From positions 1 through 64,000 of the forward strand of contig JAUZRN010000010.1 in the NCBI GenBank assembly GCA_030950375.1: a stretch of DNA of 64,000 nucleotides. The letters are read 5' to 3'. The DNA is from Rhodothermus sp. Lineage in GTDB: Bacteria > Bacteroidota > Rhodothermia > Rhodothermales > Rhodothermaceae. The translations under genes were made by a program, and so were the position numbers. Of this stretch, positions 1 to 64,000 are shown piece after piece; the first letter of the stretch is position 1, and each line of letters opens with the position of its first letter. The notes beneath the pieces were generated by a model, which saw only the letters and a program-made list of their open reading frames with translations, searched no databases and was not told the origin of the DNA.

Positions 1-147
1 GGTAGGCACGCAGGCATTACAGTCGATACATTCATCAGGGTGAATCGCCAGAAAGTTGGGCCCTTCGTAGAAGCAGTCAACCGGGCAAACCTCGACGCAG
101 TCGGTGTACTTGCAATTAATGCAGGGCTCGCAGACAACGTACGGCAT
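1..147 (-). CDS. fdxA: Seven-iron ferredoxin, partial (3' end beyond window)
   Basis: Small electron carrier with a [3Fe-4S] and a [4Fe-4S] cluster. The 49 visible residues begin [20 protein letters not shown] and continue with a [12 protein letters not shown] segment and then DECIDCNAC, which is the classic FdxA cysteine spacing. The gene runs off the left edge, so the C-terminal half is missing from the window. The start ATG lies 15 bases after the stop of the upstream DUF2249 gene, so it is probably the last visible cistron of the operon that begins at 2761. Its place behind Fe-S repair and assembly genes fits a need for fresh Fe-S electron carriers under stress, which is inference. Confidence 0.93.
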
Positions 148-162
148 GGCTTATCAGAAAGG

Positions 163-459
163 TTACGGGATGTTTTGAAAATCACGGGGACGATAGAACC
201 AGATTTCCCAGTCGTCACCGTCGCCACGGGCGATCCAGTGTGCCCAGCCCTTCAAGCGCATGACGCCAAACAGCGGCACCGGTTTGAAGGTAGCCCGCAA
301 CCGCAGCACATGTCCGGGTGGCACACGAGCGGCCGTTTCCATGATCAGCGAAAACGGCTCGCCACCGCTGCGCAATATCGGCCGCACGTCCAGTTCAACA
401 AACTGCTCTTCCGAAAGGCCGGCCAGAAAAGCCGGTGGCGAAGTTGTTGCGTCTGCCAT
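163..459 (-). CDS. DUF2249 domain protein (copy 3)
   Basis: A 98-residue protein that is essentially one DUF2249 domain. It shows the family signature ELDVRPIL near residue 23, a central VPPGHVLRLRATFKPVPL segment and a C-terminal aromatic strand with WEIWFYR. The family's biochemical function is not established, but members are often found fused to or beside hemerythrin-like and nitrogen-oxide metabolism proteins. This copy is the most divergent of three in the operon: it lacks the DHDP/DHEP segment seen in the other two and has FKP there instead. It starts 15 bases after the MIP18-like gene and precedes fdxA by 15 bases, so co-transcription is likely. Confidence 0.85.
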   Translation of the reverse strand: MADATTSPPAFLAGLSEEQFVELDVRPILRSGGEPFSLIMETAARVPPGHVLRLRATFKPVPLFGVMRLKGWAHWIARGDGDDWEIWFYRPRDFQNIP

Positions 460-474
460 GGCTCTGGTTGGATT

Positions 475-804
475 TCAGTAGGACCGGACATACATGGGAA
501 AACGATAGCGCCGCACTTCGGGATCGATCATATATGGCGACCAGGGTGGCTCCCAGACCAGCTCGATGATGCCACGCTGGATACCCGGCATGCGCTGCAG
601 TACGCGAGCAACTTCCTGCCTGATATAGCTCGACATCGGGCAGACTGGCGTGGTCATCGTAAGCTTGATTGCTACGGTACCCTCCGGAGACACCTGCACA
701 TCGTAGATCAGTCCCAGATCCACGATATTCAGACCAACTTCGGGGTCGATCACTGAGCGCAGGCGTTCGACCACCTCCAGTCGAGAAGGTACGGGCGTAT
801 TCAT
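475..804 (-). CDS. MIP18 family (DUF59) Fe-S cluster assembly factor
   Basis: A 109-residue protein of the MIP18/SufT/PaaD family, which helps load Fe-S clusters onto target proteins. The sequence shows the family core VIDPEVGLNIVDLGLIYDV, then the segment TMTTPVCPMSSYI whose cysteine is the conserved reactive cysteine, and a C-terminal ELVWEPPWSPYMI. I chose the ATG at 802-804 because the open frame upstream of it overlaps the preceding DUF2249 gene with no similarity to the family, and because it gives an ATGA overlap with that gene's stop, indicating translational coupling. The context is Fe-S repair. A PaaD-like role is less likely since no phenylacetate genes are nearby. Confidence 0.9.
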   Translation of the reverse strand: MNTPVPSRLEVVERLRSVIDPEVGLNIVDLGLIYDVQVSPEGTVAIKLTMTTPVCPMSSYIRQEVARVLQRMPGIQRGIIELVWEPPWSPYMIDPEVRRYRFPMYVRSY

Positions 805-1043
805 GATTCTTCCTGGCGTTTTTCCACCCGAACGTGCCGGCGCTCCGGTCCACGCTCCAGGTAGGTGAACCGAAACGCCCTGGCGCCCTGCTGAGCCAGC
901 AAGGTGTAGTACATGCACGACGGCTCGTGATCAACCACCAGCTCAAGCACCTCCCCCGGTACCAGGCACCGATAGGTATCCATAATCGTTCGTGGCGCTA
1001 CAGGCCGCACGTCGAGCACTACGTCGGACGTATTCCGCTTCAT
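801..1043 (-). CDS. DUF2249 domain protein (copy 2)
   Basis: An 80-residue single-domain DUF2249 protein. It carries LDVRPVAPRTIMDTY near the N-terminus, the central VPGEVLELVVDHEPSCMYY stretch and a C-terminal YLERGPERRHVRVEK strand. The DHEP motif is the family hallmark, though no catalytic role is known. Its start overlaps the stop of the RIC gene by 4 bases and its stop overlaps the start of the MIP18-like gene by 4 bases, so the three are probably translated as a coupled set. Three paralogues in one operon suggest distinct partners rather than simple redundancy. Confidence 0.88.
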   Translation of the reverse strand: MKRNTSDVVLDVRPVAPRTIMDTYRCLVPGEVLELVVDHEPSCMYYTLLAQQGARAFRFTYLERGPERRHVRVEKRQEES

Positions 1044-1759
1044 GAGGCAGCCATGCCGGTTTGTTGCAACAGGCGACGTGCCCGGAGAAACAATATGTTG
1101 TTCTCACGATGTACGTGGCGATGCATGTCGGCCTCCAGCGCCTGAAGTCCTTCCAGGAGCGCCCGGAAGCTACTGCAGGCCCATTCTGGCGGCTGATAGC
1201 CGTCCGTAAGCGCCCGGAGTCGATGCAACGCTTCGCCGGCCGCATCGTGCTCGCGTTCCGCTTGCTCCAGCAACGACGCCAGCTCGTCCCTACCCTCGGC
1301 CGCTTGCCGCTCCATCGCCCGGATCAGCGGAAAGATGTCCTCTTCCTCGCTGCGCAGGTGCGCTTCCAGTTCCAGCTTCAAACGGCCGAAGACCTCCTGC
1401 ACTTCGCGCAACCAGGGCGCCTGATAGCTATGTACCTGTGTCACTCGATCCATCAGCACGCCCAACCGGGGCAGCTCGCGGCGCAGATAGGCGTGGTGCG
1501 TTGCGACAATATGATCGATCAGTTCGGAGAGCGAACGCTCCCGCCAGTCGATTACAGGTTCAGCCTCAGCTTCGCCGACCTCAAGTGCCTCCAGCACGGT
1601 GGCCACCGTAGCCGGATCAAGTCCCCGAGCGCGGCAGGCTTCCTCCAGCGTACGTTGACCGCCACAACAGTAGTCCAGTCCCAGTCGGTCGAACAGAGCC
1701 GCCCGCCGCTCGTCGGCGGCTACCAGTTCTCCCAGGGTTTTGCTCAAAATTTCGCTCAT
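1040..1759 (-). CDS. RIC-family di-iron Fe-S cluster repair protein (ScdA/YtfE type)
   Basis: A 239-residue protein that repairs Fe-S clusters damaged by nitric oxide or oxidants. Residues about 1-60 form the ScdA N-terminal domain with the paired-cysteine motif LDYCCGG. The remainder is a hemerythrin-like four-helix domain with the expected metal ligands in IDHIVATHHAYL, LEAHLRSEEEDIFPL, EREHDAAGE and DMHRHVHRENN. The longer open frame from 1846 is rejected because its first 29 residues are unlike the family, while MSEILSKTLG is a normal N-terminus. It follows the unknown gene by 73 bases and overlaps the next DUF2249 gene by 4 bases. Confidence 0.93.
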   Translation of the reverse strand: MSEILSKTLGELVAADERRAALFDRLGLDYCCGGQRTLEEACRARGLDPATVATVLEALEVGEAEAEPVIDWRERSLSELIDHIVATHHAYLRRELPRLGVLMDRVTQVHSYQAPWLREVQEVFGRLKLELEAHLRSEEEDIFPLIRAMERQAAEGRDELASLLEQAEREHDAAGEALHRLRALTDGYQPPEWACSSFRALLEGLQALEADMHRHVHRENNILFLRARRLLQQTGMAAS

Positions 1760-1832
1760 GACTCTGGTGCTGCTTTTTTGTTTGTCTCGGGGGTATCCGC
1801 GTCCCACCTCGTTGCCAGGGTTAGCCTCGCCA

Positions 1833-2522
1833 TTACCCTGCCGCACATGCCCGTCGGGCAGCCGCCGTTCCGCATCCCCAGCCGCAACGCCGCAGCAACC
1901 ATGCCTCCCACTCCGGGAGTCGCTCCGGGCCAGAAGGGATCAGTGCCACCGTACCGCTAAACCCCACCATCGCAAGCTGCGCCAGAAACGCCCCCACACC
2001 GGTAACCGCTTCGTCTCCCTGTCCCTCGGGACCACTCCCCGGCAACCGCACATGGGCCAGCATGGGAAGCGTCTGCGCCAGCACGGAACGCCAGGATCCC
2101 CGTCGAAGCGTTTCGGGCTCCGGTTGATAACAGGTATACATTCCCTGCTGCCGTGCCCATGCTACGGCCGCCTCGACCTCGGCCGGGTTACTGCTATGTA
2201 CCAGCGCTACCCGGATCGGACGGGGTAGTTCTTCCGGTGGCCTCCAGAGTAGCAGACCGGCTCCCAGGCAGTGTGCCTCCCCGGCCCAGGTCATCAATTC
2301 GCTCAGGCGAGGCTGCCCGGGCAATGCCAGCCAGCCGACAGGTACCGGCGGCACCATCACCTCATCACCCGCCTCCAGCGGACAGCGCAGCGATTCGTAG
2401 CGATGCCCCTGTCCACGCCCGAGCACCAGTTCCAGCCCAACCAGCGCCTGCCGCCGCCAGGCCTCACCCAGCACGTCGAGCGAGGCCGCCGGCAGTGCAT
2501 CGCTGCTGAGCAGCAGCTTCAT
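1833..2522 (-). CDS. Unknown protein in Fe-S/NO stress operon
   Basis: A 229-residue soluble protein that I do not recognise. No signal peptide or membrane segment is visible. Some features (a segment ending LAHVRLPGSGPEG, then FLAQLAMVGFSGTVALIPSG) faintly resemble the last strands of xylose-isomerase-like TIM barrels such as sugar phosphate epimerases, but the metal ligands of that family are not evident and the protein is short, so this is only a suggestion. The start overlaps the stop of the first DUF2249 gene by 4 bases, so it is a genuine cistron of the operon. The last 15 residues are cysteine- and alanine-rich and may be a divergent tail. Confidence 0.7.
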   Translation of the reverse strand: MKLLLSSDALPAASLDVLGEAWRRQALVGLELVLGRGQGHRYESLRCPLEAGDEVMVPPVPVGWLALPGQPRLSELMTWAGEAHCLGAGLLLWRPPEELPRPIRVALVHSSNPAEVEAAVAWARQQGMYTCYQPEPETLRRGSWRSVLAQTLPMLAHVRLPGSGPEGQGDEAVTGVGAFLAQLAMVGFSGTVALIPSGPERLPEWEAWLLRRCGWGCGTAAARRACAAG

Positions 2523-2761
2523 GACGATACGCGGGTAATGCGTACGCGCCAGACCTCCGGCCCCTGCTCCAGATACTCCCAGATAAACTGCCCACTGCGC
2601 TCGAACTCGAACTGGTAACGCAGCGGCACCGGGTCGTGGTCGTTCACCAGCACGAACGCCTCACCCGGTGCCAGTGCATCAAATGCGGCAAAGATCGTTG
2701 TATGCTTCTCACGCGGCGGAATCGGCCGCACATCAAGAATCTTTTCCGTCTGCGTGGCCAT
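2519..2761 (-). CDS. DUF2249 domain protein (copy 1), first gene of operon
   Basis: An 80-residue DUF2249 protein with the full family pattern: ILDVRPIPPREKHTTIF, then APGEAFVLVNDHDPVPL, then a C-terminal WEYLEQGPEVWRVRI strand. It is the most canonical of the three copies. It is the promoter-proximal gene of the seven-gene minus-strand operon, and about 40 bases separate its ATG from a sigma70-like promoter at 2809-2837. The stop overlaps the next gene by 4 bases. Function is unknown at the family level. Linkage to the hemerythrin-type repair protein is the main clue to its role. Confidence 0.9.
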   Translation of the reverse strand: MATQTEKILDVRPIPPREKHTTIFAAFDALAPGEAFVLVNDHDPVPLRYQFEFERSGQFIWEYLEQGPEVWRVRITRVSS

Positions 2762-2808
2762 GATCGGGCCCCAATTGTTGATTCCAATTAAGGATAAAAT
2801 ACACCTAA

Positions 2809-2837
2809 AAAATAAAATCGTGGCACCTCTGTGTCAA
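2809..2837 (-). promoter_or_regulatory. Predicted promoter of the DUF2249-RIC operon
   Basis: Reading the minus strand, TTGACA (2837-2832) is followed by 17 bases and then TATTTT (2814-2809). The start codon of the first operon gene is at 2761, leaving a leader of about 40 bases. The element is the mirror image of the promoter for the divergent regulator. Confidence 0.5.
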
Positions 2838-2869
2838 GTTTTAAAAGGAAAAAACCTTTTTTATTGACA
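2832..2869. promoter_or_regulatory. Candidate operator dyad between divergent promoters
   Basis: TGTCAAGTTTTAAAAGG (2832-2848), a six-A centre (2849-2854) and CCTTTTTTATTGACA (2855-2869) form a long imperfect palindrome whose outer ends are the two -35 boxes. A second pair of inverted heptamers, TACACCT at 2800-2806 and AGGTGTA at 2896-2902, has the same centre of symmetry and sits near both expected start sites. A dimeric regulator, most simply the SufR-like protein at 2923, could bind here. Binding is inference. Confidence 0.45.
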
Positions 2870-2892
2870 GAAGCTCCACAGATACATAGTTT
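2864..2892 (+). promoter_or_regulatory. Predicted promoter of the SufR-like regulator
   Basis: TTGACA at 2864-2869, a 17-base spacer and TAGTTT at 2887-2892. The expected start site is near 2899, inside the AGGTGTA heptamer, about 24 bases before the regulator's ATG. Confidence 0.45.
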
Positions 2893-2922
2893 ATCAGGTG
2901 TAAACTCTCGAAAGTATGCTGG

Positions 2923-3576
2923 ATGAGCACCTGGACGCTTGTAGGTTCCGAGACGAAGCGCCATCTGTTGCAGCTGATGAAACGACGGGGTCGGCTCACG
3001 CTCGACGAAGCCGTGACCGCCACTGGGCTGACTCGCTCCACACTCCGGGAGCACCTGATGCAACTGGAACGTGATGGCCTGGTGCAACACGCTACCGAGC
3101 GTCAGAAGCGCGGACGTCCCCGGTTGCTTTACCGCCTGACACCGGCTGGCGAACGGCTTTTCCCAAATCGAGACGGGGAATTGTTAGCCCGGCTCCTGCA
3201 GTTCCTCAAAGCGGAGGGAGCTGAAAAGCTGCTGCAGCGCTTTTTTGAGCAGTACTGGAACGACCGCCTGCAGGTAATTCGACAACGGCTAAAGCAGGCG
3301 CAGGCTCACACCCTGGAAGACCGTCTGGCCATGTTGCGGGATTTTCTGGAAGAAGAAGGTTTTATGCCTGAGATCGTATTTTCAGAACAGGGGCTGGAGA
3401 TTCGCGAGTGCAACTGTCCCTTCGCCGAAACGGTCCGCCATACCCGGCTGCCCTGCTATCTGGAGGCCCGCTTTTTCGAGCGGTTACTGGGTCAGAAGGC
3501 TAAGCGTGTGGCATACATTCCCGAGAGCAGTCCAGCCTGTAGGTACACGTTCAACGAGCACCCATCCAACGGGTGA
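2923..3576 (+). CDS. SufR-like HTH transcriptional regulator with Fe-S cysteine motif
   Basis: A 217-residue DNA-binding regulator. Residues about 8-75 form a winged helix-turn-helix (recognition region LTRSTLREHLMQLERDGLV, wing RQKRGRPRLLYRLT) and the middle is alpha-helical. The C-terminus has the SufR-type cysteine pattern: ECNCPF, a cysteine about 12 residues later in RLPCYLEARF, and a final one in SSPACRYTF, which in the known family ligate an Fe-S cluster that senses cluster demand. It is divergent from the Fe-S repair operon and shares a symmetric regulatory region with it, so it is probably that operon's regulator and autoregulated. Whether it senses NO, oxygen or iron cannot be read from the sequence. 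Confidence 0.85.
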   Translation: MSTWTLVGSETKRHLLQLMKRRGRLTLDEAVTATGLTRSTLREHLMQLERDGLVQHATERQKRGRPRLLYRLTPAGERLFPNRDGELLARLLQFLKAEGAEKLLQRFFEQYWNDRLQVIRQRLKQAQAHTLEDRLAMLRDFLEEEGFMPEIVFSEQGLEIRECNCPFAETVRHTRLPCYLEARFFERLLGQKAKRVAYIPESSPACRYTFNEHPSNG

Positions 3577-3692
3577 GTTGCCCAGTAGTGTGCCATGCTC
3601 GTATCTACGCGAACGAAAGCGTGAGCTTATCTTAACTTATTGTTTATATTTCTATTTCAGGAAGGTTTTCCACTTACCATCCGGGTGATCGC

Positions 3693-4700
3693 ATGATGAA
3701 GGTCCTGCACGTTGCGTGGCTTCCGGTACTACTGGGGGTGGGCGTTGCCTGCCGGCCTATTCCGACACCGACGGTTCCCGAGCCCCAGTATCGCCTGACG
3801 GCCGAACAGACCCATAATAAATTCAGCCGTCGAATTGCTCCGGTGCTACGCGTTCCCGCGGGGGCGATCATTGAATTGGAGCTCAAAGAAGCGACCGACG
3901 GCCAACTAACGCCTACCTCCACAGCTGACGACATACTTCGGGTCAGTTTTGACCCGATTCATCCGCTTACGGGGCCCATCTACGTGGAAGGCGCAGAGCC
4001 CGGTGACGTGTTGGCCGTCACCATTCACCGGATCGAGCTGGAAGGATGGGGCTGGGCGGGCATCTTTCCTGGCTTTGGTTTTCTGGCCGACACGTTTACC
4101 GAGCCTTTCCTGAAAATCTTTCAGTTTGATCCCACCGCCCAGACGGTCGATTTTGGCCGGGGTTTTCGCATTCCCCTGCGTCCTTTTCCCGGGGTGATTG
4201 GCGTAGCCCCAGACACAGACTCTCTGCTGTCTACGATTCCGCCCCGGGCCAACGGAGGCAATATGGACAATCCGTTTTTAACGGTCGGAACGACCGTCTA
4301 CCTGCCCGTCTTTGTCGAAGGCGCCCTGCTCTCGCTGGGCGATCCCCATGCAGCTCAGGGACTGGGGGAAGTCAGCGGAACCGCCATAGAGGCGCCCATG
4401 CGGGTAGTAATCGAGGTACAGGTGTTGAAGGATCGCTCCATTCCAGAGCCGCAGTATGAGACCGATGCATACTATGCGGTCACGGCTTTTGCGACCACGC
4501 TGGATGAGGCGGCCCGTAAGGCGACCCGCTACATGATCGACCATCTGGTGCAGACCTATGGACTGAGACCAGAGGAGGCGTACATCCTTTGTTCGCTGGC
4601 AGGTGAGCTGCACATTGCCGAGGTGGTTGATGTGCCTCACGTACTGGTAGCCATGCACCTGCCCAAGACGGTGTTACCTTCTCCCGAGGCACGTAACTGA
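3693..4700 (+). CDS. Acetamidase/formamidase family protein, exported
   Basis: A 335-residue member of the FmdA/AmdA acetamidase family, which hydrolyses short amides to the acid and ammonia. Typical family segments are visible: VSFDPIHPLTGPIYVEGAEP, GWGWAGIFPGFGFL, a GGNMDNPFLTVGTTVYLPV core and GEVSGTAIEAPM. Unlike most family members it starts with an export signal, a short basic head, a hydrophobic stretch and a cysteine at residue 20. The cysteine region (GVAC) is a weak lipobox, so it may be a lipoprotein or simply secreted. Starts at 3693 and 3696 are equally possible. The preceding 116 bases hold no gene. Substrate is unknown. Confidence 0.82.
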   Translation: MMKVLHVAWLPVLLGVGVACRPIPTPTVPEPQYRLTAEQTHNKFSRRIAPVLRVPAGAIIELELKEATDGQLTPTSTADDILRVSFDPIHPLTGPIYVEGAEPGDVLAVTIHRIELEGWGWAGIFPGFGFLADTFTEPFLKIFQFDPTAQTVDFGRGFRIPLRPFPGVIGVAPDTDSLLSTIPPRANGGNMDNPFLTVGTTVYLPVFVEGALLSLGDPHAAQGLGEVSGTAIEAPMRVVIEVQVLKDRSIPEPQYETDAYYAVTAFATTLDEAARKATRYMIDHLVQTYGLRPEEAYILCSLAGELHIAEVVDVPHVLVAMHLPKTVLPSPEARN

Positions 4701-4704
4701 ATAA

Positions 4705-5175
4705 TCAGTACGCAATACGTTCCGGGTGATCCAGCCAGACCCGAAACGGGGCCCAGGCGTCGCGGTCAGGCACATGGATAAAAGGAATGCGGCGTTCCGG
4801 TCCTGATCGCTGGAGTTCCTCATAGATCAGCGCGTCATCAAAGCCAGCGCGTGCCGCGTCGTGCCGAGTGGCGGCATAGAATACACGAGACGGACGCGCC
4901 CAGTAGATGGCCCCCAGGCACATCGGACAGGGCTCACACGAGGTGTACAGGTCGCAGCCTGTTAGCTGGAAATGTCCCAGTCTGCGGCAGGCTTCGCGGA
5001 TGGCCACCACTTCAGCGTGGGCCGTCGGGTCGTTATCGATCGTAACTCGATTCGTACCCACGGCCAGAATTTCACCGTGGTACACCACCAGGGCGGCAAA
5101 CGGACCACCTCCCGCCTGAACGTTCGCTATAGCCCGACGAATCACTTCGCGAATGAACATTTCAGGTTCACTCAT
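4705..5175 (-). CDS. guaD: Guanine deaminase (cytidine deaminase fold)
   Basis: Converts guanine to xanthine and ammonia. The 156-residue protein has the zinc signature of the cytidine deaminase superfamily: HAE (His53, catalytic Glu55) within PTAHAEVVAIR and the PCPMC motif (Cys83, Cys86). The tail FDDALIYEEL and RRIPFIHV followed by PFRVWLDHPERIAY matches the domain-swapped C-terminus of bacterial guanine deaminases and argues against tRNA adenosine deaminase TadA. I chose MSEPEMFIREV as start; four more upstream residues are possible. It is convergent with the acetamidase-like gene (5-base gap), and both release ammonia. Confidence 0.85.
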   Translation of the reverse strand: MSEPEMFIREVIRRAIANVQAGGGPFAALVVYHGEILAVGTNRVTIDNDPTAHAEVVAIREACRRLGHFQLTGCDLYTSCEPCPMCLGAIYWARPSRVFYAATRHDAARAGFDDALIYEELQRSGPERRIPFIHVPDRDAWAPFRVWLDHPERIAY

Positions 5176-5308
5176 TTCAACCAGCAACGTTTTATGTCTG
5201 CCTTTCCTTGCTTACAATACAACAGCACAGACCTTTTCTACCAGCCAGTGGGAGCTTTCCAGGAAACCAGCGGTAACTCTTCACAAAACCATTGCATTCC
5301 GTCACACC

Positions 5309-7669
5309 ATGCGAAGAGCATGCTGTGGATGCGGCTGGACGGTGCTGCTGTGGGGGGTGTTGCTTTTTCCAATGCGTCTTTATGCTCAGTCAGCCGCACA
5401 ACTCGTCGATGAAGGAGACGACTGGCTGGCGCGGGGTGCCTATCAGGAAGCCGAGCAAACCTACCGCGAAGCGCTGACGCTGGATGCCACCTACCTACCT
5501 GCCTACCTGGGGATGGTACGTCTGGCCATAGCCCGCAAAAACTGGCGTAAAGCCAGCAAATGGGCCGGCCAAGCCCTTCAGGTCGATACCAGTAGCCTGG
5601 CAGCCCACTACTTTCTGGCTATCAGCGAGCGCGAGCGGGCGCAGCACCAGACGCCGTTCCAGTTTGTCCATCGCCGAACGGCGCGTAAACATTTCGAATG
5701 GGTGCTGGCCCACGACAGCCTCTATCGGGATGTTCTCTATCAGTATGCCCTCCTCTATCGTCAGAATGCCGATTACCCCCGGGCCATCACGCTGGCGGAA
5801 GCGCAGGTGCGGCTACGCCCCGAACTCGAAGAAGCCGCTGTTGGCCTTTTTCGCCTGTATCAGTCATTCTTGAACCATGTTGATCTGAAGCAAGCCGGAC
5901 AATGGCTGGCGCAGCATGCCACCGGCTATGCCCGCATTTTTGAAGCCGAACGGCTGCGCCGCATGGGACAACTCCGCGAAGCCGAGGCCACGCTCCGTGC
6001 ACAGGACCCCACGGTGCTTGCCTGGCCACCCCAGGCCATCGCATTGATCCGGGCTCGGATCTGGACAGCACGCAATCGTCCCGACACGGTACAGGCCATC
6101 ATCGATCGCGCTATCCGTACCATCGACGGTCCACTGGCTGCGCGCTTTTTGTTTGAAGATTTCAAATACATTTTCAATCTGCAGGAGCTGGCAACCTATC
6201 GCCGGCTTCGAACCCCGGAAGAATACCAGGCCTTTTTCCAGACCTTCTGGGAACGGCGGGATCCCATGCCTGGCCGACCTGTCAACATTCGCCTGGTTGA
6301 ACACTACCGTCGGTTGCTGGTAGCCGAACGCGATTACGTGTACGACGGTCCACGCCTCTGGCACAACAACCCGGATAAATTCGGGGAGCTGAAGCTACCT
6401 CCTACCTATTACCTGAACCACGAATTCAACGATAAAGGACTTATCTACATCCGGCACGGTCCACCGGATGACCGGATCGTAACGGTACGGGGCGAAGTCA
6501 ATCCGTTCCGTTCAGGTTCGCTCTGGCGCGCGCGGACATTCGATAAGGGCTGGGTTCCGAACGAATCGTGGCGTTATTACCGGCCACGCATGGACTTCCA
6601 TTTCGTCATTGACGAAGGCGCCACCGGTAACAACTGGCGCCTGACTCCAGTGCTGGCCAACGCGCAGATGATCGAAGACCGCGAAATCTGGGGGCCTCCC
6701 TATTCGCGCATTATGAGTACGCTACGCACAAAGTGGGAGATTGAAGCCGGCCTGCGCCCACCCCGGCCTACTACGCTGGAGCTGTTCGAATTGCGTGAGG
6801 AAATGGTAGCGCAGAGCCAGACGGCCTACACGCGGGGATTGACGTCCGATCAATACCGCTGGCCTGCCGACCTGGTGCCCCTTGCCCTGGAGGTGCTGCC
6901 CACAGCTTTTCGAGGCGATCGCGGACGCACAGCGGTGTACGTGTACTACGCGCTACCGGCTGCACCTTTCCGGAAAGTTACCGGACGCCGCAGCGGTTAC
7001 ACCCGGGCCGAAGTGGGTATCGCCGTACATGATACCACCTGGCATCCACTGGTTACCCGGGTGCAACAGCGCGCCCTTCCCATTCTGCCCGATCCAGCAG
7101 CCGCCATTAACGACTTCATGGTAGTGAGCCTGGCGCCCGGCACCTATCGGCTGACGCTGCACAGTCGCTCGCTCGAAGCCGAGCGCCTGCAGGGAAGTGT
7201 GCAGCTTGAACTCATCGTGCCAGACCTGGACGGGCCGGGTCTGCAGATGAGCGACCTCCTGCCGGCCTGGCGTATGGAGCCGGCTACAGGCAACAGCCGC
7301 TTTGTGCGTAACGGCTGGCATCTGTGGCCCAACCCCCTACGCCGCTTCTCTGTGCGCCAGCCTGTGTTCCTCTATTTTGAACTTTACGGCCTTACGCCCG
7401 ACGTCCGGGGACGCACACGCTATATCGTCGAGTACATCCTGCGCCCCACAAAGCCTCGTAAAAAGTTTCTGGGCCTTTTTGGCAGAGACGACCGTCCCGT
7501 GCTACGCCTTAAAAGCATACACGAAGACACCCGGACTGACCTTAGCGAACATGCCGAGTTGGACGTCAGCCGCGTCGATCCAGGCGACTATGTGCTGGAA
7601 GTGCGCATTACCGACCAGCACACCGGCGTCACCGTCAGCCGCACGCTGGCACTTACGCTCCGCGAATAG
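5309..7669 (+). CDS. Secreted TPR protein with GWxTD domain
   Basis: A 786-residue exported protein. A signal peptide (residues 1 to about 27, ending RLYAQS) is followed by TPR-like helical repeats to about residue 300, beginning VDEGDDWLARGAYQEAEQTY. Then comes a GWxTD-domain region with a FWERRDP segment and NDKGLIYIRHGPPDDRI, and a beta-rich C-terminus. The GWxTD domain is widespread in Bacteroidota, Acidobacteria and Gemmatimonadetes but its function is unknown. The usual Trp-x-Thr-Asp motif is replaced here by FNDKG. The open frame extends back to 5153, but the ATG at 5309 gives a proper signal peptide and avoids overlap with the divergent guaD. Confidence 0.85.
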   Translation: MRRACCGCGWTVLLWGVLLFPMRLYAQSAAQLVDEGDDWLARGAYQEAEQTYREALTLDATYLPAYLGMVRLAIARKNWRKASKWAGQALQVDTSSLAAHYFLAISERERAQHQTPFQFVHRRTARKHFEWVLAHDSLYRDVLYQYALLYRQNADYPRAITLAEAQVRLRPELEEAAVGLFRLYQSFLNHVDLKQAGQWLAQHATGYARIFEAERLRRMGQLREAEATLRAQDPTVLAWPPQAIALIRARIWTARNRPDTVQAIIDRAIRTIDGPLAARFLFEDFKYIFNLQELATYRRLRTPEEYQAFFQTFWERRDPMPGRPVNIRLVEHYRRLLVAERDYVYDGPRLWHNNPDKFGELKLPPTYYLNHEFNDKGLIYIRHGPPDDRIVTVRGEVNPFRSGSLWRARTFDKGWVPNESWRYYRPRMDFHFVIDEGATGNNWRLTPVLANAQMIEDREIWGPPYSRIMSTLRTKWEIEAGLRPPRPTTLELFELREEMVAQSQTAYTRGLTSDQYRWPADLVPLALEVLPTAFRGDRGRTAVYVYYALPAAPFRKVTGRRSGYTRAEVGIAVHDTTWHPLVTRVQQRALPILPDPAAAINDFMVVSLAPGTYRLTLHSRSLEAERLQGSVQLELIVPDLDGPGLQMSDLLPAWRMEPATGNSRFVRNGWHLWPNPLRRFSVRQPVFLYFELYGLTPDVRGRTRYIVEYILRPTKPRKKFLGLFGRDDRPVLRLKSIHEDTRTDLSEHAELDVSRVDPGDYVLEVRITDQHTGVTVSRTLALTLRE

Positions 7670-7727
7670 CACGCCCTGCTTTGTATGGATCCCGTCACGA
7701 AGGAGATGCCTGTCCCCTGCATTTCGG

Positions 7728-8339
7728 CTACAATCCCAGCTGTCGCAGGAAAATGGGTAGCGCTCGAGGCTCCAGCAATAGCGTCAGGAGCAGCCCCCCC
7801 ACTGCCCCACCCAGATGCGCTTCATGCGCAATCCCCCCTTCTTCGATACCACGACGCACGGCATAGATCGAAAGCACCACGTACCCGATGGCAAACAACA
7901 CGGCCGGAATGCCTACCGGGAAAAAGAACAAATAGATGCGATCAAACGGGAAAAACAGGCAGTAGCCGAAGAGCAACCCGCTGATAGCACCCGAGGCGCC
8001 CACGGCCGCATAGGTAGGCCGATGGCGATGCAACCAGAGCGAAAGGCCGTGTCCGGCCAGCTCGGCCCCAAAATAGATGAGTAGAAACCGCACAGGCCCC
8101 AGCAGCACCTCCATAGGTCGCCCGAAGAAAAAAAGTGTGATCATGTTGAAGGCCAGATGCGCCCAGCCTACATGCACAAAGCCAGCTGTGATCATACGAT
8201 AGTACTCCCGAGCCCGCAGAATATGCAGCGGGCGAAATGCCCACCGATCGATCAGCGATGGATCAATCAGCAATGCATAGCCACTCACCAGCAGGTTAAT
8301 TATGATAAGCAGCGCCGTCCAAGGAGTCTCCAGAAACAT
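7728..8339 (-). CDS. Rhomboid family intramembrane serine protease
   Basis: A 203-residue membrane protease that cleaves transmembrane segments. Six hydrophobic segments are visible. The catalytic serine is Ser116 in GASGAISG and the catalytic histidine is His175 in AHEAHLGGAVGG. An oxyanion-region motif HLAFNM (His61, Asn65) is also present. The longer open frame from 8387 adds 16 residues unlike the family, so I start at MFLETPW. It is convergent with the GWxTD gene (58-base gap) and divergent from the MgtC gene. Substrates are unknown. Confidence 0.9.
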   Translation of the reverse strand: MFLETPWTALLIIINLLVSGYALLIDPSLIDRWAFRPLHILRAREYYRMITAGFVHVGWAHLAFNMITLFFFGRPMEVLLGPVRFLLIYFGAELAGHGLSLWLHRHRPTYAAVGASGAISGLLFGYCLFFPFDRIYLFFFPVGIPAVLFAIGYVVLSIYAVRRGIEEGGIAHEAHLGGAVGGLLLTLLLEPRALPIFLRQLGL

Positions 8340-8424
8340 CGTAAAAATGGTTGTCCTCCAAAAAATCAAGCAGAAGTGATCGCTCAACGCCAGAGCACCT
8401 CCTTCGGATTCAATCTGACTGTTG

Positions 8425-8432
8425 TATCTTTG
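8425..8432 (+). promoter_or_regulatory. Bacteroidota-type -7 element just before MgtC start
   Basis: TATCTTTG exactly fits the TAnnTTTG consensus of Bacteroidota primary sigma factor promoters. It ends 5 bases before the ATG at 8438, so transcription would start at or next to the start codon, giving a leaderless or nearly leaderless mRNA. No Shine-Dalgarno sequence precedes the ATG. No good TTG box is seen at the expected distance. Confidence 0.45.
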
Positions 8433-8437
8433 CTTTT

Positions 8438-9724
8438 ATGGAGATGGAAACCTCCGTGTCGTTTGCCACGCTGGCCCTGCGGCTGGGGACGGCATTGGCC
8501 ATCGGGCTCATGGTGGGACTGCAACGAGAGTTTGCCCACCGACAGGAGCAGAATGCCCGGGCAGGCCTGTTTGCCGGCGCACGCACGTTCACCCTTATCA
8601 GCCTGCTGGGCGCCACCTCGGGACTGGCAGCCGAGCTGTTGCAGGTGCCGTTCGTCGTGCTCCTGACCCTGGCGGCTGTAGGCGCGCTTCTGACCATCGC
8701 CCACTATATTGGCGCCCAACAGGGCGACATCGGTCTGACTACCGAAATGGCAGGCCTGCTGACCTTTCTGATCGGGCTGCTCTGCTATCTGGACCGGCTG
8801 GTGCTGGCCGCTGCGCTGGGCGTCGGTCTGACGTGGCTACTTACGCTTAAACCGCAGACACGCCTGCTGGCCGAACGGATCTCGCGTGAAGATGTCTATG
8901 CTACCCTGAAGTTTGGCCTGATCACGGTGGTGTTGCTACCCCTGTTGCCTGACCGGAGCTACGGACCACCACCGTTCGATGTACTTGTACCACGCGAGAT
9001 CTGGCTAATGGTCGTTTTTATTTCGGCCATCAGTTTCCTGGGCTATGTGTTGACTCAGGTGCTGGGCGCCCGTCGAGGCCTGGGCCTGACCGGCCTGGTG
9101 GGCGGACTGGCCTCCAGTACAGCCTTGACACTCAGCATGGCCCGACGTAGCCACGACTGGCCCAAGCTGACCCCGACGGTTGCCGCTGCCATTTTGTTGG
9201 CCTGGGCTACCATGATCGTACGCCTGGCCCTCATTCTGGCCATACTGGCTCCCCCGCTACTCAAAGCAACCGCCCTGCCCCTGGGCCTTGCACTGCTACT
9301 TGGCGCCACCTACAGCGCTTTCCTGTATCGCCATCGTCTGCCAAGCCCCTCTGCCAGCGCACCGCTGCGGAACCCATTTGAACTGAAGCCTGCCCTACTC
9401 TTTGGATTCCTGTACGCCATCATTCTGCTGCTGACCAGTACGGCTCAGCTTTATCTCGGTGCCTCGGGACTTTACGTATCGAGCCTTCTGGGTGGAGCAG
9501 CCGATAGCGACGCCGTTGTACTTTCAGTAGCCCAACTCAGTCGCACCGGCACCGACCTGTCCCTCAACATCGCCGCACGCTCTATCATCCTGGCAGTCGT
9601 GGCCAACACGGTGGTCAAAGCCGGACTGGTCTGGATGCTCGGCGTATCCTCCCTCCGCCGCCCCATCCTGATCGGCCTGCTCTTTTACAGCCTCCCAGCT
9701 CTCCTGTTGGTCTGGATGGTCTAA
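8438..9724 (+). CDS. MgtC/SapB and DUF4010 domain membrane protein
   Basis: A 428-residue integral membrane protein. The N-terminal part (about residues 10-140) is an MgtC/SapB domain, with IGLMVGLQREFAHR as the typical first-helix motif and later FLIGLLCYLDR. The C-terminal part (about 185-400) is DUF4010, with GLTGLVGGLASSTALTLSMA and GGAADSDAVVLS. About a dozen hydrophobic segments are visible. Such two-part proteins are common, their function is unknown, and magnesium transport is not demonstrated. The ATG at 8438 starts the conserved region, and 29 upstream residues in the open frame are dismissed. It is convergent with purQ, with only 3 bases between the stops. Confidence 0.85.
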   Translation: MEMETSVSFATLALRLGTALAIGLMVGLQREFAHRQEQNARAGLFAGARTFTLISLLGATSGLAAELLQVPFVVLLTLAAVGALLTIAHYIGAQQGDIGLTTEMAGLLTFLIGLLCYLDRLVLAAALGVGLTWLLTLKPQTRLLAERISREDVYATLKFGLITVVLLPLLPDRSYGPPPFDVLVPREIWLMVVFISAISFLGYVLTQVLGARRGLGLTGLVGGLASSTALTLSMARRSHDWPKLTPTVAAAILLAWATMIVRLALILAILAPPLLKATALPLGLALLLGATYSAFLYRHRLPSPSASAPLRNPFELKPALLFGFLYAIILLLTSTAQLYLGASGLYVSSLLGGAADSDAVVLSVAQLSRTGTDLSLNIAARSIILAVVANTVVKAGLVWMLGVSSLRRPILIGLLFYSLPALLLVWMV

Positions 9725-9727
9725 CGC

Positions 9728-10435
9728 TCAAACCGAAATACCTGCTACGTGCCGGATAAGCGACTGAAAAATGCCCAGCCCATCCTGGCTGCCGAGGAGC
9801 GTCTCCACGCAGCGCTCTGGATGCGGCATCATGCCGAGCACATTCCGCTGCGCATTCACAATACCGGCAATGTTGTGAACCGAACCGTTTGGATTGGCCG
9901 CCTCCGTAACGCGTCCGTCCGGCTCACAGTAGCGAAATACGACCTGGCCATCCGCCTCCAGACGCTCAAGCACTTCCGGCGGTGCAAAATAATTGCCCTC
10001 GCCATGCGCAATAGGAATACGCAGGACCTGGCCAGATTGTAGGGCGTTCGTAAAAGGCGTATCGGTCTGCTCCACGCGAACGTGTACGTACTTACAAACA
10101 AAACGAAGCGATGCGTTACGCAATAGCACACCGGGCAACAAGCCACTTTCGCAAAGCACCTGAAATCCGTTGCAGATACCGATCACCGGACCTCCCTCAC
10201 GCGCAAACCGGATCACGTCCTGCATGATCGGCGAAAAACGCGCAATGGCCCCGGGCCGCAGGTAATCGCCATACGAAAAACCACCGGGCACGATCACTAC
10301 ATCCACATCGCCCAGCTTCGTCTCCTTATGCCAGATAAAACGGGCCTCCTGACCGGCGACATGTCTGGCAGCGTGGTAAGCGTCGTGGTCGCAGTTGGAG
10401 CCCGGGAATACCAGAATGCCAAATCGAACGGCCAT
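9728..10435 (-). CDS. purQ: Phosphoribosylformylglycinamidine synthase subunit PurQ
   Basis: Glutaminase subunit of FGAM synthase in purine synthesis; it supplies ammonia to PurL. The 235-residue protein has the class I amidotransferase features: FPGSNCDHD at the N-terminus, [11 protein letters not shown], the nucleophile Cys88 in [11 protein letters not shown], and the catalytic His in [10 protein letters not shown] near the end. Length is normal for the free-standing PurQ of bacteria that have separate PurS, PurQ and PurL. PurS and PurL are not in the window. It is probably transcribed alone, since the YceI gene upstream ends at a strong terminator. Confidence 0.95.
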
Positions 10436-10514
10436 ACTATATCCTGCTCCTTAGGGCTGCATCTACAGGGAATCGCTCGTGCAACGCCCAACGCGCAAGC
10501 GTGTTCGTGCGTCA

Positions 10515-10549
10515 TAAAAAAGCCCGGTCCGCTACAGCGGACCGGGCCA
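10515..10549 (-). terminator. Intrinsic terminator of the YceI gene
   Basis: A near-perfect stem GCCCGGTCCGCT / AGCGGACCGGGC (10522-10533 with 10536-10547) is followed, on the minus strand, by a run of six T (10521-10516). It lies 25 bases beyond the YceI stop and separates that gene from purQ. Confidence 0.88.
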
Positions 10550-10571
10550 ACCGCTCCTCTTTCAAAAAGCC

Positions 10572-11198
10572 TCAGGCGCCTTCCTGAACAGCCTCAATAT
10601 CGATCAACAGCGTCACCTCACGGCCCACCACGACACCGCCGGTCTCGGTAAGCCGGTTCCAGCGCAATCCGTAATCGAAGCGGTCGATCGTGCCGCGGGC
10701 CGTAAAGGCTGCCCGCAACTCCCCCTGCATGCCTGGAGCTGTCCCCAGAAATTCTACATCAAGCACTACCTCCTTCGTTACCTCCTTGATCGTCAGATCA
10801 CCCACCAGCTGAAATTGGTTGCCCTGAAGGTTGCGCACTTCTTTACTGACAAAACGGATCTCCGGATACCGCTCCGCGTCGAAAAAGTCGGGCGAGCGCA
10901 GGTGATTGTCACGCCGCTCAACGCCCGTGTTGATGCTGGCTACGCGGAGGGTGAGGGTTGCCTTCAGCGTACTTAGATCATTTGGATCGAACTGCAAGGT
11001 GGCATCGTAGTCTGTAAAGACGCCATTGACAAAGCTGATACCCAGGTGACGCACCCGAAAACCGATCGAGCTGTGCGCCCTGTCAATCGTCCAGCTCAGG
11101 ACCTTAGCAGTAGACGTCTCCGTCACCTCGGTCGGTTGCAGAAATCCGGCCCCCAGCACAAGCAGGGCCGGCAACAGCAGAAAGCGAAAGCCACGCAT
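10572..11198 (-). CDS. YceI family periplasmic lipid-binding protein
   Basis: A 208-residue exported protein of the YceI lipocalin-like family, which binds isoprenoid or other amphiphilic molecules. A signal peptide (residues 1 to about 20, cleavage region GAGFLQP) is followed by the family's N-terminal WTIDRAHSSIGFRVRHLGIS, then FTDYDATLQFDP, RDNHLRSPDFFDAERYPEI and a C-terminal RFDYGLRWNRLTETGG. The ligand cannot be predicted. The gene appears monocistronic and ends at a strong terminator at about 10515. Confidence 0.92.
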   Translation of the reverse strand: MRGFRFLLLPALLVLGAGFLQPTEVTETSTAKVLSWTIDRAHSSIGFRVRHLGISFVNGVFTDYDATLQFDPNDLSTLKATLTLRVASINTGVERRDNHLRSPDFFDAERYPEIRFVSKEVRNLQGNQFQLVGDLTIKEVTKEVVLDVEFLGTAPGMQGELRAAFTARGTIDRFDYGLRWNRLTETGGVVVGREVTLLIDIEAVQEGA

Positions 11199-11360
11199 AG
11201 ACTTTCCTCCGATTGGTTGATAAGGACCGAAGGTTCAGACATACGTGCGTAGCACGTGTCCGATGCAATGTTACACCGGCAGCCAGGTTGCCGGCAAGCC
11301 TTCACGATGGAGCGGATATAAAAAATTTGTTACAACAAGTTTTTCCATATTTCCAAAAGT

Positions 11361-12683
11361 ATGGAAGCCCTGCGTTACCTGCTATCGCTTCCTCGCTTTG
11401 CGGACCAGGGTAAGACGGCATACCGGCCCGGGCTGGCACGCATGGAAGCATTGCTGGAGGCCATGGGCCACCCACACCGCGCCTATCCGTGCGTGCATAT
11501 TGCCGGGACCAACGGTAAGGGATCGACCGCTTCGTTGCTGGCGGCCATTGCTCGTGCGGCGGGATACCGGGTGGGATTGCACACCTCACCGCACCTCTGG
11601 CAGATCGGCGAACGCATGCGCGTCGATAGCACGCCCGCTTCGACGGCGTGGCTGGAAGCAGCCGTTACGCGCTACCGTCTGGTTTTCGAGCAGGTGCACC
11701 CCAGCTTCTTTGAGGCTACCGTGGCGCTCAGCTTCCTGTACTTTGCCGAACAGCAGGTTGATCTGGCCATCGTTGAGGTCGGACTGGGAGGACGGCTCGA
11801 TGCCACCAACGTGGTGCAACCCTGCCTGGCGATCATCACTTCGATAGGTTTCGATCACACAGATATTCTGGGGAATACACTCGAAGCGATTGCTCGTGAA
11901 AAAGCGGGCATCATCAAGCCGGGGGTGCCTGTCCTCACGGCTGTCACCCAGCCGGAAGCCCGTGCCGTTATTCACAAGACGGCCATGGCTCAACAGGCGC
12001 CGTTACACCATCTCTGGGATGAAGTCTGTCTGGAAAGGCTGGTGCTGGAAGTGCCCTGCATGCGACTGACAGCTCGGACACCGGTGCGGCACTACGCCGA
12101 CCTGGAGCTGGCACTGCTTGGCCGACACCAGGCAACCAATGCCCTTCTGGCACTCCGTGCTGCTGAGCTGATCTTCCCCGAAGTGGTGAACGACCCGCAT
12201 CCCATCGTGCAGGGCCTACGTCACGTCAAACAGCTCAGTGGGCTGCGTGGTCGGTTCGACATCCTGCAGACCCGACCGCTGATCGTGGTGGACGTAGCGC
12301 ACAATCCGGATGGACTGAGCGCCGTGCTGGAAACCCTCGAAGCCATCCATCCGATCGGAAGCGGACAACGCTATGCCCTCTGGAGTGCCTTGCAGGATAA
12401 AGACGCCTTGACAATGGCCAAACAACTGGTTCAGGCCGGATTTGCCGTATATATTGTAGCACTCGAAAATCCGCGTGCCTGGTCGGCTATTGAACTGATT
12501 GCCCTGGTGCAACAGGCTGGTGGTCAGGTACTGGGGGCCGGAACCGCCGCATCAGGCTGGCATTTATTGCAACAGCGGTTGGGCCCGGAGGATGTGCTGC
12601 TGATCACCGGTTCACACCAGGTAGTGGCCACCCTTCCACTGGCACGAAGCAGCACCGGCAGCCTGCCATGTGATTCTGGTTAA
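11361..12683 (+). CDS. folC: Bifunctional folylpolyglutamate/dihydrofolate synthase
   Basis: Adds glutamate to dihydropteroate and folates with ATP. The 440-residue protein has the Mur-ligase-like P-loop GTNGKGST (residues 49-56), the HTSPHL motif, SFLYFAEQQVDLAIVEVGLGG, the SIGFDHTDILG segment and the C-terminal DVAHNPDG motif. Length and layout are normal. The upstream 160 bases, shared with the divergent YceI gene, contain an A/T-rich stretch (about 11320-11350) likely to hold the promoter. The gene precedes rho by about 200 bases, but rho has its own promoter. Confidence 0.95.
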   Translation: MEALRYLLSLPRFADQGKTAYRPGLARMEALLEAMGHPHRAYPCVHIAGTNGKGSTASLLAAIARAAGYRVGLHTSPHLWQIGERMRVDSTPASTAWLEAAVTRYRLVFEQVHPSFFEATVALSFLYFAEQQVDLAIVEVGLGGRLDATNVVQPCLAIITSIGFDHTDILGNTLEAIAREKAGIIKPGVPVLTAVTQPEARAVIHKTAMAQQAPLHHLWDEVCLERLVLEVPCMRLTARTPVRHYADLELALLGRHQATNALLALRAAELIFPEVVNDPHPIVQGLRHVKQLSGLRGRFDILQTRPLIVVDVAHNPDGLSAVLETLEAIHPIGSGQRYALWSALQDKDALTMAKQLVQAGFAVYIVALENPRAWSAIELIALVQQAGGQVLGAGTAASGWHLLQQRLGPEDVLLITGSHQVVATLPLARSSTGSLPCDSG

Positions 12684-12711
12684 TTTTTCCAGAAATGAGC
12701 TCACCCTCCCG

Positions 12712-12741
12712 TTGACTTTCCGCGGAAAGATTCTAATTTTG
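12712..12741 (+). promoter_or_regulatory. Bacteroidota-type promoter of rho
   Basis: TTG at 12712-12714 (in GTTGAC), a 19-base spacer and TAATTTTG at 12734-12741 match the TTG-N19-TAnnTTTG consensus. Transcription would begin near 12745, giving a leader of about 145 bases before rho. Confidence 0.65.
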
Positions 12742-12744
12742 CAT

Positions 12745-12888
12745 TTAGTGGTCGTGCGGATCCCAGCGTGCCTGCGGGTCTGCCTATCTCAGCAGGCTGA
12801 CCACCGTATTTCATAAGCCCTCCGCAACATAGATCGGGTTGCATAATCAACCATACCTTACCGCATAGGACCAACCAGTGCTTCTCTT
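12745..12888 (+). promoter_or_regulatory. Structured 5' leader of rho
   Basis: The leader can form a stem between GTGGTC (12748-12753) and GACCAC (12799-12804) enclosing a second stem CCTGC (12771-12775) with GCAGG (12792-12796). The 3' part (12805-12888) is C-rich and largely unpaired, as expected of a Rho-loading site. Autoregulation by Rho is known in other bacteria; here it is inference. Confidence 0.35.
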
Positions 12889-14466
12889 ATGAAGATCTCC
12901 GAACTACAGGCAAAAAAAATCAGCGAGCTGCGTGAACTGGCCCGTGAACTGGGGCTGACAGGATACTCGACGCTCCGCAAGCAGGATCTGATTTACCGCA
13001 TTCTGGAGGCCCAGGCGGAAGCCGAGGCAGGACAGCCCAATGGGGCGGCCAACCAGGCAGCGCCGACCTCTTCCGAGCCTGCTGAGGCGACGGTCACGGT
13101 CGAAGAGGTACCTGCCGAGCCTGAGGTCCAGACCACGGCCGCACCCGCATCGGAGGAACAAACGGAAATCCCCGTAGAAGCACCGCCTCCTCCAACCGAA
13201 GCATTGCGAGAAGAACGACGTGGCTGGCGGGACCGACGCAGTCGGCGTACGCGCCCTGAGCTACGCTATGCCGACTGGGAAGAACGCCGGCGTCGTATCT
13301 ATGAGGGCCGTCCGGCCTATATGGCCACCTATGATCCGAACAAGACCGAACTGGAGGGCATGATCATCAAAAGCGGCGTGCTGGAGATCATGCCCGACGG
13401 CTACGGCTTTCTGCGTTCCTCCGAATACAACTACCTGCCTGGCCCCGACGATATCTACGTCTCGCCGTCTCAGATCAAACGCTTCAGCCTACGCCTGGGC
13501 GACACGATTGAAGGACTGGTGCGGCCTCCCAAAGAAGGGGAACGCTTCTTTGCGTTGATCCAGGTACATAAGGTCAACGGACGGCCGCCCGAAGAGATGG
13601 AAGAGCGGCAGAGCTTCGACTATCTCACGCCGCTCTATCCGACCGAACAGATCCAGCTGGAAACCGCCCCGAACGAGTACAGCACGCGCATTCTGGACCT
13701 GTTTGCGCCGATCGGCAAAGGCCAGCGCGGACTCATCGTAGCCCCTCCCAAGACCGGAAAAACTATCCTGCTGCAGAAGATCGCCAATGCAATCACGACC
13801 AACCATCCGGAGATCCATCTGATCATTCTGCTGGTGGATGAGCGTCCCGAGGAGGTCACCGACATGGAGCGCAACGTCAAGGCCGAGGTGATCTCTTCGA
13901 CGTTTGATCAGGATCCGGAGCGGCATGTTGAAGTGGCGGACATCGTACTGGAAAAAGCCAAACGGCTTGTTGAGGCCAAGCAGGATGTAGTGATTCTGCT
14001 TGATTCGATCACGCGGCTGGCCCGCGCACACAACGCCGTAACCCCCAGTACGGGGAAGACCCTCTCCGGTGGGATTGAAGCCGGCGCGCTACGCGGACCC
14101 AAACGGTTCTTTGGTGCAGCCCGTAATGTCGAAGAAGGGGGTTCGTTGACAATTATCGGCACAGCGTTGATCGAGACCGGTAGCCGCATGGACGAGGTGA
14201 TCTTCGAGGAATTCAAGGGTACCGGTAACATGGAACTGGTGCTCGATCGGCAGCTGGCCGACCGGCGTATCTTCCCGGCCATCCATTTGATCAAATCCGG
14301 TACACGTCGCGAAGAGTTGCTGATTCCCGAAACCAAGCTGCATCGTATCTGGCTGCTGCGTAAAATCCTGGCCGACATGGATGCCGTCGAGGCCATGACC
14401 TTCCTGCTGGAAAAGATGCGGGGCACGCGCAGCAACGACGAGTTCCTGGTAACCATGAACTCCTGA
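12889..14466 (+). CDS. rho: Transcription termination factor Rho
   Basis: Hexameric RNA helicase that ends transcription. The 525-residue protein has a Rho_N domain (residues about 1-45, [20 protein letters not shown]), then an insertion of about 100 residues that is Ala/Pro/Glu-rich and then Arg-rich ([19 protein letters not shown]). After that come the RNA-binding cold-shock domain ([15 protein letters not shown]), the Walker A motif APPKTGKT (285-292), the Walker B region [16 protein letters not shown] and the Q/R loop region. Such insertions are common in Bacteroidota Rho and affect RNA binding or phase behaviour in some species. An intrinsic terminator follows. Confidence 0.97.
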
Positions 14467-14488
14467 GCACCTCTGGCCACGCTACAGG

Positions 14489-14518
14489 GGACTCCGCCTG
14501 CAGGCGGAGTCCTTTTTT
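14489..14518 (+). terminator. Intrinsic terminator after rho
   Basis: Perfect 10-base stem GGACTCCGCC / GGCGGAGTCC (14489-14498 with 14503-14512), loop TGCA, followed by six T (14513-14518). It begins 22 bases after the rho stop codon. Confidence 0.92.
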
Positions 14519-14605
14519 GTCGTTTGTTGAATTCAAACGGCAGGAAGCGCTTCCAAACAAAAATTTTGTATTTTACAACGAACCTTTAATAAGCTACAGC
14601 CAACG

Positions 14606-17600
14606 ATGGGGAGCCTGCTGGTTCTGTTGTTCGCCCTGTTGACGTCTGGTCCGCAGCCTTTTCCGCGTTATCCTGCCATTGATCCTTCCGGGCAACAGAT
14701 TGTCTTTTCCTATCAGGGCGATCTCTGGTTGGTCCCGGTCAGTGGTGGTCTGGCCCAGCGCCTGACGGTGCATCCTGCCTATGAAGCGCATCCGCGCTGG
14801 AGTCCGGATGGCCGCCGCATCGCGTTTACCAGTGACCGCTACGGCCATGACGACCTGTTCGTCATGGAGTTACCAGGTGGCCCTCCCCGCCGCCTGACCT
14901 ATCATTCGGCGGACGACATTCTGACCGACTGGACGCGCGACGGATACCTGCTCTTTCATACACGTCGGCTGTTCGTGCAGGTCGAGCGCGAGGCCGAGCT
15001 CCACGCCATTCCCGACACCGGTGGCACGCCGGTCCGAATCCTCGACGCCACTGGTTTTCAGGCTACCCGCTCACCAGATGGCCGCTTTCTGGCCTTCGAG
15101 CGTGGATCCAATGCCACCTGGCGCCGAGGCTATCGCGGCTCGGCTGACCGAGACATCTGGTTGTTCGATCAGCGGGAACGCACTTTCCGGCGTCTGACAG
15201 ACTTCGACGGCAATGATTATCTGCCGGTCTGGGCCGGCCCGCGCACATTGCTGTTTATCAGCGAGCGCGACGGTACCTACAACCTGTACCGTCTCTTTTT
15301 GAATGAAGACGGTACTCCCCGAAACGCGCCCGAGCAGCTTACCCATTTCAAAGGCGATGGGGTCCGTTACTTCACCGTCAGCGCCGATGGTCAGACCATT
15401 GTCTTCGAACGCCAGACCGACCTCTACGTGCTCACGCTCCCTGAAGGCAGGCCACGTCGGCTGCAAATCCAGGTCCCCTACGACGAACACTTCGATCCGG
15501 TAGAACGCCGTACCTTTACCTCCAATGCCACTGAGTATGCGCTTTCGCCTGACGGCCGGCAGATCGCTTTTGTCGTGCGCGGCGAACTGTTTTTGCGTCG
15601 CAATGATCCGGACGACGACCGTACGGTGCGCCTGACCCGTCACCCATGGCGCGATCGGGATCCTGCCTGGCTTAACGATTCGACGCTCGTGTTCGTCTCA
15701 GATCGAGCCGGTCAATATGACCTGTATCTGCTACGGGCCGCCGATCCCGGCACTGCTGACCTGTTCGAGAGCCTCACGTACGAAGTCATACGCCTGACCG
15801 ACACGCCTGAGGACGAACGGATGCCCGTCGTAGCCCCGGATGGTCGCCATCTTGTGTTTCGTCGGGGACGTGGTACGCTCCTGCTGGCTCGCCTCGAAGG
15901 CGATCGGCTGCAGCTTATCCGTACACTGCTGGATGGTTGGGCTACCCCGGAAGATGTGGCCTGGAGCCCTGATAGTCGCTGGATTGCATACAGTCTGCCC
16001 GACCTTGACTTCAACACAGAGGTTTACATTCAGCCCATTGACGGTAGTCATCCCCCCGTCAACATCAGCCAGCATCCCAAGCCCGACACGCATCCGGTAT
16101 GGAGCCCTGATGGCTCCAAACTGGCCTTTCTGTCACCACGCAGCTCCGGCGACGTGGACGTGTGGTTTGCCTGGCTACGCCGGGCCGACTGGGAACGTAC
16201 CGAAGAAGAGTGGGAAGCGCTGAAAAAACAGGATGACCGCAAACGCCGCGACACGCTGGCCGGCCCGCTCCAGATCGACCTGGAACGCATTCACGAGCGG
16301 TTACGTCGCGTAACAGCGCTGCCCGGCAACGAAGCCGAGCTGGCCATCTCGAAAGATGGGGAAACGTTCTACTTCGTGGCAAACCGGGGGGGGCGCACCC
16401 AGAACTATAAAGCCGAGGTGGATCTGTATCGCATTCGATGGGATGGCTCCGAGCTGAAGCGCCTTACCGACAAGAATACGAATCCCCGGCAGGTACGACT
16501 CAGCCGCGATGGTAAGTATCTGTTCTTTCTGCGTCCGTCCGGTCAGCTTGTGCGGCTGAATCCGGATAATGGCCGCCAGGAGACGCTCCGCTTTGAAGCC
16601 CGCATGGAAATCGACTACCGTGAGGAGCGGCGGCAGATCTTTGAAGAAGCCTGGCGCGTACTGGCGCAGGGATTCTATGACCCGGCATTTCATGGCGTCG
16701 ACTGGAAAGCGCTTCATGACAAATATCTGCCCTGGGCCCTGCGGGCGTCGACCAATCGAGACTTTCGGGATGTTTTCTCCTGGATGCTGGGCGAACTGAA
16801 TGCCAGCCACCTGGGCCTTAGAGGTCCTGACCGGGCCGAGACGCAGCGTGAACGCACCGGCTTGCTGGGCGTGGAAGTCGAACCGGTAGCGGAAGGCGTC
16901 CGTATCCGACATGTAGTGCCTCACTCCCCCGCCGATCGTGCACAAAGCCGGCTGCACGTCGGCGAAATCATCACAGCCGTCGACGGCATACCCGTCGCCG
17001 CCGTGGATAACTTTTACCGTCTGCTGGTCGACAAGGTCGACGAGCGCGTGCGTTTGACGGTACGTGCGCCGAATGGCCAGACACGCACCGTGATCATTCG
17101 GCCGGTCGCCTCCCTGCGCCAGGCCCTCTACGAAGAATGGGTGGCCACGCGACGGGCCCTGACCGAACGCTACAGCAACGGTCGCCTGGGCTACATCCAT
17201 GTGCAAGGCATGAACTGGCCCAGCTTTGAGCGATTTGAGCGGGAACTGGTAGCCAGCGGTCAGGGCAAAGAAGGACTGATCATCGACGTACGCTACAACG
17301 GTGGCGGATGGACAACCGATTATCTGTTGACCGTGCTGACCGTACGTCGCCATGCCTATACCATCCCGCGCGGCGCCGCCAAGCGCCTGGACTTGCCCGA
17401 TCGACGCGCCTTCCGGGCGCATTATCCTTTTGGGGAACGGTTACCTTTTGCCGCCTGGACCAAACCAGTAGCTGCTCTCTGCAATCAGAACAGTTTCTCC
17501 AATGCCGAGATCTTCTCCCACGCCTTCAAAACCCTGAAGCTGGGTCCTCTGGTGGGCGTTCCCACCTTTGGAGCAGTCATCTCAACCGGTGGGGTCAGAC

Positions 17601-17809
17601 TGATCGACGGGTCGTTCGTACGCCTGCCATTCCGCGGCTGGTTTGTCTATGCCGACGACACCAATATGGAAAACGGCCCAGCTATACCTGACATAATTGT
17701 CGAAGAAGCCCCCGATAGTAAGGCACGGGGCGAAGATCCACAACTTCGGGCAGCTGTCGAAGCCCTGCTGGCTCGCATTGATGCGCATCCTACCGACGCA
17801 ACGCGCTAA
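14606..17809 (+). CDS. Tricorn-type S41 protease, exported
   Basis: A 1067-residue Tricorn homologue, a large peptidase that degrades peptides. A short hydrophobic N-terminus (about residues 1-15) looks like a signal peptide. Residues about 20-330 form a first WD40-like propeller (repeats such as WSPDGRRIAFTSDRYGHDDL), and about 340-650 a second one. Then come a helical segment, a PDZ domain (about 755-840, GLLGVEVEPVAEGVRIRHV) and the S41 catalytic domain. ELNASHLGLRG carries the catalytic His, and Ser965 in NQNSFSNAEIF is the predicted nucleophile. GVPTFGAVISTGG follows. The gene follows the rho terminator and precedes a HAD gene by 14 bases, so the two may be co-transcribed. Confidence 0.92.
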   Translation: MGSLLVLLFALLTSGPQPFPRYPAIDPSGQQIVFSYQGDLWLVPVSGGLAQRLTVHPAYEAHPRWSPDGRRIAFTSDRYGHDDLFVMELPGGPPRRLTYHSADDILTDWTRDGYLLFHTRRLFVQVEREAELHAIPDTGGTPVRILDATGFQATRSPDGRFLAFERGSNATWRRGYRGSADRDIWLFDQRERTFRRLTDFDGNDYLPVWAGPRTLLFISERDGTYNLYRLFLNEDGTPRNAPEQLTHFKGDGVRYFTVSADGQTIVFERQTDLYVLTLPEGRPRRLQIQVPYDEHFDPVERRTFTSNATEYALSPDGRQIAFVVRGELFLRRNDPDDDRTVRLTRHPWRDRDPAWLNDSTLVFVSDRAGQYDLYLLRAADPGTADLFESLTYEVIRLTDTPEDERMPVVAPDGRHLVFRRGRGTLLLARLEGDRLQLIRTLLDGWATPEDVAWSPDSRWIAYSLPDLDFNTEVYIQPIDGSHPPVNISQHPKPDTHPVWSPDGSKLAFLSPRSSGDVDVWFAWLRRADWERTEEEWEALKKQDDRKRRDTLAGPLQIDLERIHERLRRVTALPGNEAELAISKDGETFYFVANRGGRTQNYKAEVDLYRIRWDGSELKRLTDKNTNPRQVRLSRDGKYLFFLRPSGQLVRLNPDNGRQETLRFEARMEIDYREERRQIFEEAWRVLAQGFYDPAFHGVDWKALHDKYLPWALRASTNRDFRDVFSWMLGELNASHLGLRGPDRAETQRERTGLLGVEVEPVAEGVRIRHVVPHSPADRAQSRLHVGEIITAVDGIPVAAVDNFYRLLVDKVDERVRLTVRAPNGQTRTVIIRPVASLRQALYEEWVATRRALTERYSNGRLGYIHVQGMNWPSFERFERELVASGQGKEGLIIDVRYNGGGWTTDYLLTVLTVRRHAYTIPRGAAKRLDLPDRRAFRAHYPFGERLPFAAWTKPVAALCNQNSFSNAEIFSHAFKTLKLGPLVGVPTFGAVISTGGVRLIDGSFVRLPFRGWFVYADDTNMENGPAIPDIIVEEAPDSKARGEDPQLRAAVEALLARIDAHPTDATR

Positions 17810-17823
17810 AACCGCTGACTGCC

Positions 17824-18564
17824 ATGCCCGCGACGATCAAAGTTATTCTGTTCGATATGGACGGGGTGCTGGTGGATGTATCCCGTTCCTACCGGCGTGC
17901 CATCGAAGAGACGGTCGAACACTTTACAGGCCGTAAAATTACGCCTGCTACCATTCAGCGCTATAAGAACGCCGGCGGCTTCAATGACGACTGGAAACTG
18001 ACGCACACCATTATCCTGGATATCGGCATGCAGGTGCCTTTCAGCCGGGTAGTGCAGGAGTTTCAGCGTCGCTACCGAGGTGAACACTGGGATGGCTTCA
18101 TCGCCCAAGAGCCGCCACTGGTGCAGACGCAGACGCTCCAGCAACTGCGCCGGCACGGTTATCTCATGGGCATCGTTACCGGTCGACCAGAAGCCGAAGC
18201 CCGCTGGACGATCGAACGCTTCGGCTGGCAACCTTACTTCCCCCTGCTGGTGGCCATGGAGCACCAGGACGGACGGGGCAAGCCGGATCCCTATCCGATC
18301 CGACGGGCGCTGGCCATGCTCGAAGCTGTCGGCCTCGACATCGCGCCAAACGAAGCGGTCTATGTAGGCGATTCCGTCGATGATATGGTAGCGGCCCAGG
18401 CTGCTGGCGTGCTCCCGATCGGCGTCATCCCGCCCTATCTGGATGCCGAAACGCATGGTGCCCTCTTACGCGAACGTGGCGCACGCTACCTGATTGACCG
18501 CACCGACGATCTGCTGGCCCTACTGGCTGAGCTGGAAGTCCCGCCGGTGCGTCGCGCCTCCTGA
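17824..18564 (+). CDS. HAD superfamily hydrolase, subfamily IA
   Basis: A 246-residue cytoplasmic phosphatase. Motif I is DMDGVLVD (nucleophile Asp11, acid/base Asp13), motif II is in GIVTGRP, motif III lies around GKPDPYPI, and motif IV is in VYVGDSVDDMVAA. The N-terminal segment EHFTGRKITPATIQRYK and GGFNDDWKLTH resembles the TIGR01548 group of HAD-IA proteins, sometimes tied to histidine or phosphoglycolate metabolism, but the substrate cannot be read. It follows the protease gene by 14 bases and precedes nadE by 72 bases. Confidence 0.88.
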   Translation: MPATIKVILFDMDGVLVDVSRSYRRAIEETVEHFTGRKITPATIQRYKNAGGFNDDWKLTHTIILDIGMQVPFSRVVQEFQRRYRGEHWDGFIAQEPPLVQTQTLQQLRRHGYLMGIVTGRPEAEARWTIERFGWQPYFPLLVAMEHQDGRGKPDPYPIRRALAMLEAVGLDIAPNEAVYVGDSVDDMVAAQAAGVLPIGVIPPYLDAETHGALLRERGARYLIDRTDDLLALLAELEVPPVRRAS

Positions 18565-18636
18565 ACGTCGGGAACGCATCGATCCTGTACAGCGTGTTCA
18601 GCGGCGTCGCAGTCGCTGTCCAATGCCGTTTGTACC

Positions 18637-20352
18637 ATGAAAATTGCGCTGGCGCAAATCAACCCGATCGTTGGGGATCTGCAGGGTAATCGTCGCAAAA
18701 TCGTCGACTATGCGCATCAAGCCTATCGTCAGGGGGCTGAGCTGGTCATCTTTCCCGAAATGTGCGTGGCAGGTTATCCCCCCCAGGACCTGCTCGATAT
18801 GCCAGCCTTCATGGAGGCTGTCGCGCACACGGTAGCAACCATTGCCCTGGAAGTACCGCAGGACCTCGGCGTGATTCTGGGCGCCCCGATCCGTAACGAG
18901 CGTCCGGTAGGCAAGCGGCTCTACAATGCGGCGCTCCTGCTGGAAGGTGGACGCATCGTGGCCCAGGTAACAAAGCGACTGCTACCCACCTACGACGTGT
19001 TCGATGAATATCGCTACTTTGAGCCTGGTCCTTCCCAGCCGGTTGTGCACTGGCGCGGCTGGCGTCTGGGCCTGCATATCTGCGAAGACATGTGGAACAA
19101 TGAGGACTGGGCGCCCTACCACCTCTACGACGAAAATCCTATCGATGAGCTGGTCGCCCAGGGCATTGATCTATTCATCAATATCAGCGCTTCTCCCTTT
19201 TCCTTGGGCAAGCATGACGAACGCAGCCGCATTATCGAAAGTATCTGCCGCGAACACAGCCTACCTTTCGTCTATGTGAATCAGGTAGGCGCTAATACCG
19301 AGCTGATTTTTGATGGTGACAGCCGGGTTCATGCGCCGGACGGCTCCATCCTGCTGTGTGCTCCATCCTTTCAGGAAGCCCTGCTGCTCTGGGATACTGA
19401 AGCCGCTTACGCTCCCTATGTACACCGCCGTACCGAGATCGAAGACCTGCACGACGCGCTGGTGCTGGGCATCCGGGATTATTTCTACAAGACCGGCGCG
19501 TTTGACAAAGTGGTACTTGGCCTTTCAGGAGGTATCGATTCAGCCGTTACCTGTGCCCTGGCCGTTACTGCCCTGGGAGCAGAACGGGTTGTGGGCGTGG
19601 CCATGCCCTCGGCCTACTCCTCGCCCGAATCCGTTGAAGACGCCCGTCAGCTTGCCGAAAATCTGGGCATCACCTTCTATGTGATTCCCATCATGCCAGC
19701 TGTCGATGCGTTTCGGGAGATGCTCCACCCGACGTTCAACGAACTTCCGGAAGATGTGACCGAAGAAAACATTCAGGCGCGCACGCGCGGCGTAACGCTC
19801 ATGGCCCTGTCGAACAAATTTCGCTATCTCTTGCTCTCGACAGGCAACAAAAGCGAAATGGCCGTCGGCTACGTGACGCTATACGGCGACACCAACGGGG
19901 GGTTGGCCGTACTGGCCGATGTGTACAAAACACAGGTCTATCGCCTGGCACGCTACATCAATGCGCGTGCGGGTCGCTATGTCATTCCTGAACGCATTCT
20001 GACCAAACCTCCGTCGGCTGAACTACGTCCTGGTCAGAAAGATACCGACACGCTCCCCCCCTACGAAGTGTTGGACGCAATCCTCCAGCGATACATTGAA
20101 GGTCGGGAAGAGGTGGACGAAATCGTAGCCGCTACTGGATTTGATCGAGCTCTGGTGGCTGACATTCTGTGCCGCGTAGACCGCAACGAATACAAGCGTC
20201 GGCAGACCCCTCCGGGACTACGCGTCACGGGTAAGGCCTTCGGCATCGGACGACGCCTGCCCATCGTGATGCGCTGGAATCGGGCCGTGCTGGAAGAAGT
20301 ACGCCGCAATCACACAGCCGTCCTGCAGACTCAGTCGGAACGAGCCTCATGA
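18637..20352 (+). CDS. nadE: Glutamine-dependent NAD+ synthase
   Basis: Last step of NAD synthesis: amidates deamido-NAD using glutamine-derived ammonia and ATP. The 571-residue protein is the two-domain form. The N-terminal nitrilase-like glutaminase domain has the triad Glu41 (FPEMC), Lys113 (VTKRLLPTYDVFDE) and Cys149 (GLHICEDMW). The C-terminal synthetase domain has the pyrophosphatase loop SGGIDS (297-302), then STGNKSEMAVGY and LTKPPSAELRPGQKD. Length is typical. Its stop overlaps the ruvA start (ATGA), suggesting translational coupling. Confidence 0.97.
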   Translation: MKIALAQINPIVGDLQGNRRKIVDYAHQAYRQGAELVIFPEMCVAGYPPQDLLDMPAFMEAVAHTVATIALEVPQDLGVILGAPIRNERPVGKRLYNAALLLEGGRIVAQVTKRLLPTYDVFDEYRYFEPGPSQPVVHWRGWRLGLHICEDMWNNEDWAPYHLYDENPIDELVAQGIDLFINISASPFSLGKHDERSRIIESICREHSLPFVYVNQVGANTELIFDGDSRVHAPDGSILLCAPSFQEALLLWDTEAAYAPYVHRRTEIEDLHDALVLGIRDYFYKTGAFDKVVLGLSGGIDSAVTCALAVTALGAERVVGVAMPSAYSSPESVEDARQLAENLGITFYVIPIMPAVDAFREMLHPTFNELPEDVTEENIQARTRGVTLMALSNKFRYLLLSTGNKSEMAVGYVTLYGDTNGGLAVLADVYKTQVYRLARYINARAGRYVIPERILTKPPSAELRPGQKDTDTLPPYEVLDAILQRYIEGREEVDEIVAATGFDRALVADILCRVDRNEYKRRQTPPGLRVTGKAFGIGRRLPIVMRWNRAVLEEVRRNHTAVLQTQSERAS

Positions 20353-20951
20353 TCGCTTACGTTTCAGGAAAGCTGGCGGTCAAAAAGCTGACTGAGGTGG
20401 TCGTCGACGTTCACGGACTGGGCTATCGGCTCCTCATCCCTACCTCTACGTACGACGTACTGCCTGAGGTCGGGGCGTCGGTGCATTTGCTGACATACTA
20501 CTACATAAAGGAAGACACGGCTCTGCTGTTTGGGTTTGCCACTGAAGCCGAACGCGTCCTGTTCGAAGTACTGCTGAGCGTCTCGGGCGTCGGCCCTCGG
20601 CTGGCGCTGGCTGCCTTATCCGCCCTCTCTCCGCCCCAGCTGCGCGAAGCCGTCACGATGGGCGATGTGCAGACGCTGAAGCGCATCCCCGGCGTAGGGC
20701 AACGACTGGCTGAACGGCTGATTGTGGAGCTACGTGACCGGTTGGCCTTGCTGGATCTGGCCGAACTAACGCCAACAGGTGTAAACGATGTGCAGGCTCA
20801 GGCCCGAGCCGACGCGCTGGCTGCTCTGGAGGCACTGGGCCTGCCACGTGCCGCTGCCGAACGTAGCCTGCGCAAGGTGCTTCGGGAACATCCAGGACTT
20901 CAGTCGGCGGAAGAACTCATCCGCCTGGCCCTGCGCGAATACGGCGGTTGA
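20349..20951 (+). CDS. ruvA: Holliday junction branch migration protein RuvA
   Basis: DNA-binding subunit of the RuvAB branch migration motor. The 200-residue protein shows the N-terminal OB fold (MIAYVSGKL, VDVHGLGYRLLIP), the two helix-hairpin-helix motifs (LLSVSGVGPRLALAALSAL and LKRIPGVGQRLAERLIVEL) and the C-terminal domain III that contacts RuvB (DALAALEALGLPRAAAERSL). It starts inside the nadE stop. Its last 52 bases are antisense to the end of the convergent histidine kinase gene. ruvB is not in the window. Confidence 0.96.
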   Translation: MIAYVSGKLAVKKLTEVVVDVHGLGYRLLIPTSTYDVLPEVGASVHLLTYYYIKEDTALLFGFATEAERVLFEVLLSVSGVGPRLALAALSALSPPQLREAVTMGDVQTLKRIPGVGQRLAERLIVELRDRLALLDLAELTPTGVNDVQAQARADALAALEALGLPRAAAERSLRKVLREHPGLQSAEELIRLALREYGG

Positions 20952-22411
20952 GCCTGGGTGTCCGGGGTTCTGTCCGTCTTTATAGAGGCCTCCGTCGCTT
21001 TGTCAGTCCGGTTACGCGGAATAATCACGGTAAAGATACTACCGATGCCCGGCTGACTTTCCACGTAAATCTGTCCGTCCAGCAGACGTACGATGCGTTG
21101 TACAATGCTTAATCCCAGCCCACTCCCTTCATAATCCCGGGAAAGCCCGCTGGAAGCCTGCTTGAATTCCTCAAAAATGACCGACTGGAGTTCCTCAGGA
21201 ATGCCAATACCCGTATCGACCACCTGAAGCTGAATGGTCTCTGCATCACCTTCCAGCGACACGGTCACTTCTCCTTCTTCGGTAAATTTGATGGCATTAT
21301 GCACCAGATTCTTGACCAGTCGCCTCCACAGGTCTTCATCCACGCAGGTTTTCAAGACAGACGCGCTGCTCTGCAGGGTAAGCTTTAATTTTTTAGCCCG
21401 GGCCAGCGGCGTTAGCTCCTCAATCACGGTCTGGGTGCTGGCTATCACATCCAATTCCCGGTGCTGTACCCGTATGGTACCGGCTTCCAGACAGGACATG
21501 TATAGCAGCGAATCCAGTGTGTCGAGCAGACGTTGTCCGCTCTGTTTGATGACCTGCGCCATCTCACGCTGCATAGGATCCGTCAGCTCCTCTTCCAGAA
21601 TCTGTGCATATCCCAGAATGCCTGCCAGCGGCGTGCGAATTTCGTGGTTCATGTTGGCCAAAAACGTACTCTTCAGGCGGGCCATCTCCTCAGCAGCCTC
21701 CTTGGCGGCTACCAGCACCGCCTGATGCTCCTGCACCCGCGTCAGCATTTCGTTAAAAGCCGTCGCCAGCTTCTGCAGCTCTACTGGACCTTCCGTCGGC
21801 ACCCGTATGGTATAATCATGGGTTTCAGCGACCTGTTGCACCACCTGCTCCAGGCGCTCCAGGGGACGCGTTACCCGTTGAGACAACAGCGCAACCAGGA
21901 TCATGCTCAGGCCCAGCAATAGCAGAAGCACGCTCCCACCCACCGTATATTTGATCATGCGGGTGACCCAGCCGGTCAGCGCTGCCTGCAGATACACGTA
22001 GCCCAGCGTCTGCCCTCCTTCCTGCACCGGATGCAGATAATGCAGGGGACCTGCCTGCTGTCGGGCCTCCGCTAAGGAAGCCGGAATATCCTGTGACGCG
22101 CCTTCCCTTCGATACCAGGCAAAAGGCCGCCCATCGGCCGTGTAGAGCACGGCCATTTGCACAACGGGCACATTTTGAAGCCCCTCCAGCACGCTGGTAA
22201 CACCCTCCACGTCGCGTAAAAGCAGGGGGTGCAGGCTATTTCCAGCCACAAGCTGTCCCAGTACGTGCAGTTCGCTATCTTCCTCCTTCCAGGACTGAGC
22301 AAAATCATACAGCGCATACAGCACCCCGTTCAACACCAGAATGATCGTGCATGTGATCAGCACGATCAGGATAAGTTGCGTCTTGAGCGTGCACCGATCA
22401 AAAAATTTCAT
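20900..22411 (-). CDS. Membrane sensor histidine kinase
   Basis: A 503-residue two-component kinase. TM1 (about 11-33) and TM2 (about 155-178) flank a periplasmic sensor of about 120 residues (SWKEEDSELHVLGQLVAGNS, resembling the CHASE8 type). Then follow a HAMP domain (QRVTRPLERLEQVVQQVAE), a helix, the HisKA phosphoacceptor in NMNHEIRTPLAGILGYAQ, and an ATPase domain with the N box NLVHNAIKFTEEG, G1 VVDTGIGIPEE and G2 EGSGLGLSIVQR. The last about 30 residues are polar and overlap ruvA on the other strand. No response regulator is adjacent, so its partner is unknown. It is the last minus-strand gene before the convergence with ruvA, and 124 bases separate it from the TonB receptor gene. Confidence 0.92.
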   Translation of the reverse strand: MKFFDRCTLKTQLILIVLITCTIILVLNGVLYALYDFAQSWKEEDSELHVLGQLVAGNSLHPLLLRDVEGVTSVLEGLQNVPVVQMAVLYTADGRPFAWYRREGASQDIPASLAEARQQAGPLHYLHPVQEGGQTLGYVYLQAALTGWVTRMIKYTVGGSVLLLLLGLSMILVALLSQRVTRPLERLEQVVQQVAETHDYTIRVPTEGPVELQKLATAFNEMLTRVQEHQAVLVAAKEAAEEMARLKSTFLANMNHEIRTPLAGILGYAQILEEELTDPMQREMAQVIKQSGQRLLDTLDSLLYMSCLEAGTIRVQHRELDVIASTQTVIEELTPLARAKKLKLTLQSSASVLKTCVDEDLWRRLVKNLVHNAIKFTEEGEVTVSLEGDAETIQLQVVDTGIGIPEELQSVIFEEFKQASSGLSRDYEGSGLGLSIVQRIVRLLDGQIYVESQPGIGSIFTVIIPRNRTDKATEASIKTDRTPDTQAQPPYSRRARRMSSSAD

Positions 22412-22535
22412 TGCACTCTTTGCAACCGCTTTTTAGAAATCGGGAAAGCAACACACCATTCCGACCACACCCGGGGCTGTATAGGCGTTATCGTCTGCCG
22501 GGATTAATCGTTAAATGGCTATGCGCGGTGCTATT

Positions 22536-25166
22536 TCAGAAGTGGAATACCAGTTCAAAAGAAGCCTGACGCCCCAGGTCGTATACATCAACCGGGACAA
22601 AGGCGAAACGGCGGGGCTGACGCTGCCCGACCAGTACCAACACCGGGGTCCGGTACCAGGGATTGGCGCGATCAAACAGGTTGAAAAATCCCAGCCGCAA
22701 TTCGGCGGTAGCCACATGCACCCGGTAGCGGCTTGTCAAGGTCAGATCCATTCGGTGATAGGGGCCCAACCGCTCCGGCTGTGCCGAATCTGTATAACGC
22801 TCGGTATTGGGGGGACCCGAAGCCGAGAACCAGGCTAACGACAGCGTTGTGCCCGCCCAGAGGGGTACGTCCAGATACGCCCGGAATTGATGGCGACGGT
22901 CCCAGGGAGCCGGATACCAGGTCCCGTTGTTCAGTGCTTCGTGTGCCAGATCGACCCGTGCCAGCGTGTAGGCCAGCGTAGTTTGAAACGGCCCAAGCGG
23001 TTGATCCAGTAGCATTTCCAGCCCATAGGCTCGACTGCGAGCTCCAGTAAGCCAGGGGACCGTGTCGTCGCGGTCACGCGTGATCAGGAAGAAAGGCGCT
23101 ACAACTTCATGTTGCCAGACATTGGCAAAACGCCGTGCATAGGCATTGAACTGCAACCGCGTACGTCCCGACCGCCACTGCATTCCTACGCTCAGGTTAT
23201 CCACTACGGTTGGGGGTTGCTGCGGACCGGTCAACAGCCACACACCTGTACTATGCATGTTCGCAAAGGCCAGGTGATGTAGAAACTGGTAGTTCCGACT
23301 GAAGCCTATCCCGGCCGACCAAGCCCCTTCAGGGTGTATGGTGAGCTGTAAGCGAGGCGAAAGCCGAACGTACGAGCCAGCTGAAAAGGCATGTACACGC
23401 AGGCCGGCCAGCACGTTCAGCAGTGCGTGGGAGCGCCCTTCGTACTGCAGAAAAGCGTCCGTCTGGACTGCGCGCTGCTTTTCGGCAAATGGACGTGTGC
23501 GAACAGCCGAATGTTCTTTGTAGGTAAGGTTCAGGTGCTGTAGCGTATAGCCCAGCGTCCAGTAACCTGTGCGCCAGGCCATCTGTAGCGTCTGTTCCCA
23601 GCGCCATTCGGTCAGGGTATTGGTATAGGCAAACGGTGCCAGTCGCCGAAACAGCTTCGGTAGGCCTCCACCTGTGAAGGCATACAGGAAATCATCGCGG
23701 GCATAGCTGCTTTCGTAGGCTGTGGTGGCCAGCAATGTCTGTAGCCGAAAGTCCGAGGCCAGCCGATAGTGAAGCTGTACGCTGGCCATGCGGTTGCCCC
23801 ATTGTTGCTGCGTAACTACAGGTTGCCAGTCAAAGCCGATCACTTCGCCGCGGATGCCCCAGCGGGGCATCAGGCGCTGCGCCTGCTGGCGGGCTTCGTC
23901 GCCGCCCAGGTAACCGCTCAGTGTCAGGGTAATCGGTCCGCTTTCCAGCCGAAGCTTTCCATGCAGGTCATAAAACGTGGCCGCCGAAGGTCCCAGCTGC
24001 AGCAGGCGGGCTTCCAGATCGGCCACATTTGGCGGTAGAGGACCGGTCGGCCGTGCCACATCCAGTCCAAATGCTATCAGTCGATCGTTGCCGGGCCAGG
24101 CCAGTGCATCCAGCAACGATCGGCGCCCTGCCAGCAGCCAGCTTCCTTGAGGTCCCAACGGACCTTCCAGCAGTAGGCGACCGGCCACATTGCTCAGGCC
24201 GACCACGCTTTGCAAGCGCCGATAGCCACCACTACGGGTAACGAAAGCCAGCGTACCTCCGGGCGGCGCCGCATAGATAGCCGGTGCTATATCGTAGTAA
24301 AAACCAACGGCCTGCAGAGCTTCCGGGTTAAAGGCATCAAATAACCCGAACAGATGGGACGGGTGATAGACGGGGACACCGTCGAGCAGTACCTGAAAGC
24401 CATCCGTCTGACTGCCCCGTATGGTCAATCCATCCAGCCCGATGGCCAGTCCAACGGCTGGCAGTGCCTGCAACGCGCGCAGCATACTGCGTTCCCCAAA
24501 CGGTGCAAACCGTTCAGGTTGCACCAGCCGCTGCCAGGTCGTATCGACGCCATCGAGCCAGGCTGCACTACCGACCACGATCACGGTAGGTAACGTTTCT
24601 GCCTGCGGCCACAGGGTAAACGTTAACTCGGCTTCCACTTCAGTAGTCACCAGTCGAAGCGTCTGAGGTTCGTAGCCTACGTACGAAGCAGTCAACGTGA
24701 GCGTATCTTGCCCAGCTTCCAGCACCAACGTTACCGCAAAATGGCCTTCGGCGTCGGCAATCGTTCCCCGTAGCTCCCCCTGAACCCACCAGTATAGCGT
24801 CGCATACGGCAGGGGCAAGCCAGTCGCGGCATCACGCACCTGACCTTCCAGGGAAACCTTTTGAGGAGGAGCCTCCAACAACAGGAGCTGTCGCCGTAAC
24901 GTATCAGCCTCCAGCACAAGTCCCTGCCGGATCAGTTCCCGGGCCAGTGCTTTGATGAGCTGGGCTTCGGAAGCCTGTAACGTGACAGTACGTCCCTCAA
25001 CCAGCGCATCGCGATAGAGTACCTGGTAGCCACTACGTCGGGCGACATCTTCGAGCACCTGACGCAGCGGGGTTTCGCGATAAATCACTTCCTGGGCCTG
25101 CACCGTAGTTGCCAGCCCCAGAAGCCCCAGGCCGATCAGCCAACCCGCAAGCCTATTGCCCCGCAT
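22536..25166 (-). CDS. TonB-dependent outer membrane receptor with STN signalling domain
   Basis: An 876-residue outer membrane transporter. Signal peptide (1-25, ending TTVQAQ), then an STN (secretin/TonB N-terminal) domain (about 26-80, with LEDVARRSGYQVLYR), which in FecA-type receptors signals to FecR. Next come a carboxypeptidase-like regulatory domain (about 100-180, LEGQVRDAATGLPLPYATL), a plug (FQVLLDGVPVYHPSHLFG) and a beta-barrel ending in Phe. The start at MRGNRLAGW is chosen because upstream codons lie in the FecR gene and it gives a proper signal peptide; it overlaps the fecR-like stop by 14 bases. Substrate is unknown, with no SusD partner nearby. Confidence 0.9.
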   Translation of the reverse strand: MRGNRLAGWLIGLGLLGLATTVQAQEVIYRETPLRQVLEDVARRSGYQVLYRDALVEGRTVTLQASEAQLIKALARELIRQGLVLEADTLRRQLLLLEAPPQKVSLEGQVRDAATGLPLPYATLYWWVQGELRGTIADAEGHFAVTLVLEAGQDTLTLTASYVGYEPQTLRLVTTEVEAELTFTLWPQAETLPTVIVVGSAAWLDGVDTTWQRLVQPERFAPFGERSMLRALQALPAVGLAIGLDGLTIRGSQTDGFQVLLDGVPVYHPSHLFGLFDAFNPEALQAVGFYYDIAPAIYAAPPGGTLAFVTRSGGYRRLQSVVGLSNVAGRLLLEGPLGPQGSWLLAGRRSLLDALAWPGNDRLIAFGLDVARPTGPLPPNVADLEARLLQLGPSAATFYDLHGKLRLESGPITLTLSGYLGGDEARQQAQRLMPRWGIRGEVIGFDWQPVVTQQQWGNRMASVQLHYRLASDFRLQTLLATTAYESSYARDDFLYAFTGGGLPKLFRRLAPFAYTNTLTEWRWEQTLQMAWRTGYWTLGYTLQHLNLTYKEHSAVRTRPFAEKQRAVQTDAFLQYEGRSHALLNVLAGLRVHAFSAGSYVRLSPRLQLTIHPEGAWSAGIGFSRNYQFLHHLAFANMHSTGVWLLTGPQQPPTVVDNLSVGMQWRSGRTRLQFNAYARRFANVWQHEVVAPFFLITRDRDDTVPWLTGARSRAYGLEMLLDQPLGPFQTTLAYTLARVDLAHEALNNGTWYPAPWDRRHQFRAYLDVPLWAGTTLSLAWFSASGPPNTERYTDSAQPERLGPYHRMDLTLTSRYRVHVATAELRLGFFNLFDRANPWYRTPVLVLVGQRQPRRFAFVPVDVYDLGRQASFELVFHF

Positions 25167-26133
25167 TCGCTTCAAACCGGTAGCGTTCCGGTGCAATCTC
25201 CACAAAGTGCCCTCCCAGTACGCGTCCCAGATCCTCAAGTACCTGTGCCAGACTATCCAGCGACAGCGTGCCGCTGAGCGTCTGGGCTGCATAGGGTTCG
25301 GGCACCGTAATCTGCACCCCGAAATGGTAGGCCACTTCGGCCACTACCTGCGCCGCCGATTCCTGCACGAAAGTGAGCTGCCCCTGCATCCAGTCCAGAT
25401 AGGCTGCGGCAGCAGCAGGCTCCGGCGGGCTCAGGCGACCGTCCGCCATCAGGCGACTGCGCTGCCCCGCAGTGAGCACCTGGCGCTGCCCCCGGGGTCC
25501 CTCAAGCTGCACCCGTCCGGTCTCCAGAAAGATCTCTACGCCTCCCCAGGTACGCACGTCGAAGCGGGTGCCCAACACCGTGACGCGTACCGGCCCGGCT
25601 TCTACCTGAAAACGCCGTTCCGGCCGGTGAACCACGTCAAAAAAAGCTTCACCCTCCAGTCGATAACGCAGAACAGTAGTGGACTGGTGCCGCACATAAA
25701 GCCGGGAATGAGGCCGTAGCGTGATCTGCGATCCGTCCGGTGCTGTGTACACCCGGGGTACAGTGTCGGCCGAAGCAACCAGTACGGGTGCTGCTTCACG
25801 GCCCACATACAACCACCAGCCCAGCCCAGCCGCCAGCAGGATAACCGCCAGGGCCAGGGCTCGATGCCAGACCGGGCTGCGCCTCGACCGACGCCGCATC
25901 GGCCGATCAGCTGCATGCCTCCGGTGCATGCGTACTTCAAGCTGCCGCCAGATCCGCTCACGCCGCTCTGGCTGTTCCACCGGAGTTGCTTCGGCCGCAA
26001 ACGCCAGCAGCGCCTGTCCCAACGGATCGTTGGTCAGCTCCGCATCGGACGAAAGCGGACGCCCTTCCTCACGAAGCTGCCCGATCCGTCGGGCCAGCAC
26101 CTCGTCGCGATCGCTATGGTGTGCCTGCTCCAT
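25153..26133 (-). CDS. FecR family anti-sigma/signal-transducing protein
   Basis: A 326-residue inner membrane protein. An N-terminal cytoplasmic part (about 1-90, with LFAAEATPVEQPERRERIW-like helices) would bind the ECF sigma factor. One TM helix follows (about 95-113, HRALALAVILLAAGLGWWL). The periplasmic FecR domain is about 130-225 (VYTAPDGSQITLRPHSRLYV, GEAFFDVVH, VTVLGTRFDVRTW) and a C-terminal DUF4974-like domain follows (LTFVQESAAQVVAEVAYHFG). I start at MEQAHHSDRD, because the upstream extension lies in the hairpin before the gene. It is translationally coupled to the receptor gene. Confidence 0.92.
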   Translation of the reverse strand: MEQAHHSDRDEVLARRIGQLREEGRPLSSDAELTNDPLGQALLAFAAEATPVEQPERRERIWRQLEVRMHRRHAADRPMRRRSRRSPVWHRALALAVILLAAGLGWWLYVGREAAPVLVASADTVPRVYTAPDGSQITLRPHSRLYVRHQSTTVLRYRLEGEAFFDVVHRPERRFQVEAGPVRVTVLGTRFDVRTWGGVEIFLETGRVQLEGPRGQRQVLTAGQRSRLMADGRLSPPEPAAAAAYLDWMQGQLTFVQESAAQVVAEVAYHFGVQITVPEPYAAQTLSGTLSLDSLAQVLEDLGRVLGGHFVEIAPERYRFEANAGQ

Positions 26134-26146
26134 CGCCGTCCAAGCT

Positions 26147-26188
26147 AAGCGTGGGTTGGGATGCCAGCGGCATCCCAACCCCTACGCT
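26147..26188. promoter_or_regulatory. Strong hairpin between lipoprotein and fecR-like genes
   Basis: AAGCGTGGGTTGGGATGCC (26147-26165) pairs with its near-exact complement at 26169-26188 across a 3-base loop, with a two-base bulge. It fills most of the gap between the two genes and touches the lipoprotein stop codon. No T-run follows on the minus strand, so it is more likely a processing, stability or partial attenuation element than an intrinsic terminator. Confidence 0.6.
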
Positions 26189-27123
26189 TACGAATCGCGT
26201 TTCACCTCACCCGTACTCAGGAAGATACGATAGGTGTGGGGTACCCCATAGAAGCGCATCAGCGCCGATCCGTCACCATTCATCTCAATGGTGCCTTCCA
26301 CTTCATGCACCACCTCTTTGTCACCCGTACGCTTGACCATACGCACCTGATAGGCCAGGGTGCCGTAAGTCAGATGCTCCAGTGAGTCGGTCTCCGACGG
26401 TTTGAGTATAAAGATGGGTCCGTCAGTAACCAGATGCGCCCGGAATTCTTGCTCGACCTCCTGACCCTGTCGGTTAACAAAACGTCGGGCACCTTTCATC
26501 TCCTGTTCGCCTTCAAACGTAATCGTGTCACTTTCGGCCTCCAGGCCTTCGACATGCCAGGCAGCCCGCCGCTCAAACGAGGCACTCCGCTCATTGCCTG
26601 ACGGCATTCGATGAGCGACCGAACCCTTGCGGAAACCTTCAAACTCGATCGAAGCGATCCGCTCGCGTTCGACCCGAGGCCGTGCAATAAACCGCCCCTC
26701 ACTGTCTTTGAATATGTACTTCAACACTGCTTCAATAGACTTCTGGAAGTTGGGGCGGCTGACCTCATGAATAAAGCGGATCGTATGGGTACCTGTCGCC
26801 GAATCATAATCCACGCGAAAGCCACGCCGCATTCCCCGCCAGTAGCGCGGGCCCTGCATCGGATCCTGCACCACATCGCCGTCTTTTGAAGCGGCACTGC
26901 CGCCCCAATAGTACATGCCATTCTGGTCGAACGTGGCCGTAGCATCGTACAGGTCGGTCATCATACCGTCGCTCTGATCGGCCAATGATTGCGCTACGAT
27001 CTCGGCCACAACTCGGGTATCCTCCTCACTGAGCGTCGTCTCATTGGCGTTTTGTAACACATCGCAAGCCGCCACTGATAACATCAGCAGCAGCCCCAGT
27101 CCGCCATGATAAAACCGCTGCAT
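26188..27123 (-). CDS. Lipoprotein of unknown function in surface-signalling locus
   Basis: A 311-residue predicted lipoprotein: basic start MQRFYHGG, hydrophobic stretch, then a good lipobox VAAC with Cys at residue 20. The mature protein is soluble and beta-rich with no domain I recognise. Segments such as YYWGGSAASKDGDVVQD and HTIRFIHEVSRPNFQK are not repeated. It lies between the ECF sigma gene (120 bases upstream) and the FecR gene, in the same orientation, in a position not usual for FecI/FecR/FecA loci. It may be an accessory of the signalling pathway or a target gene of the sigma factor. The start at 27123 is favoured over 27201 by the signal peptide. Confidence 0.75.
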   Translation of the reverse strand: MQRFYHGGLGLLLMLSVAACDVLQNANETTLSEEDTRVVAEIVAQSLADQSDGMMTDLYDATATFDQNGMYYWGGSAASKDGDVVQDPMQGPRYWRGMRRGFRVDYDSATGTHTIRFIHEVSRPNFQKSIEAVLKYIFKDSEGRFIARPRVERERIASIEFEGFRKGSVAHRMPSGNERSASFERRAAWHVEGLEAESDTITFEGEQEMKGARRFVNRQGQEVEQEFRAHLVTDGPIFILKPSETDSLEHLTYGTLAYQVRMVKRTGDKEVVHEVEGTIEMNGDGSALMRFYGVPHTYRIFLSTGEVKRDS

Positions 27124-27243
27124 AGCACACCTCCTGTGGTTTGATGATTCAGATGGTACGACAGGCCGGTCTATCAGCAACCGGCTATCTTCTCTACACA
27201 CAAACCGGCCGCTTCCCCTATTCGAAGAGCCTCTCTTTGCAAC

Positions 27244-27831
27244 TCAACGAAAATCAGCCAACGCAGCTCGTAGTTGCCGAAGTGCCTGTGCCATCTGGTT
27301 TTCTACCGTTTTCGGGCTGATGCCCAGCACCTCGGCCGCTTCTCGATACGTGAGTTCCTGCAAAAAACATAGTTCAAAAACGGCCCGTCGGCGTTCGGGA
27401 AGCCGGGCAATGGCCTCACGCAGCCGGGCCTGCAGCAGCGTTGCATCGGTGCGGCGATCGGCACCTGGCGCCGGATCCTTCAACTCCGGAAGCTCCTCCC
27501 GACTCAGGCGACGTGTATTCCGAAAATGGTTCAGCGCCCGATTGTGCCCGATGCGAAACAGAAACGCCCGCAGCGACCGGTTCGGATCAATCTGGGCCCG
27601 CCGTTCCCAGATAGCCAGAAAAGCCTGCTGCACCAGATCTTCAGCTACCTCCGGGGAAACGCCCATACGCTCCAGATAATGCAGCAAAAAAGCGTAGTAG
27701 CGCTCAAAAAATTGTCGAAACGCCTGTTGATCACCGTCTCGTATGCGCCGGGCCAGCGCAGCGTCGTCGAGCACCCCGACGGCCCCCTGCCGGGCCAGCA
27801 AAAGCAAAAGTCCAAGTGTCGCGTCCGTCAT
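27244..27831 (-). CDS. ECF sigma factor (FecI-like)
   Basis: A 195-residue extracytoplasmic-function sigma factor. Region 2 spans about 25-95 (FFERYYAFLLHYLERMGVSPEVAEDLVQQAFLAIW in parts, then AFLFRIGHNRALNHFRN) and region 4 about 130-190 (LPERRRAVFELCFLQELTYREAAEVLGISPKTVENQ). It belongs to the Bacteroidota FecI-like group. It heads a minus-strand locus of lipoprotein, FecR-type anti-sigma factor and STN-TonB receptor, which together form a cell-surface signalling circuit: receptor occupancy is passed through FecR to release the sigma factor. The first about 20 residues (LGLLLLLARQG) are leucine-rich and may be a 5' extension of the true start. Confidence 0.92.
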   Translation of the reverse strand: MTDATLGLLLLLARQGAVGVLDDAALARRIRDGDQQAFRQFFERYYAFLLHYLERMGVSPEVAEDLVQQAFLAIWERRAQIDPNRSLRAFLFRIGHNRALNHFRNTRRLSREELPELKDPAPGADRRTDATLLQARLREAIARLPERRRAVFELCFLQELTYREAAEVLGISPKTVENQMAQALRQLRAALADFR

Positions 27832-28235
27832 TGTCTGCTAAAGACAAACATTCCTTCTCCAATATCGGCAAAAACAGCACCGATTGAGCCTTGGAGCTCC
27901 GGCGTGCACCTACGAAGTTTCTGCTTTTATCTTGATTTGCACAGAATTGGGCCTTTTTATTCTCCTACGGCCCAGCAGCCAGAGAAGCCAATGCTGTTCA
28001 CTCGTTTGCACATTGGCTGCACCGCTTCGGAAGCTTCGCTCACACCAGCGGCATTACCCACTGCACCTCGTACCTGGACCGACTACTGAGCACTCCCGGG
28101 ATCCGTCAGATTACCCCTTCCAGCCTTAGAACATGCAACAAAAACCTGGGAAACCCGGAACTTTCCTCTCTACCAGACGAAAGACAGCGGCCCTGCGCAC
28201 GCAGGGGTTTCTTTTTTCAAACACGAGCATACGCC
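27832..28235. other. Intergenic region before typA
   Basis: 404 bases between the divergent sigma factor and typA. No convincing gene is seen. A/T-rich stretches at 27915-27965 could hold a plus-strand promoter (TATCTTGA at 27928-27935 is close to TAnnTTTG). The region ends in a terminator-like hairpin at 28191-28217, so a short transcript may be made from about 27970 to 28217. Confidence 0.4.
28191..28217 (+). terminator. Terminator-like hairpin just upstream of typA
   Basis: Stem CCCTGCG / CGCAGGG (28191-28197 with 28200-28206) with a tiny CA loop is followed by TTTCTTTTTT. It ends 18 bases before the typA start codon. No annotated plus-strand gene lies upstream, so it is either an attenuator in the typA leader or the end of an unannotated small RNA. 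Confidence 0.65.
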
Positions 28236-30062
28236 ATGAGCTATTCCCTACGCAATATCGCCATTGTGGCGCACGTCGACCACGGCAAAACGACGCTGGT
28301 CGACGCCATGCTCTGGCAAAGTGGTATCTTTCGGGCCAACCAGGAAGTGCAGGAGCGCGTGCTCGACTCGCTCGATCTGGAGCGGGAAAAGGGCATCACC
28401 ATCATGGCCAAAAACACGGCCATCTGGTATAACGACGTCAAAATCAACATCGTCGATACCCCGGGCCACGCCGACTTTGGCGGTGAAGTCGAGCGCACGC
28501 TCCGCATGGTTGACGGTATCATGCTCCTGGTGGACGCAGCCGAAGGTCCCCTGCCCCAGACGCGCTTCGTGCTCTCCAAAGCGCTGGCACTGAAACTACC
28601 GGCGATCGTGGTGATCAACAAAATCGATCGCAAGGATGCGCGCCCCCGGCAGGTACTCGACGAGATCTACGACCTGTTCATTGACCTGGATGCTACCGAA
28701 GACCAGCTCGATTTCCCCATCCTTTACACGGTGGCCAAAGAAGGGCGCTGCACGCATGATCCTGACGCCCCGCTGACCGACCTGCGACCACTCTTCGAAG
28801 CCATTCTATCCCATATTCCACCGCCGCAGGGGGATCCGAACGCTCCCCTGCAGTTGCTTGTGACCCACGTGCAACCCGATCCGTATCGTGGACCGCTCGC
28901 TATCGGACGCGTTGTACAGGGCATGCTTCGCAATCGCCAGCGTGTGCTGTTGTGCCATCGGGACGGCCGGCGCACACTGGCTTCGGTGACGGCGCTGTTC
29001 GAGTTCGAAGGACTGCAGCGCGTTGAAACCGATACAGCCGGTCCGGGCGCCATTGTAGCCGTAGCAGGCATGCAGGGCATCGGGCTTGGCGAGTCGATTA
29101 CTGAGGCGGACGACCCGCATCCCCTGCCGCCCCTGCACATCGACGAGCCCACGCTCTCGATGGAGTTTCGCGTCAACGACGGTCCGTTCGCCGGTCGCGA
29201 AGGCCAGTACGTCACTTCACGGCATCTGCGCGAACGCCTCTTCAAAGAGGCAGAAAACAATCTGGCGCTGCGCGTCGAAGCAACCGACTCACCGGATGCC
29301 TTCCTCGTCTACGGCCGTGGCGAACTGCAACTGGCCATCCTGATTGAGCAGATGCGCCGCGAAGGGTACGAGTTCACGGTGGGTCAGCCGCGCGTGCTCA
29401 CACGTCGCATCGACGGCCAGCTCCATGAGCCCTACGAGCGCGTACTCATTGACGTGCCCGAAGCTTACATGGGCGTCGTCGTGCAGAAGCTGGGTATGCG
29501 CCGGGGCGTGCTCACGAAAATGATCAACCATGGCACGGGACGCGTCCGACTCGAATTTGAGATCCCCGCCCGCGGCCTCATTGGCTATCGCAGTGAGTTT
29601 CTGACCGACACCAAGGGCACCGGTCTGCTCAATCACCTTTTCGAGGGCTATCGGCCCTGGGCCGGTCCTATCACGCATCGAACTACCGGGGCCCTGGTGG
29701 CCGACCGCCCGGGTCGGGTAACCGCCTACGCCATGCTCAACCTGCAGGAGCGCGGAGAGCTGTTTGTCGAACCGGGCGAGGAGGTGTACACCGGGATGAT
29801 CGTGGGCGAACACTGCCGCGAAGGCGACCTGGAAGTCAACATCACCCGCGAGAAAAAGCTTACCAACATGCGTTCGGCTACGGCCGAAGGATTTGAAAAG
29901 CTTGTGCCCCCCCGGAAGCTTTCGCTCGAAGAAGCAATCGAGTTCATTCGAGAAGACGAGCTGATCGAAGTAACCCCGAAGGCCATTCGCCTACGCAAAC
30001 GCTACCTGGATCCCCACGAACGCAAGCGCCACACCCCCCACCAGCAGCAGGAGATGGCCTGA
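28236..30062 (+). CDS. typA: Ribosome-binding GTPase TypA/BipA
   Basis: Translational GTPase that binds the ribosome and helps assembly and stress adaptation. The 608-residue protein has G1 HVDHGKTT (13-20), the switch region [12 protein letters not shown]3 DTPGH (74-78) and G4 NKID (128-131). Domain II and III, then the TypA-specific C-terminal domain ([56 protein letters not shown]) follow. The MAKNTA switch motif and the C-terminal domain distinguish it from EF-G and LepA. Length is typical. Confidence 0.97.
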
Positions 30063-30118
30063 ACGGACTTTCGCTCAACCTGGTAATCGCATCTTTCGGA
30101 CAGACACCGGACTTTTTT

Positions 30119-30252
30119 GGACGGACCAAGAGGTCGGTCCCTGCTGGAATGGACATCGGTGAAAGACTGCCTCCGCTCCTGCAGGGAAACGCCGGTTGAA
30201 AGGGAGCGTTGCACTTTTCACCTTATGAAGCCTGCATTCACCGGAAAGACCG
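30119..30252 (+). promoter_or_regulatory. Structured leader upstream of metH
   Basis: The leader can form a GGTGAAA (about 30158-30164) to TTTTCACC (about 30214-30222) outer stem around an inner stem CGCTCC with GGAGCG, whose loop contains GCAGGGAAACGCCGG. A separate small hairpin, GGACGGACC with GGTCGGTCC, lies at about 30119-30141. I could not fit it to the cobalamin, SAM or SAH riboswitch consensus. Regulation of metH by a structured leader is inference. Confidence 0.3.
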
Positions 30253-33200
30253 ATGCACAACACGCACCCGCTGGCCCGTCTGCTGCAGCAGCGCATCCTG
30301 CTGCTCGATGGGGCGATGGGCACCATGATCCAACGCCATCGCCTCACAGAAGAAGATTTTCGGGGAACGCGCTTTGCCGACCATCCCGTCCCGCTCAAGG
30401 GCAACAACGACCTGCTCGTTCTGACCCAGCCCGACCTGATCCGCGACATCCACCGCGCCTACCTGGAAGCCGGTGCCGACCTGATCGAAACGAACACATT
30501 TAATGCCAACGCCATCTCTCAGGCTGACTATGGCCTGGAATCCCTGGTCTACGAACTCAACGTGGCCGCCGCCCGGCTGGCCCGCGAAGCCGCCGACGAA
30601 TACACGCGCCGCACGCCCGAACGGCCCCGCTTCGTAGCTGGCGCCATCGGTCCCACCAACAAGACGCTTTCGATCTCACCCGACGTCAACAACCCCGGCT
30701 ACCGGGCCGTTACGTTCGACGAAATGGTCGCGACCTACCGGGACCAGGTGCGCGGCCTGCTCGACGGCGGCGTCGATGTGCTCCTGGTCGAAACGGTCTT
30801 CGACACGCTCAACTGTAAGGCGGCCCTGTTCGCCATTCAGGAAGAGTTTCGCGTCCGTGGACAGGCCGTGCCGGTCATGGTCTCGGGCACCATCGTCGAC
30901 CAGAGCGGCCGCACGCTTTCGGGACAGACACCCGAAGCCTTCTGGATTTCTATTTCCCATATGCCCCACCTGCTTTCGGTCGGGCTCAACTGTGCGCTCG
31001 GCTCCGCCCAGATGCGCCCGTTCATTGAGGAGCTGGCCTGCACGGCAACGGTTTTCACCAGCCTTTATCCTAACGCTGGCCTGCCCGATGAGCTGGGCCA
31101 GTACCGCGAAACGGCCGACTACATGGCCGGCCAGCTTGCCGACTACGCCCGCGAAGGCTGGCTCAACCTGGCCGGAGGTTGCTGCGGCACTACTCCGGAA
31201 CACATCCGTGCCATCGCCGAAGCCCTCGAAGGCATTCCGCCCCGCCGTATCCCCGAAGTGCCCCGTACGCTGCGGCTTTCCGGACTGGAACCGCTCGTCT
31301 TTCGCCCCGACCTGAACTTTGTCAACATCGGCGAACGCACCAATGTCACCGGCTCCCGCCGCTTTGCCCGATTGATCCGCGAAGGTCGCTACGAAGAAGC
31401 CCTTGAGGTAGCCCGCGAGCAGGTCGCCGCCGGTGCGCAGATGATCGACGTGAACATGGACGAAGGCCTGCTCGACGGCGTGCAGGCCATGACCACCTTC
31501 CTGAACCTGATCGCTGCCGAGCCGGAGATCGCCCGCGTGCCTGTGGTAATCGACTCGTCAAAGTGGGAAGTGATCGAAGCCGGCTTGAAATGCCTCCAGG
31601 GCAAAGGTGTGGTCAATTCGATCTCGCTCAAAGATGGCGAGGAAGTCTTCAAAGAACGCGCCCGGCGCATCCGTCAGTACGGGGCTGCAGTCATTGTGAT
31701 GGCGTTCGACGAGCAGGGGCAGGCCGATACGCTGGAGCGTCGCATTGCGATCTGCCGGCGTGCCTATCGCATCCTGACCGAAGAAGTGGGCTTCCCGCCC
31801 GAAGACATCATCTTTGATCCGAATATTTACGCCGTTGCTACCGGCATTCCGGAGCATAACCGCTACGCCATCGATTTTCTGGAAGCAACGCGCTGGATCA
31901 AGGCCAACCTCCCCTACGCCCGCGTATCTGGTGGCATTTCCAATCTGTCGTTCTCGTTCCGGGGCAATGAGCCCGTCCGCCAGGCCATGCATACGGTGTT
32001 CCTTTACCATGCCGTACAGGCCGGTCTGGACATGGGCATCGTCAACCCCGGCCAGCTCGGCATCTACGAGGAAATCGACCCCGAGCTGCGTGAGCGGATC
32101 GAGGATGTGCTCTTTGACCGCCGCCCCGATGCTACCGAACGACTCATTGCACTGGCCCAGACGCTCACGCAATCGACGACCGACGCCGCTGAATCCGAAG
32201 CGCTTGCCTGGCGCCAGGCATCCGTCGAAGAGCGGCTGCGCCACGCCCTGGTCAAGGGCATCACCGAATTTATCGAAGCCGACGTAGAGGAAGCCCGCCA
32301 GAAGTACGGGTCACCGCTGGCCGTCATCGAAGGGCCGCTCATGGAGGGGATGAACGTGGTGGGCGATCTGTTTGGCGCCGGCAAGATGTTTCTGCCCCAG
32401 GTAGTCAAAAGTGCTCGTGTCATGAAAAAGGCCGTGGCCTACCTGGTGCCCTTCCTGGAAGCCGAAAAGCAACAACGGGGTGACACGCGTCCCAAAGCCC
32501 GCATCCTGCTGGCCACGGTAAAAGGCGACGTGCACGACATTGGCAAAAACATCGTGGGCGTTGTACTCCAGTGCAATGGCTTCGAGGTGATTGACCTGGG
32601 CGTGATGGTGCCCGCTGAACGTATCCTTGAAGAGGCACGACGCCATCAGGTGGACCTGATCGGCCTGAGCGGCCTGATCACACCCAGCCTCGACGAAATG
32701 GTGCACGTGGCCCGCGAGCTCGAACGCACCGGCTTTGATATACCCCTGCTGATCGGCGGCGCAACCACCTCGAAGCTCCACACGGCGCTAAAAATCGACC
32801 CCTGCTATCACGCCCCTGTCGTGCACGTGCTGGACGCTTCGCGAGCCGTACCGGTGGCCAGTGCCCTGGTCGACCCTGACCGACGCGAGGCGTTCGTCGC
32901 AGAAATCCGTCAGGAATATGAAGCCATTCGCCAGCGCCACGGTCGTCGCACAGACGAGCGCCTACTAACCCTTGAAGAAGCCCGGGCCAACCGTTTTACC
33001 TGCGACTGGACGGCCGTGCCCATTACGCGTCCGAATCGCCTGGGGCTGACAGTCTTTCGTAACTATCCGCTGGCCGAAATCCGACGCTACATCGACTGGA
33101 CGCCGTTTTTCCAGGCCTGGGAGCTCCGCGGCAAATACCCGCGCATCCTGGACGATCCAGAAAAGGGTCCGGAAGCCCGCCGTCTGTTTGCCGACGCCAA

Positions 33201-33963
33201 CCGACTGCTGGACGAAATCATCGCGAACGGTTGGCTCCAGGCACACGGCGTGGTCGGACTGTTTCCGGCCAACAGTCAGGGCGACGACGTGCTTGTGTTT
33301 GCGGACGAGTCGCGGCGCGACGTGCAGGCCGTGCTGCATTTTCTGCGCCAGCAGACGCCCAAGCGGGTTGGCCAGCCCAATCGTTCCCTGGCCGACTATG
33401 TGGCGCCGGTCGATAGTGGCCGCGCCGACTACATCGGGGCCTTCGCCGTAACGGCCGGCCATGGACTGGAAGAACTTGTGGCCCGCTTCGAGCGCACACA
33501 CGACGACTACCAGGCCATCCTGGCCAAAGCACTGGCCGACCGGCTGGCCGAGGCTTTTGCCGAGCTGCTGCACGAACGCGTCCGGCGCGAACTATGGGGT
33601 TATGCCCCGGACGAACGCTTGACCAACGAAGAACTGATCGCTGAACGGTACCGGGGCATCCGACCGGCCCCGGGCTATCCGGCCTGTCCTGACCATACGG
33701 AGAAATGGACGCTCTGGGAGCTGCTGGAAGTCGAACGCCACACGGGCATCCAGCTTACAGAGCACCTGGCCATGTATCCGACCGCCTCGGTATGTGGCTA
33801 CTATCTGGCCCATCCCGAAGCGTCCTACTTCAACGTGGGGCATCTGGGCATGGACCAGATCGAAGATTATGCCCGGCGTAAGGGCATGACCGTCGAAGAA
33901 GTCGAACGCTGGCTGGCGCCGCGTCTGGCCTACGATCCGGCCACCCGGGCCAACGCCGCATAG
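30253..33963 (+). CDS. metH: Cobalamin-dependent methionine synthase
   Basis: Transfers the methyl group of 5-methyl-tetrahydrofolate to homocysteine through methylcobalamin. The 1236-residue protein has all four modules: homocysteine-binding (about 1-330, zinc ligands in LNCALGS and GGCCGTT), folate-binding (about 345-610, [14 protein letters not shown]), cobalamin cap and binding domain (about 640-885, with DVHDIG whose His761 is the predicted lower cobalt ligand) and the AdoMet reactivation domain (about 900-1225, ending in [15 protein letters not shown] and [13 protein letters not shown]). Length is normal for full MetH. It has a structured leader and is followed by a repeat-rich non-coding stretch. 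Confidence 0.98.
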
Positions 33964-34157
33964 ACTTCTCGGCCTCCTGTACTCCGCCCTTTTTGCCCTG
34001 CGTCGATACCAGCCGGCGATCTCTTCTTGCGCTAAAGACACACGCCGATTGGTGAGGCAGACCAGCAGGACGCCTCTCATCGCATCCCTCGCCTTTCCAG
34101 ACCATCCGCTCTACTCAAGACGCTCCGTGCCGGCGATATGCCTGGGCCTGCCAAACG

Positions 34158-34192
34158 CCCCCTCAGCCCTTCGGGCAGCTCCCCCTCAAGGG
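34158..34192. repeat. Palindromic repeat element, head copy 1
   Basis: A 35-base sequence starting CCCCCTCAGCCCTTCGGGC and ending CTCAAGGG, repeated exactly at 34359-34393. It contains a small stem GCCC-TTC-GGGC and a CCCCCTCAAGGG fold-back. Confidence 0.85.
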
Positions 34193-34271
34193 AGAACAGG
34201 CTTTCCTGGCTCGCCCCTGCAAATTGTAGTGCGACCGTATAATCATCAGACAAAACGGTCGTTATCAGATC

Positions 34272-34290
34272 CCCCTCCTCCGGGGAGGGG
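34272..34290. repeat. Palindromic repeat element, tail copy 1
   Basis: Inverted repeat CCCCTCC / GGAGGGG (34272-34278 with 34284-34290), 80 bases after head copy 1. It matches the longer palindrome at 34471-34497 in core and position. Confidence 0.7.
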
Positions 34291-34358
34291 ACTCCAACCA
34301 ACCTCGCCAACTCGGCCGCTGCGCTTTTTCTGATCGCAGCGTTGGCTTCACCACCAGC

Positions 34359-34393
34359 CCCCCTCAGCCCTTCGGGCAGCTCCCCCTCAAGGG
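34359..34393. repeat. Palindromic repeat element, head copy 2
   Basis: Exact copy of the 35-base head at 34158-34192, offset by 201 bases, here running into a longer G-run so that CCCCC-TCAA-GGGGG forms a perfect fold-back. Confidence 0.85.
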
Positions 34394-34470
34394 GGGGCAA
34401 AACTTCCGGTTGACCACGTAACGCTTACTCCAGCACGATTGTCCAATTCCTGACCACGTTTCTTAATAAT

Positions 34471-34497
34471 GACCCCCTCCCCTCTGGGGAGGGGGTC
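34471..34497. repeat. Palindromic repeat element, tail copy 2
   Basis: Perfect 12-base stem GACCCCCTCCCC / GGGGAGGGGGTC with a 3-base loop, 78 bases after head copy 2. The strong stem also could act as a transcript end for metH or the convergent kinase gene. Confidence 0.8.
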
Positions 34498-34651
34498 AGG
34501 AGGAGGGGCGCCAACCATTCCCGCACACCCAAACGCCGCACTGTTCTTCAGAACAGCCCTGCCGATGCAGCTCCGACGTAGGAGCTTGCCTACATGCCCT
34601 GTACCAGAGCCGTCCTGGGAGAACCTCATTGAAAAAGCGCTCATTCGCTGT

Positions 34652-36631
34652 TTAATCTGGCTCATCGACCGTGCCAGTAATGGCCGGCAGCCAGATCGTA
34701 AACCGGCTTCCTTTTCCCTTCGTGCTGCTCACTTCAATCCGACCACCCATGAGCTCAACCAGACGCTGCGCGATCGTCAGCCCCAGCCCCAATCCCTCGT
34801 GCGTTCGATTTAAGCCACTGGAGCCCTGCCAGAACGCATTAAACATATGCGACAATGCATCGGCCGCAATGCCCGGGCCGGTATCTTCAATAACGATTCC
34901 GGCCTGACTGCCCTGTTGTTGAAAGTACATGCGCACCTGTCCTCGCTCGGTAAACTTGATAGCATTATCGAGCAGGTGCTCGACGGCCCGCTCCAGCAGA
35001 TTCGGATCGGCCTGAACCTCCACCAGCGGTCCTGGTTGTACTAAAAACTGTAACCCTTTCTGTTCGGCCTGTGCTCGATACGTAGCAAGCAGCGATTGCA
35101 GAGCGTCGGGCAGACAGACGCACTGGCGTTGTACCAATATGGAACGAGCCTCAAGCTGGGCCAGGTCAAGCACCTCGTCCAGCGTTCGCAAAAGCCGCCG
35201 GGCCCCATCGCTTATAAGGGTGGCAAACTCATACAGCCTAGTGCCGGCTGCCACCTCTTCTCGGATCAGATTGGCAAAGCCGATGACAGCCGTAAGGGGT
35301 GTGCGAAATTCATGGCTCAGATTGGTCAGCAAAGCCGACTTGAGTCGGTGCATTGTCTCGGCCTCTTCCCGTGCCCGGATCAGCTCTGCTTCATAGCGCA
35401 GCCGCTCGGTAAGATCGCGCACGATCAACAGGGTGTCTGTCTCGTGCCCGCGCGTGATGGTCGTAGCGGAGAGCTCAACGGTGAAGCGCGTCCCGTCGCA
35501 TCGGCGAACCGCAAGTCGCACCGGGGTCTCCGTGGTGGTCAACGTTTCGTCCAGCCCCGGCAACAACCGTAGGACTGGCTGCCCCAGCACCTCGACCGCC
35601 CGGCATGCAAAGAGTCGTTCAGCGGCTCGATTAAACAGCACGATGCGCTGCGCCGCATCAAGCATCAGCATAGCATCACCGGCCTGTTCGAGCACAGCCG
35701 TCAACTGCTGTTCTCGGGCCTGCAGTAGCGCCTGCTGGCGTGCTCGTTCCAGCGCCACCGCGGTCAGGTGCGTAGCCAGTGCTACCAGCTCGCGGTCGCG
35801 GGTATCCGGTGGCCCCGGCTTCCGATAGTAGAGGGCAAAGGTGCCCAGTACCTCTCCGTCGGATGCCAGGACGGGCGTCGACCAGCAGGCCCGAAGGCCA
35901 TGTGCCAGGGCCAGCTCCCGATAGGGTGTCCATCGGGGATCGGTGGCAATATCCTCGGTGACCACAGTGGTGCGATGATAGGCCGCCGTACCGCAAGTGC
36001 CTGCTGCCGGTCCAATGCGCTGCCCGTCGATAGCCCGGCAGTATGCCTCCGGAAGACTTGGTGCGGCCCCATGAAATACCCGATCCTCATGCAGCACCAG
36101 AATCGATACCAGCGCTCCAGTATCACTTTCAGCCTCAAGCCATCGCGCAATGCGATCCAGTACCTCCGGCAGCGCTCTTCCTTTCGCTATATGTTCCAGC
36201 ATCTCCGCTTTGCCGCGCAGCAAACGCTCCAGACGGCTCCGGACACGTTGCGCCTGCTCCTGTCGCCACAGATGTGCTACCAGCTCGCCCAGCATTTCCA
36301 GTAGCAGACGTTGCTCCGGCGAAAAAGACCGCTCGCGCACATCCGCAACGGCCAACACGCCCACCTCCCCTACAGGCACGCCGGCATAAAAATGTATTTT
36401 CGGCACGCCTGACAGGGCACCTTCCAATACCAGCGGCGTCTGCCGCACCCGTACCTGCGCATCAAGCGCTTCAACGTGAGCCCCCAGATACAGGCCTCCA
36501 GTGGCTTTCCAGATCTGTTCCCCTATCCGCACCCACGCAGAGGGGACTCGGAATACCCGAGCAACTATGTTCGCAATCTTAATAAATACACGGGCCCCCT
36601 CCGCATGTACAGAAATTCCGCTTGTGTCCAT
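34652..36631 (-). CDS. Cytoplasmic GAF-PAS sensor histidine kinase
   Basis: A 659-residue two-component kinase without clear TM helices. Residues about 15-125 form a first GAF-like domain, about 150-300 a second GAF (PAAGTCGTAAYHRTTVVTED, ACWSTPVLASDGEVLGTFAL), and about 310-425 a PAS domain (LEQAGDAMLMLDAAQRIVLFN) ending in DLTERLRYEAEL. HisKA has the phosphoacceptor in NLSHEFRTPLTAVIGFAN. The ATPase domain has LLDNAIKFTERG, EDTGPGIAADAL and EGLGLGLTIAQR. Upstream at 37003 lies a stand-alone receiver protein in the same orientation, a possible partner. Confidence 0.93.
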   Translation of the reverse strand: MDTSGISVHAEGARVFIKIANIVARVFRVPSAWVRIGEQIWKATGGLYLGAHVEALDAQVRVRQTPLVLEGALSGVPKIHFYAGVPVGEVGVLAVADVRERSFSPEQRLLLEMLGELVAHLWRQEQAQRVRSRLERLLRGKAEMLEHIAKGRALPEVLDRIARWLEAESDTGALVSILVLHEDRVFHGAAPSLPEAYCRAIDGQRIGPAAGTCGTAAYHRTTVVTEDIATDPRWTPYRELALAHGLRACWSTPVLASDGEVLGTFALYYRKPGPPDTRDRELVALATHLTAVALERARQQALLQAREQQLTAVLEQAGDAMLMLDAAQRIVLFNRAAERLFACRAVEVLGQPVLRLLPGLDETLTTTETPVRLAVRRCDGTRFTVELSATTITRGHETDTLLIVRDLTERLRYEAELIRAREEAETMHRLKSALLTNLSHEFRTPLTAVIGFANLIREEVAAGTRLYEFATLISDGARRLLRTLDEVLDLAQLEARSILVQRQCVCLPDALQSLLATYRAQAEQKGLQFLVQPGPLVEVQADPNLLERAVEHLLDNAIKFTERGQVRMYFQQQGSQAGIVIEDTGPGIAADALSHMFNAFWQGSSGLNRTHEGLGLGLTIAQRLVELMGGRIEVSSTKGKGSRFTIWLPAITGTVDEPD

Positions 36632-37002
36632 CTACCGGTTACTTCTACCCTCAACTTCCCCGCCTACCAGAAAGGCACCACAGGCGAACAATTTGGAGTG
36701 CAAGCTTAATGCTTTTGCTTTTATGGATCCATGCGTGGAGTTACGCATTTGCTCGAAGTCAAATATTTATTTTATCAAGCTTCTACGTACCTACATATTG
36801 TTTTCAATGACGATATGGACAGACATCCGCTAAATGACCGGAGGCGGTTTGAGACCTGCCACCATAATGTGTGTTGGAGGCGTAGCCTCGGCCGATCTCT
36901 ACACAACCACCAGCATACATGCGATACTGCAGAGAACAACTGCGCGACATAAACTGCTCGAAGGCATGGGTGATGTCTCACCCGAAGATCCAGCAACGCG
37001 CT
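36632..37002. other. Intergenic region between receiver and GAF-PAS kinase genes
   Basis: 371 bases with lower G+C than the surroundings, notably about 36710-36830. No gene is seen. A short dyad GGTGATGTCTCACC sits at about 36969-36982. The A/T-rich part is the likely site of the kinase promoter. Confidence 0.4.
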
Positions 37003-37377
37003 TTAGCTAACCGGTCGTTCCAGAATAATCGGGATCAGACGTTCCAGCATTTCGTGTTTCGAAACAAAGATGTCAGCTCCCCGGCGACGCACATGTTCCT
37101 GATACCATTCGCTATCGTGCGAGGTCAACACCACAATATAGGCAGCAGGCGCTGCTTCCCGTATTTGTGGCAATACATCCATCCCGCTCTGGCCCGGCAT
37201 GGAAAGATCCAGCAAAATAACATCGGGTTGAAGGGCCTGACTCAGCGTTATTCCCTCTTCTGCCCGATGAGCAACGCCAACGATTTCGATGCGCGGTTCT
37301 GCTCCCAGAAAACGAAGGAGGTACTGTACGAAAAGCGGTTGATCATCAATCAGCAACACGGTTACCGCATCGGCCAT
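37003..37377 (-). CDS. Stand-alone response regulator receiver protein
   Basis: A 124-residue CheY-like single-domain receiver. Acidic pocket Asp11/Asp12 in LIDDQPLF, phosphoacceptor Asp57 in VILLDLSMPGQSG, the conserved Thr/Ser in VVLTSHDSEW and Lys in DIFVSKHEML. It has no output domain, so it would act by protein contact or as a phosphate relay. I start at MADAVTVLL; the frame's extra 14 residues upstream are unlike the fold. It lies 79 bases after the LuxR-type regulator and in the same direction as both kinases. The N-terminal LIDDQPLFVQYL resembles the NarL/FixJ receiver group, so it may be a regulator that lost its HTH. Confidence 0.88.
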   Translation of the reverse strand: MADAVTVLLIDDQPLFVQYLLRFLGAEPRIEIVGVAHRAEEGITLSQALQPDVILLDLSMPGQSGMDVLPQIREAAPAAYIVVLTSHDSEWYQEHVRRRGADIFVSKHEMLERLIPIILERPVS

Positions 37378-37456
37378 AAGGGAAAGAACAGCTTTTTCGA
37401 AAGAAAAAAGCAAACCCACCTTGCCCGCCCAATACGAAAGGCTACGTAAAAACTTG

Positions 37457-38107
37457 TCAGCGCTGACGTGGCTGAATCAATCCTCGTTTTATCGCATAGT
37501 GGATTAGTTCGGCCTGACTGTGCAACCCCAGTTTGGTCATCAGGTTTTCCCGATGTTTTTCAACGGTACGGGGGCTGATAAAAAGGCGCTCGGCAATTTC
37601 CCGACTGGTGTATCCTTCAGCAGTCAGATGAAGAATCTGGCGCTCGCGGTCGGTTAACGTATCGTACGGATCCTGCAGGTCCGGCGCCTCTTCGGCCTGT
37701 ACCAGCAGACGTTCCGAAAGAGGAGCGCTCAGGTAACGACGTCCCTGATAAAGTGCTTCCAAGGCCCGTGTCAATTCCTCGACCGGACTTCCCTTCAGCA
37801 CGTAGGCCATGGCCCCACTACGTAGCGCTTCGACCACATAGCTGTCGTCGTCGTACATTGACAGTACAAGCACGCGCATCGAGCGCACGCGTCGCAGTGC
37901 TTGTCGCAATACCTCCAGTCCATTTAGTCCTTTCAGGGACAGATCCAGCAGCAACAATCGAGGGCGATGGGTTTCAACCAACCGAAGGGCCTCCAGTCCG
38001 TCTCCAGTCTCTGCGACGACCTGACATCCCTGACGCTCCAGTAACGTCCGCAATCCCTGCCGGACAATAGGATGATCCTCGACGATAATGGCCGTCCAGT
38101 TATTCAT
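37457..38107 (-). CDS. NarL/FixJ family response regulator (LuxR HTH)
   Basis: A 216-residue DNA-binding response regulator. Receiver domain about 1-120 (Asp11 in VEDHPIVRQGL, phosphoacceptor Asp55 in LLLLDLSLKGLNG, Lys in AYVLKGSPVEEL) and a LuxR-type HTH about 145-210 (LTDRERQILHLTAEGYTSREIAERLFISPRTVEKH). Its start overlaps the stop of the histidine kinase at 38104 by 4 bases, so the two are a cognate pair. Target genes cannot be told. Confidence 0.95.
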   Translation of the reverse strand: MNNWTAIIVEDHPIVRQGLRTLLERQGCQVVAETGDGLEALRLVETHRPRLLLLDLSLKGLNGLEVLRQALRRVRSMRVLVLSMYDDDSYVVEALRSGAMAYVLKGSPVEELTRALEALYQGRRYLSAPLSERLLVQAEEAPDLQDPYDTLTDRERQILHLTAEGYTSREIAERLFISPRTVEKHRENLMTKLGLHSQAELIHYAIKRGLIQPRQR

Positions 38108-39903
38108 GACGATACCGTCGTTACGGTCGGACGACTTGCCTCTTCATGGAAAGGCAACAGCGCTTTCAGGCGGGTACCCCGTCCGGGTTGACTTGCAATT
38201 TCCAGTCGCCCGCCAAGCAGCTCTATGCGTTCCCGCATGGCTGCCAGCCCCATCGATCGGCTCGTTGTCGATATCTCTCCCACATCGAACCCTATTCCCT
38301 GATCTTCGACCATGAGCAAAAGTTCCGGATGGACAGATTGCACCTGAACGCGCGCCTCCGAAGTCCGGGCATGCCGGGCCACATTGGTAAGCGCTTCTTG
38401 AACGAATCGGTAGGCAGTGAGTTCAACCAGTTCGGACAGACGCACAGCCGGATCCAGCCTGACGTCCAGATGCACTGTAATGCCCGTCTGTTGCTGGTAC
38501 CGCTCAATATAGGCCTGCAGTGCCCCGACCAGTCCCAGTTCGTCGAGCAATGGTGGGCGTAGCTGTAAGGTAAGCTGTCGGATCTCCTGACTGAGACGCT
38601 CAATGAGTTGCCGGGCCTCTGCCAGATGCTGTGCCAGCATCGATGCGGTTTCAGGCACTGCTGCCTGTGCCATTCCCAGACAGAGCTGTGCCGACGTCAG
38701 CAACGCGCCTACCTCGTCGTGCAGTTCGCGGGCAATGCGGCGGCGCTCCTCTTCGTGCGCTACCAGCAACCGACGCGAAAGCTGACGAAGCTGTTCAAAC
38801 AGGCGCGCATTATACCACGTCACCGATGCAATCGCCGCCAGTGAGCGCAACAACGCCTGCTCGTACGAAGCGAATGCATCAGCGCGAGCGAAGCTGTCGG
38901 CACAGATCACGCCTTCAAGTCGATGCTCTATATGAATGGGAGCTACCAGCGCCGCTTTCAATGTACGCAATGCTGGCACCGTGCGCGCCTGCAACGCAGC
39001 CGCTTCCTGCGGACTCAGCCTCTCGAATGCTTCCAGCGCACGCATCAATGCGGCCGATAGCGGCACTGAAAAACCCGGCTGTAGCTCCTCCGGACCACCC
39101 ACCTTCTGCACCAGGACAAATCGGTCTTCCACGCGGCGCCAGAGTAGCACAGCCTCGGCCGAAGGAACCAGCTCCTGTACGACCGTCACCAGATCCTGTT
39201 GACGCTGCTCCCAATCCCTTGGCTCCATCATCAATTGCCGGCTCACCTCCAGTAATCGCTCCAGACCCTCTCGATAACGGGCATTTTCACGCGCTACCCG
39301 GTTACGCTCCGTTACGTCCTGCACCAGTACCATCACAGCCGTACGCCCTTCCCATTCAATCAGATGCGAATCGATCTCTACCTCCAGCAGGCGTCCATCT
39401 TTGGTCAGATGGCGCCAGGTCCCCGAATGCCTGAAAGCGCTACGGGGAGCCCAGACACTGGCGGCCACTTTTGCGCGTTCCTCCCGCGGCCGGATGTCCA
39501 GAATCGTCATGTCCAGAAATTCCTGTGCACTATATCCATAAAGTGAAACAGCAGCCCGGTTGACAGCCAGAAAGCGCAACGTCTCCAGGTCATACACCCA
39601 CATCGGCCGGGGATTGTGCTCGAACAGTAATCGGTAACGCGCTTCTGATTCTTTCAACTGCCCCGCCTGCTCCACAAGCATCCGCCGCCCGATCCGCATC
39701 AGACCAAAAAGAACCAACGCCGACAGCGTCACAAATCCGATCCCGGTCACCGTTCGCCAGCGTACCAGCAACACCGGATCCGACGATACACGCAGCAGAA
39801 AAAGATCAGACAGAAAAATCCACAGCAACCCCGCGGCCCAATAGAACAACGCAATACCGGCAGGATCCAGCCAGAAATGTCTTTTTTGAAGAGACAATGA
39901 CAT
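38104..39903 (-). CDS. Membrane PAS-GAF sensor histidine kinase (NarX/DegS-like HisKA_3)
   Basis: A 599-residue kinase. Two TM helices near the N-terminus (about 14-34 and 47-68), then a PAS domain (about 85-205, LLFEHNPRPMWVYDLETLRFL) with a PAC segment ending VQDVTERNR. A GAF domain (about 225-370, including GVICADSFARADAF) follows. The HisKA_3 dimerisation domain has its phosphoacceptor in RRIARELHDEVGALLTSAQ. The ATPase domain has RFVQEALTNVARHA and VEDQGIGFDVGE. This kinase class pairs with LuxR-type regulators, matching the overlapping downstream gene. Confidence 0.94.
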   Translation of the reverse strand: MSLSLQKRHFWLDPAGIALFYWAAGLLWIFLSDLFLLRVSSDPVLLVRWRTVTGIGFVTLSALVLFGLMRIGRRMLVEQAGQLKESEARYRLLFEHNPRPMWVYDLETLRFLAVNRAAVSLYGYSAQEFLDMTILDIRPREERAKVAASVWAPRSAFRHSGTWRHLTKDGRLLEVEIDSHLIEWEGRTAVMVLVQDVTERNRVARENARYREGLERLLEVSRQLMMEPRDWEQRQQDLVTVVQELVPSAEAVLLWRRVEDRFVLVQKVGGPEELQPGFSVPLSAALMRALEAFERLSPQEAAALQARTVPALRTLKAALVAPIHIEHRLEGVICADSFARADAFASYEQALLRSLAAIASVTWYNARLFEQLRQLSRRLLVAHEEERRRIARELHDEVGALLTSAQLCLGMAQAAVPETASMLAQHLAEARQLIERLSQEIRQLTLQLRPPLLDELGLVGALQAYIERYQQQTGITVHLDVRLDPAVRLSELVELTAYRFVQEALTNVARHARTSEARVQVQSVHPELLLMVEDQGIGFDVGEISTTSRSMGLAAMRERIELLGGRLEIASQPGRGTRLKALLPFHEEASRPTVTTVSS

Positions 39904-40366
39904 AGCACAGGTAACAGCCAGCTACCGCATAGACCTTGTCTAACTTTTCAAAAATGCAAGACTTCCTGTAGGGTCTATCGTACCGCTCATGGAATACTTC
40001 GGTTCAATCTTCACTTAAACATCAAACAAAAATACACTTAGCACAAATAAGATTCGACAGGATCGATATGGGTCAGGCCAGAGCAGCGAGAAGCTGCAGG
40101 AGGCGAGCTCGATCCAGCTTGCGAAAATCAGCGTATGCCTGTTGTAGACAGCCGTCATCGCTCCGTGGCTCACGTACCCGCAAAAAATCGCTGTTTCCGA
40201 CCGGGTAGGCTGAAAGAAACGTCTCGGGCGGGCTGGTCCAGTTGCCTTGCCCTGTTGATTCATTCAGGTGCTTAGCCAGGATGCCCCTGTCAATGGCGCC
40301 ATGCCTATACGAACTATCGCAAGTGGTACGTTAGAAAAACAGGTGGCATCCTGTCGGCTTAGCACG
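39904..40366. other. Divergent intergenic region, with a possible gene remnant
   Basis: 463 bases between the kinase gene and the small secreted protein gene. The part next to the kinase (39904-40060) is A/T-rich and probably carries its promoter. 40073-40330 on the minus strand is an 85-codon open frame with no obvious start, described separately. Confidence 0.45.
40073..40330 (-). pseudogene. Possible gene remnant (open frame without start)
   Basis: Read on the minus strand from the in-frame TAA at 40331-40333, there is an uninterrupted frame of 85 codons ending in TGA at 40073. Its translation looks protein-like near the end (segments SAYPVGNSDFLRVREP and FRKLDRARLLQLLAALA), with codon choice like the neighbours, but there is no ATG, GTG or TTG in a sensible place with a ribosome site. 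It may be the tail of a decayed gene or chance in G+C-rich DNA. No family recognised. Confidence 0.25.
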
Positions 40367-40735
40367 ATGCGATTGATCGGTTGCATGCTACTGCTATGCC
40401 TGCTTCTGCCAGGCATAGCGCTGCCCCAGGACGGGCGCCGCATTCTTCGGTCCGAGCAAATATTTTCTACACTGTCCCGCGCCTGTCCGCCTGGAGAGGC
40501 GCTGGCGCATCCGCCCGTAGACCCTGCGATGATGCTCCGTCCACGGACGCGTTACCGCCCGCAAATACGTGTCCTGCGGCCATCGCCGCAAGTTCAACCC
40601 GCCTTTCGCAACCTGGCCTGCCGTCCACTTCGTCCATCGGTCCGGCTCGACTCCCTGCAGACGCAGCGGCGGTGGTTCAGCCGTCCACCCTCCCGCAATC
40701 AGCCCTTGCGCTTTTTCGTGCCTTTTCGTTTTTGA
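40367..40735 (+). CDS. Small secreted Arg/Pro-rich protein, unknown
   Basis: A 122-residue predicted exported protein. A signal peptide (MRLIGCMLLLCLLLPGIALP, residues 1-20) precedes a mature part rich in arginine and proline (for example MMLRPRTRYRPQIRVLRPSP), with two cysteines. No domain is recognised. The open frame continues back to 40268, but only the start at 40367 gives a signal peptide. It lies 95 bases before the TPR protein gene on the same strand, and the two may share a transcript. Basic, low-complexity character makes the call of a real gene moderate only. Confidence 0.55.
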   Translation: MRLIGCMLLLCLLLPGIALPQDGRRILRSEQIFSTLSRACPPGEALAHPPVDPAMMLRPRTRYRPQIRVLRPSPQVQPAFRNLACRPLRPSVRLDSLQTQRRWFSRPPSRNQPLRFFVPFRF

Positions 40736-40830
40736 GCAGAACGACCATCCAGCAACTAAAAAGGCAAGGCGCTGGACCCGCGGGCTGCTTCTGCCGTTCT
40801 GCTTGCGGGACTGAATGCTGACCGTTGCCT

Positions 40831-42015
40831 ATGCATCGCAGATACCTTCTGGTACAAATCGGGCTACTGCTCGGAAGCCTGAGCGGCCTGACCGGCCGCA
40901 CCGTGCTCAGTCAGTCGCCGCCGGCCACTTCTGTACTCGACGATCCGCTGGTGCGTGTTGAGGGCCGCGCCGGACTGGATCGTCTCTATGACCTGGACTT
41001 TGCTGGCGCTCAGCAGCACTTTGCCCGCATCATCCACCGCTATCCGGATCACCCGATCGGTCCTTTTCTAACTGGTCTGAATCTCTGGTGGCAGATCCTG
41101 CTGGACCTTTCCGACCATTCTCGCGACCGTGCTTTCTATGAGCTTATGGAAGCCGTCCTGCAACGATGTGAGCGCATCCTGCGCCGTGATCCGGACAACC
41201 TGGACGCGCTATTTTTCAAAAGTGCCGCGCTGGGCTTTCGCGGACGGTTGCGCGCCAACCGCGGTGACTGGTTTCAGGCCGCCCTTGATGGCAAACGTGC
41301 GCTGGATGCGGTCATGGCGCTGGCCCGACAGCGTCCGCAGAACCCGGACTTTCGTTTTGGCAAAGCCCTCTACGACTACTATGCGGCCGTGATTCCCGAG
41401 CGCTATCCGTTCGTCAAGCCCGTCATGATGCTCTTTCCTTCCGGTAATCGTGAAGCCGGCCTGCGTCAGCTCGAAGCCACGGCCCGACATGGCTATTACA
41501 TTCAGCCGGAGGCCGTTTACTTTCTGGCCCAGATTTATTACCTCTTCGAGCAAGACTATGCGCGCACCATCGAGCACGTGCGCTGGCTGCGCACACATTT
41601 TCCGAACAACGGTTATTTCCACGCGCTGGAAGGCCGCGTCTATGTGCGCTGGGGCTACTGGCAACAAGGACGTCAGACCTTCGAGGCGGTACTGACCCGC
41701 TTTCAGGAAGGCCACCGGGGCTACAATGCTGCCCTGGCCGAACAGGCGCTCTATTTTATTGCCCTTTCCTACATGATGGAACGCCGCTATCAAATGGCCC
41801 TGGACTATCTGCTCAAGCTGGAAGCCCTCACCGCCCGCCACCAAGCAGATACTTACTTCAAGGTCATGGGCCGGCTGCGTCAGGGCATGGTCTATGACGC
41901 CCTGGGCCAGCGCGAAATCGCCATCCTGCGCTATCGTGAAGTGCTGCAGATGAAGAACTTCGGCCGGGCCCACGAATGGGCTCGCCGGTATCTGAAGACA
42001 CCCTATCCAGGCTGA
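40831..42015 (+). CDS. Exported TPR-repeat protein
   Basis: A 394-residue protein with a signal peptide (MHRRYLLVQIGLLLGSLSG, cleavage near residue 27) and repeated TPR-like helical hairpins across the rest: DLDFAGAQQHFARIIHRYPDH, AVYFLAQIYYLFEQDYARTIEH and ALYFIALSYMMERRYQMALDY. Such proteins act as scaffolds; the partner is unknown. A TTG at 40825 could also serve as start, but the ATG at 40831 fits. It is followed after 22 bases by a VWA protein gene, and TPR proteins are common neighbours of MoxR/VWA systems, though no MoxR ATPase is in the window. Confidence 0.85.
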   Translation: MHRRYLLVQIGLLLGSLSGLTGRTVLSQSPPATSVLDDPLVRVEGRAGLDRLYDLDFAGAQQHFARIIHRYPDHPIGPFLTGLNLWWQILLDLSDHSRDRAFYELMEAVLQRCERILRRDPDNLDALFFKSAALGFRGRLRANRGDWFQAALDGKRALDAVMALARQRPQNPDFRFGKALYDYYAAVIPERYPFVKPVMMLFPSGNREAGLRQLEATARHGYYIQPEAVYFLAQIYYLFEQDYARTIEHVRWLRTHFPNNGYFHALEGRVYVRWGYWQQGRQTFEAVLTRFQEGHRGYNAALAEQALYFIALSYMMERRYQMALDYLLKLEALTARHQADTYFKVMGRLRQGMVYDALGQREIAILRYREVLQMKNFGRAHEWARRYLKTPYPG

Positions 42016-42037
42016 ACCTCTGGCCTTTCCTATCGTA

Positions 42038-43171
42038 ATGCAACAGAAACGCATAACGGGCCACGCAACCATGTGGATACGTTACACCCGGTGGGATCCG
42101 CAGCGGCATGGTCGGAAGCAGTCGACCTTTGACCGACTTTTTGAGCTGTTCAAGCAATTGCTACACTTCACGGCGGGCGATGCAGCCGAAGCCCTCCGCT
42201 GGCTCAGTCAGCTCGATCAGGAGTACGGGCTGACCGACAAAGAAATGGGCCTGGGCGACTTTATTGAGGAACTCAAGCGACGAGGATATCTGCAGGACAA
42301 TGAACACACGGGTGTCGTGCAAATCACCCCCCGCATGGAGCGCACGCTACGCCAGAGTGCCCTCGAAGAAATCTTTCGGAAACTGCGGCGAGGCAGCCTG
42401 GGCCAGCACAAAACGCCTTATGCCGGACAGGGCGACGAACGCCTGCCCGAAACACGCCCCTGGCAATTCGGCGACGATCCCCATCTGCTGGACCTGACTG
42501 GCACGCTCTCGAATGCCTTTCGTCGCAGCGGCATTGAGCAGTGGTCGCTTCGTGAAGAAGACCTGGAAGTCTATGAAACTGACCACCATACAAGCGTGGC
42601 AACGGTGCTACTGATCGACCTGTCGCACTCCATGATCCTGTACGGCGAAGATCGCATTACACCCGCCCGCAAAACTGCCCTGGCCCTGGCCGAACTGATC
42701 ACGACCTGCTATCCCAAAGACACGCTCGACATCGTGGCTTTTGGCAACGATGCCTGGGAAGTATCCCTCAAAGAACTCCCCTACCTGCAGGTAGGCCCTT
42801 ACTACACGAATACCCGGGCGGCCCTGCAACGCGCCCGCCAGATTCTGCATCGCCGCAAAAATCGCAATAAACAGATCTTTCTGATCACCGACGGCAAACC
42901 GAGCTGTCATTTTGAAAACGGGCGTATGTACCGTAACGCCTTCGGTCTGGACCGCCGTATCGTCAACAAAGTGCTTGACGAAGCCGTACGCTGCCGCCGC
43001 GAAGGGATTATCATTACCACGTTTATGGTGGCCCGAGATCCTTACCTGCAGCAATTCGTCCAACAACTCACCCGCGCCAATCGGGGCCGCGCTTATTATG
43101 CCAGGCTGGATCGACTGGGTGAGTATCTGTTTGAGGATTATGTGCGCAATCGCCGCAAACATGTCCGCTGA
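42038..43171 (+). CDS. VWA domain protein
   Basis: A 377-residue soluble protein with a C-terminal von Willebrand factor A domain (about 185-350). The metal-ion-dependent adhesion site is DLSHS, with a later Thr in TNTRAALQ and the Asp of ITDGKPS. The N-terminal half (about 1-170) is helical and charged, with [20 protein letters not shown] and a [17 protein letters not shown]-like linker. It resembles the CoxE/YehP group of cytoplasmic VWA proteins that work with MoxR-type AAA ATPases in metal or cofactor insertion, but no such ATPase is nearby. It is 22 bases after the TPR gene and 5 bases before rsmA. Confidence 0.85.
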
Positions 43172-43176
43172 ACGAT

Positions 43177-43980
43177 ATGCCCGCGCCGTTTCGTCCCCGC
43201 AAACGCCTGGGCCAGCATTTCCTGGTGGATCCTAACATTGCCCGCAAGATCGCCGCGGCCCTACAGGCCGCTCCAGAAGACCCTGTGGTTGAGATTGGTC
43301 CGGGCACAGGTGCCCTGACCGGTCTGCTGCTGGAGCACTACCCGCGACTGACGGCTATTGAGATTGATCCTCGTGCCATAGCCGAACTGAAAGCCCGGTG
43401 GCCTTCGCTCGACGTGCGTCGGGCAGACGTGCTTACCGTGAACTGGCCAGCACTGGCTGCGGAAAAAAACGGACGCCTTCATGTGGTCGGTAATCTGCCC
43501 TATTACATCACCAGCCCGATCCTTTTTGCCCTGCTGGATGCCCGCGAGGTACTGGCCGAAGCCGTGCTCATGATGCAGCGCGAAGTAGCCGAACGCCTCG
43601 TAGCTCTGCCTGGCAGCAAGACATACGGCATCCTGAGCGTGGTTGCGCAGCTATGGGCTACCCCCACCCTGCTGTTTCCCGTGTCACGCCACGTCTTTCG
43701 CCCTCGCCCCCGCGTCGAGAGTGCTGTTGTGCGCCTGACCTTCGAACAACCGCTTCCGGACGTCGATCCGGCGCTGCTGCGCCAGGTGATCCGTACGGCA
43801 TTTAACCAGCGTCGTAAAACGCTGCGGAACAGCCTGCGCCGGTTGCTTCCTCCCGGGATCAACCTGCCCGTCCTGTGGGCACAGGCCCGCGCCGAAATGC
43901 TTGCTCCAGCCGACTATGTGGCCCTGACACGTTGGCTACAGCTCCATTCTCATCGCCTTCCAGTCCCCTCATCTGCCTGA
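43177..43980 (+). CDS. rsmA: 16S rRNA (adenine1518/1519-N6) dimethyltransferase
   Basis: KsgA-type enzyme that dimethylates two adjacent adenines in helix 45 of 16S rRNA during small-subunit maturation, using S-adenosylmethionine. The 267-residue protein shows KRLGQHFLVDPNIARKI, SAM motif I VEIGPGTGALTGLL, acidic IEIDPRAIAEL, catalytic motif IV VVGNLPYYITSPI and the C-terminal RNA-binding part with VFRPRPRVESAVVRL and RTAFNQRRKTLRNSL. Length is normal. It follows the VWA gene by 5 bases and is probably in the same transcript. Confidence 0.96.
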   Translation: MPAPFRPRKRLGQHFLVDPNIARKIAAALQAAPEDPVVEIGPGTGALTGLLLEHYPRLTAIEIDPRAIAELKARWPSLDVRRADVLTVNWPALAAEKNGRLHVVGNLPYYITSPILFALLDAREVLAEAVLMMQREVAERLVALPGSKTYGILSVVAQLWATPTLLFPVSRHVFRPRPRVESAVVRLTFEQPLPDVDPALLRQVIRTAFNQRRKTLRNSLRRLLPPGINLPVLWAQARAEMLAPADYVALTRWLQLHSHRLPVPSSA

Positions 43981-44026
43981 ATTTATTCCCGGGCGCACGT
44001 TTTCCCATGGGGCAAAAAAAGATCTT

Positions 44027-44055
44027 TTGTTTTTACTTTTTCCAGCCTATCTTTG
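44027..44055 (+). promoter_or_regulatory. Bacteroidota-type promoter of the symporter gene
   Basis: TTG at 44027-44029 (in TTTTG), an 18-base spacer and TATCTTTG at 44048-44055 fit the TTG-N18/19-TAnnTTTG consensus. Transcription would start near 44060, giving a leader of about 185 bases before the ATG at 44246. Confidence 0.55.
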
Positions 44056-44245
44056 GACGATCGTTTTTTTGATAACGATTTGGCTTCATGGCAGACAACA
44101 CGCACATCTTTACCGACGTGCTACTTGCCGCAGGGCATGCAACCGGCCATGCTTCTTTTCACGACCGTTACCAACCTTCACCTATACCCCTGCCCAGACT
44201 ACACGCCGTAGTTATCTCGGTCTAAACCAAGCCGGAGGAATCACT

Positions 44246-45919
44246 ATGACGGTATTGGACTGGCTCATTGTGGCGGCCTACTTTGCTATCCTGGCCGGCA
44301 TTGTCTGGTGGTCGGCCCGCCGCGTTAAGACCACCACCGACTATTTTCTGGCCGGCCGCAACGTAGGCTTTTTCGTGATCGGGGCTTCTATCTTTGCGTC
44401 CAACATTGGCTCGGAGCACATCGTGGGCCTGGCTGGTAGCGGAGCAGCCAACGGGTTGGCGCAGGCGCACTGGGAGCTGCACGCCTGGATTCTGGTGCTG
44501 CTGGCCTGGGTGTTTGTGCCGTTCTATTACCGCTCGGGCGTCTTTACGATGCCGGAGTTTCTGGAGCGACGCTTTGACAGTCGGGCGCGCTGGATCCTGT
44601 CGGTGGTGTCACTGGTGGCCTATGTGTTTACGAAGGTGTCGGTGACGGTCTATGCGGGAGCCCTGGTGTTTCGGACGCTGTTGGCCGACGTATTTGGCTC
44701 ACCAGATCAGGCCTTCTGGGTAGGCGCAATTGCAACGGTGCTGGCTACGGGCATCTATACGATTCTGGGAGGGCTTCGGGCAGTGGTTTACACCGAGGTG
44801 TTGCAAACGGCGCTATTGATTCTGGGAAGCGTATTCATCACGGTCTTCGGACTGTCGGCGCTGGGAGGGTGGAACGAGCTTCGGGAGGTCGCGCGGCTGC
44901 AGGGCGAGCAGTGGGCGCTATGGCGTCCAAACACCGATCCCAACTTTCCGTGGCTGGGTGTGATGATCGCATCGGCCATCACAGGCATCTGGTACTGGTG
45001 CACCGACCAGTACATTGTGCAGCGGGCGCTGGCAGCACGGTCCCTACAGGATGCGCGCCGGGGCGCACTCTGGGGAGGCTTTCTGAAGGTCTGGCCGGTA
45101 TTTATTTTCCTGGTACCGGGGATGATCGGCTATGCGTTGCATCTGAAAGGCGTGATCCAGATTCCCACCGATGCGTCGGGTCGCGTGCAGGGAGACATGG
45201 TCTTCCCAACCCTGGTAGCGGAATTGTTGCCACTGGGACTGCGCGGGCTGGTTGTCGGAGGCCTGCTTTCCGCCCTGATGTCGTCGCTGTCCTCGCTGTT
45301 TAACTCGTGCGCAACGCTCTTTACAGTGGATATTTACGAGAAGCTGCGGCCGGGTCGTCCGGAGACAGAGCTGGTACGCGTGGGTCGGATTGCGACGGCC
45401 GTAGTGGTGGGGTTGGGCTTGCTGTGGATTCCGATCATGAAGGTGATGGCCGAATCCAAAGCGGGGCTTTACGATTACCTGCAGAACGTGCAGGGCTTTC
45501 TGGCACCCCCGATCACGGCGGTGTTCCTGCTGGGGATTTCAAGCCGTCGCATCAATGCACAGGGAGCGGTCTGGGGACTGGCAGTTGGCTTTGTACTGGG
45601 TCTGGGAAAACTGACGTTGCAGGCGATGGTGCAGAACGGAGTGCTGGATCCCTCCACACCGCTGGGATGGCTTGGCGCGTTTAATGGATATTACTTTGCG
45701 GGTCTGCTGTTTTTGGTAAGTGTGGTGTTAATTGTGGGCATCTCGCTCTGGACGGGACCGCCACCGGAAGAGAAAGTACGTGGCCTGACGTTTGGGACAG
45801 TATCGGCAGCAGACCGAGCTGACAGCCGCGCAGGATGGGACTGGCGGGATGTGACGCTGACAACAATCGTGCTGGGCCTGGTACTGATAATTTATCTGTA
45901 CTTCTCCTTCTGGGTGTAA
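44246..45919 (+). CDS. Sodium:solute symporter (SSS family, SglT-like)
   Basis: A 557-residue membrane transporter, probably for a sugar. It starts MTVLDWLIVAAYFAILAG and has about 14 hydrophobic segments. Family marks are TTDYFLAGRNVGFFVIGASI, ASNIGSEHIVGLAGSGAANG, YWCTDQYIVQRALAA and GLLSALMSSLSSLFNSCATL. The GSEH segment is typical of SglT/SGLT-type sugar carriers. The ATG at 44246 is preceded by GGAGGAAT at a good distance, so the open frame from 44027 is not used. Codon choice favours G-ending codons (GTG, ACG, GAG) more than neighbours. An intrinsic terminator follows. Confidence 0.93.
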   Translation: MTVLDWLIVAAYFAILAGIVWWSARRVKTTTDYFLAGRNVGFFVIGASIFASNIGSEHIVGLAGSGAANGLAQAHWELHAWILVLLAWVFVPFYYRSGVFTMPEFLERRFDSRARWILSVVSLVAYVFTKVSVTVYAGALVFRTLLADVFGSPDQAFWVGAIATVLATGIYTILGGLRAVVYTEVLQTALLILGSVFITVFGLSALGGWNELREVARLQGEQWALWRPNTDPNFPWLGVMIASAITGIWYWCTDQYIVQRALAARSLQDARRGALWGGFLKVWPVFIFLVPGMIGYALHLKGVIQIPTDASGRVQGDMVFPTLVAELLPLGLRGLVVGGLLSALMSSLSSLFNSCATLFTVDIYEKLRPGRPETELVRVGRIATAVVVGLGLLWIPIMKVMAESKAGLYDYLQNVQGFLAPPITAVFLLGISSRRINAQGAVWGLAVGFVLGLGKLTLQAMVQNGVLDPSTPLGWLGAFNGYYFAGLLFLVSVVLIVGISLWTGPPPEEKVRGLTFGTVSAADRADSRAGWDWRDVTLTTIVLGLVLIIYLYFSFWV

Positions 45920-46241
45920 GCCCAGATCGTAGCCAGCTACGGAAGGGCGACCAGCACCCGGTCGCCCTTTTCTACTTTGGCCAACCTCCTTCATGCAGCG
46001 GCTTCCCTGGTACCACTGCTTCGATGACCTCGCCAAACAGGCGCCCATTTATGGTTTGAGAAACGCCCAGCAAACGTTGCGCAAGCACGCAACCAGCTTC
46101 TACCTCGCGTCATAAGTATTAGCAGGTAGCCTGCGGCAGTACGTATTGCCTCAACAGCAACAAAGCGGCTATCCACTGCCTGTAGCAAATGCGGGCGTGC
46201 CCCCGTATTTTTAAGTAAAGTGCCCAGCTTCGGAATAAGCC
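45920..46241. other. Intergenic region between symporter and tdk
   Basis: 322 bases. The first 50 hold the symporter terminator. In the rest I see no gene. TATTTTTA at about 46206 could be part of a tdk promoter. Confidence 0.4.
45943..45972 (+). terminator. Intrinsic terminator after symporter gene
   Basis: Perfect stem GGGCGACC / GGTCGCCC (45945-45952 with 45960-45967), loop AGCACCC, then TTTTCT. It begins 25 bases after the symporter stop. Confidence 0.88.
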
Positions 46242-46919
46242 ATGCCCATGGAACCCCTGATTCTGCGACATGGTGGCTCGACTGGCTGGATCGAAGTAAT
46301 CTGTGGCTCCATGTTCAGCGGCAAAACCGAAGAGCTCATTCGCCGGTTGCGTCGCGCGCAGATCGCCCGCCAGCGCGTGGAAGTCTTCAAACCGCGCATA
46401 GATCAGCGCTACAGCCAGACCGACGTCGTCTCGCATGACGAAAATGCCCTGCGCTCTACGCCCGTGGATAGCCCCGAACAAATCCTGCTGCTGGCCGGCC
46501 CGGCCGACGTAGTGGGCATTGACGAGGCTCAGTTCTTTGATATGACGCTCGTGGACGTGTGTCAGCAACTGGCCAATGATGGTAAACGGGTCATCGTAGC
46601 CGGCCTGGATCAGGATTACATGGGCCGCCCCTTTGAACCCATTCCCCAACTCATGGCCGTAGCCGAATATGTAACCAAACTACACGCGATCTGTGCGGTC
46701 TGCGGGGCCCCGGCCAACCACTCCCAACGGCTAACGGCCGAAGAGGGACGCGTGGTGCTCGGAGCTGCCGATCGTTACGAACCCCGCTGTCGTCGTTGCT
46801 TCCAGCCGCCCCGTCCGTCTCCCCTTTCTTCTAAAGAGGTGGTTCCATCGGCGTCTCTTTATCCCGACGCGCAACCAGCGCCACCAGCTGCCTCAGGTAC
46901 TCCGCAATCCGAAAGATGA
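46242..46919 (+). CDS. tdk: Thymidine kinase
   Basis: Phosphorylates thymidine for salvage. The 225-residue protein is the type II (TK1-like) enzyme: Walker [12 protein letters not shown] (about 22-32), Walker [12 protein letters not shown], the lasso region and a zinc site formed by CAVCGAP and CRRCF. The conserved body ends near residue 188; the last about 37 residues are Pro/Ser-rich ([19 protein letters not shown]) and antisense to the convergent DUF4282 gene over 89 bases. The first 15 residues ([15 protein letters not shown]) are longer than usual. Confidence 0.94.
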
Positions 46920-47163
46920 TCATCACCAGCTCCAGATAGATGCGCACCACAATAGCGCTCAGCAAAAAGACAAGCGGCGACAGCACCAGACTGAGTACTC
47001 CTATCTCGAACCCTTCGGCAAATCCACCGATAATCCAAACGAACACAAATACCCCCACCATGATCAGCATCAGGGCATAAAGCAACCGGATGAGACGGGC
47101 CGTGATAAATTCCGAAAAAGAAAAATCGAACAGCGCCGCCAGAAAGCCTTTGCGAGTTTCCAT
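46831..47163 (-). CDS. DUF4282 membrane protein
   Basis: A 110-residue membrane protein with a DUF4282 domain. It shows the family start [18 protein letters not shown] and two or three TM helices (about 25-50, 55-75), ending in a helical [16 protein letters not shown] tail. Function is unknown. Its 3' 89 bases overlap the end of tdk on the opposite strand. It is divergent from dnaX. Confidence 0.82.
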
Positions 47164-47300
47164 AATATCTCCGTATCTATTCGAGCGATCAGCTTCCGTA
47201 CAGTATATTCATCCTCCTGTTACCACGCAAGTTTGCGATCCTTTTGGCCCGTGCGTCGTTCTGGAAAAGAAACCGTGCGTCCCTGACCACACGCTACGTC

Positions 47301-49127
47301 ATGCAGGAACAGCGTTATCTGGTAGCTGCCCGTAAATATCGTCCTCAGCTTTTCCGTGAACTGGTTGCCCAGGAGCATGTAACGGAGACGCTGAAAAACG
47401 CCCTTCGCCTGAACCGGCTGGGCCATGCGTATCTGTTCAGTGGGCCTCGTGGCGTTGGAAAGACAACGGCTGCCCGCCTGTTGGCCAAAGCCATCAACTG
47501 CCAGACGCCCCTGGAAGCGCGTGAGGATGGTGCCGAACCCTGTCGTCGCTGCGAAGCATGTCTTGCCTTTGAAGAAGGTCGCAGTCTGAACGTGTTCGAG
47601 ATCGATGCAGCCTCTAACAATAAGGTAGAAGACGTTCGTGAGCTGCGGGAAACGGTTCGGGTTCCGCCGCAGGGTGCCCGAAAAAAGGTCTACATTATCG
47701 ACGAAGTCCATATGCTCTCGAACGCGGCTTTCAATGCGTTGCTAAAGACCCTGGAAGAGCCGCCTCCACACGCTCTGTTCATCTTTGCCACAACCGAGCC
47801 GCACAAAGTATTGCCCACCATCCTTTCTCGTTGCCAGCGGTTTGACTTTCGGCGCATTCCGGTCGAGGCCATCGTAGCGCGCCTGCGTGAGATCTGCGAA
47901 GCCGAAGGCGTGGAAGCCGACGACGAGGCGCTTATGCTGCTGGCACGCAAAGGAGATGGAGCGCTACGCGACGCACTTTCGGCATTCGATCAGGCAGTCT
48001 CGCTCTGTGGGACGACCCTGCGGTATGCCGAGCTGGCCCAAGCGTTGGGCGTGGTAGACCTTGATCTGTACTTTGCTGTTACCGAGCATGTCCGTACAGG
48101 CAACGGCGCCGGTATGCTGACAGTCGTCGAGCAGGTAGTACGTGCCGGCTACGATCTGCAAGAGTTTGCTGTTGGACTGGCTGAGCATCTGCGCAATCTG
48201 CTGGTAGCCCGCACCATGCCTGACCTTTCACTTATTGAGACGGGCGAAGCCACACGCCAGCGCTATGCTGAAACCGCACGTGCTTTCGAGGAAGCCGATC
48301 TGTTGCGCCTGCTGGGGCTGGTAGCCGATCTGGAAACGCGCCTGAAAAGCAGTGCCCATCCCCGCTTGCAACTGGAACTTACGCTGTTGCGCATGGCCAG
48401 CCTGCCCCACGCCGTCGATCTGCGCCGTGCGCTGGAGATGCTGGAACGACTGAACCGCGACGACAATATTTCGGATCCGTCCGCTACACCGCCTCCCAAT
48501 CCCGCCCCAACCCCATCCCGTCGGCCCAACTCGGCCTCCTCGAGCGTTAACGCACCTTCCACGCCCCAATCCGGGGCCTCGCCTGCGTCGCTCCATGCCA
48601 TCCTCGGCCAACCAGCCCTCCTTCAACGCCCCAACACTTCCTCCGAGCAATCTACAGGCCAGGCTGCACTGGCCACCCCGATAGAGGCCGATGTACTGGT
48701 GGCCGAAGCGCCATCAACCCTGCTGAAGCGATTACAGGAACATTGGCCGGCCTTTGCACAGCAGGTGGGCCGGGTTCGCCGCCACGTCGGCATGATCCTG
48801 AGTGAAACGCAGCCCGAAGACATCGACGGTACAACGCTCTGGATCGGCGTGCCAGAACAGGACTATGCGCGTCTCCTGCAGGGTCAGGCTACTTTCCTGC
48901 TACAGCAACTCTATGCTTTTATGGAAGAAACGCAGCCGCTGACCAACATACGTTTCCGATTTAATAAGCAGGTATCTGCAACGGCGAGGCCACAGCCAAC
49001 CCCATCCGCCTCCCTTGATCCAGAAGATCCTGTCCAGGTCCTGGAACGTCTACGTCGCACTTCTCCTGTGGTACAGAAACTGATGGATCAGTTCGGCTGT
49101 GAGCTATGCTGGAGCAACGGCCGTTGA
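47301..49127 (+). CDS. dnaX: DNA polymerase III subunit gamma/tau
   Basis: Clamp-loader ATPase. The 608-residue protein has the DnaX start YLVAARKYRPQLFRELVAQE, Walker A GPRGVGKTT, a four-cysteine zinc module ending in CRRCEAC, Walker B in IIDEVHMLS and sensor motif TILSRCQRF, followed by domain III. A linker of about 100 residues rich in Pro, Ser and Asn (from about 400) leads to a tau-like C-terminal domain (ILSETQPEDIDGTTLWIGVP). The start at 47301 matches the family; 19 upstream residues in the open frame do not. Its end is 57 bases before the ybaB start. Confidence 0.96.
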   Translation: MQEQRYLVAARKYRPQLFRELVAQEHVTETLKNALRLNRLGHAYLFSGPRGVGKTTAARLLAKAINCQTPLEAREDGAEPCRRCEACLAFEEGRSLNVFEIDAASNNKVEDVRELRETVRVPPQGARKKVYIIDEVHMLSNAAFNALLKTLEEPPPHALFIFATTEPHKVLPTILSRCQRFDFRRIPVEAIVARLREICEAEGVEADDEALMLLARKGDGALRDALSAFDQAVSLCGTTLRYAELAQALGVVDLDLYFAVTEHVRTGNGAGMLTVVEQVVRAGYDLQEFAVGLAEHLRNLLVARTMPDLSLIETGEATRQRYAETARAFEEADLLRLLGLVADLETRLKSSAHPRLQLELTLLRMASLPHAVDLRRALEMLERLNRDDNISDPSATPPPNPAPTPSRRPNSASSSVNAPSTPQSGASPASLHAILGQPALLQRPNTSSEQSTGQAALATPIEADVLVAEAPSTLLKRLQEHWPAFAQQVGRVRRHVGMILSETQPEDIDGTTLWIGVPEQDYARLLQGQATFLLQQLYAFMEETQPLTNIRFRFNKQVSATARPQPTPSASLDPEDPVQVLERLRRTSPVVQKLMDQFGCELCWSNGR

Positions 49128-49183
49128 ACCAGGGCCTCCGCCGAGCGTTCATGCGATATGCATCAGCAAGCCAGAAAAACAGC

Positions 49184-49528
49184 ATGGACGGCGCACTGAA
49201 TCTGAGCGAGGTTTTTGGCAAGGTAATGGAGCTACAGCGTCGCCTTGCGGAGACGCAGCAGACACTGGGAAACCGAACCGTCACTGTGGAGACCGGAGGC
49301 GGCATGGTGCGCGTTACGGCCAACGGCCTACAGCGCATTGTTCGCCTCGAAATCGATCCTGAGGCCTTCCGTGCCGAAGAGCAGGAAATGCTGGAAGACC
49401 TGATCGTGGCCGGAGTCAACAAAGCGCTGGAAGAAGCGGCTCGCCTTGCCCGTGAGGAAATGCAAAAGGCCGCCGGTGCCGTGTTGCCTCCGGGACTGAA
49501 CATTGATCTGGGTGCGTTGGGTCTGTAG
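49184..49528 (+). CDS. YbaB/EbfC family nucleoid-associated protein
   Basis: A 114-residue DNA-binding protein. It shows an N-terminal helix (LNLSEVFGKVMELQRRLAETQ), the central beta strands VTVETGGGMVRVTANGLQRI, and a C-terminal helix with EDLIVAGVNKALEEAARLAR ending in a glycine-rich tail. It lies between dnaX and recR, its conserved position in many bacteria. An ATG at 49151 would add 11 residues. The stop is 3 bases before the recR ATG, so all three are likely one operon. Confidence 0.92.
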   Translation: MDGALNLSEVFGKVMELQRRLAETQQTLGNRTVTVETGGGMVRVTANGLQRIVRLEIDPEAFRAEEQEMLEDLIVAGVNKALEEAARLAREEMQKAAGAVLPPGLNIDLGALGL

Positions 49529-49531
49529 GCG

Positions 49532-50179
49532 ATGAGCTATACCTCTCCTTCGGTCGAAGCACTGGTCGAGCAGCTCATGCGGCTGCCTACTATCGGGCGC
49601 AAGACGGCCCAGCGGCTGGCCGCCTATATCCTGAAAATGCCCCGCGAAGAGGTTGAGGCCCTGGCCCAGGCCCTGCTTGCCGTCAAAGAGCGTGTGCGCC
49701 ACTGTGCCATCTGCTTCAACGTAACCGACGAAGAAGTCTGTGCGATCTGTCGCTCCCCGCGACGCGACCATACGACCGTCTGCGTGGTGGAAGAACCCAG
49801 TGATGTGCTCGCCCTGGAACGCACGGGAGAGTACTGGGGCGTCTATCATGTGCTGGGTGGCATCATCTCTCCGCTGGACGGCATCGGCCCGGACGACCTG
49901 CGCATCCGAGAGCTTGTCGCCCGCGTAGCACCCACCGACCATGATTCGCAGCGGGCTGCCCTTTATCCGGATGGCCGCATTCCTCAGATTAAGGAAGTCA
50001 TCCTGGCATTGAACCCCAATGTGGAGGGCGACACCACCGCCTACTATCTCGCCCAGTTGCTTAAGCCCCTTGGTGTCCGCGTCACCCGCATCGCCCGTGG
50101 CCTGCCCATCGGTGGCGATCTGGAATATGCCGACGAGGCTACACTTTCTCGTGCGCTCGAAGGTCGCCTGGCTTTATAA
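49532..50179 (+). CDS. recR: Recombination protein RecR
   Basis: Mediator of RecFOR recombination repair. The 215-residue protein has the N-terminal helix-hairpin-helix [20 protein letters not shown], the four-cysteine zinc motif (CAICFNV and CAICRSP), the Toprim domain ([39 protein letters not shown]) and the C-terminal Walker B-like [21 protein letters not shown]. All parts are intact. Confidence 0.97.
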
Positions 50180-50254
50180 AACACATCGGGGCTGGACCTG
50201 TGTAAAGCCTTTTCGAACTGCGTGATTACACCTTAAATCTCAAGGTTTCTGCCG

Positions 50255-50262
50255 TATCTTTG
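50255..50262 (+). promoter_or_regulatory. Bacteroidota-type -7 element upstream of dehydrogenase gene
   Basis: TATCTTTG, identical to the -7 elements at 8425 and 44048, 53 bases before the ATG at 50316. No clear TTG box is seen 18-20 bases upstream. Confidence 0.45.
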
Positions 50263-50315
50263 AACGATCCGGAATCATTCTGGCCGCTTCACCTGCACGC
50301 CATCTGCCAGCCACC

Positions 50316-51560
50316 ATGCGTATAACGATCATAGGAGCCGGAGCTATCGGTTCAGCAATCGCTTCGTTTCTGGTACGCCAACCAGAGGTTACACAAGTGC
50401 AGGTCTGCGACGCACGTGCCCGCAACCTGCAGGAATTGCACGACCGATTACAGACAAGCCGGTTACGTTCGTTCCAGATTGATGCCCGGGACCACGGTGT
50501 GCTGGAACCCATTCTCCGGGGAAGCCAGGTAGTGATCAGTGCGGTTCCGCCACAGCTCAACCCGGCCCTGGCCCACCTGTGCCTGGAGCTGGGTGTTAAC
50601 TTCTGCGACATGGGCGGCAACGACCAGATCGTACGCCAGGAACTGGCCCTGCACGAAGAGGCCGTCAAGCGGGCCGTCTGGATCGTGCCTAACTGCGGCC
50701 TGGCACCGGGCCTGATCAATGTGCTATGCCTTTACGGTATCGACCAATTCGACGAAGTTGAAGCTGCTTACCTGCGCGTAGGCGACGTACCGCTGGATCC
50801 CCATCCGTTCAACTTCCGCATTTCGTGGTCGGCGGAGAAGGTGATCGAAGATTATACAAACCCCGTGCAACTTATTCGTCAGGGACAGTTGGAAACCGTC
50901 GAGCCCCTCACCGGCATGGAACGGATTCACTTCGGAGAACCCTTCGGGGAAATGGAAGCCTTCTATACGGCAGGGGGCCTCTCTACCCTGACCGACCAGT
51001 TGGCCGGACGCTTGCAGGTGCTTGACTACAAAAGCATTCGCTGGCCCTGCCATGCCAGCCAGATGCGTTTTGTACTGGGCCTGGGTTTCGGCGAGCGGCG
51101 CACCATTGACGTGCGCACGCACCTGACCTATCGCGACGTGCTCGTGCGGCGCATGCGCCAGCGCCTGGGCGGGCACTACGAAGACGCCGTGCTACTCCGC
51201 ATCGCCATTCATGGACGTAAAGCCGGACAACCCTACACGTTACTCTATGAAATGATTGACCGCTACCATCAGGCCGACCAGCTCAGCGCCATGCGTCGCT
51301 GCACAGCTATCCCCACCGCCCTCGTAGCCCTTATGATTGCAGCTGGCGAAGTAAAAGGAGGTGGGGCCCTTCCTCCGGAGCAGGTCGTTCCCCATGATCG
51401 TTTCTGCCAGCGCCTGACCGAACACGGCCTGCCCCTGACCCATCGATGGTACGCAGGCTATGTAGCGGTCACCCACCCGGATCCTTCAAAGGTGCTGTCC
51501 CATCCACCCGCGTCCGAAAAGAAACGCCGCAAAAAGCAGGCGACGCCCAGTTCTCGATAA
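50316..51560 (+). CDS. Saccharopine dehydrogenase family oxidoreductase
   Basis: A 414-residue NAD(P)-dependent enzyme. Rossmann motif GAGAIGSAIASFL (residues 7-19), a strand ending VCDARARNLQEL, VISAVPPQLNPALAHLCLEL, then GLAPGLINVLCLYG and a C-terminal dimerisation domain. These fit the saccharopine dehydrogenase/homospermidine synthase superfamily; the exact substrate (saccharopine, a polyamine or other) cannot be told. The last about 25 residues are Lys/Arg/Ser-rich (KKRRKKQATPSSR), a basic tail not usual for the family. Confidence 0.85.
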   Translation: MRITIIGAGAIGSAIASFLVRQPEVTQVQVCDARARNLQELHDRLQTSRLRSFQIDARDHGVLEPILRGSQVVISAVPPQLNPALAHLCLELGVNFCDMGGNDQIVRQELALHEEAVKRAVWIVPNCGLAPGLINVLCLYGIDQFDEVEAAYLRVGDVPLDPHPFNFRISWSAEKVIEDYTNPVQLIRQGQLETVEPLTGMERIHFGEPFGEMEAFYTAGGLSTLTDQLAGRLQVLDYKSIRWPCHASQMRFVLGLGFGERRTIDVRTHLTYRDVLVRRMRQRLGGHYEDAVLLRIAIHGRKAGQPYTLLYEMIDRYHQADQLSAMRRCTAIPTALVALMIAAGEVKGGGALPPEQVVPHDRFCQRLTEHGLPLTHRWYAGYVAVTHPDPSKVLSHPPASEKKRRKKQATPSSR

Positions 51561-51590
51561 AAATGCCTTCGTGACCTCAGCGCCCGGCCC

Positions 51591-52286
51591 CTAAAAGCCT
51601 CGGCCATAAGCACGAAGCACCATACCGTTCAATGCCATACCAGCTGGTGAACATAGATAGATGCAGAGCTCAGCCAGTTCGGCCGCCGTGACACCAGCAC
51701 CCTCTTGGCGCTCATCATATCGAATAACCGAAGGCGCAATGGCATGGACGGTGATGCCCTGCACGGCCAGCTCCGAACCGATCGCTTCAACCAGCCGCAC
51801 CACGCCCCCTTTGGCTACCGAGTAGGCAGCCTGGCGCACACGTCCACGATCGGCTCCCTGCATGGATGCAAACGCAATCAAGCGCCCTCCGTTACGGCCG
51901 CGCATCAGGCGCGCTGCTTCACGAAAGCACAGAAACGTCGAAGTCAAATTGGCATCCAGCATCGCCCGCCAGTCTTCCAGCGTCATTTCCAGAAAGGGGC
52001 GTTCCGCCCACACACCAGCGGCATGCACCAGCACATCCACATAGCCAAAGCGATCCCAGATTTTACCAAAGCAGGCCGCTACCTGTGCTTCATCGGCCAG
52101 CTCGGCATGAAAAACGGCTCCGTCAACCCCTTCCGGAAGCTGCAACTTCCGTGCTTGCTCAGCCGTGCGAACCACTGCCGCCAGACGAGCGCCCTCCTGC
52201 GCAAAGCGCTGGAGGAGTTGCTGTCCCAACCGTCCGCCCGCTCCGGTGATGACCACCACTTTATGGGCCAGGGCACGCGTCTCCAT
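51591..52286 (-). CDS. Short-chain dehydrogenase/reductase
   Basis: A 231-residue classical SDR. It has the cofactor motif VVVITGAGGRLGQQLL (TGxxxGxG), NAG-equivalent VLVHAAGVW, the catalytic Ser in AFASMQGADR and the YxxxK motif in AAYSVAKGG. The site usually filled by an Asn (NLTSTF) is also present. The substrate is not apparent. It is the last gene of a co-directional run with GT4 and GH130 genes, 56 bases after the glycosyltransferase, and may act on the same metabolite or be unrelated. Confidence 0.9.
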   Translation of the reverse strand: METRALAHKVVVITGAGGRLGQQLLQRFAQEGARLAAVVRTAEQARKLQLPEGVDGAVFHAELADEAQVAACFGKIWDRFGYVDVLVHAAGVWAERPFLEMTLEDWRAMLDANLTSTFLCFREAARLMRGRNGGRLIAFASMQGADRGRVRQAAYSVAKGGVVRLVEAIGSELAVQGITVHAIAPSVIRYDERQEGAGVTAAELAELCIYLCSPAGMALNGMVLRAYGRGF

Positions 52287-52342
52287 GGATCGCAGCTGTT
52301 TGATAGACTCCTACCACAAGATAACGGGTTCCGTGAAATGGC

Positions 52343-53374
52343 TCAAGCAGCCGAGCGTCCTTGATGCCGACGCAGTACCTCTTCGTAGACGCGCAGATAG
52401 TCAGCGACCATACGCGCACGGCTGAACCGACGCGCCACATATGCCCGAATCTTTGCCCGGTCGAGTCGACGCAGACGGGGCAGCGCAGCCACGGCCTCCT
52501 CCACGGTATGCACCAGCACACCCGTTTCCCCATCTCGGATGATTTCAGGCATGGAGCCTCGTGGACGCGCCACAACGGGCGTACCACAGGCCATCGCTTC
52601 GACCACACTGAGCCCAAAGGGCTCATTGAAGTTGATCAAATGCAACAGCGCATAGGCGCCGCCCAGCAGTCGATCCCGCTCGACTGGGCCTACCGATCCC
52701 AGATACTGAATCTGCGCTCCGTCAATAAAAGGAGCAACTTCCTGTTCGAAGTAATGCTGATCCTGAATAATGCCGGCCATCTTCAGCGGCATACCGCTCT
52801 GACGAGCCACCTCGATGGCTTCACGCACCCCTTTGTCGGGATGTATCCGACCAAAAAAGAGTAGATAGTCGCCTGGCTCCGTACGCAGCGTAAACGACTC
52901 CAGTTCGATTCCGTGGTAAACGGTCGCCACATAATCCAGGTCGGGATGTCGATCGGCGTTACTGATCGAAACGTAGTAGGTGCGACCGTTGTATTTGCGA
53001 TAGACTGGTAAAATGCGCTCCGAAGAAAACCCGTGGATGGTGGTCACTACCGGCGTACGCACCAGTCCGCTATAGCTCAACGGCAGAAAGTCAAAGTGAT
53101 TGTGAATCAGGTCGAACTCGTCGGCGCGTTCGAACACCTCGCTAATGTGCAGACATTCCCAGACTTTAGGGTCCAGCGAGGGATCTTCTTCGTAAGGACG
53201 CGGGCACACTCCGATCAGCCGGGCACGCGTCTGTGAGTCCGCCGTCGCAAACAGTGTCACCTCGACGCCTTGATCGACCAGCCCTTCAGTGAGCAGCCAG
53301 ACAACCCGCTCCCAGGGACCGTAGTGGCGGGGCGGCACGCGCCAGGCAATCGGAGCCAGCATCGCAATGCGCAT
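52343..53374 (-). CDS. Glycosyltransferase family 4
   Basis: A 343-residue GT-B glycosyltransferase. The N-terminal half has MRIAMLAPIAWRVPPRHYGP and DLIHNHFDFLPL, and the C-terminal half has LLFFGRIHPDKGVREAIEVA, the family EPFGLSVVEAMACGTPVVA motif (Ex7E) and GSMPEIIRDGETG. These are typical retaining GT4 features using a nucleotide sugar. The acceptor cannot be told. It starts 3 bases after the single-domain GH130 gene, so the two are surely co-transcribed, which suggests one makes and the other breaks the same glycosidic product. Confidence 0.93.
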   Translation of the reverse strand: MRIAMLAPIAWRVPPRHYGPWERVVWLLTEGLVDQGVEVTLFATADSQTRARLIGVCPRPYEEDPSLDPKVWECLHISEVFERADEFDLIHNHFDFLPLSYSGLVRTPVVTTIHGFSSERILPVYRKYNGRTYYVSISNADRHPDLDYVATVYHGIELESFTLRTEPGDYLLFFGRIHPDKGVREAIEVARQSGMPLKMAGIIQDQHYFEQEVAPFIDGAQIQYLGSVGPVERDRLLGGAYALLHLINFNEPFGLSVVEAMACGTPVVARPRGSMPEIIRDGETGVLVHTVEEAVAALPRLRRLDRAKIRAYVARRFSRARMVADYLRVYEEVLRRHQGRSAA

Positions 53375-53377
53375 GGC

Positions 53378-54370
53378 TCACGCTCGGGATTTGCCATCAT
53401 AGCGACCGTTCAACAACCAGTCGAGCAGCTCACTCAGCCGGGCTTCGGCGACCGCCACGCACGTATCGGCGGCACCGTAGTAAAGACGCAGCGTGTCGCC
53501 TTCCAGCACACAGCCGCAGGGGAAGACCACATTGGGCACATCCCCTATGCGCTCGTACGGAGCCCGCGGTCCCAGGATCCACCCCGGGGCCCGCCGAATG
53601 ACCCGTGCGGGATTTTCCAGGTCCAGCAGAGCCATGCCCACGCGGTAGATGTCGCCCGCTACGGTAGTGCGCACGCCATGATAGAGCAGCAGCCAGCCCT
53701 CAGGCGTCTCAATAGGTGGACAGGCAGCCCCGATCCGCACATGATCCCACCAGATGCCCGGCCGCGGCCGCAGCACCACGCGCGGCCCACTCCAGTGCCG
53801 CAGATCAGGCGAGCGGCTCAACCAGATGGCCGGGTGCGTTTCGCGACGCGTGCTGGATGTACGGTGCAGCAGCACCCAGTAGCCCCCAATCTTCCGCGGA
53901 AAGAGCACTCCATTTTTATCCTCTGGCGGCATCAATAACCCGCGCCGCTCAAAGGTGCGAAAGTCTTCGGTCAGGGCCAACGCAATAGCCGGCCCCTCCT
54001 CGGAAAAGGCCGTGTAGGTGACCGCATAGCAGCCCATCTCTTCCAGCCATACAATGCGCGGATCTTCAATGCCCCAGGCTTCCTCAGGCCAGTGGTTTGG
54101 ATCAGGAACCAGCGTCGGCTCCGGATCAATCGTCCAGTCAGTTAACCCATTGGGACTGCGCGCCACCGTCAGGTGCGACACGCCCCGGTGATCCTCCACC
54201 CGCACCAGTAACAGCGTTTCGCCTGTGTCCAGACGTACAGCCGCCGCATTGAAAACGGCATTGCAGGGATACGGCCAGTCGTCAGCGGTCAGAATCGGAT
54301 TTCCTTCGTAGCGTTGAAACAATTCGCCTACCTGTTGAGGAGCGGGCAGCACTCCGTGATCGCGCATCAT
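53378..54370 (-). CDS. GH130 family glycoside phosphorylase (single domain)
   Basis: A 330-residue five-bladed beta-propeller of family GH130, whose members phosphorolyse beta-1,4- or beta-1,2-mannosides to mannose 1-phosphate. The catalytic acid region is GIEDPR (Asp103) and the phosphate-binding and later family marks are NGVLFPRKIGGYW, ETPEGWLLLYHGV and IGDVPNVVFPCG with LYYGAAD. The presence of the phosphate-binding pattern suggests a phosphorylase, not a hydrolase, but specificity cannot be told. Rhodothermus marinus is known to have characterised GH130 mannan phosphorylases; whether this is one of them cannot be told here. 30 bases separate it from the double GH130 gene upstream. Confidence 0.92.
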   Translation of the reverse strand: MMRDHGVLPAPQQVGELFQRYEGNPILTADDWPYPCNAVFNAAAVRLDTGETLLLVRVEDHRGVSHLTVARSPNGLTDWTIDPEPTLVPDPNHWPEEAWGIEDPRIVWLEEMGCYAVTYTAFSEEGPAIALALTEDFRTFERRGLLMPPEDKNGVLFPRKIGGYWVLLHRTSSTRRETHPAIWLSRSPDLRHWSGPRVVLRPRPGIWWDHVRIGAACPPIETPEGWLLLYHGVRTTVAGDIYRVGMALLDLENPARVIRRAPGWILGPRAPYERIGDVPNVVFPCGCVLEGDTLRLYYGAADTCVAVAEARLSELLDWLLNGRYDGKSRA

Positions 54371-54400
54371 CTCACTGAGGATTGTTTGACAATAGCCTGG

Positions 54401-56539
54401 CTAATTTTGCTGCAACAGAACGGTTAGCAGATCGTCCATTGGTATCTGTGCGCCGAAAATGCGGCTATCAGCAGCCGCATAGGGAATGATCAGATGCTGT
54501 TGCCACACATAATTTGCGCAGGCAAACAGCACATTGTCTACCCCCAGCTCTGGATCACCCACTTTCTCAATATCGCCACGAGGTCGCATCAGTGGCTCCA
54601 GGCGGGCGACAACCGGATCAGACCGGTTAAAATCCAGCAGGGCTGCCGCCAGGTCATATTCGCGATGTCCTTCCCAGTCGAGATGGCCCTGATGATAGAT
54701 CATCAGGAAACGTCGCTCGCCCAAGGCTATGGGCGGTCCCCCAGCGCCAATCCAGGAAAGCGCAAACTCCCGATATCGATAGCTGGCCATCAACAGTCCC
54801 CGGCTATGGTAGGGTCCTTCGGGCCGATCCGCTTCGGCCAGATGAATGGCCATGGGATGTCGCCCGTCAATGGGCCGGTGCAACAGCAGCCATTTACCAT
54901 CGACGGATTCCGGCAAAAGCGCCGGGTTCTTATTGTCCACCTCATTGATATCGCCAGGAATCGGCCCATGCAGCTCCCAGTGGAGAAAATCCTGCGTGGT
55001 AGCCAGGCAGATATGCACGCGCCCCACAAATGAGGGGAAACGAGGGTGCTCGCTACTATAGCCCGTGTAGAACAGGTAGTAGGTGTCGCCAATTTTTGTA
55101 CAGCGAGCATCCTCTGCGCCCAGATCATGAAAGACAGCATCAGGACGAATTACAGGCTCTGGCCATCGCCGCACCAGCTCCAGCGTTGGCGTCAGCACCG
55201 CCAGCCCCAGCGACGACGGTGCATGTCCGGCCGGACTTCCCGCAGTTCCCTGGGCCCGGTAGATCATCACGCAGGCACCGCCGGCTGCCCGAAGCCGCGT
55301 GCGTTCGGCCTCAGTAAGCTGCCAGGCCTCCATGAGGCGCTCCAGTTCTTCACCGGCCTCTATGAGCACGGCCGCTGGATTCAGCACAACGCGCGACTCC
55401 CAGGGATGCTGTGGCTCGGGCTCAAGCACCGGCTGCCCACCGTGCAGGCGATCGACGCAGATTGACGGCGGCTTCTCGATGGTGCGCAGGGCACGTCCTC
55501 GATTGCACGGCTCCATATAAACCCGAGGCATCGTCCAGCTATGCCGCTGCTCTTCCAACACAAAATCAATAACATCTTGCAGGGCTGCCACTGCGTGCCC
55601 AATCACTTTGTCTGCCGCCCCATAGTAGAGGTGGAGCTGTCCGTCAATCACAACAGCGCCCTCCGGAAATACCACATTAGGCACATCCCCCTCTCGCTCG
55701 AAAGAGCGCTCAGGTTCCAGGATCGGCACACGCGCCCGGGCTATTGTTCGCTGCGGATCGTCCAGATCAAGCAGGGCCACGCCAGCGCGGTAGGTGTAGC
55801 GATCGTCCACGCCATGGTAGATCAACAACCAGCCTTCAGGTGTTTCGATCGGTGGGGGACCCGCCCCGATTTTCTTACGCTCCCAGCGCCAGGCTGGCCG
55901 CAATACCACATGCTCGTCCAGATCGGCCAGGTGCTCGGACCAGCGAGTAGCTGATCGATGAAGCAGCTCATCCCAGTCCTCGAAATAGATCAACTGGATG
56001 TCCGGCTCAATACGATGCAACAGGGCCAGCTTACCCCCGATACGGCGTGGAAAGAGCACCGCATCTTTGTCACGCAGAGGCGGGCCAATCACACCATGCT
56101 TTTCGACCTGTGCGAAGTCCGTCGTCGAGGCCAACCCGATGCGCACACCATCACCCGCGCCAAACGCAGGCGTGCTGAGCACCGTGTGCACGATCCAGTA
56201 GCGTCCCTCAAGAAACGTAAGGCGCGGATCCTCAAGCCCATAACGGTCAAAATCCTCGCCAGGCGTCAGCAGGGGAGTTTCCCGCCAGGTAAAATGTATC
56301 CCATCGGTACTGGTAGCATAACCGAGCGATGAAATGTACGGTTCGAAGCCGTAAGCAGGCTCACCAGGCCCAGTATTCGGTAAAGGAAAACGCCGGTAGC
56401 CGGCCGGAATGGCGCGAAAGACCAGGTGTATCTGCCGCCCATCGTACCAGGCGCCCGGATTGAATACCGCACCCGATGCCCAGCTCAGATCAGCACGGGG
56501 GGTCAACACCGGAATATTTGTCCGTCGAAACAGCGACAT
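54401..56539 (-). CDS. Double-domain GH130 protein
   Basis: A 712-residue protein with two GH130-like propellers in tandem. The first (about 1-335) is canonical: GLEDPR (101-106, Asp104), DAVLFPRRIGGK, ETPEGWLLIYHGV, REGDVPNVVFPEG and LYYGAADK. A linker of about 45 residues leads to the second (about 380-712), whose matching sites are changed: GAEDARC (474-480, Asp477) without the Pro, GDPELGVDNVLFACA, and IPYAAADSR. The second domain could be catalytically altered, substrate-binding or specialised. The ATG at 56539 is preceded by AAGGGAAA. Normal GH130 proteins are 300-400 residues. Confidence 0.9.
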   Translation of the reverse strand: MSLFRRTNIPVLTPRADLSWASGAVFNPGAWYDGRQIHLVFRAIPAGYRRFPLPNTGPGEPAYGFEPYISSLGYATSTDGIHFTWRETPLLTPGEDFDRYGLEDPRLTFLEGRYWIVHTVLSTPAFGAGDGVRIGLASTTDFAQVEKHGVIGPPLRDKDAVLFPRRIGGKLALLHRIEPDIQLIYFEDWDELLHRSATRWSEHLADLDEHVVLRPAWRWERKKIGAGPPPIETPEGWLLIYHGVDDRYTYRAGVALLDLDDPQRTIARARVPILEPERSFEREGDVPNVVFPEGAVVIDGQLHLYYGAADKVIGHAVAALQDVIDFVLEEQRHSWTMPRVYMEPCNRGRALRTIEKPPSICVDRLHGGQPVLEPEPQHPWESRVVLNPAAVLIEAGEELERLMEAWQLTEAERTRLRAAGGACVMIYRAQGTAGSPAGHAPSSLGLAVLTPTLELVRRWPEPVIRPDAVFHDLGAEDARCTKIGDTYYLFYTGYSSEHPRFPSFVGRVHICLATTQDFLHWELHGPIPGDINEVDNKNPALLPESVDGKWLLLHRPIDGRHPMAIHLAEADRPEGPYHSRGLLMASYRYREFALSWIGAGGPPIALGERRFLMIYHQGHLDWEGHREYDLAAALLDFNRSDPVVARLEPLMRPRGDIEKVGDPELGVDNVLFACANYVWQQHLIIPYAAADSRIFGAQIPMDDLLTVLLQQN

Positions 56540-56649
56540 TTTCCCTTGTTTATCATCGCCATGTGGCGAAGCCTGTCAATCGCGCAAGGCACGGCCTGGG
56601 TTCCGCTTCCGACAGCACCATTTTCACTTTTGATAGAAAGGTTGCGACG

Positions 56650-56689
56650 AAAAACATGCCGGAATCCAGCACAAGGCCAGATCCCGGCA
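56650..56689 (-). terminator. Possible terminator after GH3 gene
   Basis: On the minus strand TGCCGGGATC pairs with GATTCCGGCA (56689-56680 with 56666-56657, one G-T pair), followed after two bases by five T (56654-56650). It lies 27 bases after the GH3 stop and would split the GH3 gene from the GH130 genes. Confidence 0.55.
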
Positions 56690-56715
56690 CAGCCCCCCGC
56701 AGCCAACGATGCCTT

Positions 56716-58563
56716 TCAGTAGGTCAGGCCATAACCGTAGGGAAACAAAGGATCGTAGTCTTCATCGCCCACATTGAGGGGAATCTGATCCATCGAACGC
56801 GGCCAACTAAAGGGTAGCTTGCCCGTTGGAGCAAAATCCCCAAAAATGACGTCGGCCACGCCATCCCCTTCGGTGCCGGGAAGCCAGGCCGCAACGAACG
56901 CGTCGGCCATCTCCAGTACCTCGTTAATGATCATCGGCCGGCCGGAAATGAGAATGACGACCACCGGGACTCCGGCTTCTTTCAACCGCCGCACCACAGC
57001 CACATCGTCCGGATCCAGGGCGAGATCAGAGCGGTCTCCGAGAAATTCGGCATAAGGGCGCTCGCCAATTACTGCAATGGCTACATCGGCACCGGCCACC
57101 CCGGTACCATCTTCCGAATAGGTCACCTCCGTGCCGGGTTTCACCGCCTTACGAATCGCCTCCAGAATTGTGGTGCCCTCCGTGATGTCGCCACTACCAC
57201 CCTGCCAATCGATCGTCCAGCCCCCTGCCTGATAGCCCAGGTTGTCGGCATGTAGCCCGGCCACATGGATACGCTCCAGATTTTTGGGAAGCGGCAATGT
57301 CTGATTTTCGTTCTTCAGCAGCACCATCGACTTGCGTACCGCTTCACGCGCCACAGCACGGTGCGCTGCCGAGCCAAACTCCGTCCACAGGCTTCGGTCG
57401 GCAAACACGTGTTCGGGACCGTCCATAAGTCCCATGGCGAACTTGACGCGTAGGATACGTAGGACTGCGTCGTCGATACGCGCCATCGGTACCCTTCCTT
57501 CCTCCACCAGCTCCTTCAGCAACTGAAAAAATTCTCGGTAACGGGTGGGCACCATGGCCATGTCAATGCCTGCATTAATTGCCAGCTCGATAGCCGTTTT
57601 GTAGTCGGAATGCACCTGATCAATTGCGTTGTAGTCAGAAATGACAATCCCCTCGAATCCCAGCTCGTTTTTCAGCACATCGGTCAGCATGTACTTGTGA
57701 GCGGTCATCTTGACGCCGTTCCAACTGCTGTAGGATACCATAATGGCTCCCACACCAGCCTGGATGGCGTCGATGTACGGACGGATGTGAATGCGCCGGA
57801 AGGTCGCCTCATCCAACCGCACATCACCCTGATCCAGCAAAGCGCCCTGCGGCCCACCAGTGCCAAAGGCCGTACCACCGTCGCCGGCAAAATGTTTGGC
57901 CGTTGCCAGTACTGCCAGCGGATTATGCAACCCGCCCTTCTGTAGCCCCCGCACCGCAGCCGCTCCCAGCGTGGCCACCAGCTCCGGATGCTCCGCGAAA
58001 CTCTCATAGGTCCGCCCCCAACGTTCATCTCGAGCCACCGCGATACAGGGCGCAAAATTCCAGTGGATACCCGTAGCCCGCATCTCGATAGCGGTAATGC
58101 GATAGACCCGCTCCACCAGCTCCGGATCGCGCGTCGCCCCCAGCCCGATATGGTGTGGGAAGACTACAGCACCTTCGACATTGCTGTGGCCATGAACAGC
58201 ATCAATACCATAGAGCAGCGGAATGCCCAGCCGCGTGCGCAGCGCAATAGCCTGCAGACTATCGTACACATTCGTCCAGGCCTCCAGACTGTTCCCATCA
58301 GCCGGATCTGAATTGCCTCCACTCAAAATAGAGCCCAGATAATAGGTCTGAATGTCATAAGGATCCCGCAGAAAAGCCTGCTCGGCCTGAATCATCTGGC
58401 CGATTTTCTCCTCCAAGGTCATCTGTTCCAGCAGAGCGCGCGCTTGCTTGTCATAACGCGAAAGGGGAGGGAAGGCGGTCGTTGCTGCAGGCTGCCTGTC
58501 CGGACGCTGACAGCCGACCGCTACCAGACCAAGCATAAACCAACCGATTATCAGGTGCTTCAT
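56716..58563 (-). CDS. GH3 family beta-glycosidase, lipoprotein
   Basis: A 615-residue exported glycoside hydrolase of family 3. A lipoprotein-type signal (hydrophobic stretch then AVGC at about residue 18) suggests membrane anchoring. The (beta/alpha)8 domain has [19 protein letters not shown] and the nucleophile Asp in [14 protein letters not shown]. The C-terminal alpha/beta domain includes [18 protein letters not shown] and [20 protein letters not shown]. This form lacks the extra fibronectin-like domain of larger enzymes. Upstream frame to 58659 is dismissed because of the signal peptide. Substrate may be a beta-glucoside or related sugar released in the periplasm. Confidence 0.92.
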
Positions 58564-58776
58564 GATGTTCCTACAGGTTGGGAGTGAATTGCGGACTACT
58601 TCGTGCCAGCCGTCCACTTCCACAAGAGGCCTCCAGATAGGCTGGAACGACCAGCCCAACTAATTCAATTCATTTTACAAAAAAATGAATCCACACGCAA
58701 CTCCCGCTATGGTCTCCATCCAGAAAAGGGACCGAGAACAAAGCGAGCTGCTGTCTGTTTGCGTGCACACGTTAGC

Positions 58777-59715
58777 ATGAACGGAAGCGACAGCTCCATG
58801 GAGCGATTGCCGGCTGCTTTTACTCGGTATCGAGCTATTGTTGACGACTGGGAAGCCTTTGTGGAAGCCCTGCGACGGCCGTTGCCGGTATGCGTGTGGG
58901 CCAACACCCTCCGGGCAACCCCGGCCCAAGTCAGAGCGGCCCTGGAAGCTGAAGGGCTGCGGCCGGAACCGCTCCCCTGGCGTTCCGATGCTTTTCGCCT
59001 GCCCCCTGACAGCCAGCCGGGCAATCGGCTGGCGTATGTGCTGGGGCATTACCACGTGCAGGAAGAAGTCTCACTGTTGCCGGTGCCGCTGCTCGATCCC
59101 AGACCTGGCGAGCGTGTGCTGGACCTGTGTGCAGCTCCCGGAGGCAAAACGGCCCAGATTGCCGTCCGCATGCAGAACCGGGGCACTGTCGTGGCCAACG
59201 ACCGCAATCCGCTGCGTTTGCGCCAGCTCTCGGGTACTATCGAGCGTCTGGGGTTGTTGAACGTTACCACCACCTTACATGATGGCACGGACTTTCCGAT
59301 GGAAAGCGGACCGTTTGATCGGGTACTGGTCGATGTGCCCTGCTCCTGTGAAGGAAACTTTCGAAAAGACCAGAAGGTCGCCGATGCGTTTGCCGGTGCA
59401 CCGGAGCTATGCGGTCAGCAGACGGCGCTTTTGCACCGCGCCGTAACCCTGTGCCGGCCAGGCGGTCGCATCGTCTACGCCACCTGCACATTTGCGCCGG
59501 AGGAAAACGAGCTGGTCGTCGATACCGTCCTGCAACGCTGGGGGGAGGCGCTGCGTCTGCTGCCAGCCCGTATCGAGGGCTTCCGGAGCGCGCCGGGTCT
59601 GACCGAGTGGAACGGTCGTCGGTTACATCCATCCCTGACGCTTGCCCTGCGCGTCTGGCCGCACCTGAATGACACGGGTGGTTTCTTTGTGGCCGTGCTG
59701 GAACGACAGGCTTAA
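58777..59715 (+). CDS. RsmB/NOP family RNA m5C methyltransferase
   Basis: A 312-residue class I SAM-dependent methyltransferase that makes 5-methylcytosine in rRNA or tRNA. N-terminal FMU-like domain (about 1-105), then motif I VLDLCAAPGGKTAQIA, motif IV DVPCSCEGNFRKD with the first catalytic cysteine, and motif VI YATCTFAPEENE with the second. It lacks the NusB-like domain of RsmB and the C-terminal PUA domain of RsmF; the latter is supplied by the next gene 8 bases on. I start at 58777; 58798 is possible. The upstream open frame is antisense to the GH3 promoter region. Confidence 0.92.
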   Translation: MNGSDSSMERLPAAFTRYRAIVDDWEAFVEALRRPLPVCVWANTLRATPAQVRAALEAEGLRPEPLPWRSDAFRLPPDSQPGNRLAYVLGHYHVQEEVSLLPVPLLDPRPGERVLDLCAAPGGKTAQIAVRMQNRGTVVANDRNPLRLRQLSGTIERLGLLNVTTTLHDGTDFPMESGPFDRVLVDVPCSCEGNFRKDQKVADAFAGAPELCGQQTALLHRAVTLCRPGGRIVYATCTFAPEENELVVDTVLQRWGEALRLLPARIEGFRSAPGLTEWNGRRLHPSLTLALRVWPHLNDTGGFFVAVLERQA

Positions 59716-59723
59716 CGCTGGCC

Positions 59724-60236
59724 ATGAACGCGACGCCCGCATTACAACAGGCAGTCAAAATCGTCGATCCTACACCGTACTTCCGCTACCTGGAAGAGCG
59801 TTTCGGCATTCCTCCATCCACGTTTGACGGATATGTCCTGGTGCAACCGGGCCGCAAAAAGGTTTACATTGTCACGGCTGACCATCGGCCACCGGCCCGC
59901 CCGCGACCACGCACCGTAGGCCTGCCCTTTCTTCGCATCTATCTGAAGTTTCCCAAGCTTTCGACGGCAGCCGCTCAGCAGTTTGGACATGCAGCCACAC
60001 GCAACGTGATTGATGTCGATGCATCTCAGGCCGAAGCATTTCTGACCCGACGCGACTTCCACGCTCGCCCTGAGCAGTTAGCACGCTGCACCGGGCGCGG
60101 CTATGTCCTGGTCCGCTACCAGAGCTACACGCTGGGCGTCGGCTTCCTTGTTCCGGAGGACGCAGGCGGTCGCGTCGAAAGCATGCTGCCCAAATCATGG
60201 GCGCGGGATCCGGCCTCGTTCAGTCTGTCGGAGTGA
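59724..60236 (+). CDS. RsmF-like PUA domain RNA-binding protein
   Basis: A 170-residue protein resembling the C-terminal PUA-like domain of RsmF-type m5C methyltransferases (the family often named NOL1/NOP2/fmu ribosome biogenesis protein). Segments: YLEERFGIPPSTFDGYVLV, PFLRIYLKFPKL, NVIDVDASQAEAFL, then GYVLVRYQSYTLGVGFL, as in a PUA fold. Eight bases separate it from the methyltransferase gene, so the pair probably forms a two-subunit enzyme. Its end overlaps the convergent flavoprotein gene by 17 bases. Confidence 0.78.
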   Translation: MNATPALQQAVKIVDPTPYFRYLEERFGIPPSTFDGYVLVQPGRKKVYIVTADHRPPARPRPRTVGLPFLRIYLKFPKLSTAAAQQFGHAATRNVIDVDASQAEAFLTRRDFHARPEQLARCTGRGYVLVRYQSYTLGVGFLVPEDAGGRVESMLPKSWARDPASFSLSE

Positions 60237-61542
60237 TCGGCACATCAGCAACCATTGCCAGCAGATCCCGGGCCGCCCGGTAGCCACTTTGCAGGGCACC
60301 GGCCACCGTAGCCGGCTCTTCCGGATCGGTCGCTTCCCCAGCCAGAAAAATGGTGTCGTGAATGGGCTGGCTTAACACGCGGCGGGCAGCCAGTCCGCCC
60401 GGACGCACGTAGCTGTAAGCGCCCTGAGCAAAGGGATCCCGTTGCCAGTCGTGCAACCGGGCACTTACCAGGTAGCGTCCCGGATCACGGACGCCGTAGA
60501 GGTGCTCAATCGTCCGCAGAGCTTCCTGTACGATTTCCGTTTCCGGCCAGTCGTGCATCCGTCGAGCCGCCGGCCCACCTGCCCAGGCCAGCAACACTGG
60601 TACCCGCAACGGGAGCGGTTGCCAGACGGTCGTGAAGCTTTCATCAGGCGCGTGGATAAAAGCCAGCGCTCGAAGCGCAGCCTGCGTTTCCCAGAAGGCC
60701 TCCCGGAAGCACAGGTTCACGCGCACTGCCGCACCCATTTCCAGCTGAGCCAGGGCATTTCGCCAGGGTTCGGGTAGGGGAGGATCAACGTGAAGAGCCG
60801 GCGCTCGATCCTCCTGAAGCAGGGGAAGCGGTACGGTCAGAATCAGCGCGCGGGCCTGGAAAAGGCGCGGCTGTCCGAACTGACGGGCATGCACTTCGAC
60901 CCGTCCCGGCTCCCAGCGTACCCTCATGACAACCGTCTGCAGGTGCAACCGAACCCGTGCAAGGTCGATGCGGCGGTACAGGGTTTCTACCAGACGATCA
61001 TATCCCCCAATCGGACGAAACTGAGGATAGTCGGCCGCTTCGTTGCCCCGCACGCGCCAGTCTTCGGCCAAGGCCTGCAGGCTGAGCCGGTCAGGATCGG
61101 CTGCCTCAAAACTCTCGGCCACAATGCGGGCCAGTGCCCGCGCCGCGGCCATCCCTTCCCCCTGTAGCGTCTGTTCCAGAAATGTCGAAAATGCGCTATC
61201 AGGTGTTTCGGGCGCGGGCAGTTGCTCCAGCAGCGGACGGAGCGTCTGCGCCAGATCAATGGCCTGAACCCGTCCCTCTACGAACAGGCCGTGTGCTTCG
61301 GGTACCTGAATCAACCCGATACCGCCCTCCTGGCAAAGCTGGAGCGTAACAGGCGGGCGGCCATGAACGAACTCGGCCCCCAGCTCTACCGGGATTGGAA
61401 AAATGGAATCACGCCAGGTGTAGATGCGCCCACCGATGCGCTCTCGAGCTTCCAACAGCAAAACAGAGCGGCCGGCCTGTCCCAGCATTTCGGCTGCGGC
61501 CAGACCGGCCACCCCGGCACCCACAACGATGACGTCCCACAT
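60220..61542 (-). CDS. FAD-dependent amine oxidase-like protein
   Basis: A 440-residue flavoprotein of the flavin-containing monoamine oxidase family. The dinucleotide-binding motif is VVGAGVAGLAAAEMLGQAG, followed by LLEARERIGGRIYTWRD and a second FAD segment VELGAEFVHG. The C-terminal FAD motif is FLAGEATDPEEPATVAGAL with a GYRAARD tail. The substrate (an amine, polyamine or carotenoid) cannot be told. It starts 10 bases after the ferritin-like gene, so the two form an operon; the oxidase produces hydrogen peroxide and the ferritin-like protein may sequester iron. That link is inference. Confidence 0.92.
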   Translation of the reverse strand: MWDVIVVGAGVAGLAAAEMLGQAGRSVLLLEARERIGGRIYTWRDSIFPIPVELGAEFVHGRPPVTLQLCQEGGIGLIQVPEAHGLFVEGRVQAIDLAQTLRPLLEQLPAPETPDSAFSTFLEQTLQGEGMAAARALARIVAESFEAADPDRLSLQALAEDWRVRGNEAADYPQFRPIGGYDRLVETLYRRIDLARVRLHLQTVVMRVRWEPGRVEVHARQFGQPRLFQARALILTVPLPLLQEDRAPALHVDPPLPEPWRNALAQLEMGAAVRVNLCFREAFWETQAALRALAFIHAPDESFTTVWQPLPLRVPVLLAWAGGPAARRMHDWPETEIVQEALRTIEHLYGVRDPGRYLVSARLHDWQRDPFAQGAYSYVRPGGLAARRVLSQPIHDTIFLAGEATDPEEPATVAGALQSGYRAARDLLAMVADVPITPTD

Positions 61543-61552
61543 ACACCCCGGC

Positions 61553-62002
61553 TCAGTGCTCCCCGATGCCGCGCAGCAGTTTTTCGGTTTCCTCCTTGTG
61601 GCGCGTCTCGTCGCTGATAATCTCCTCCAGATCGTTCACCAGCCCATAGTCACCAAAGGCTTCGGCCTGCTTGCGGCGCTGCACGTAGCGGGCAATGGTC
61701 TCTTCCTCCGCCTTCAGCACCGCCTCCAGCATGGCCCGGTTGCTGTCGGCCAGCTTGACCGGTGCAGGCTTCGTGGTGGGCAGTCCCCCCAGCGCCGTGA
61801 TTTTGTTGGCCAGAAACTGCGCATGCCGCAGCTCTTCCGGAATCTCCTGCTCAAAGAACGCCTTCAGCAATGGCCGATGAATACCGCTGGCCATGGCCGC
61901 ATAAGTCGCATACATCACAATGGCCTGGTACTCGTGTGCCAGGTCCTCGTTCAGCCCTTTGATGAGCTGTTCCCGCGTGATCTCTTTGACTTCCGTTTCC
62001 AT
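61553..62002 (-). CDS. Ferritin-like (bacterioferritin/DPS-type) protein
   Basis: A 149-residue four-helix protein of the ferritin-like superfamily. Iron-ligand motifs are visible: E in NEDLAHEYQAIVMYATY, ExxH in EEIPEELRHAQFL-type EELRH, and a second ExxH region DETRHKEE near the end, with a central AEEETIARY. It is more like bacterioferritin-type and ferritin-like di-iron proteins than classical ferritin. Probably an iron store or peroxide-consuming ferroxidase. It is the first gene of an operon with the amine oxidase-like gene. Confidence 0.88.
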   Translation of the reverse strand: METEVKEITREQLIKGLNEDLAHEYQAIVMYATYAAMASGIHRPLLKAFFEQEIPEELRHAQFLANKITALGGLPTTKPAPVKLADSNRAMLEAVLKAEEETIARYVQRRKQAEAFGDYGLVNDLEEIISDETRHKEETEKLLRGIGEH

Positions 62003-62173
62003 AGTTCCTTTTCAAGATCTTTAGACAAGTGCTGCATATCACACAAGAAAATGTCCCTCCAACAGAAAGGTTGCCCCCAAATGCAACCGTTGCGGAAAGA
62101 TTACAGCGGGCCGCAAAAAAGGCCGCTGATGAAGCCGGATCCAGAAAGCCCCGTGCAAATACCAAGTGCCCTC
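62003..62173. other. Intergenic region with hairpin between membrane protein and ferritin-like genes
   Basis: 171 bases. On the plus strand CAGCGGGCC (62104-62112) faces GGCCGCTG (62121-62128) across a GCAAAAAA loop. The stem has one bulged G and lacks a tail of T, so it is not a standard terminator. The rest may hold the promoter of the ferritin-like operon. Confidence 0.35.
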
Positions 62174-63016
62174 TCAGGACAAATCGGCGGACGCCGAAGC
62201 CGTGCCTTTTTTCAGCAGATAAATGAGCTGACCGTTGACGGGCAACACGTTCAGCACGATAAAGAGCGCCAAACTCCCGATCAGATCGTATGGCCGCACC
62301 CATTGCAGGGGCGGCTGCGCATACGGGGAATCAGGCGAAAGGATCATCCAGAACATGCCCCCCAGGAAAAGCAGCGCCACGACGCCGAACGGCAGCGCCA
62401 AACGTAGGATCAGCTCGGCTCGCGTGGGCGACGGCGGCCATTTCAGGTACAGGAGCCACAGGACGCTATGAAGCAGCGTGCCAGTCGCCAGCGGCAAGAG
62501 CAGCAGTAGCCGCGCCCCGAGTGTACTCCAGGACAGGCCGACCAGCACCCCCAGCAGCAACCCGGCCATCGCACCGTTGAACCACCGCAATCGTCGGAGG
62601 ACCTGACGGCTTACAGGAAGAGGCGGCTCGGGCGCAGCCGTCGACGAGTCCTCTTCAGGCCAGGCCACAGGCAGTCTCAGCAAAACCAGACTCACCACAA
62701 GCCATACGACCTTCCAAGCGGCAAATTCAAAAGAAAATCCTACTAAATTACTCAATAGATAATATAGAACAACTAATCCTACGTAAAACCAATCCAACTT
62801 CCTTATTTTTAAGAATATATTTTTAGATTTAATAGAATTTAATGCTATCATATCAGTTATGATTGATGACGATATTATCAGAATAATGAAATTGCTATTA
62901 TCATAGATAATGTTTGCATTAAATCTATGCATTAAAATATCATTATACAAAACATATATTAAAGAATTAATATGAAACAAAATGTTAATATATTTATATG
63001 CAGTAATAGAAATCAT
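62174..63016 (-). CDS. Unrecognised multi-pass membrane protein, chimeric base composition
   Basis: A 280-residue protein with about six or seven hydrophobic segments: two or three in the first 120 residues (IIYDNSNFIILIISSSIITD, FYVGLVVLYYLLSN) and the rest after a linker PEEDSSTAAPEPPLPVS. No family recognised. The first about 105 codons are A+T-rich with many AT-ending codons, whereas the C-terminal half is G+C-rich like the genome, so the gene looks joined from two sources, or its true start is further in and the A+T-rich part is foreign DNA. It begins 24 bases after the stop of the next unknown gene, so they may be co-transcribed. Confidence 0.55.
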   Translation of the reverse strand: MISITAYKYINILFHINSLIYVLYNDILMHRFNANIIYDNSNFIILIISSSIITDMIALNSIKSKNIFLKIRKLDWFYVGLVVLYYLLSNLVGFSFEFAAWKVVWLVVSLVLLRLPVAWPEEDSSTAAPEPPLPVSRQVLRRLRWFNGAMAGLLLGVLVGLSWSTLGARLLLLLPLATGTLLHSVLWLLYLKWPPSPTRAELILRLALPFGVVALLFLGGMFWMILSPDSPYAQPPLQWVRPYDLIGSLALFIVLNVLPVNGQLIYLLKKGTASASADLS

Positions 63017-63040
63017 ATCACATCTTCAAAATTAATGACA

Positions 63041-64000
63041 CTACAGATCTCCATACTGCCGAGCGCAGGCAATGATTCCCTGAAGTGTAGTGCCACAGCA
63101 ATGGCCGATCACCTCGCCATTTGCCGTCACCGGTACACAGGTAAAACCGCTCCCTCCACCCCGAGGCCATCCCGGAGGGGGATCGCCAATGGGCTGAATG
63201 GGATCAAAATACCATCCGTCCCTCTGGTTGTAGTAGTATTGAAACTCACATCCCGTATCCCCAAACATTGTCTTTACAGACTGAAGACAGGTGATGAAAT
63301 TATAAATAGCATATCCTTGTAATGCAATATATTGTCCCAGTCTTGACAATACACATCCTAAAGTTCCTACAAACGAACATTTAAACATATCTATTAGATG
63401 CTTTAAGATAAACCCCGAAGATTGCATTGCAAACTTTTCTTCACAATCCCGAATACCTCGATCCCGCTCGGCTGGATGACATGGTGGTGAAGCTACTCCA
63501 GGAGGCGAAACGGCTTTCAATGCATCCCCTTTCCGGGATTTCTGCGTGGACCAATCAAATGCTTCATTCATAGAGCTAAAGTCAGGATAAAGCGAGCGGG
63601 GATTCTCTGATAGCCCTGGGAAGCCTAAACGAATTCCTTTTTGAATCCAGCGAAGATATGCACGTAACACCCGCTCCCTCGCCGCTTCAGGTAGGCGAAG
63701 CCAATCAGCATGCCGCGTCCGCACATGCTTCCACACCTTCTGAAGCCGCGACCAGGAAGGTCCTCCTATATATTGGCGTATTTCTTCATACGCTTCTATC
63801 TGGCTCTGCTTATTCATTGGTTGCTGCCATCGCTGGCGCCATCGTTGCACGGCATATTGCCAGGCCTGCAGCGTTGTATCCTGACGTAAGATCCAGACCT
63901 GGTGGGCCATCATTGAAATGTATGCTTCCCATAAAAACCGGCGTACTGTGGTATCTTGCATCAGGCGCTCAAACAGGTGCACTTCCTCTGGCGTTTGGAG
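63041..64000 (-). CDS. Unrecognised protein, 5' end beyond window
   Basis: At least 319 residues (319 codons plus stop; the frame is open at the right edge, so it may be longer; a GTG at 63982 could be a start). The N-terminal half is basic, Trp- and Arg-rich and helical (WQYAVQRWRQRWQQ, RLPEAARERVLRAYLRWIQ). The C-terminal half is cysteine-rich, with about ten cysteines, and includes hydrophobic stretches such as FVGTLGCVLSRLGQYIAL, then a Gly/Pro-rich segment (GDPPPGWPRGGGSG) and a terminal GHCCGTTLQGIIAC. I recognise no family. Low local G+C (about 63.2-63.4 kb) and a partner membrane protein make foreign origin possible. Confidence 0.55.
   Translation of the reverse strand, partial: LQTPEEVHLFERLMQDTTVRRFLWEAYISMMAHQVWILRQDTTLQAWQYAVQRWRQRWQQPMNKQSQIEAYEEIRQYIGGPSWSRLQKVWKHVRTRHADWLRLPEAARERVLRAYLRWIQKGIRLGFPGLSENPRSLYPDFSSMNEAFDWSTQKSRKGDALKAVSPPGVASPPCHPAERDRGIRDCEEKFAMQSSGFILKHLIDMFKCSFVGTLGCVLSRLGQYIALQGYAIYNFITCLQSVKTMFGDTGCEFQYYYNQRDGWYFDPIQPIGDPPPGWPRGGGSGFTCVPVTANGEVIGHCCGTTLQGIIACARQYGDL

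What the first reader, a model, noticed from the sequence alone, without database searches (positions are those of the whole stretch)
54401..56539. Tandem GH130 protein with a diverged second domain
Two propeller domains are fused. The first has all the canonical sites (GLEDPR, phosphate-site segments), the second keeps the acidic pair but changes EDPR to EDAR and its late motifs. This could be an active/inactive pair with the second domain used for binding, or a new specificity.
Basis: partly seen in the sequence, partly recalled or inferred. Interest (0 to 1): 0.6.

Follow-up and report, generated by a model that had tools for sequence, protein, structure and literature searches.

The report
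Fused pair of mannoside phosphorylase domains
A heat-loving Rhodothermus bacterium makes one protein from two old, separate sugar-cutting enzyme genes that sit side by side in its relatives; both halves look active, so the second is not a dead binding domain, and the fusion itself was already mentioned in passing in a 2020 paper.

Summary
Window 54401-56539(-) encodes one unbroken 712-aa protein with two GH130 five-bladed propellers (D1 aa 1-340, D2 aa 341-712), intact in six other genomes of the genus, so it is no frameshift or assembly error. It arose by fusion of neighbouring genes: in more than ten related genomes D1 and D2 are separate genes, nearly always adjacent, mostly beside a sugar ABC importer. 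D1 is closest to the beta-1,2-mannoside phosphorylases Teth514_1788/1789. D2 is not a decayed copy of D1 but a separate, uncharacterised GH130 lineage. "EDAR" is no sign of decay: active Lin0857 has it. All mannose-binding and catalytic positions of D2 are conserved in 25/25 sequences. The real oddity is Trp596 (25/25) where phosphorylases have Lys/Arg for phosphate, without the glutamates of GH130 hydrolases. Best reading: two active, complementary beta-1,2-mannoside enzymes in one cytoplasmic protein, D1 a phosphorylase and D2 probably a phosphorylase with an altered phosphate pocket. The two-domain protein was noted, untested, in R. marinus in 2020 (PMC6987092).

The parts
54401..56539 (-). 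Fused double GH130 protein, 712 aa, no signal peptide seen, cytoplasmic by inference
   Evidence: intact in 6 relatives
55520..56539 (-). D1 (aa 1-340): GH130 propeller, beta-1,2-mannoside phosphorylase type; N27, R42, E103-D104, K158, R176, K223, Y241-H242, D310
   Evidence: PDB hits 9fj8 and 7fip, E 5e-62 and 3e-59; NCBIfam BManbPhaseBMBP 377 bits against cut-off 450 (whole protein); site table
54404..55519 (-). D2 (aa 341-712): GH130 propeller of a separate lineage; N387, R428, E476-D477, K537, R555, W596, Y615-H616, D691
   Evidence: PF04041 5e-28; model pLDDT 85, pTM 0.88; closest fold 9fj8 Teth514_1788, TM 0.84 by target; site table
55460..55541 (-). Junction region around RHSWTMPRVYMEPCNRGRA, conserved in the genus; D2's former start may be M342 or lie near LRTI
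   Evidence: fused junctions; inference for the former start
55109..55111 (-). D477 codon, candidate catalytic acid of D2
   Evidence: aligned to D104 of D1 and D142 of BT3780
54752..54754 (-). W596 codon: Trp where phosphorylases have Lys/Arg (UhgbMP K212, D1 K223)
   Evidence: 25/25 D2 sequences W; K or R in all phosphorylases compared; ungapped in HMM alignments
54929..54931 (-). K537 codon, equivalent of BT3780 K199, the beta-1,2 linkage lysine
53378..54370 (-). Third GH130 (330 aa), 30 bp downstream; nearest solved TM1225, keeps the lysine (DKNG)
52343..53374 (-). GT4 glycosyltransferase, start 3 bp after the third GH130
51591..52286 (-). Short-chain dehydrogenase, end of the likely operon
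56716..58659 (-). GH3 (RmBgl3C-type beta-glucosidase), upstream neighbour
56655..56691 (-). Terminator-like hairpin (16 pairs, then TTTTT) between GH3 and the fusion: the fusion may start its own transcript
   Evidence: consensus match only, number of such sites not above shuffles

Best explanation
The protein is a natural fusion of two adjacent genes of a putative beta-1,2-mannooligosaccharide utilisation operon (LacI regulator, solute-binding protein, two permeases, an exported (alpha/alpha)-barrel protein, D1, D2, MsmK ATPase). Both propellers are catalytic. D1 phosphorolyses beta-1,2-mannosides: phosphate held by K158, R176 and K223 attacks the anomeric carbon while D104 drives protonation, giving alpha-mannose 1-phosphate. 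D2 binds mannose in its -1 site the same way (N387, D477, D691), keeps the beta-1,2 lysine K537, and most likely also uses phosphate, but in a changed pocket (K537, N538, R555, Y615, H616, with W596 in place of the third base). D1 and D2 probably differ in chain length or acceptor, as Teth514_1788 and 1789 do, and fusion keeps the two steps together. Shown: architecture, operon ancestry, conservation, fold. Inferred: linkage, phosphorolysis by D2, complementary specificity.
For: Unbroken conserved fusion. D1 and D2 are adjacent separate genes, gap mostly -2 to 43 bp, next to the ABC importer genes in most split loci. Closest solved relatives of both are Teth514_1788/1789. All catalytic and -1 site residues of D2 25/25, and the K199-equivalent lysine 25/25. 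D2 has phosphorylase letters R555 and H616 and lacks the hydrolase glutamates E227/E268. dN/dS about 0.04-0.08 in both halves between species with intact D1. The window genome keeps the importer operon (C18) without its D1 and D2, so the fusion is the only copy. Precedent for a complementary pair with a GT4 gene nearby: Teth514_1786-1789.
Against: D2 lacks one of three phosphate-binding basic residues, invariantly. In the tree of 38 rows D2 falls next to the GH130 hydrolases (87/80, long branches). NCBIfam's beta-1,2-mannobiose phosphorylase model matches D1 below its curated cut-off. No assay exists. The fusion's own locus has no importer and stands beside GH3, GT4 and another GH130, so its present substrate may differ from that of the ancestral operon. 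In G003 and G005 the importer operon keeps D1 but not D2, and in G001 the fused D1 is dead, so the two halves are not always needed together.
Confidence: 0.55

Rival explanations
1. D2 is an active hydrolase or transglycosylase rather than a phosphorylase: W596 has taken away phosphate binding and water or another sugar is the acceptor.
For: K/R->W596 in 25/25; hydrolases also have a non-basic residue there (L in the alignment); D2 groups with the hydrolases in the tree, 87/80.
Against: The hydrolase bases E227 and E268 are absent (P556, A599); R555 and H616 are phosphorylase letters (G and N in hydrolases); known GH130 hydrolases are secreted, this protein has no signal peptide.
Confidence: 0.2
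2. Active/inactive pair as first proposed: D2 is a pseudoenzyme that binds mannan chains or steadies the protein.
For: Altered phosphate site; D2 is lost from the importer operon in some species.
Against: Every catalytic position 25/25; same purifying selection as D1; D2 occurs without any D1 nearby in G440 and G395; where one half of the fusion died (G001) it was D1, while D2 stayed 80% identical.
Confidence: 0.15
3. The fusion works in the synthetic direction with the GT4 gene, building or trimming a mannose-containing cell glycan from mannose 1-phosphate or GDP-mannose.
For: Tight coupling of the third GH130 and GT4 (3 bp); a GH130-GT4-GH130 gene group recurs in Bacteroidota; a GH130 mannoside synthase, Uhgb_MS, is in the PDB.
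Against: D1 and D2 derive from an importer operon, a catabolic setting; GT4 enzymes are retaining and would make alpha links (general knowledge).
Confidence: 0.1
4. Frameshift or assembly error joins two genes.
For: The two genes are separate and adjacent in relatives.
Against: Fused in seven genomes of the genus and in two of another family; fused rows form one group in both trees.
Confidence: 0.01

Closest known systems
Two-domain GH130 protein beside RmBgl3C (Rmar_2616) in Rhodothermus marinus DSM 4252/4253 (PMC6987092)
   Same: Same gene order: GH3, GH130 proteins of which one has two domains, GT4, SDR; the orthologous locus by description
   Different: That paper only mentions it; no activity, domain analysis, ancestry or active-site comparison given; no later paper found
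[quoted passage not shown]
   Same: Neighbouring pair of GH130 genes with an ABC importer and a GT4 gene; closest solved relatives of D1 and of D2
   Different: Separate proteins; both have K/R at the third phosphate position, D2 has W596; D2 is only 28% identical to 1788 in the fold alignment
GH130 beta-1,2-mannosidases BT3780 and BACOVA_03624 (PMC4599007)
   Same: Same fold, same linkage lysine, non-basic residue at the W596 position
   Different: They have Glu227/Glu268 as base and lack the R and H kept by D2; secreted
Lin0857, beta-1,2-mannobiose phosphorylase of Listeria innocua
   Same: GIEDAR motif and lysine; shows EDAR is compatible with activity
   Different: Single domain; Arg at the third phosphate position

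Membership tests
GH130 (PF04041) for D1 | Profile match over the curated cut-off, with the N/D/D mannose site | tested here: met
   (173.8 bits for D1)
GH130 (PF04041) for D2 | Profile match over the curated cut-off and propeller fold | tested here: met
   98.4 bits against 26; model matches GH130 structures first
GH130 mannoside phosphorylase, D1 | Three basic phosphate-binding residues and catalytic Asp | tested here: met
   K158, R176, K223, D104 (numbering of UhgbMP R150/R168/K212 from my knowledge, spacing agrees)
GH130 mannoside phosphorylase, D2 | Three basic phosphate-binding residues | tested here: not met
   K537 and R555 kept, third replaced by W596 in 25/25
GH130 beta-1,2-mannosidase (hydrolase), D2 | Glu pair (BT3780 E227, E268) and signal peptide | tested here: not met
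   P556 and A599 at those places; N terminus shows no signal sequence by eye
beta-1,2-linkage specific GH130 | Lys equivalent to BT3780 K199 | tested here: met
   K158, K537, and K in the third GH130; R in beta-1,4 enzymes TM1225 and RaMOP
beta-1,2-mannobiose phosphorylase equivalog NF052550 | NCBI score of at least 450 bits | tested here: not met
   377 bits for the whole protein, 129 for D2
GH130 enzyme activity, either half | Phosphorolysis of beta-mannosides to alpha-mannose 1-phosphate | not testable with these tools
   needs an assay

The most novel reading that the evidence does not exclude
D2 founds an undescribed GH130 subfamily that stands between phosphorylases and hydrolases: it keeps two of the three phosphate-binding bases, has lost the third to tryptophan and has not gained the hydrolase glutamates, and so carries out a reaction or uses an acceptor not yet known in GH130, within a natural two-active-site enzyme.
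Probability: 0.25. Interest if true: 0.6.

Novelty: new variant of a known kind. Interest (0 to 1): 0.35.

Why it matters
GH130 is a textbook case of phosphorylases and hydrolases separated by a few phosphate-site residues. D2 offers a conserved, naturally occurring state from a thermophile with only one of those changes, so that step becomes testable. The fusion would also be a two-site catalyst for beta-1,2-mannosides, which are hard to make chemically. Otherwise this is ordinary carbohydrate metabolism.

Tried and rejected
Assembly error or frameshift: rejected. EDAR as loss of function: rejected. D2 as a recent internal copy of D1: D1 and D2 are separate clades, and holding them together is marginally rejected (AU p 0.043). 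Other double GH130 proteins: in 297 genomes of the phylum, 105 of them with GH130, no listed frame outside Rhodothermus was seen to carry two matches (list truncated, so not exhaustive). Literature on the phosphate residues by number found nothing open; I used the spacing. Promoter scan uninformative. A model of the full-length protein was not run; the two jobs went to D2 and to the operon protein U480.

Full report
OBSERVATION. The finding's coordinates give one open frame of 712 codons on the minus strand. Both halves match Glyco_hydro_130, and the own-genome search places three GH130 domains in the genome: the two in this protein and one in the next gene. The same fused gene is intact in six other genomes of the genus at 75-95% identity, and a fused copy also exists in two genomes of another family of the order, G036 and G203. 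In maximum-likelihood trees the fused rows form one group for D1 (82/92) and for D2 (87/61), so a single fusion is likely but not certain.

ORIGIN. In most relatives D1 and D2 are separate genes in the same order, with gaps from -2 to 43 bp (146 bp in one), in L032, L033, L035, L036, L009, L010, L074, L075, L077, L079, L082; they are about 3.4 kb apart in L034. In most of these loci the order is solute-binding protein, two permeases, a protein here called U480, D1, D2 and often an MsmK-type ATPase, with a LacI-type regulator in L038 and L039. In Rhodothermus the fused copy lies elsewhere, between a GH3 gene and (in most species) a third GH130, then GT4 and SDR. The importer operon itself shows stepwise loss in the genus: D1 and D2 present in G001 and G002 (and G004 by search), D1 only in G003 and G005, neither in the window's genome, where LacI, SBP, permeases, U480 and MsmK remain on contig C18. 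So here the fusion is the only D1 and D2 of the cell. That this loss reflects redundancy is inference.

D1. Its best solved relatives are Teth514_1788 (9fj8, 213 bits) and Teth514_1789 (7fip, 204 bits), both proven beta-1,2-mannoside phosphorylases (PMC4264767). It has all the residues expected: N27, R42, D104, K158, R176, K223, Y241, H242, D310.

D2. It is about 28% identical to Teth514_1788 and its AlphaFold model (pLDDT 85, pTM 0.88) has that enzyme as its first match (TM 0.84 by the target's length). Over 25 sequences, two of them from outside the class, N387, R428, E476, D477, R479, K537, R555, Y615, H616 and D691 are invariant. K537 matches BT3780 K199, the residue tied to beta-1,2 linkages (PMC4599007). 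The one striking change is W596: K or R in all phosphorylases compared, W in all D2, aligned without gaps by profile too. By spacing this is K212 of UhgbMP; that K212, R150 and R168 hold phosphate is my knowledge of that structure and agrees with the three basic residues described in PMC4599007. A second change, D159 to N538, removes a negative charge from the same pocket, so its net charge may be unchanged; this is inference. The hydrolase glutamates are absent (P556, A599), and R555 and H616 are as in phosphorylases. D2 therefore fits neither published signature. In a tree with reference enzymes D2 is its own clade (100/100) and stands beside the hydrolases at 87/80 with long branches; I give this little weight.

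WHICH HALF CAN BE LOST. dN/dS is about 0.04-0.08 for both halves among G000, G002 and G003, with dS near saturation, so only the rough equality is meaningful. In G001 the fused D1 has D104->E, R42->Q, D159->G, R176->H, H242->C, D310->N and a deletion of DVPN, on a branch of 0.46 against 0.13 for its D2. G001 still has intact separate D1 and D2 genes. This is a natural control: these sites can be lost when a domain dies, D2 has not lost them, and D2 of the fusion is kept there without a working partner.

CONTEXT. The third GH130 ends 3 bp before the GT4 start. A group of P2-like GH130, GT4 and a GH130 of about 490 aa, usually after another large protein whose start resembles a glycosyltransferase (not tested by profile), recurs in L102, L103, L105, L108 and in altered form in L104. 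A terminator-like hairpin stands between GH3 and the fusion, so the GH3 link may be weaker than gene order suggests; the 2020 paper predicted co-transcription.

KNOWN OR NEW. PMC6987092 states that beside RmBgl3C there are two GHs, one of which contains two domains, GH130 by CAZy. Nothing else on it was found in the open library. So the architecture is known and uncharacterised; the split origin, the dead D1 in G001, and the W596 lineage appear not to be described, as far as this library goes.

Noticed in passing
L101:11389-12834 (window genome contig C18); L038:8089-9561: U480, a lipoprotein-like 480-aa protein next to D1 in nearly all importer loci, has no Pfam or NCBIfam family over cut-off; its model and profile match 7tem, the uncharacterised exported protein YPO2471 (E 3e-98 by profile, 35% identity), then cellobiose 2-epimerases and GH9/GH127 barrels. 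It may be a new glycosidase or epimerase family.
   Followed up: partly
L041:5567-7741 (G001): The fused protein of this Rhodothermus species has a first domain that lost its catalytic Asp and most of its active site while the second stayed intact.
   Followed up: yes
L102:2639-8363, L103:4757-10725, L105:3117-8985, L108:496-6871: Recurrent gene group in Bacteroidota: a large possible glycosyltransferase, P2-like GH130, GT4, and a GH130 of about 490 aa; suggests a beta-mannoside made and recycled in the cell.
   Followed up: partly
L107:3772-5643 (G006): The GH3 gene upstream of the fusion looks broken into several frames in this genome while the GH130 genes are intact.
   Followed up: no
L086:698-1132 (G239): D2 reduced to about 150 aa with stops, near a contig end, beside an intact D1.
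   Followed up: no
window 56655-56691: Strong terminator-like hairpin between GH3 and the fused gene.
   Followed up: no
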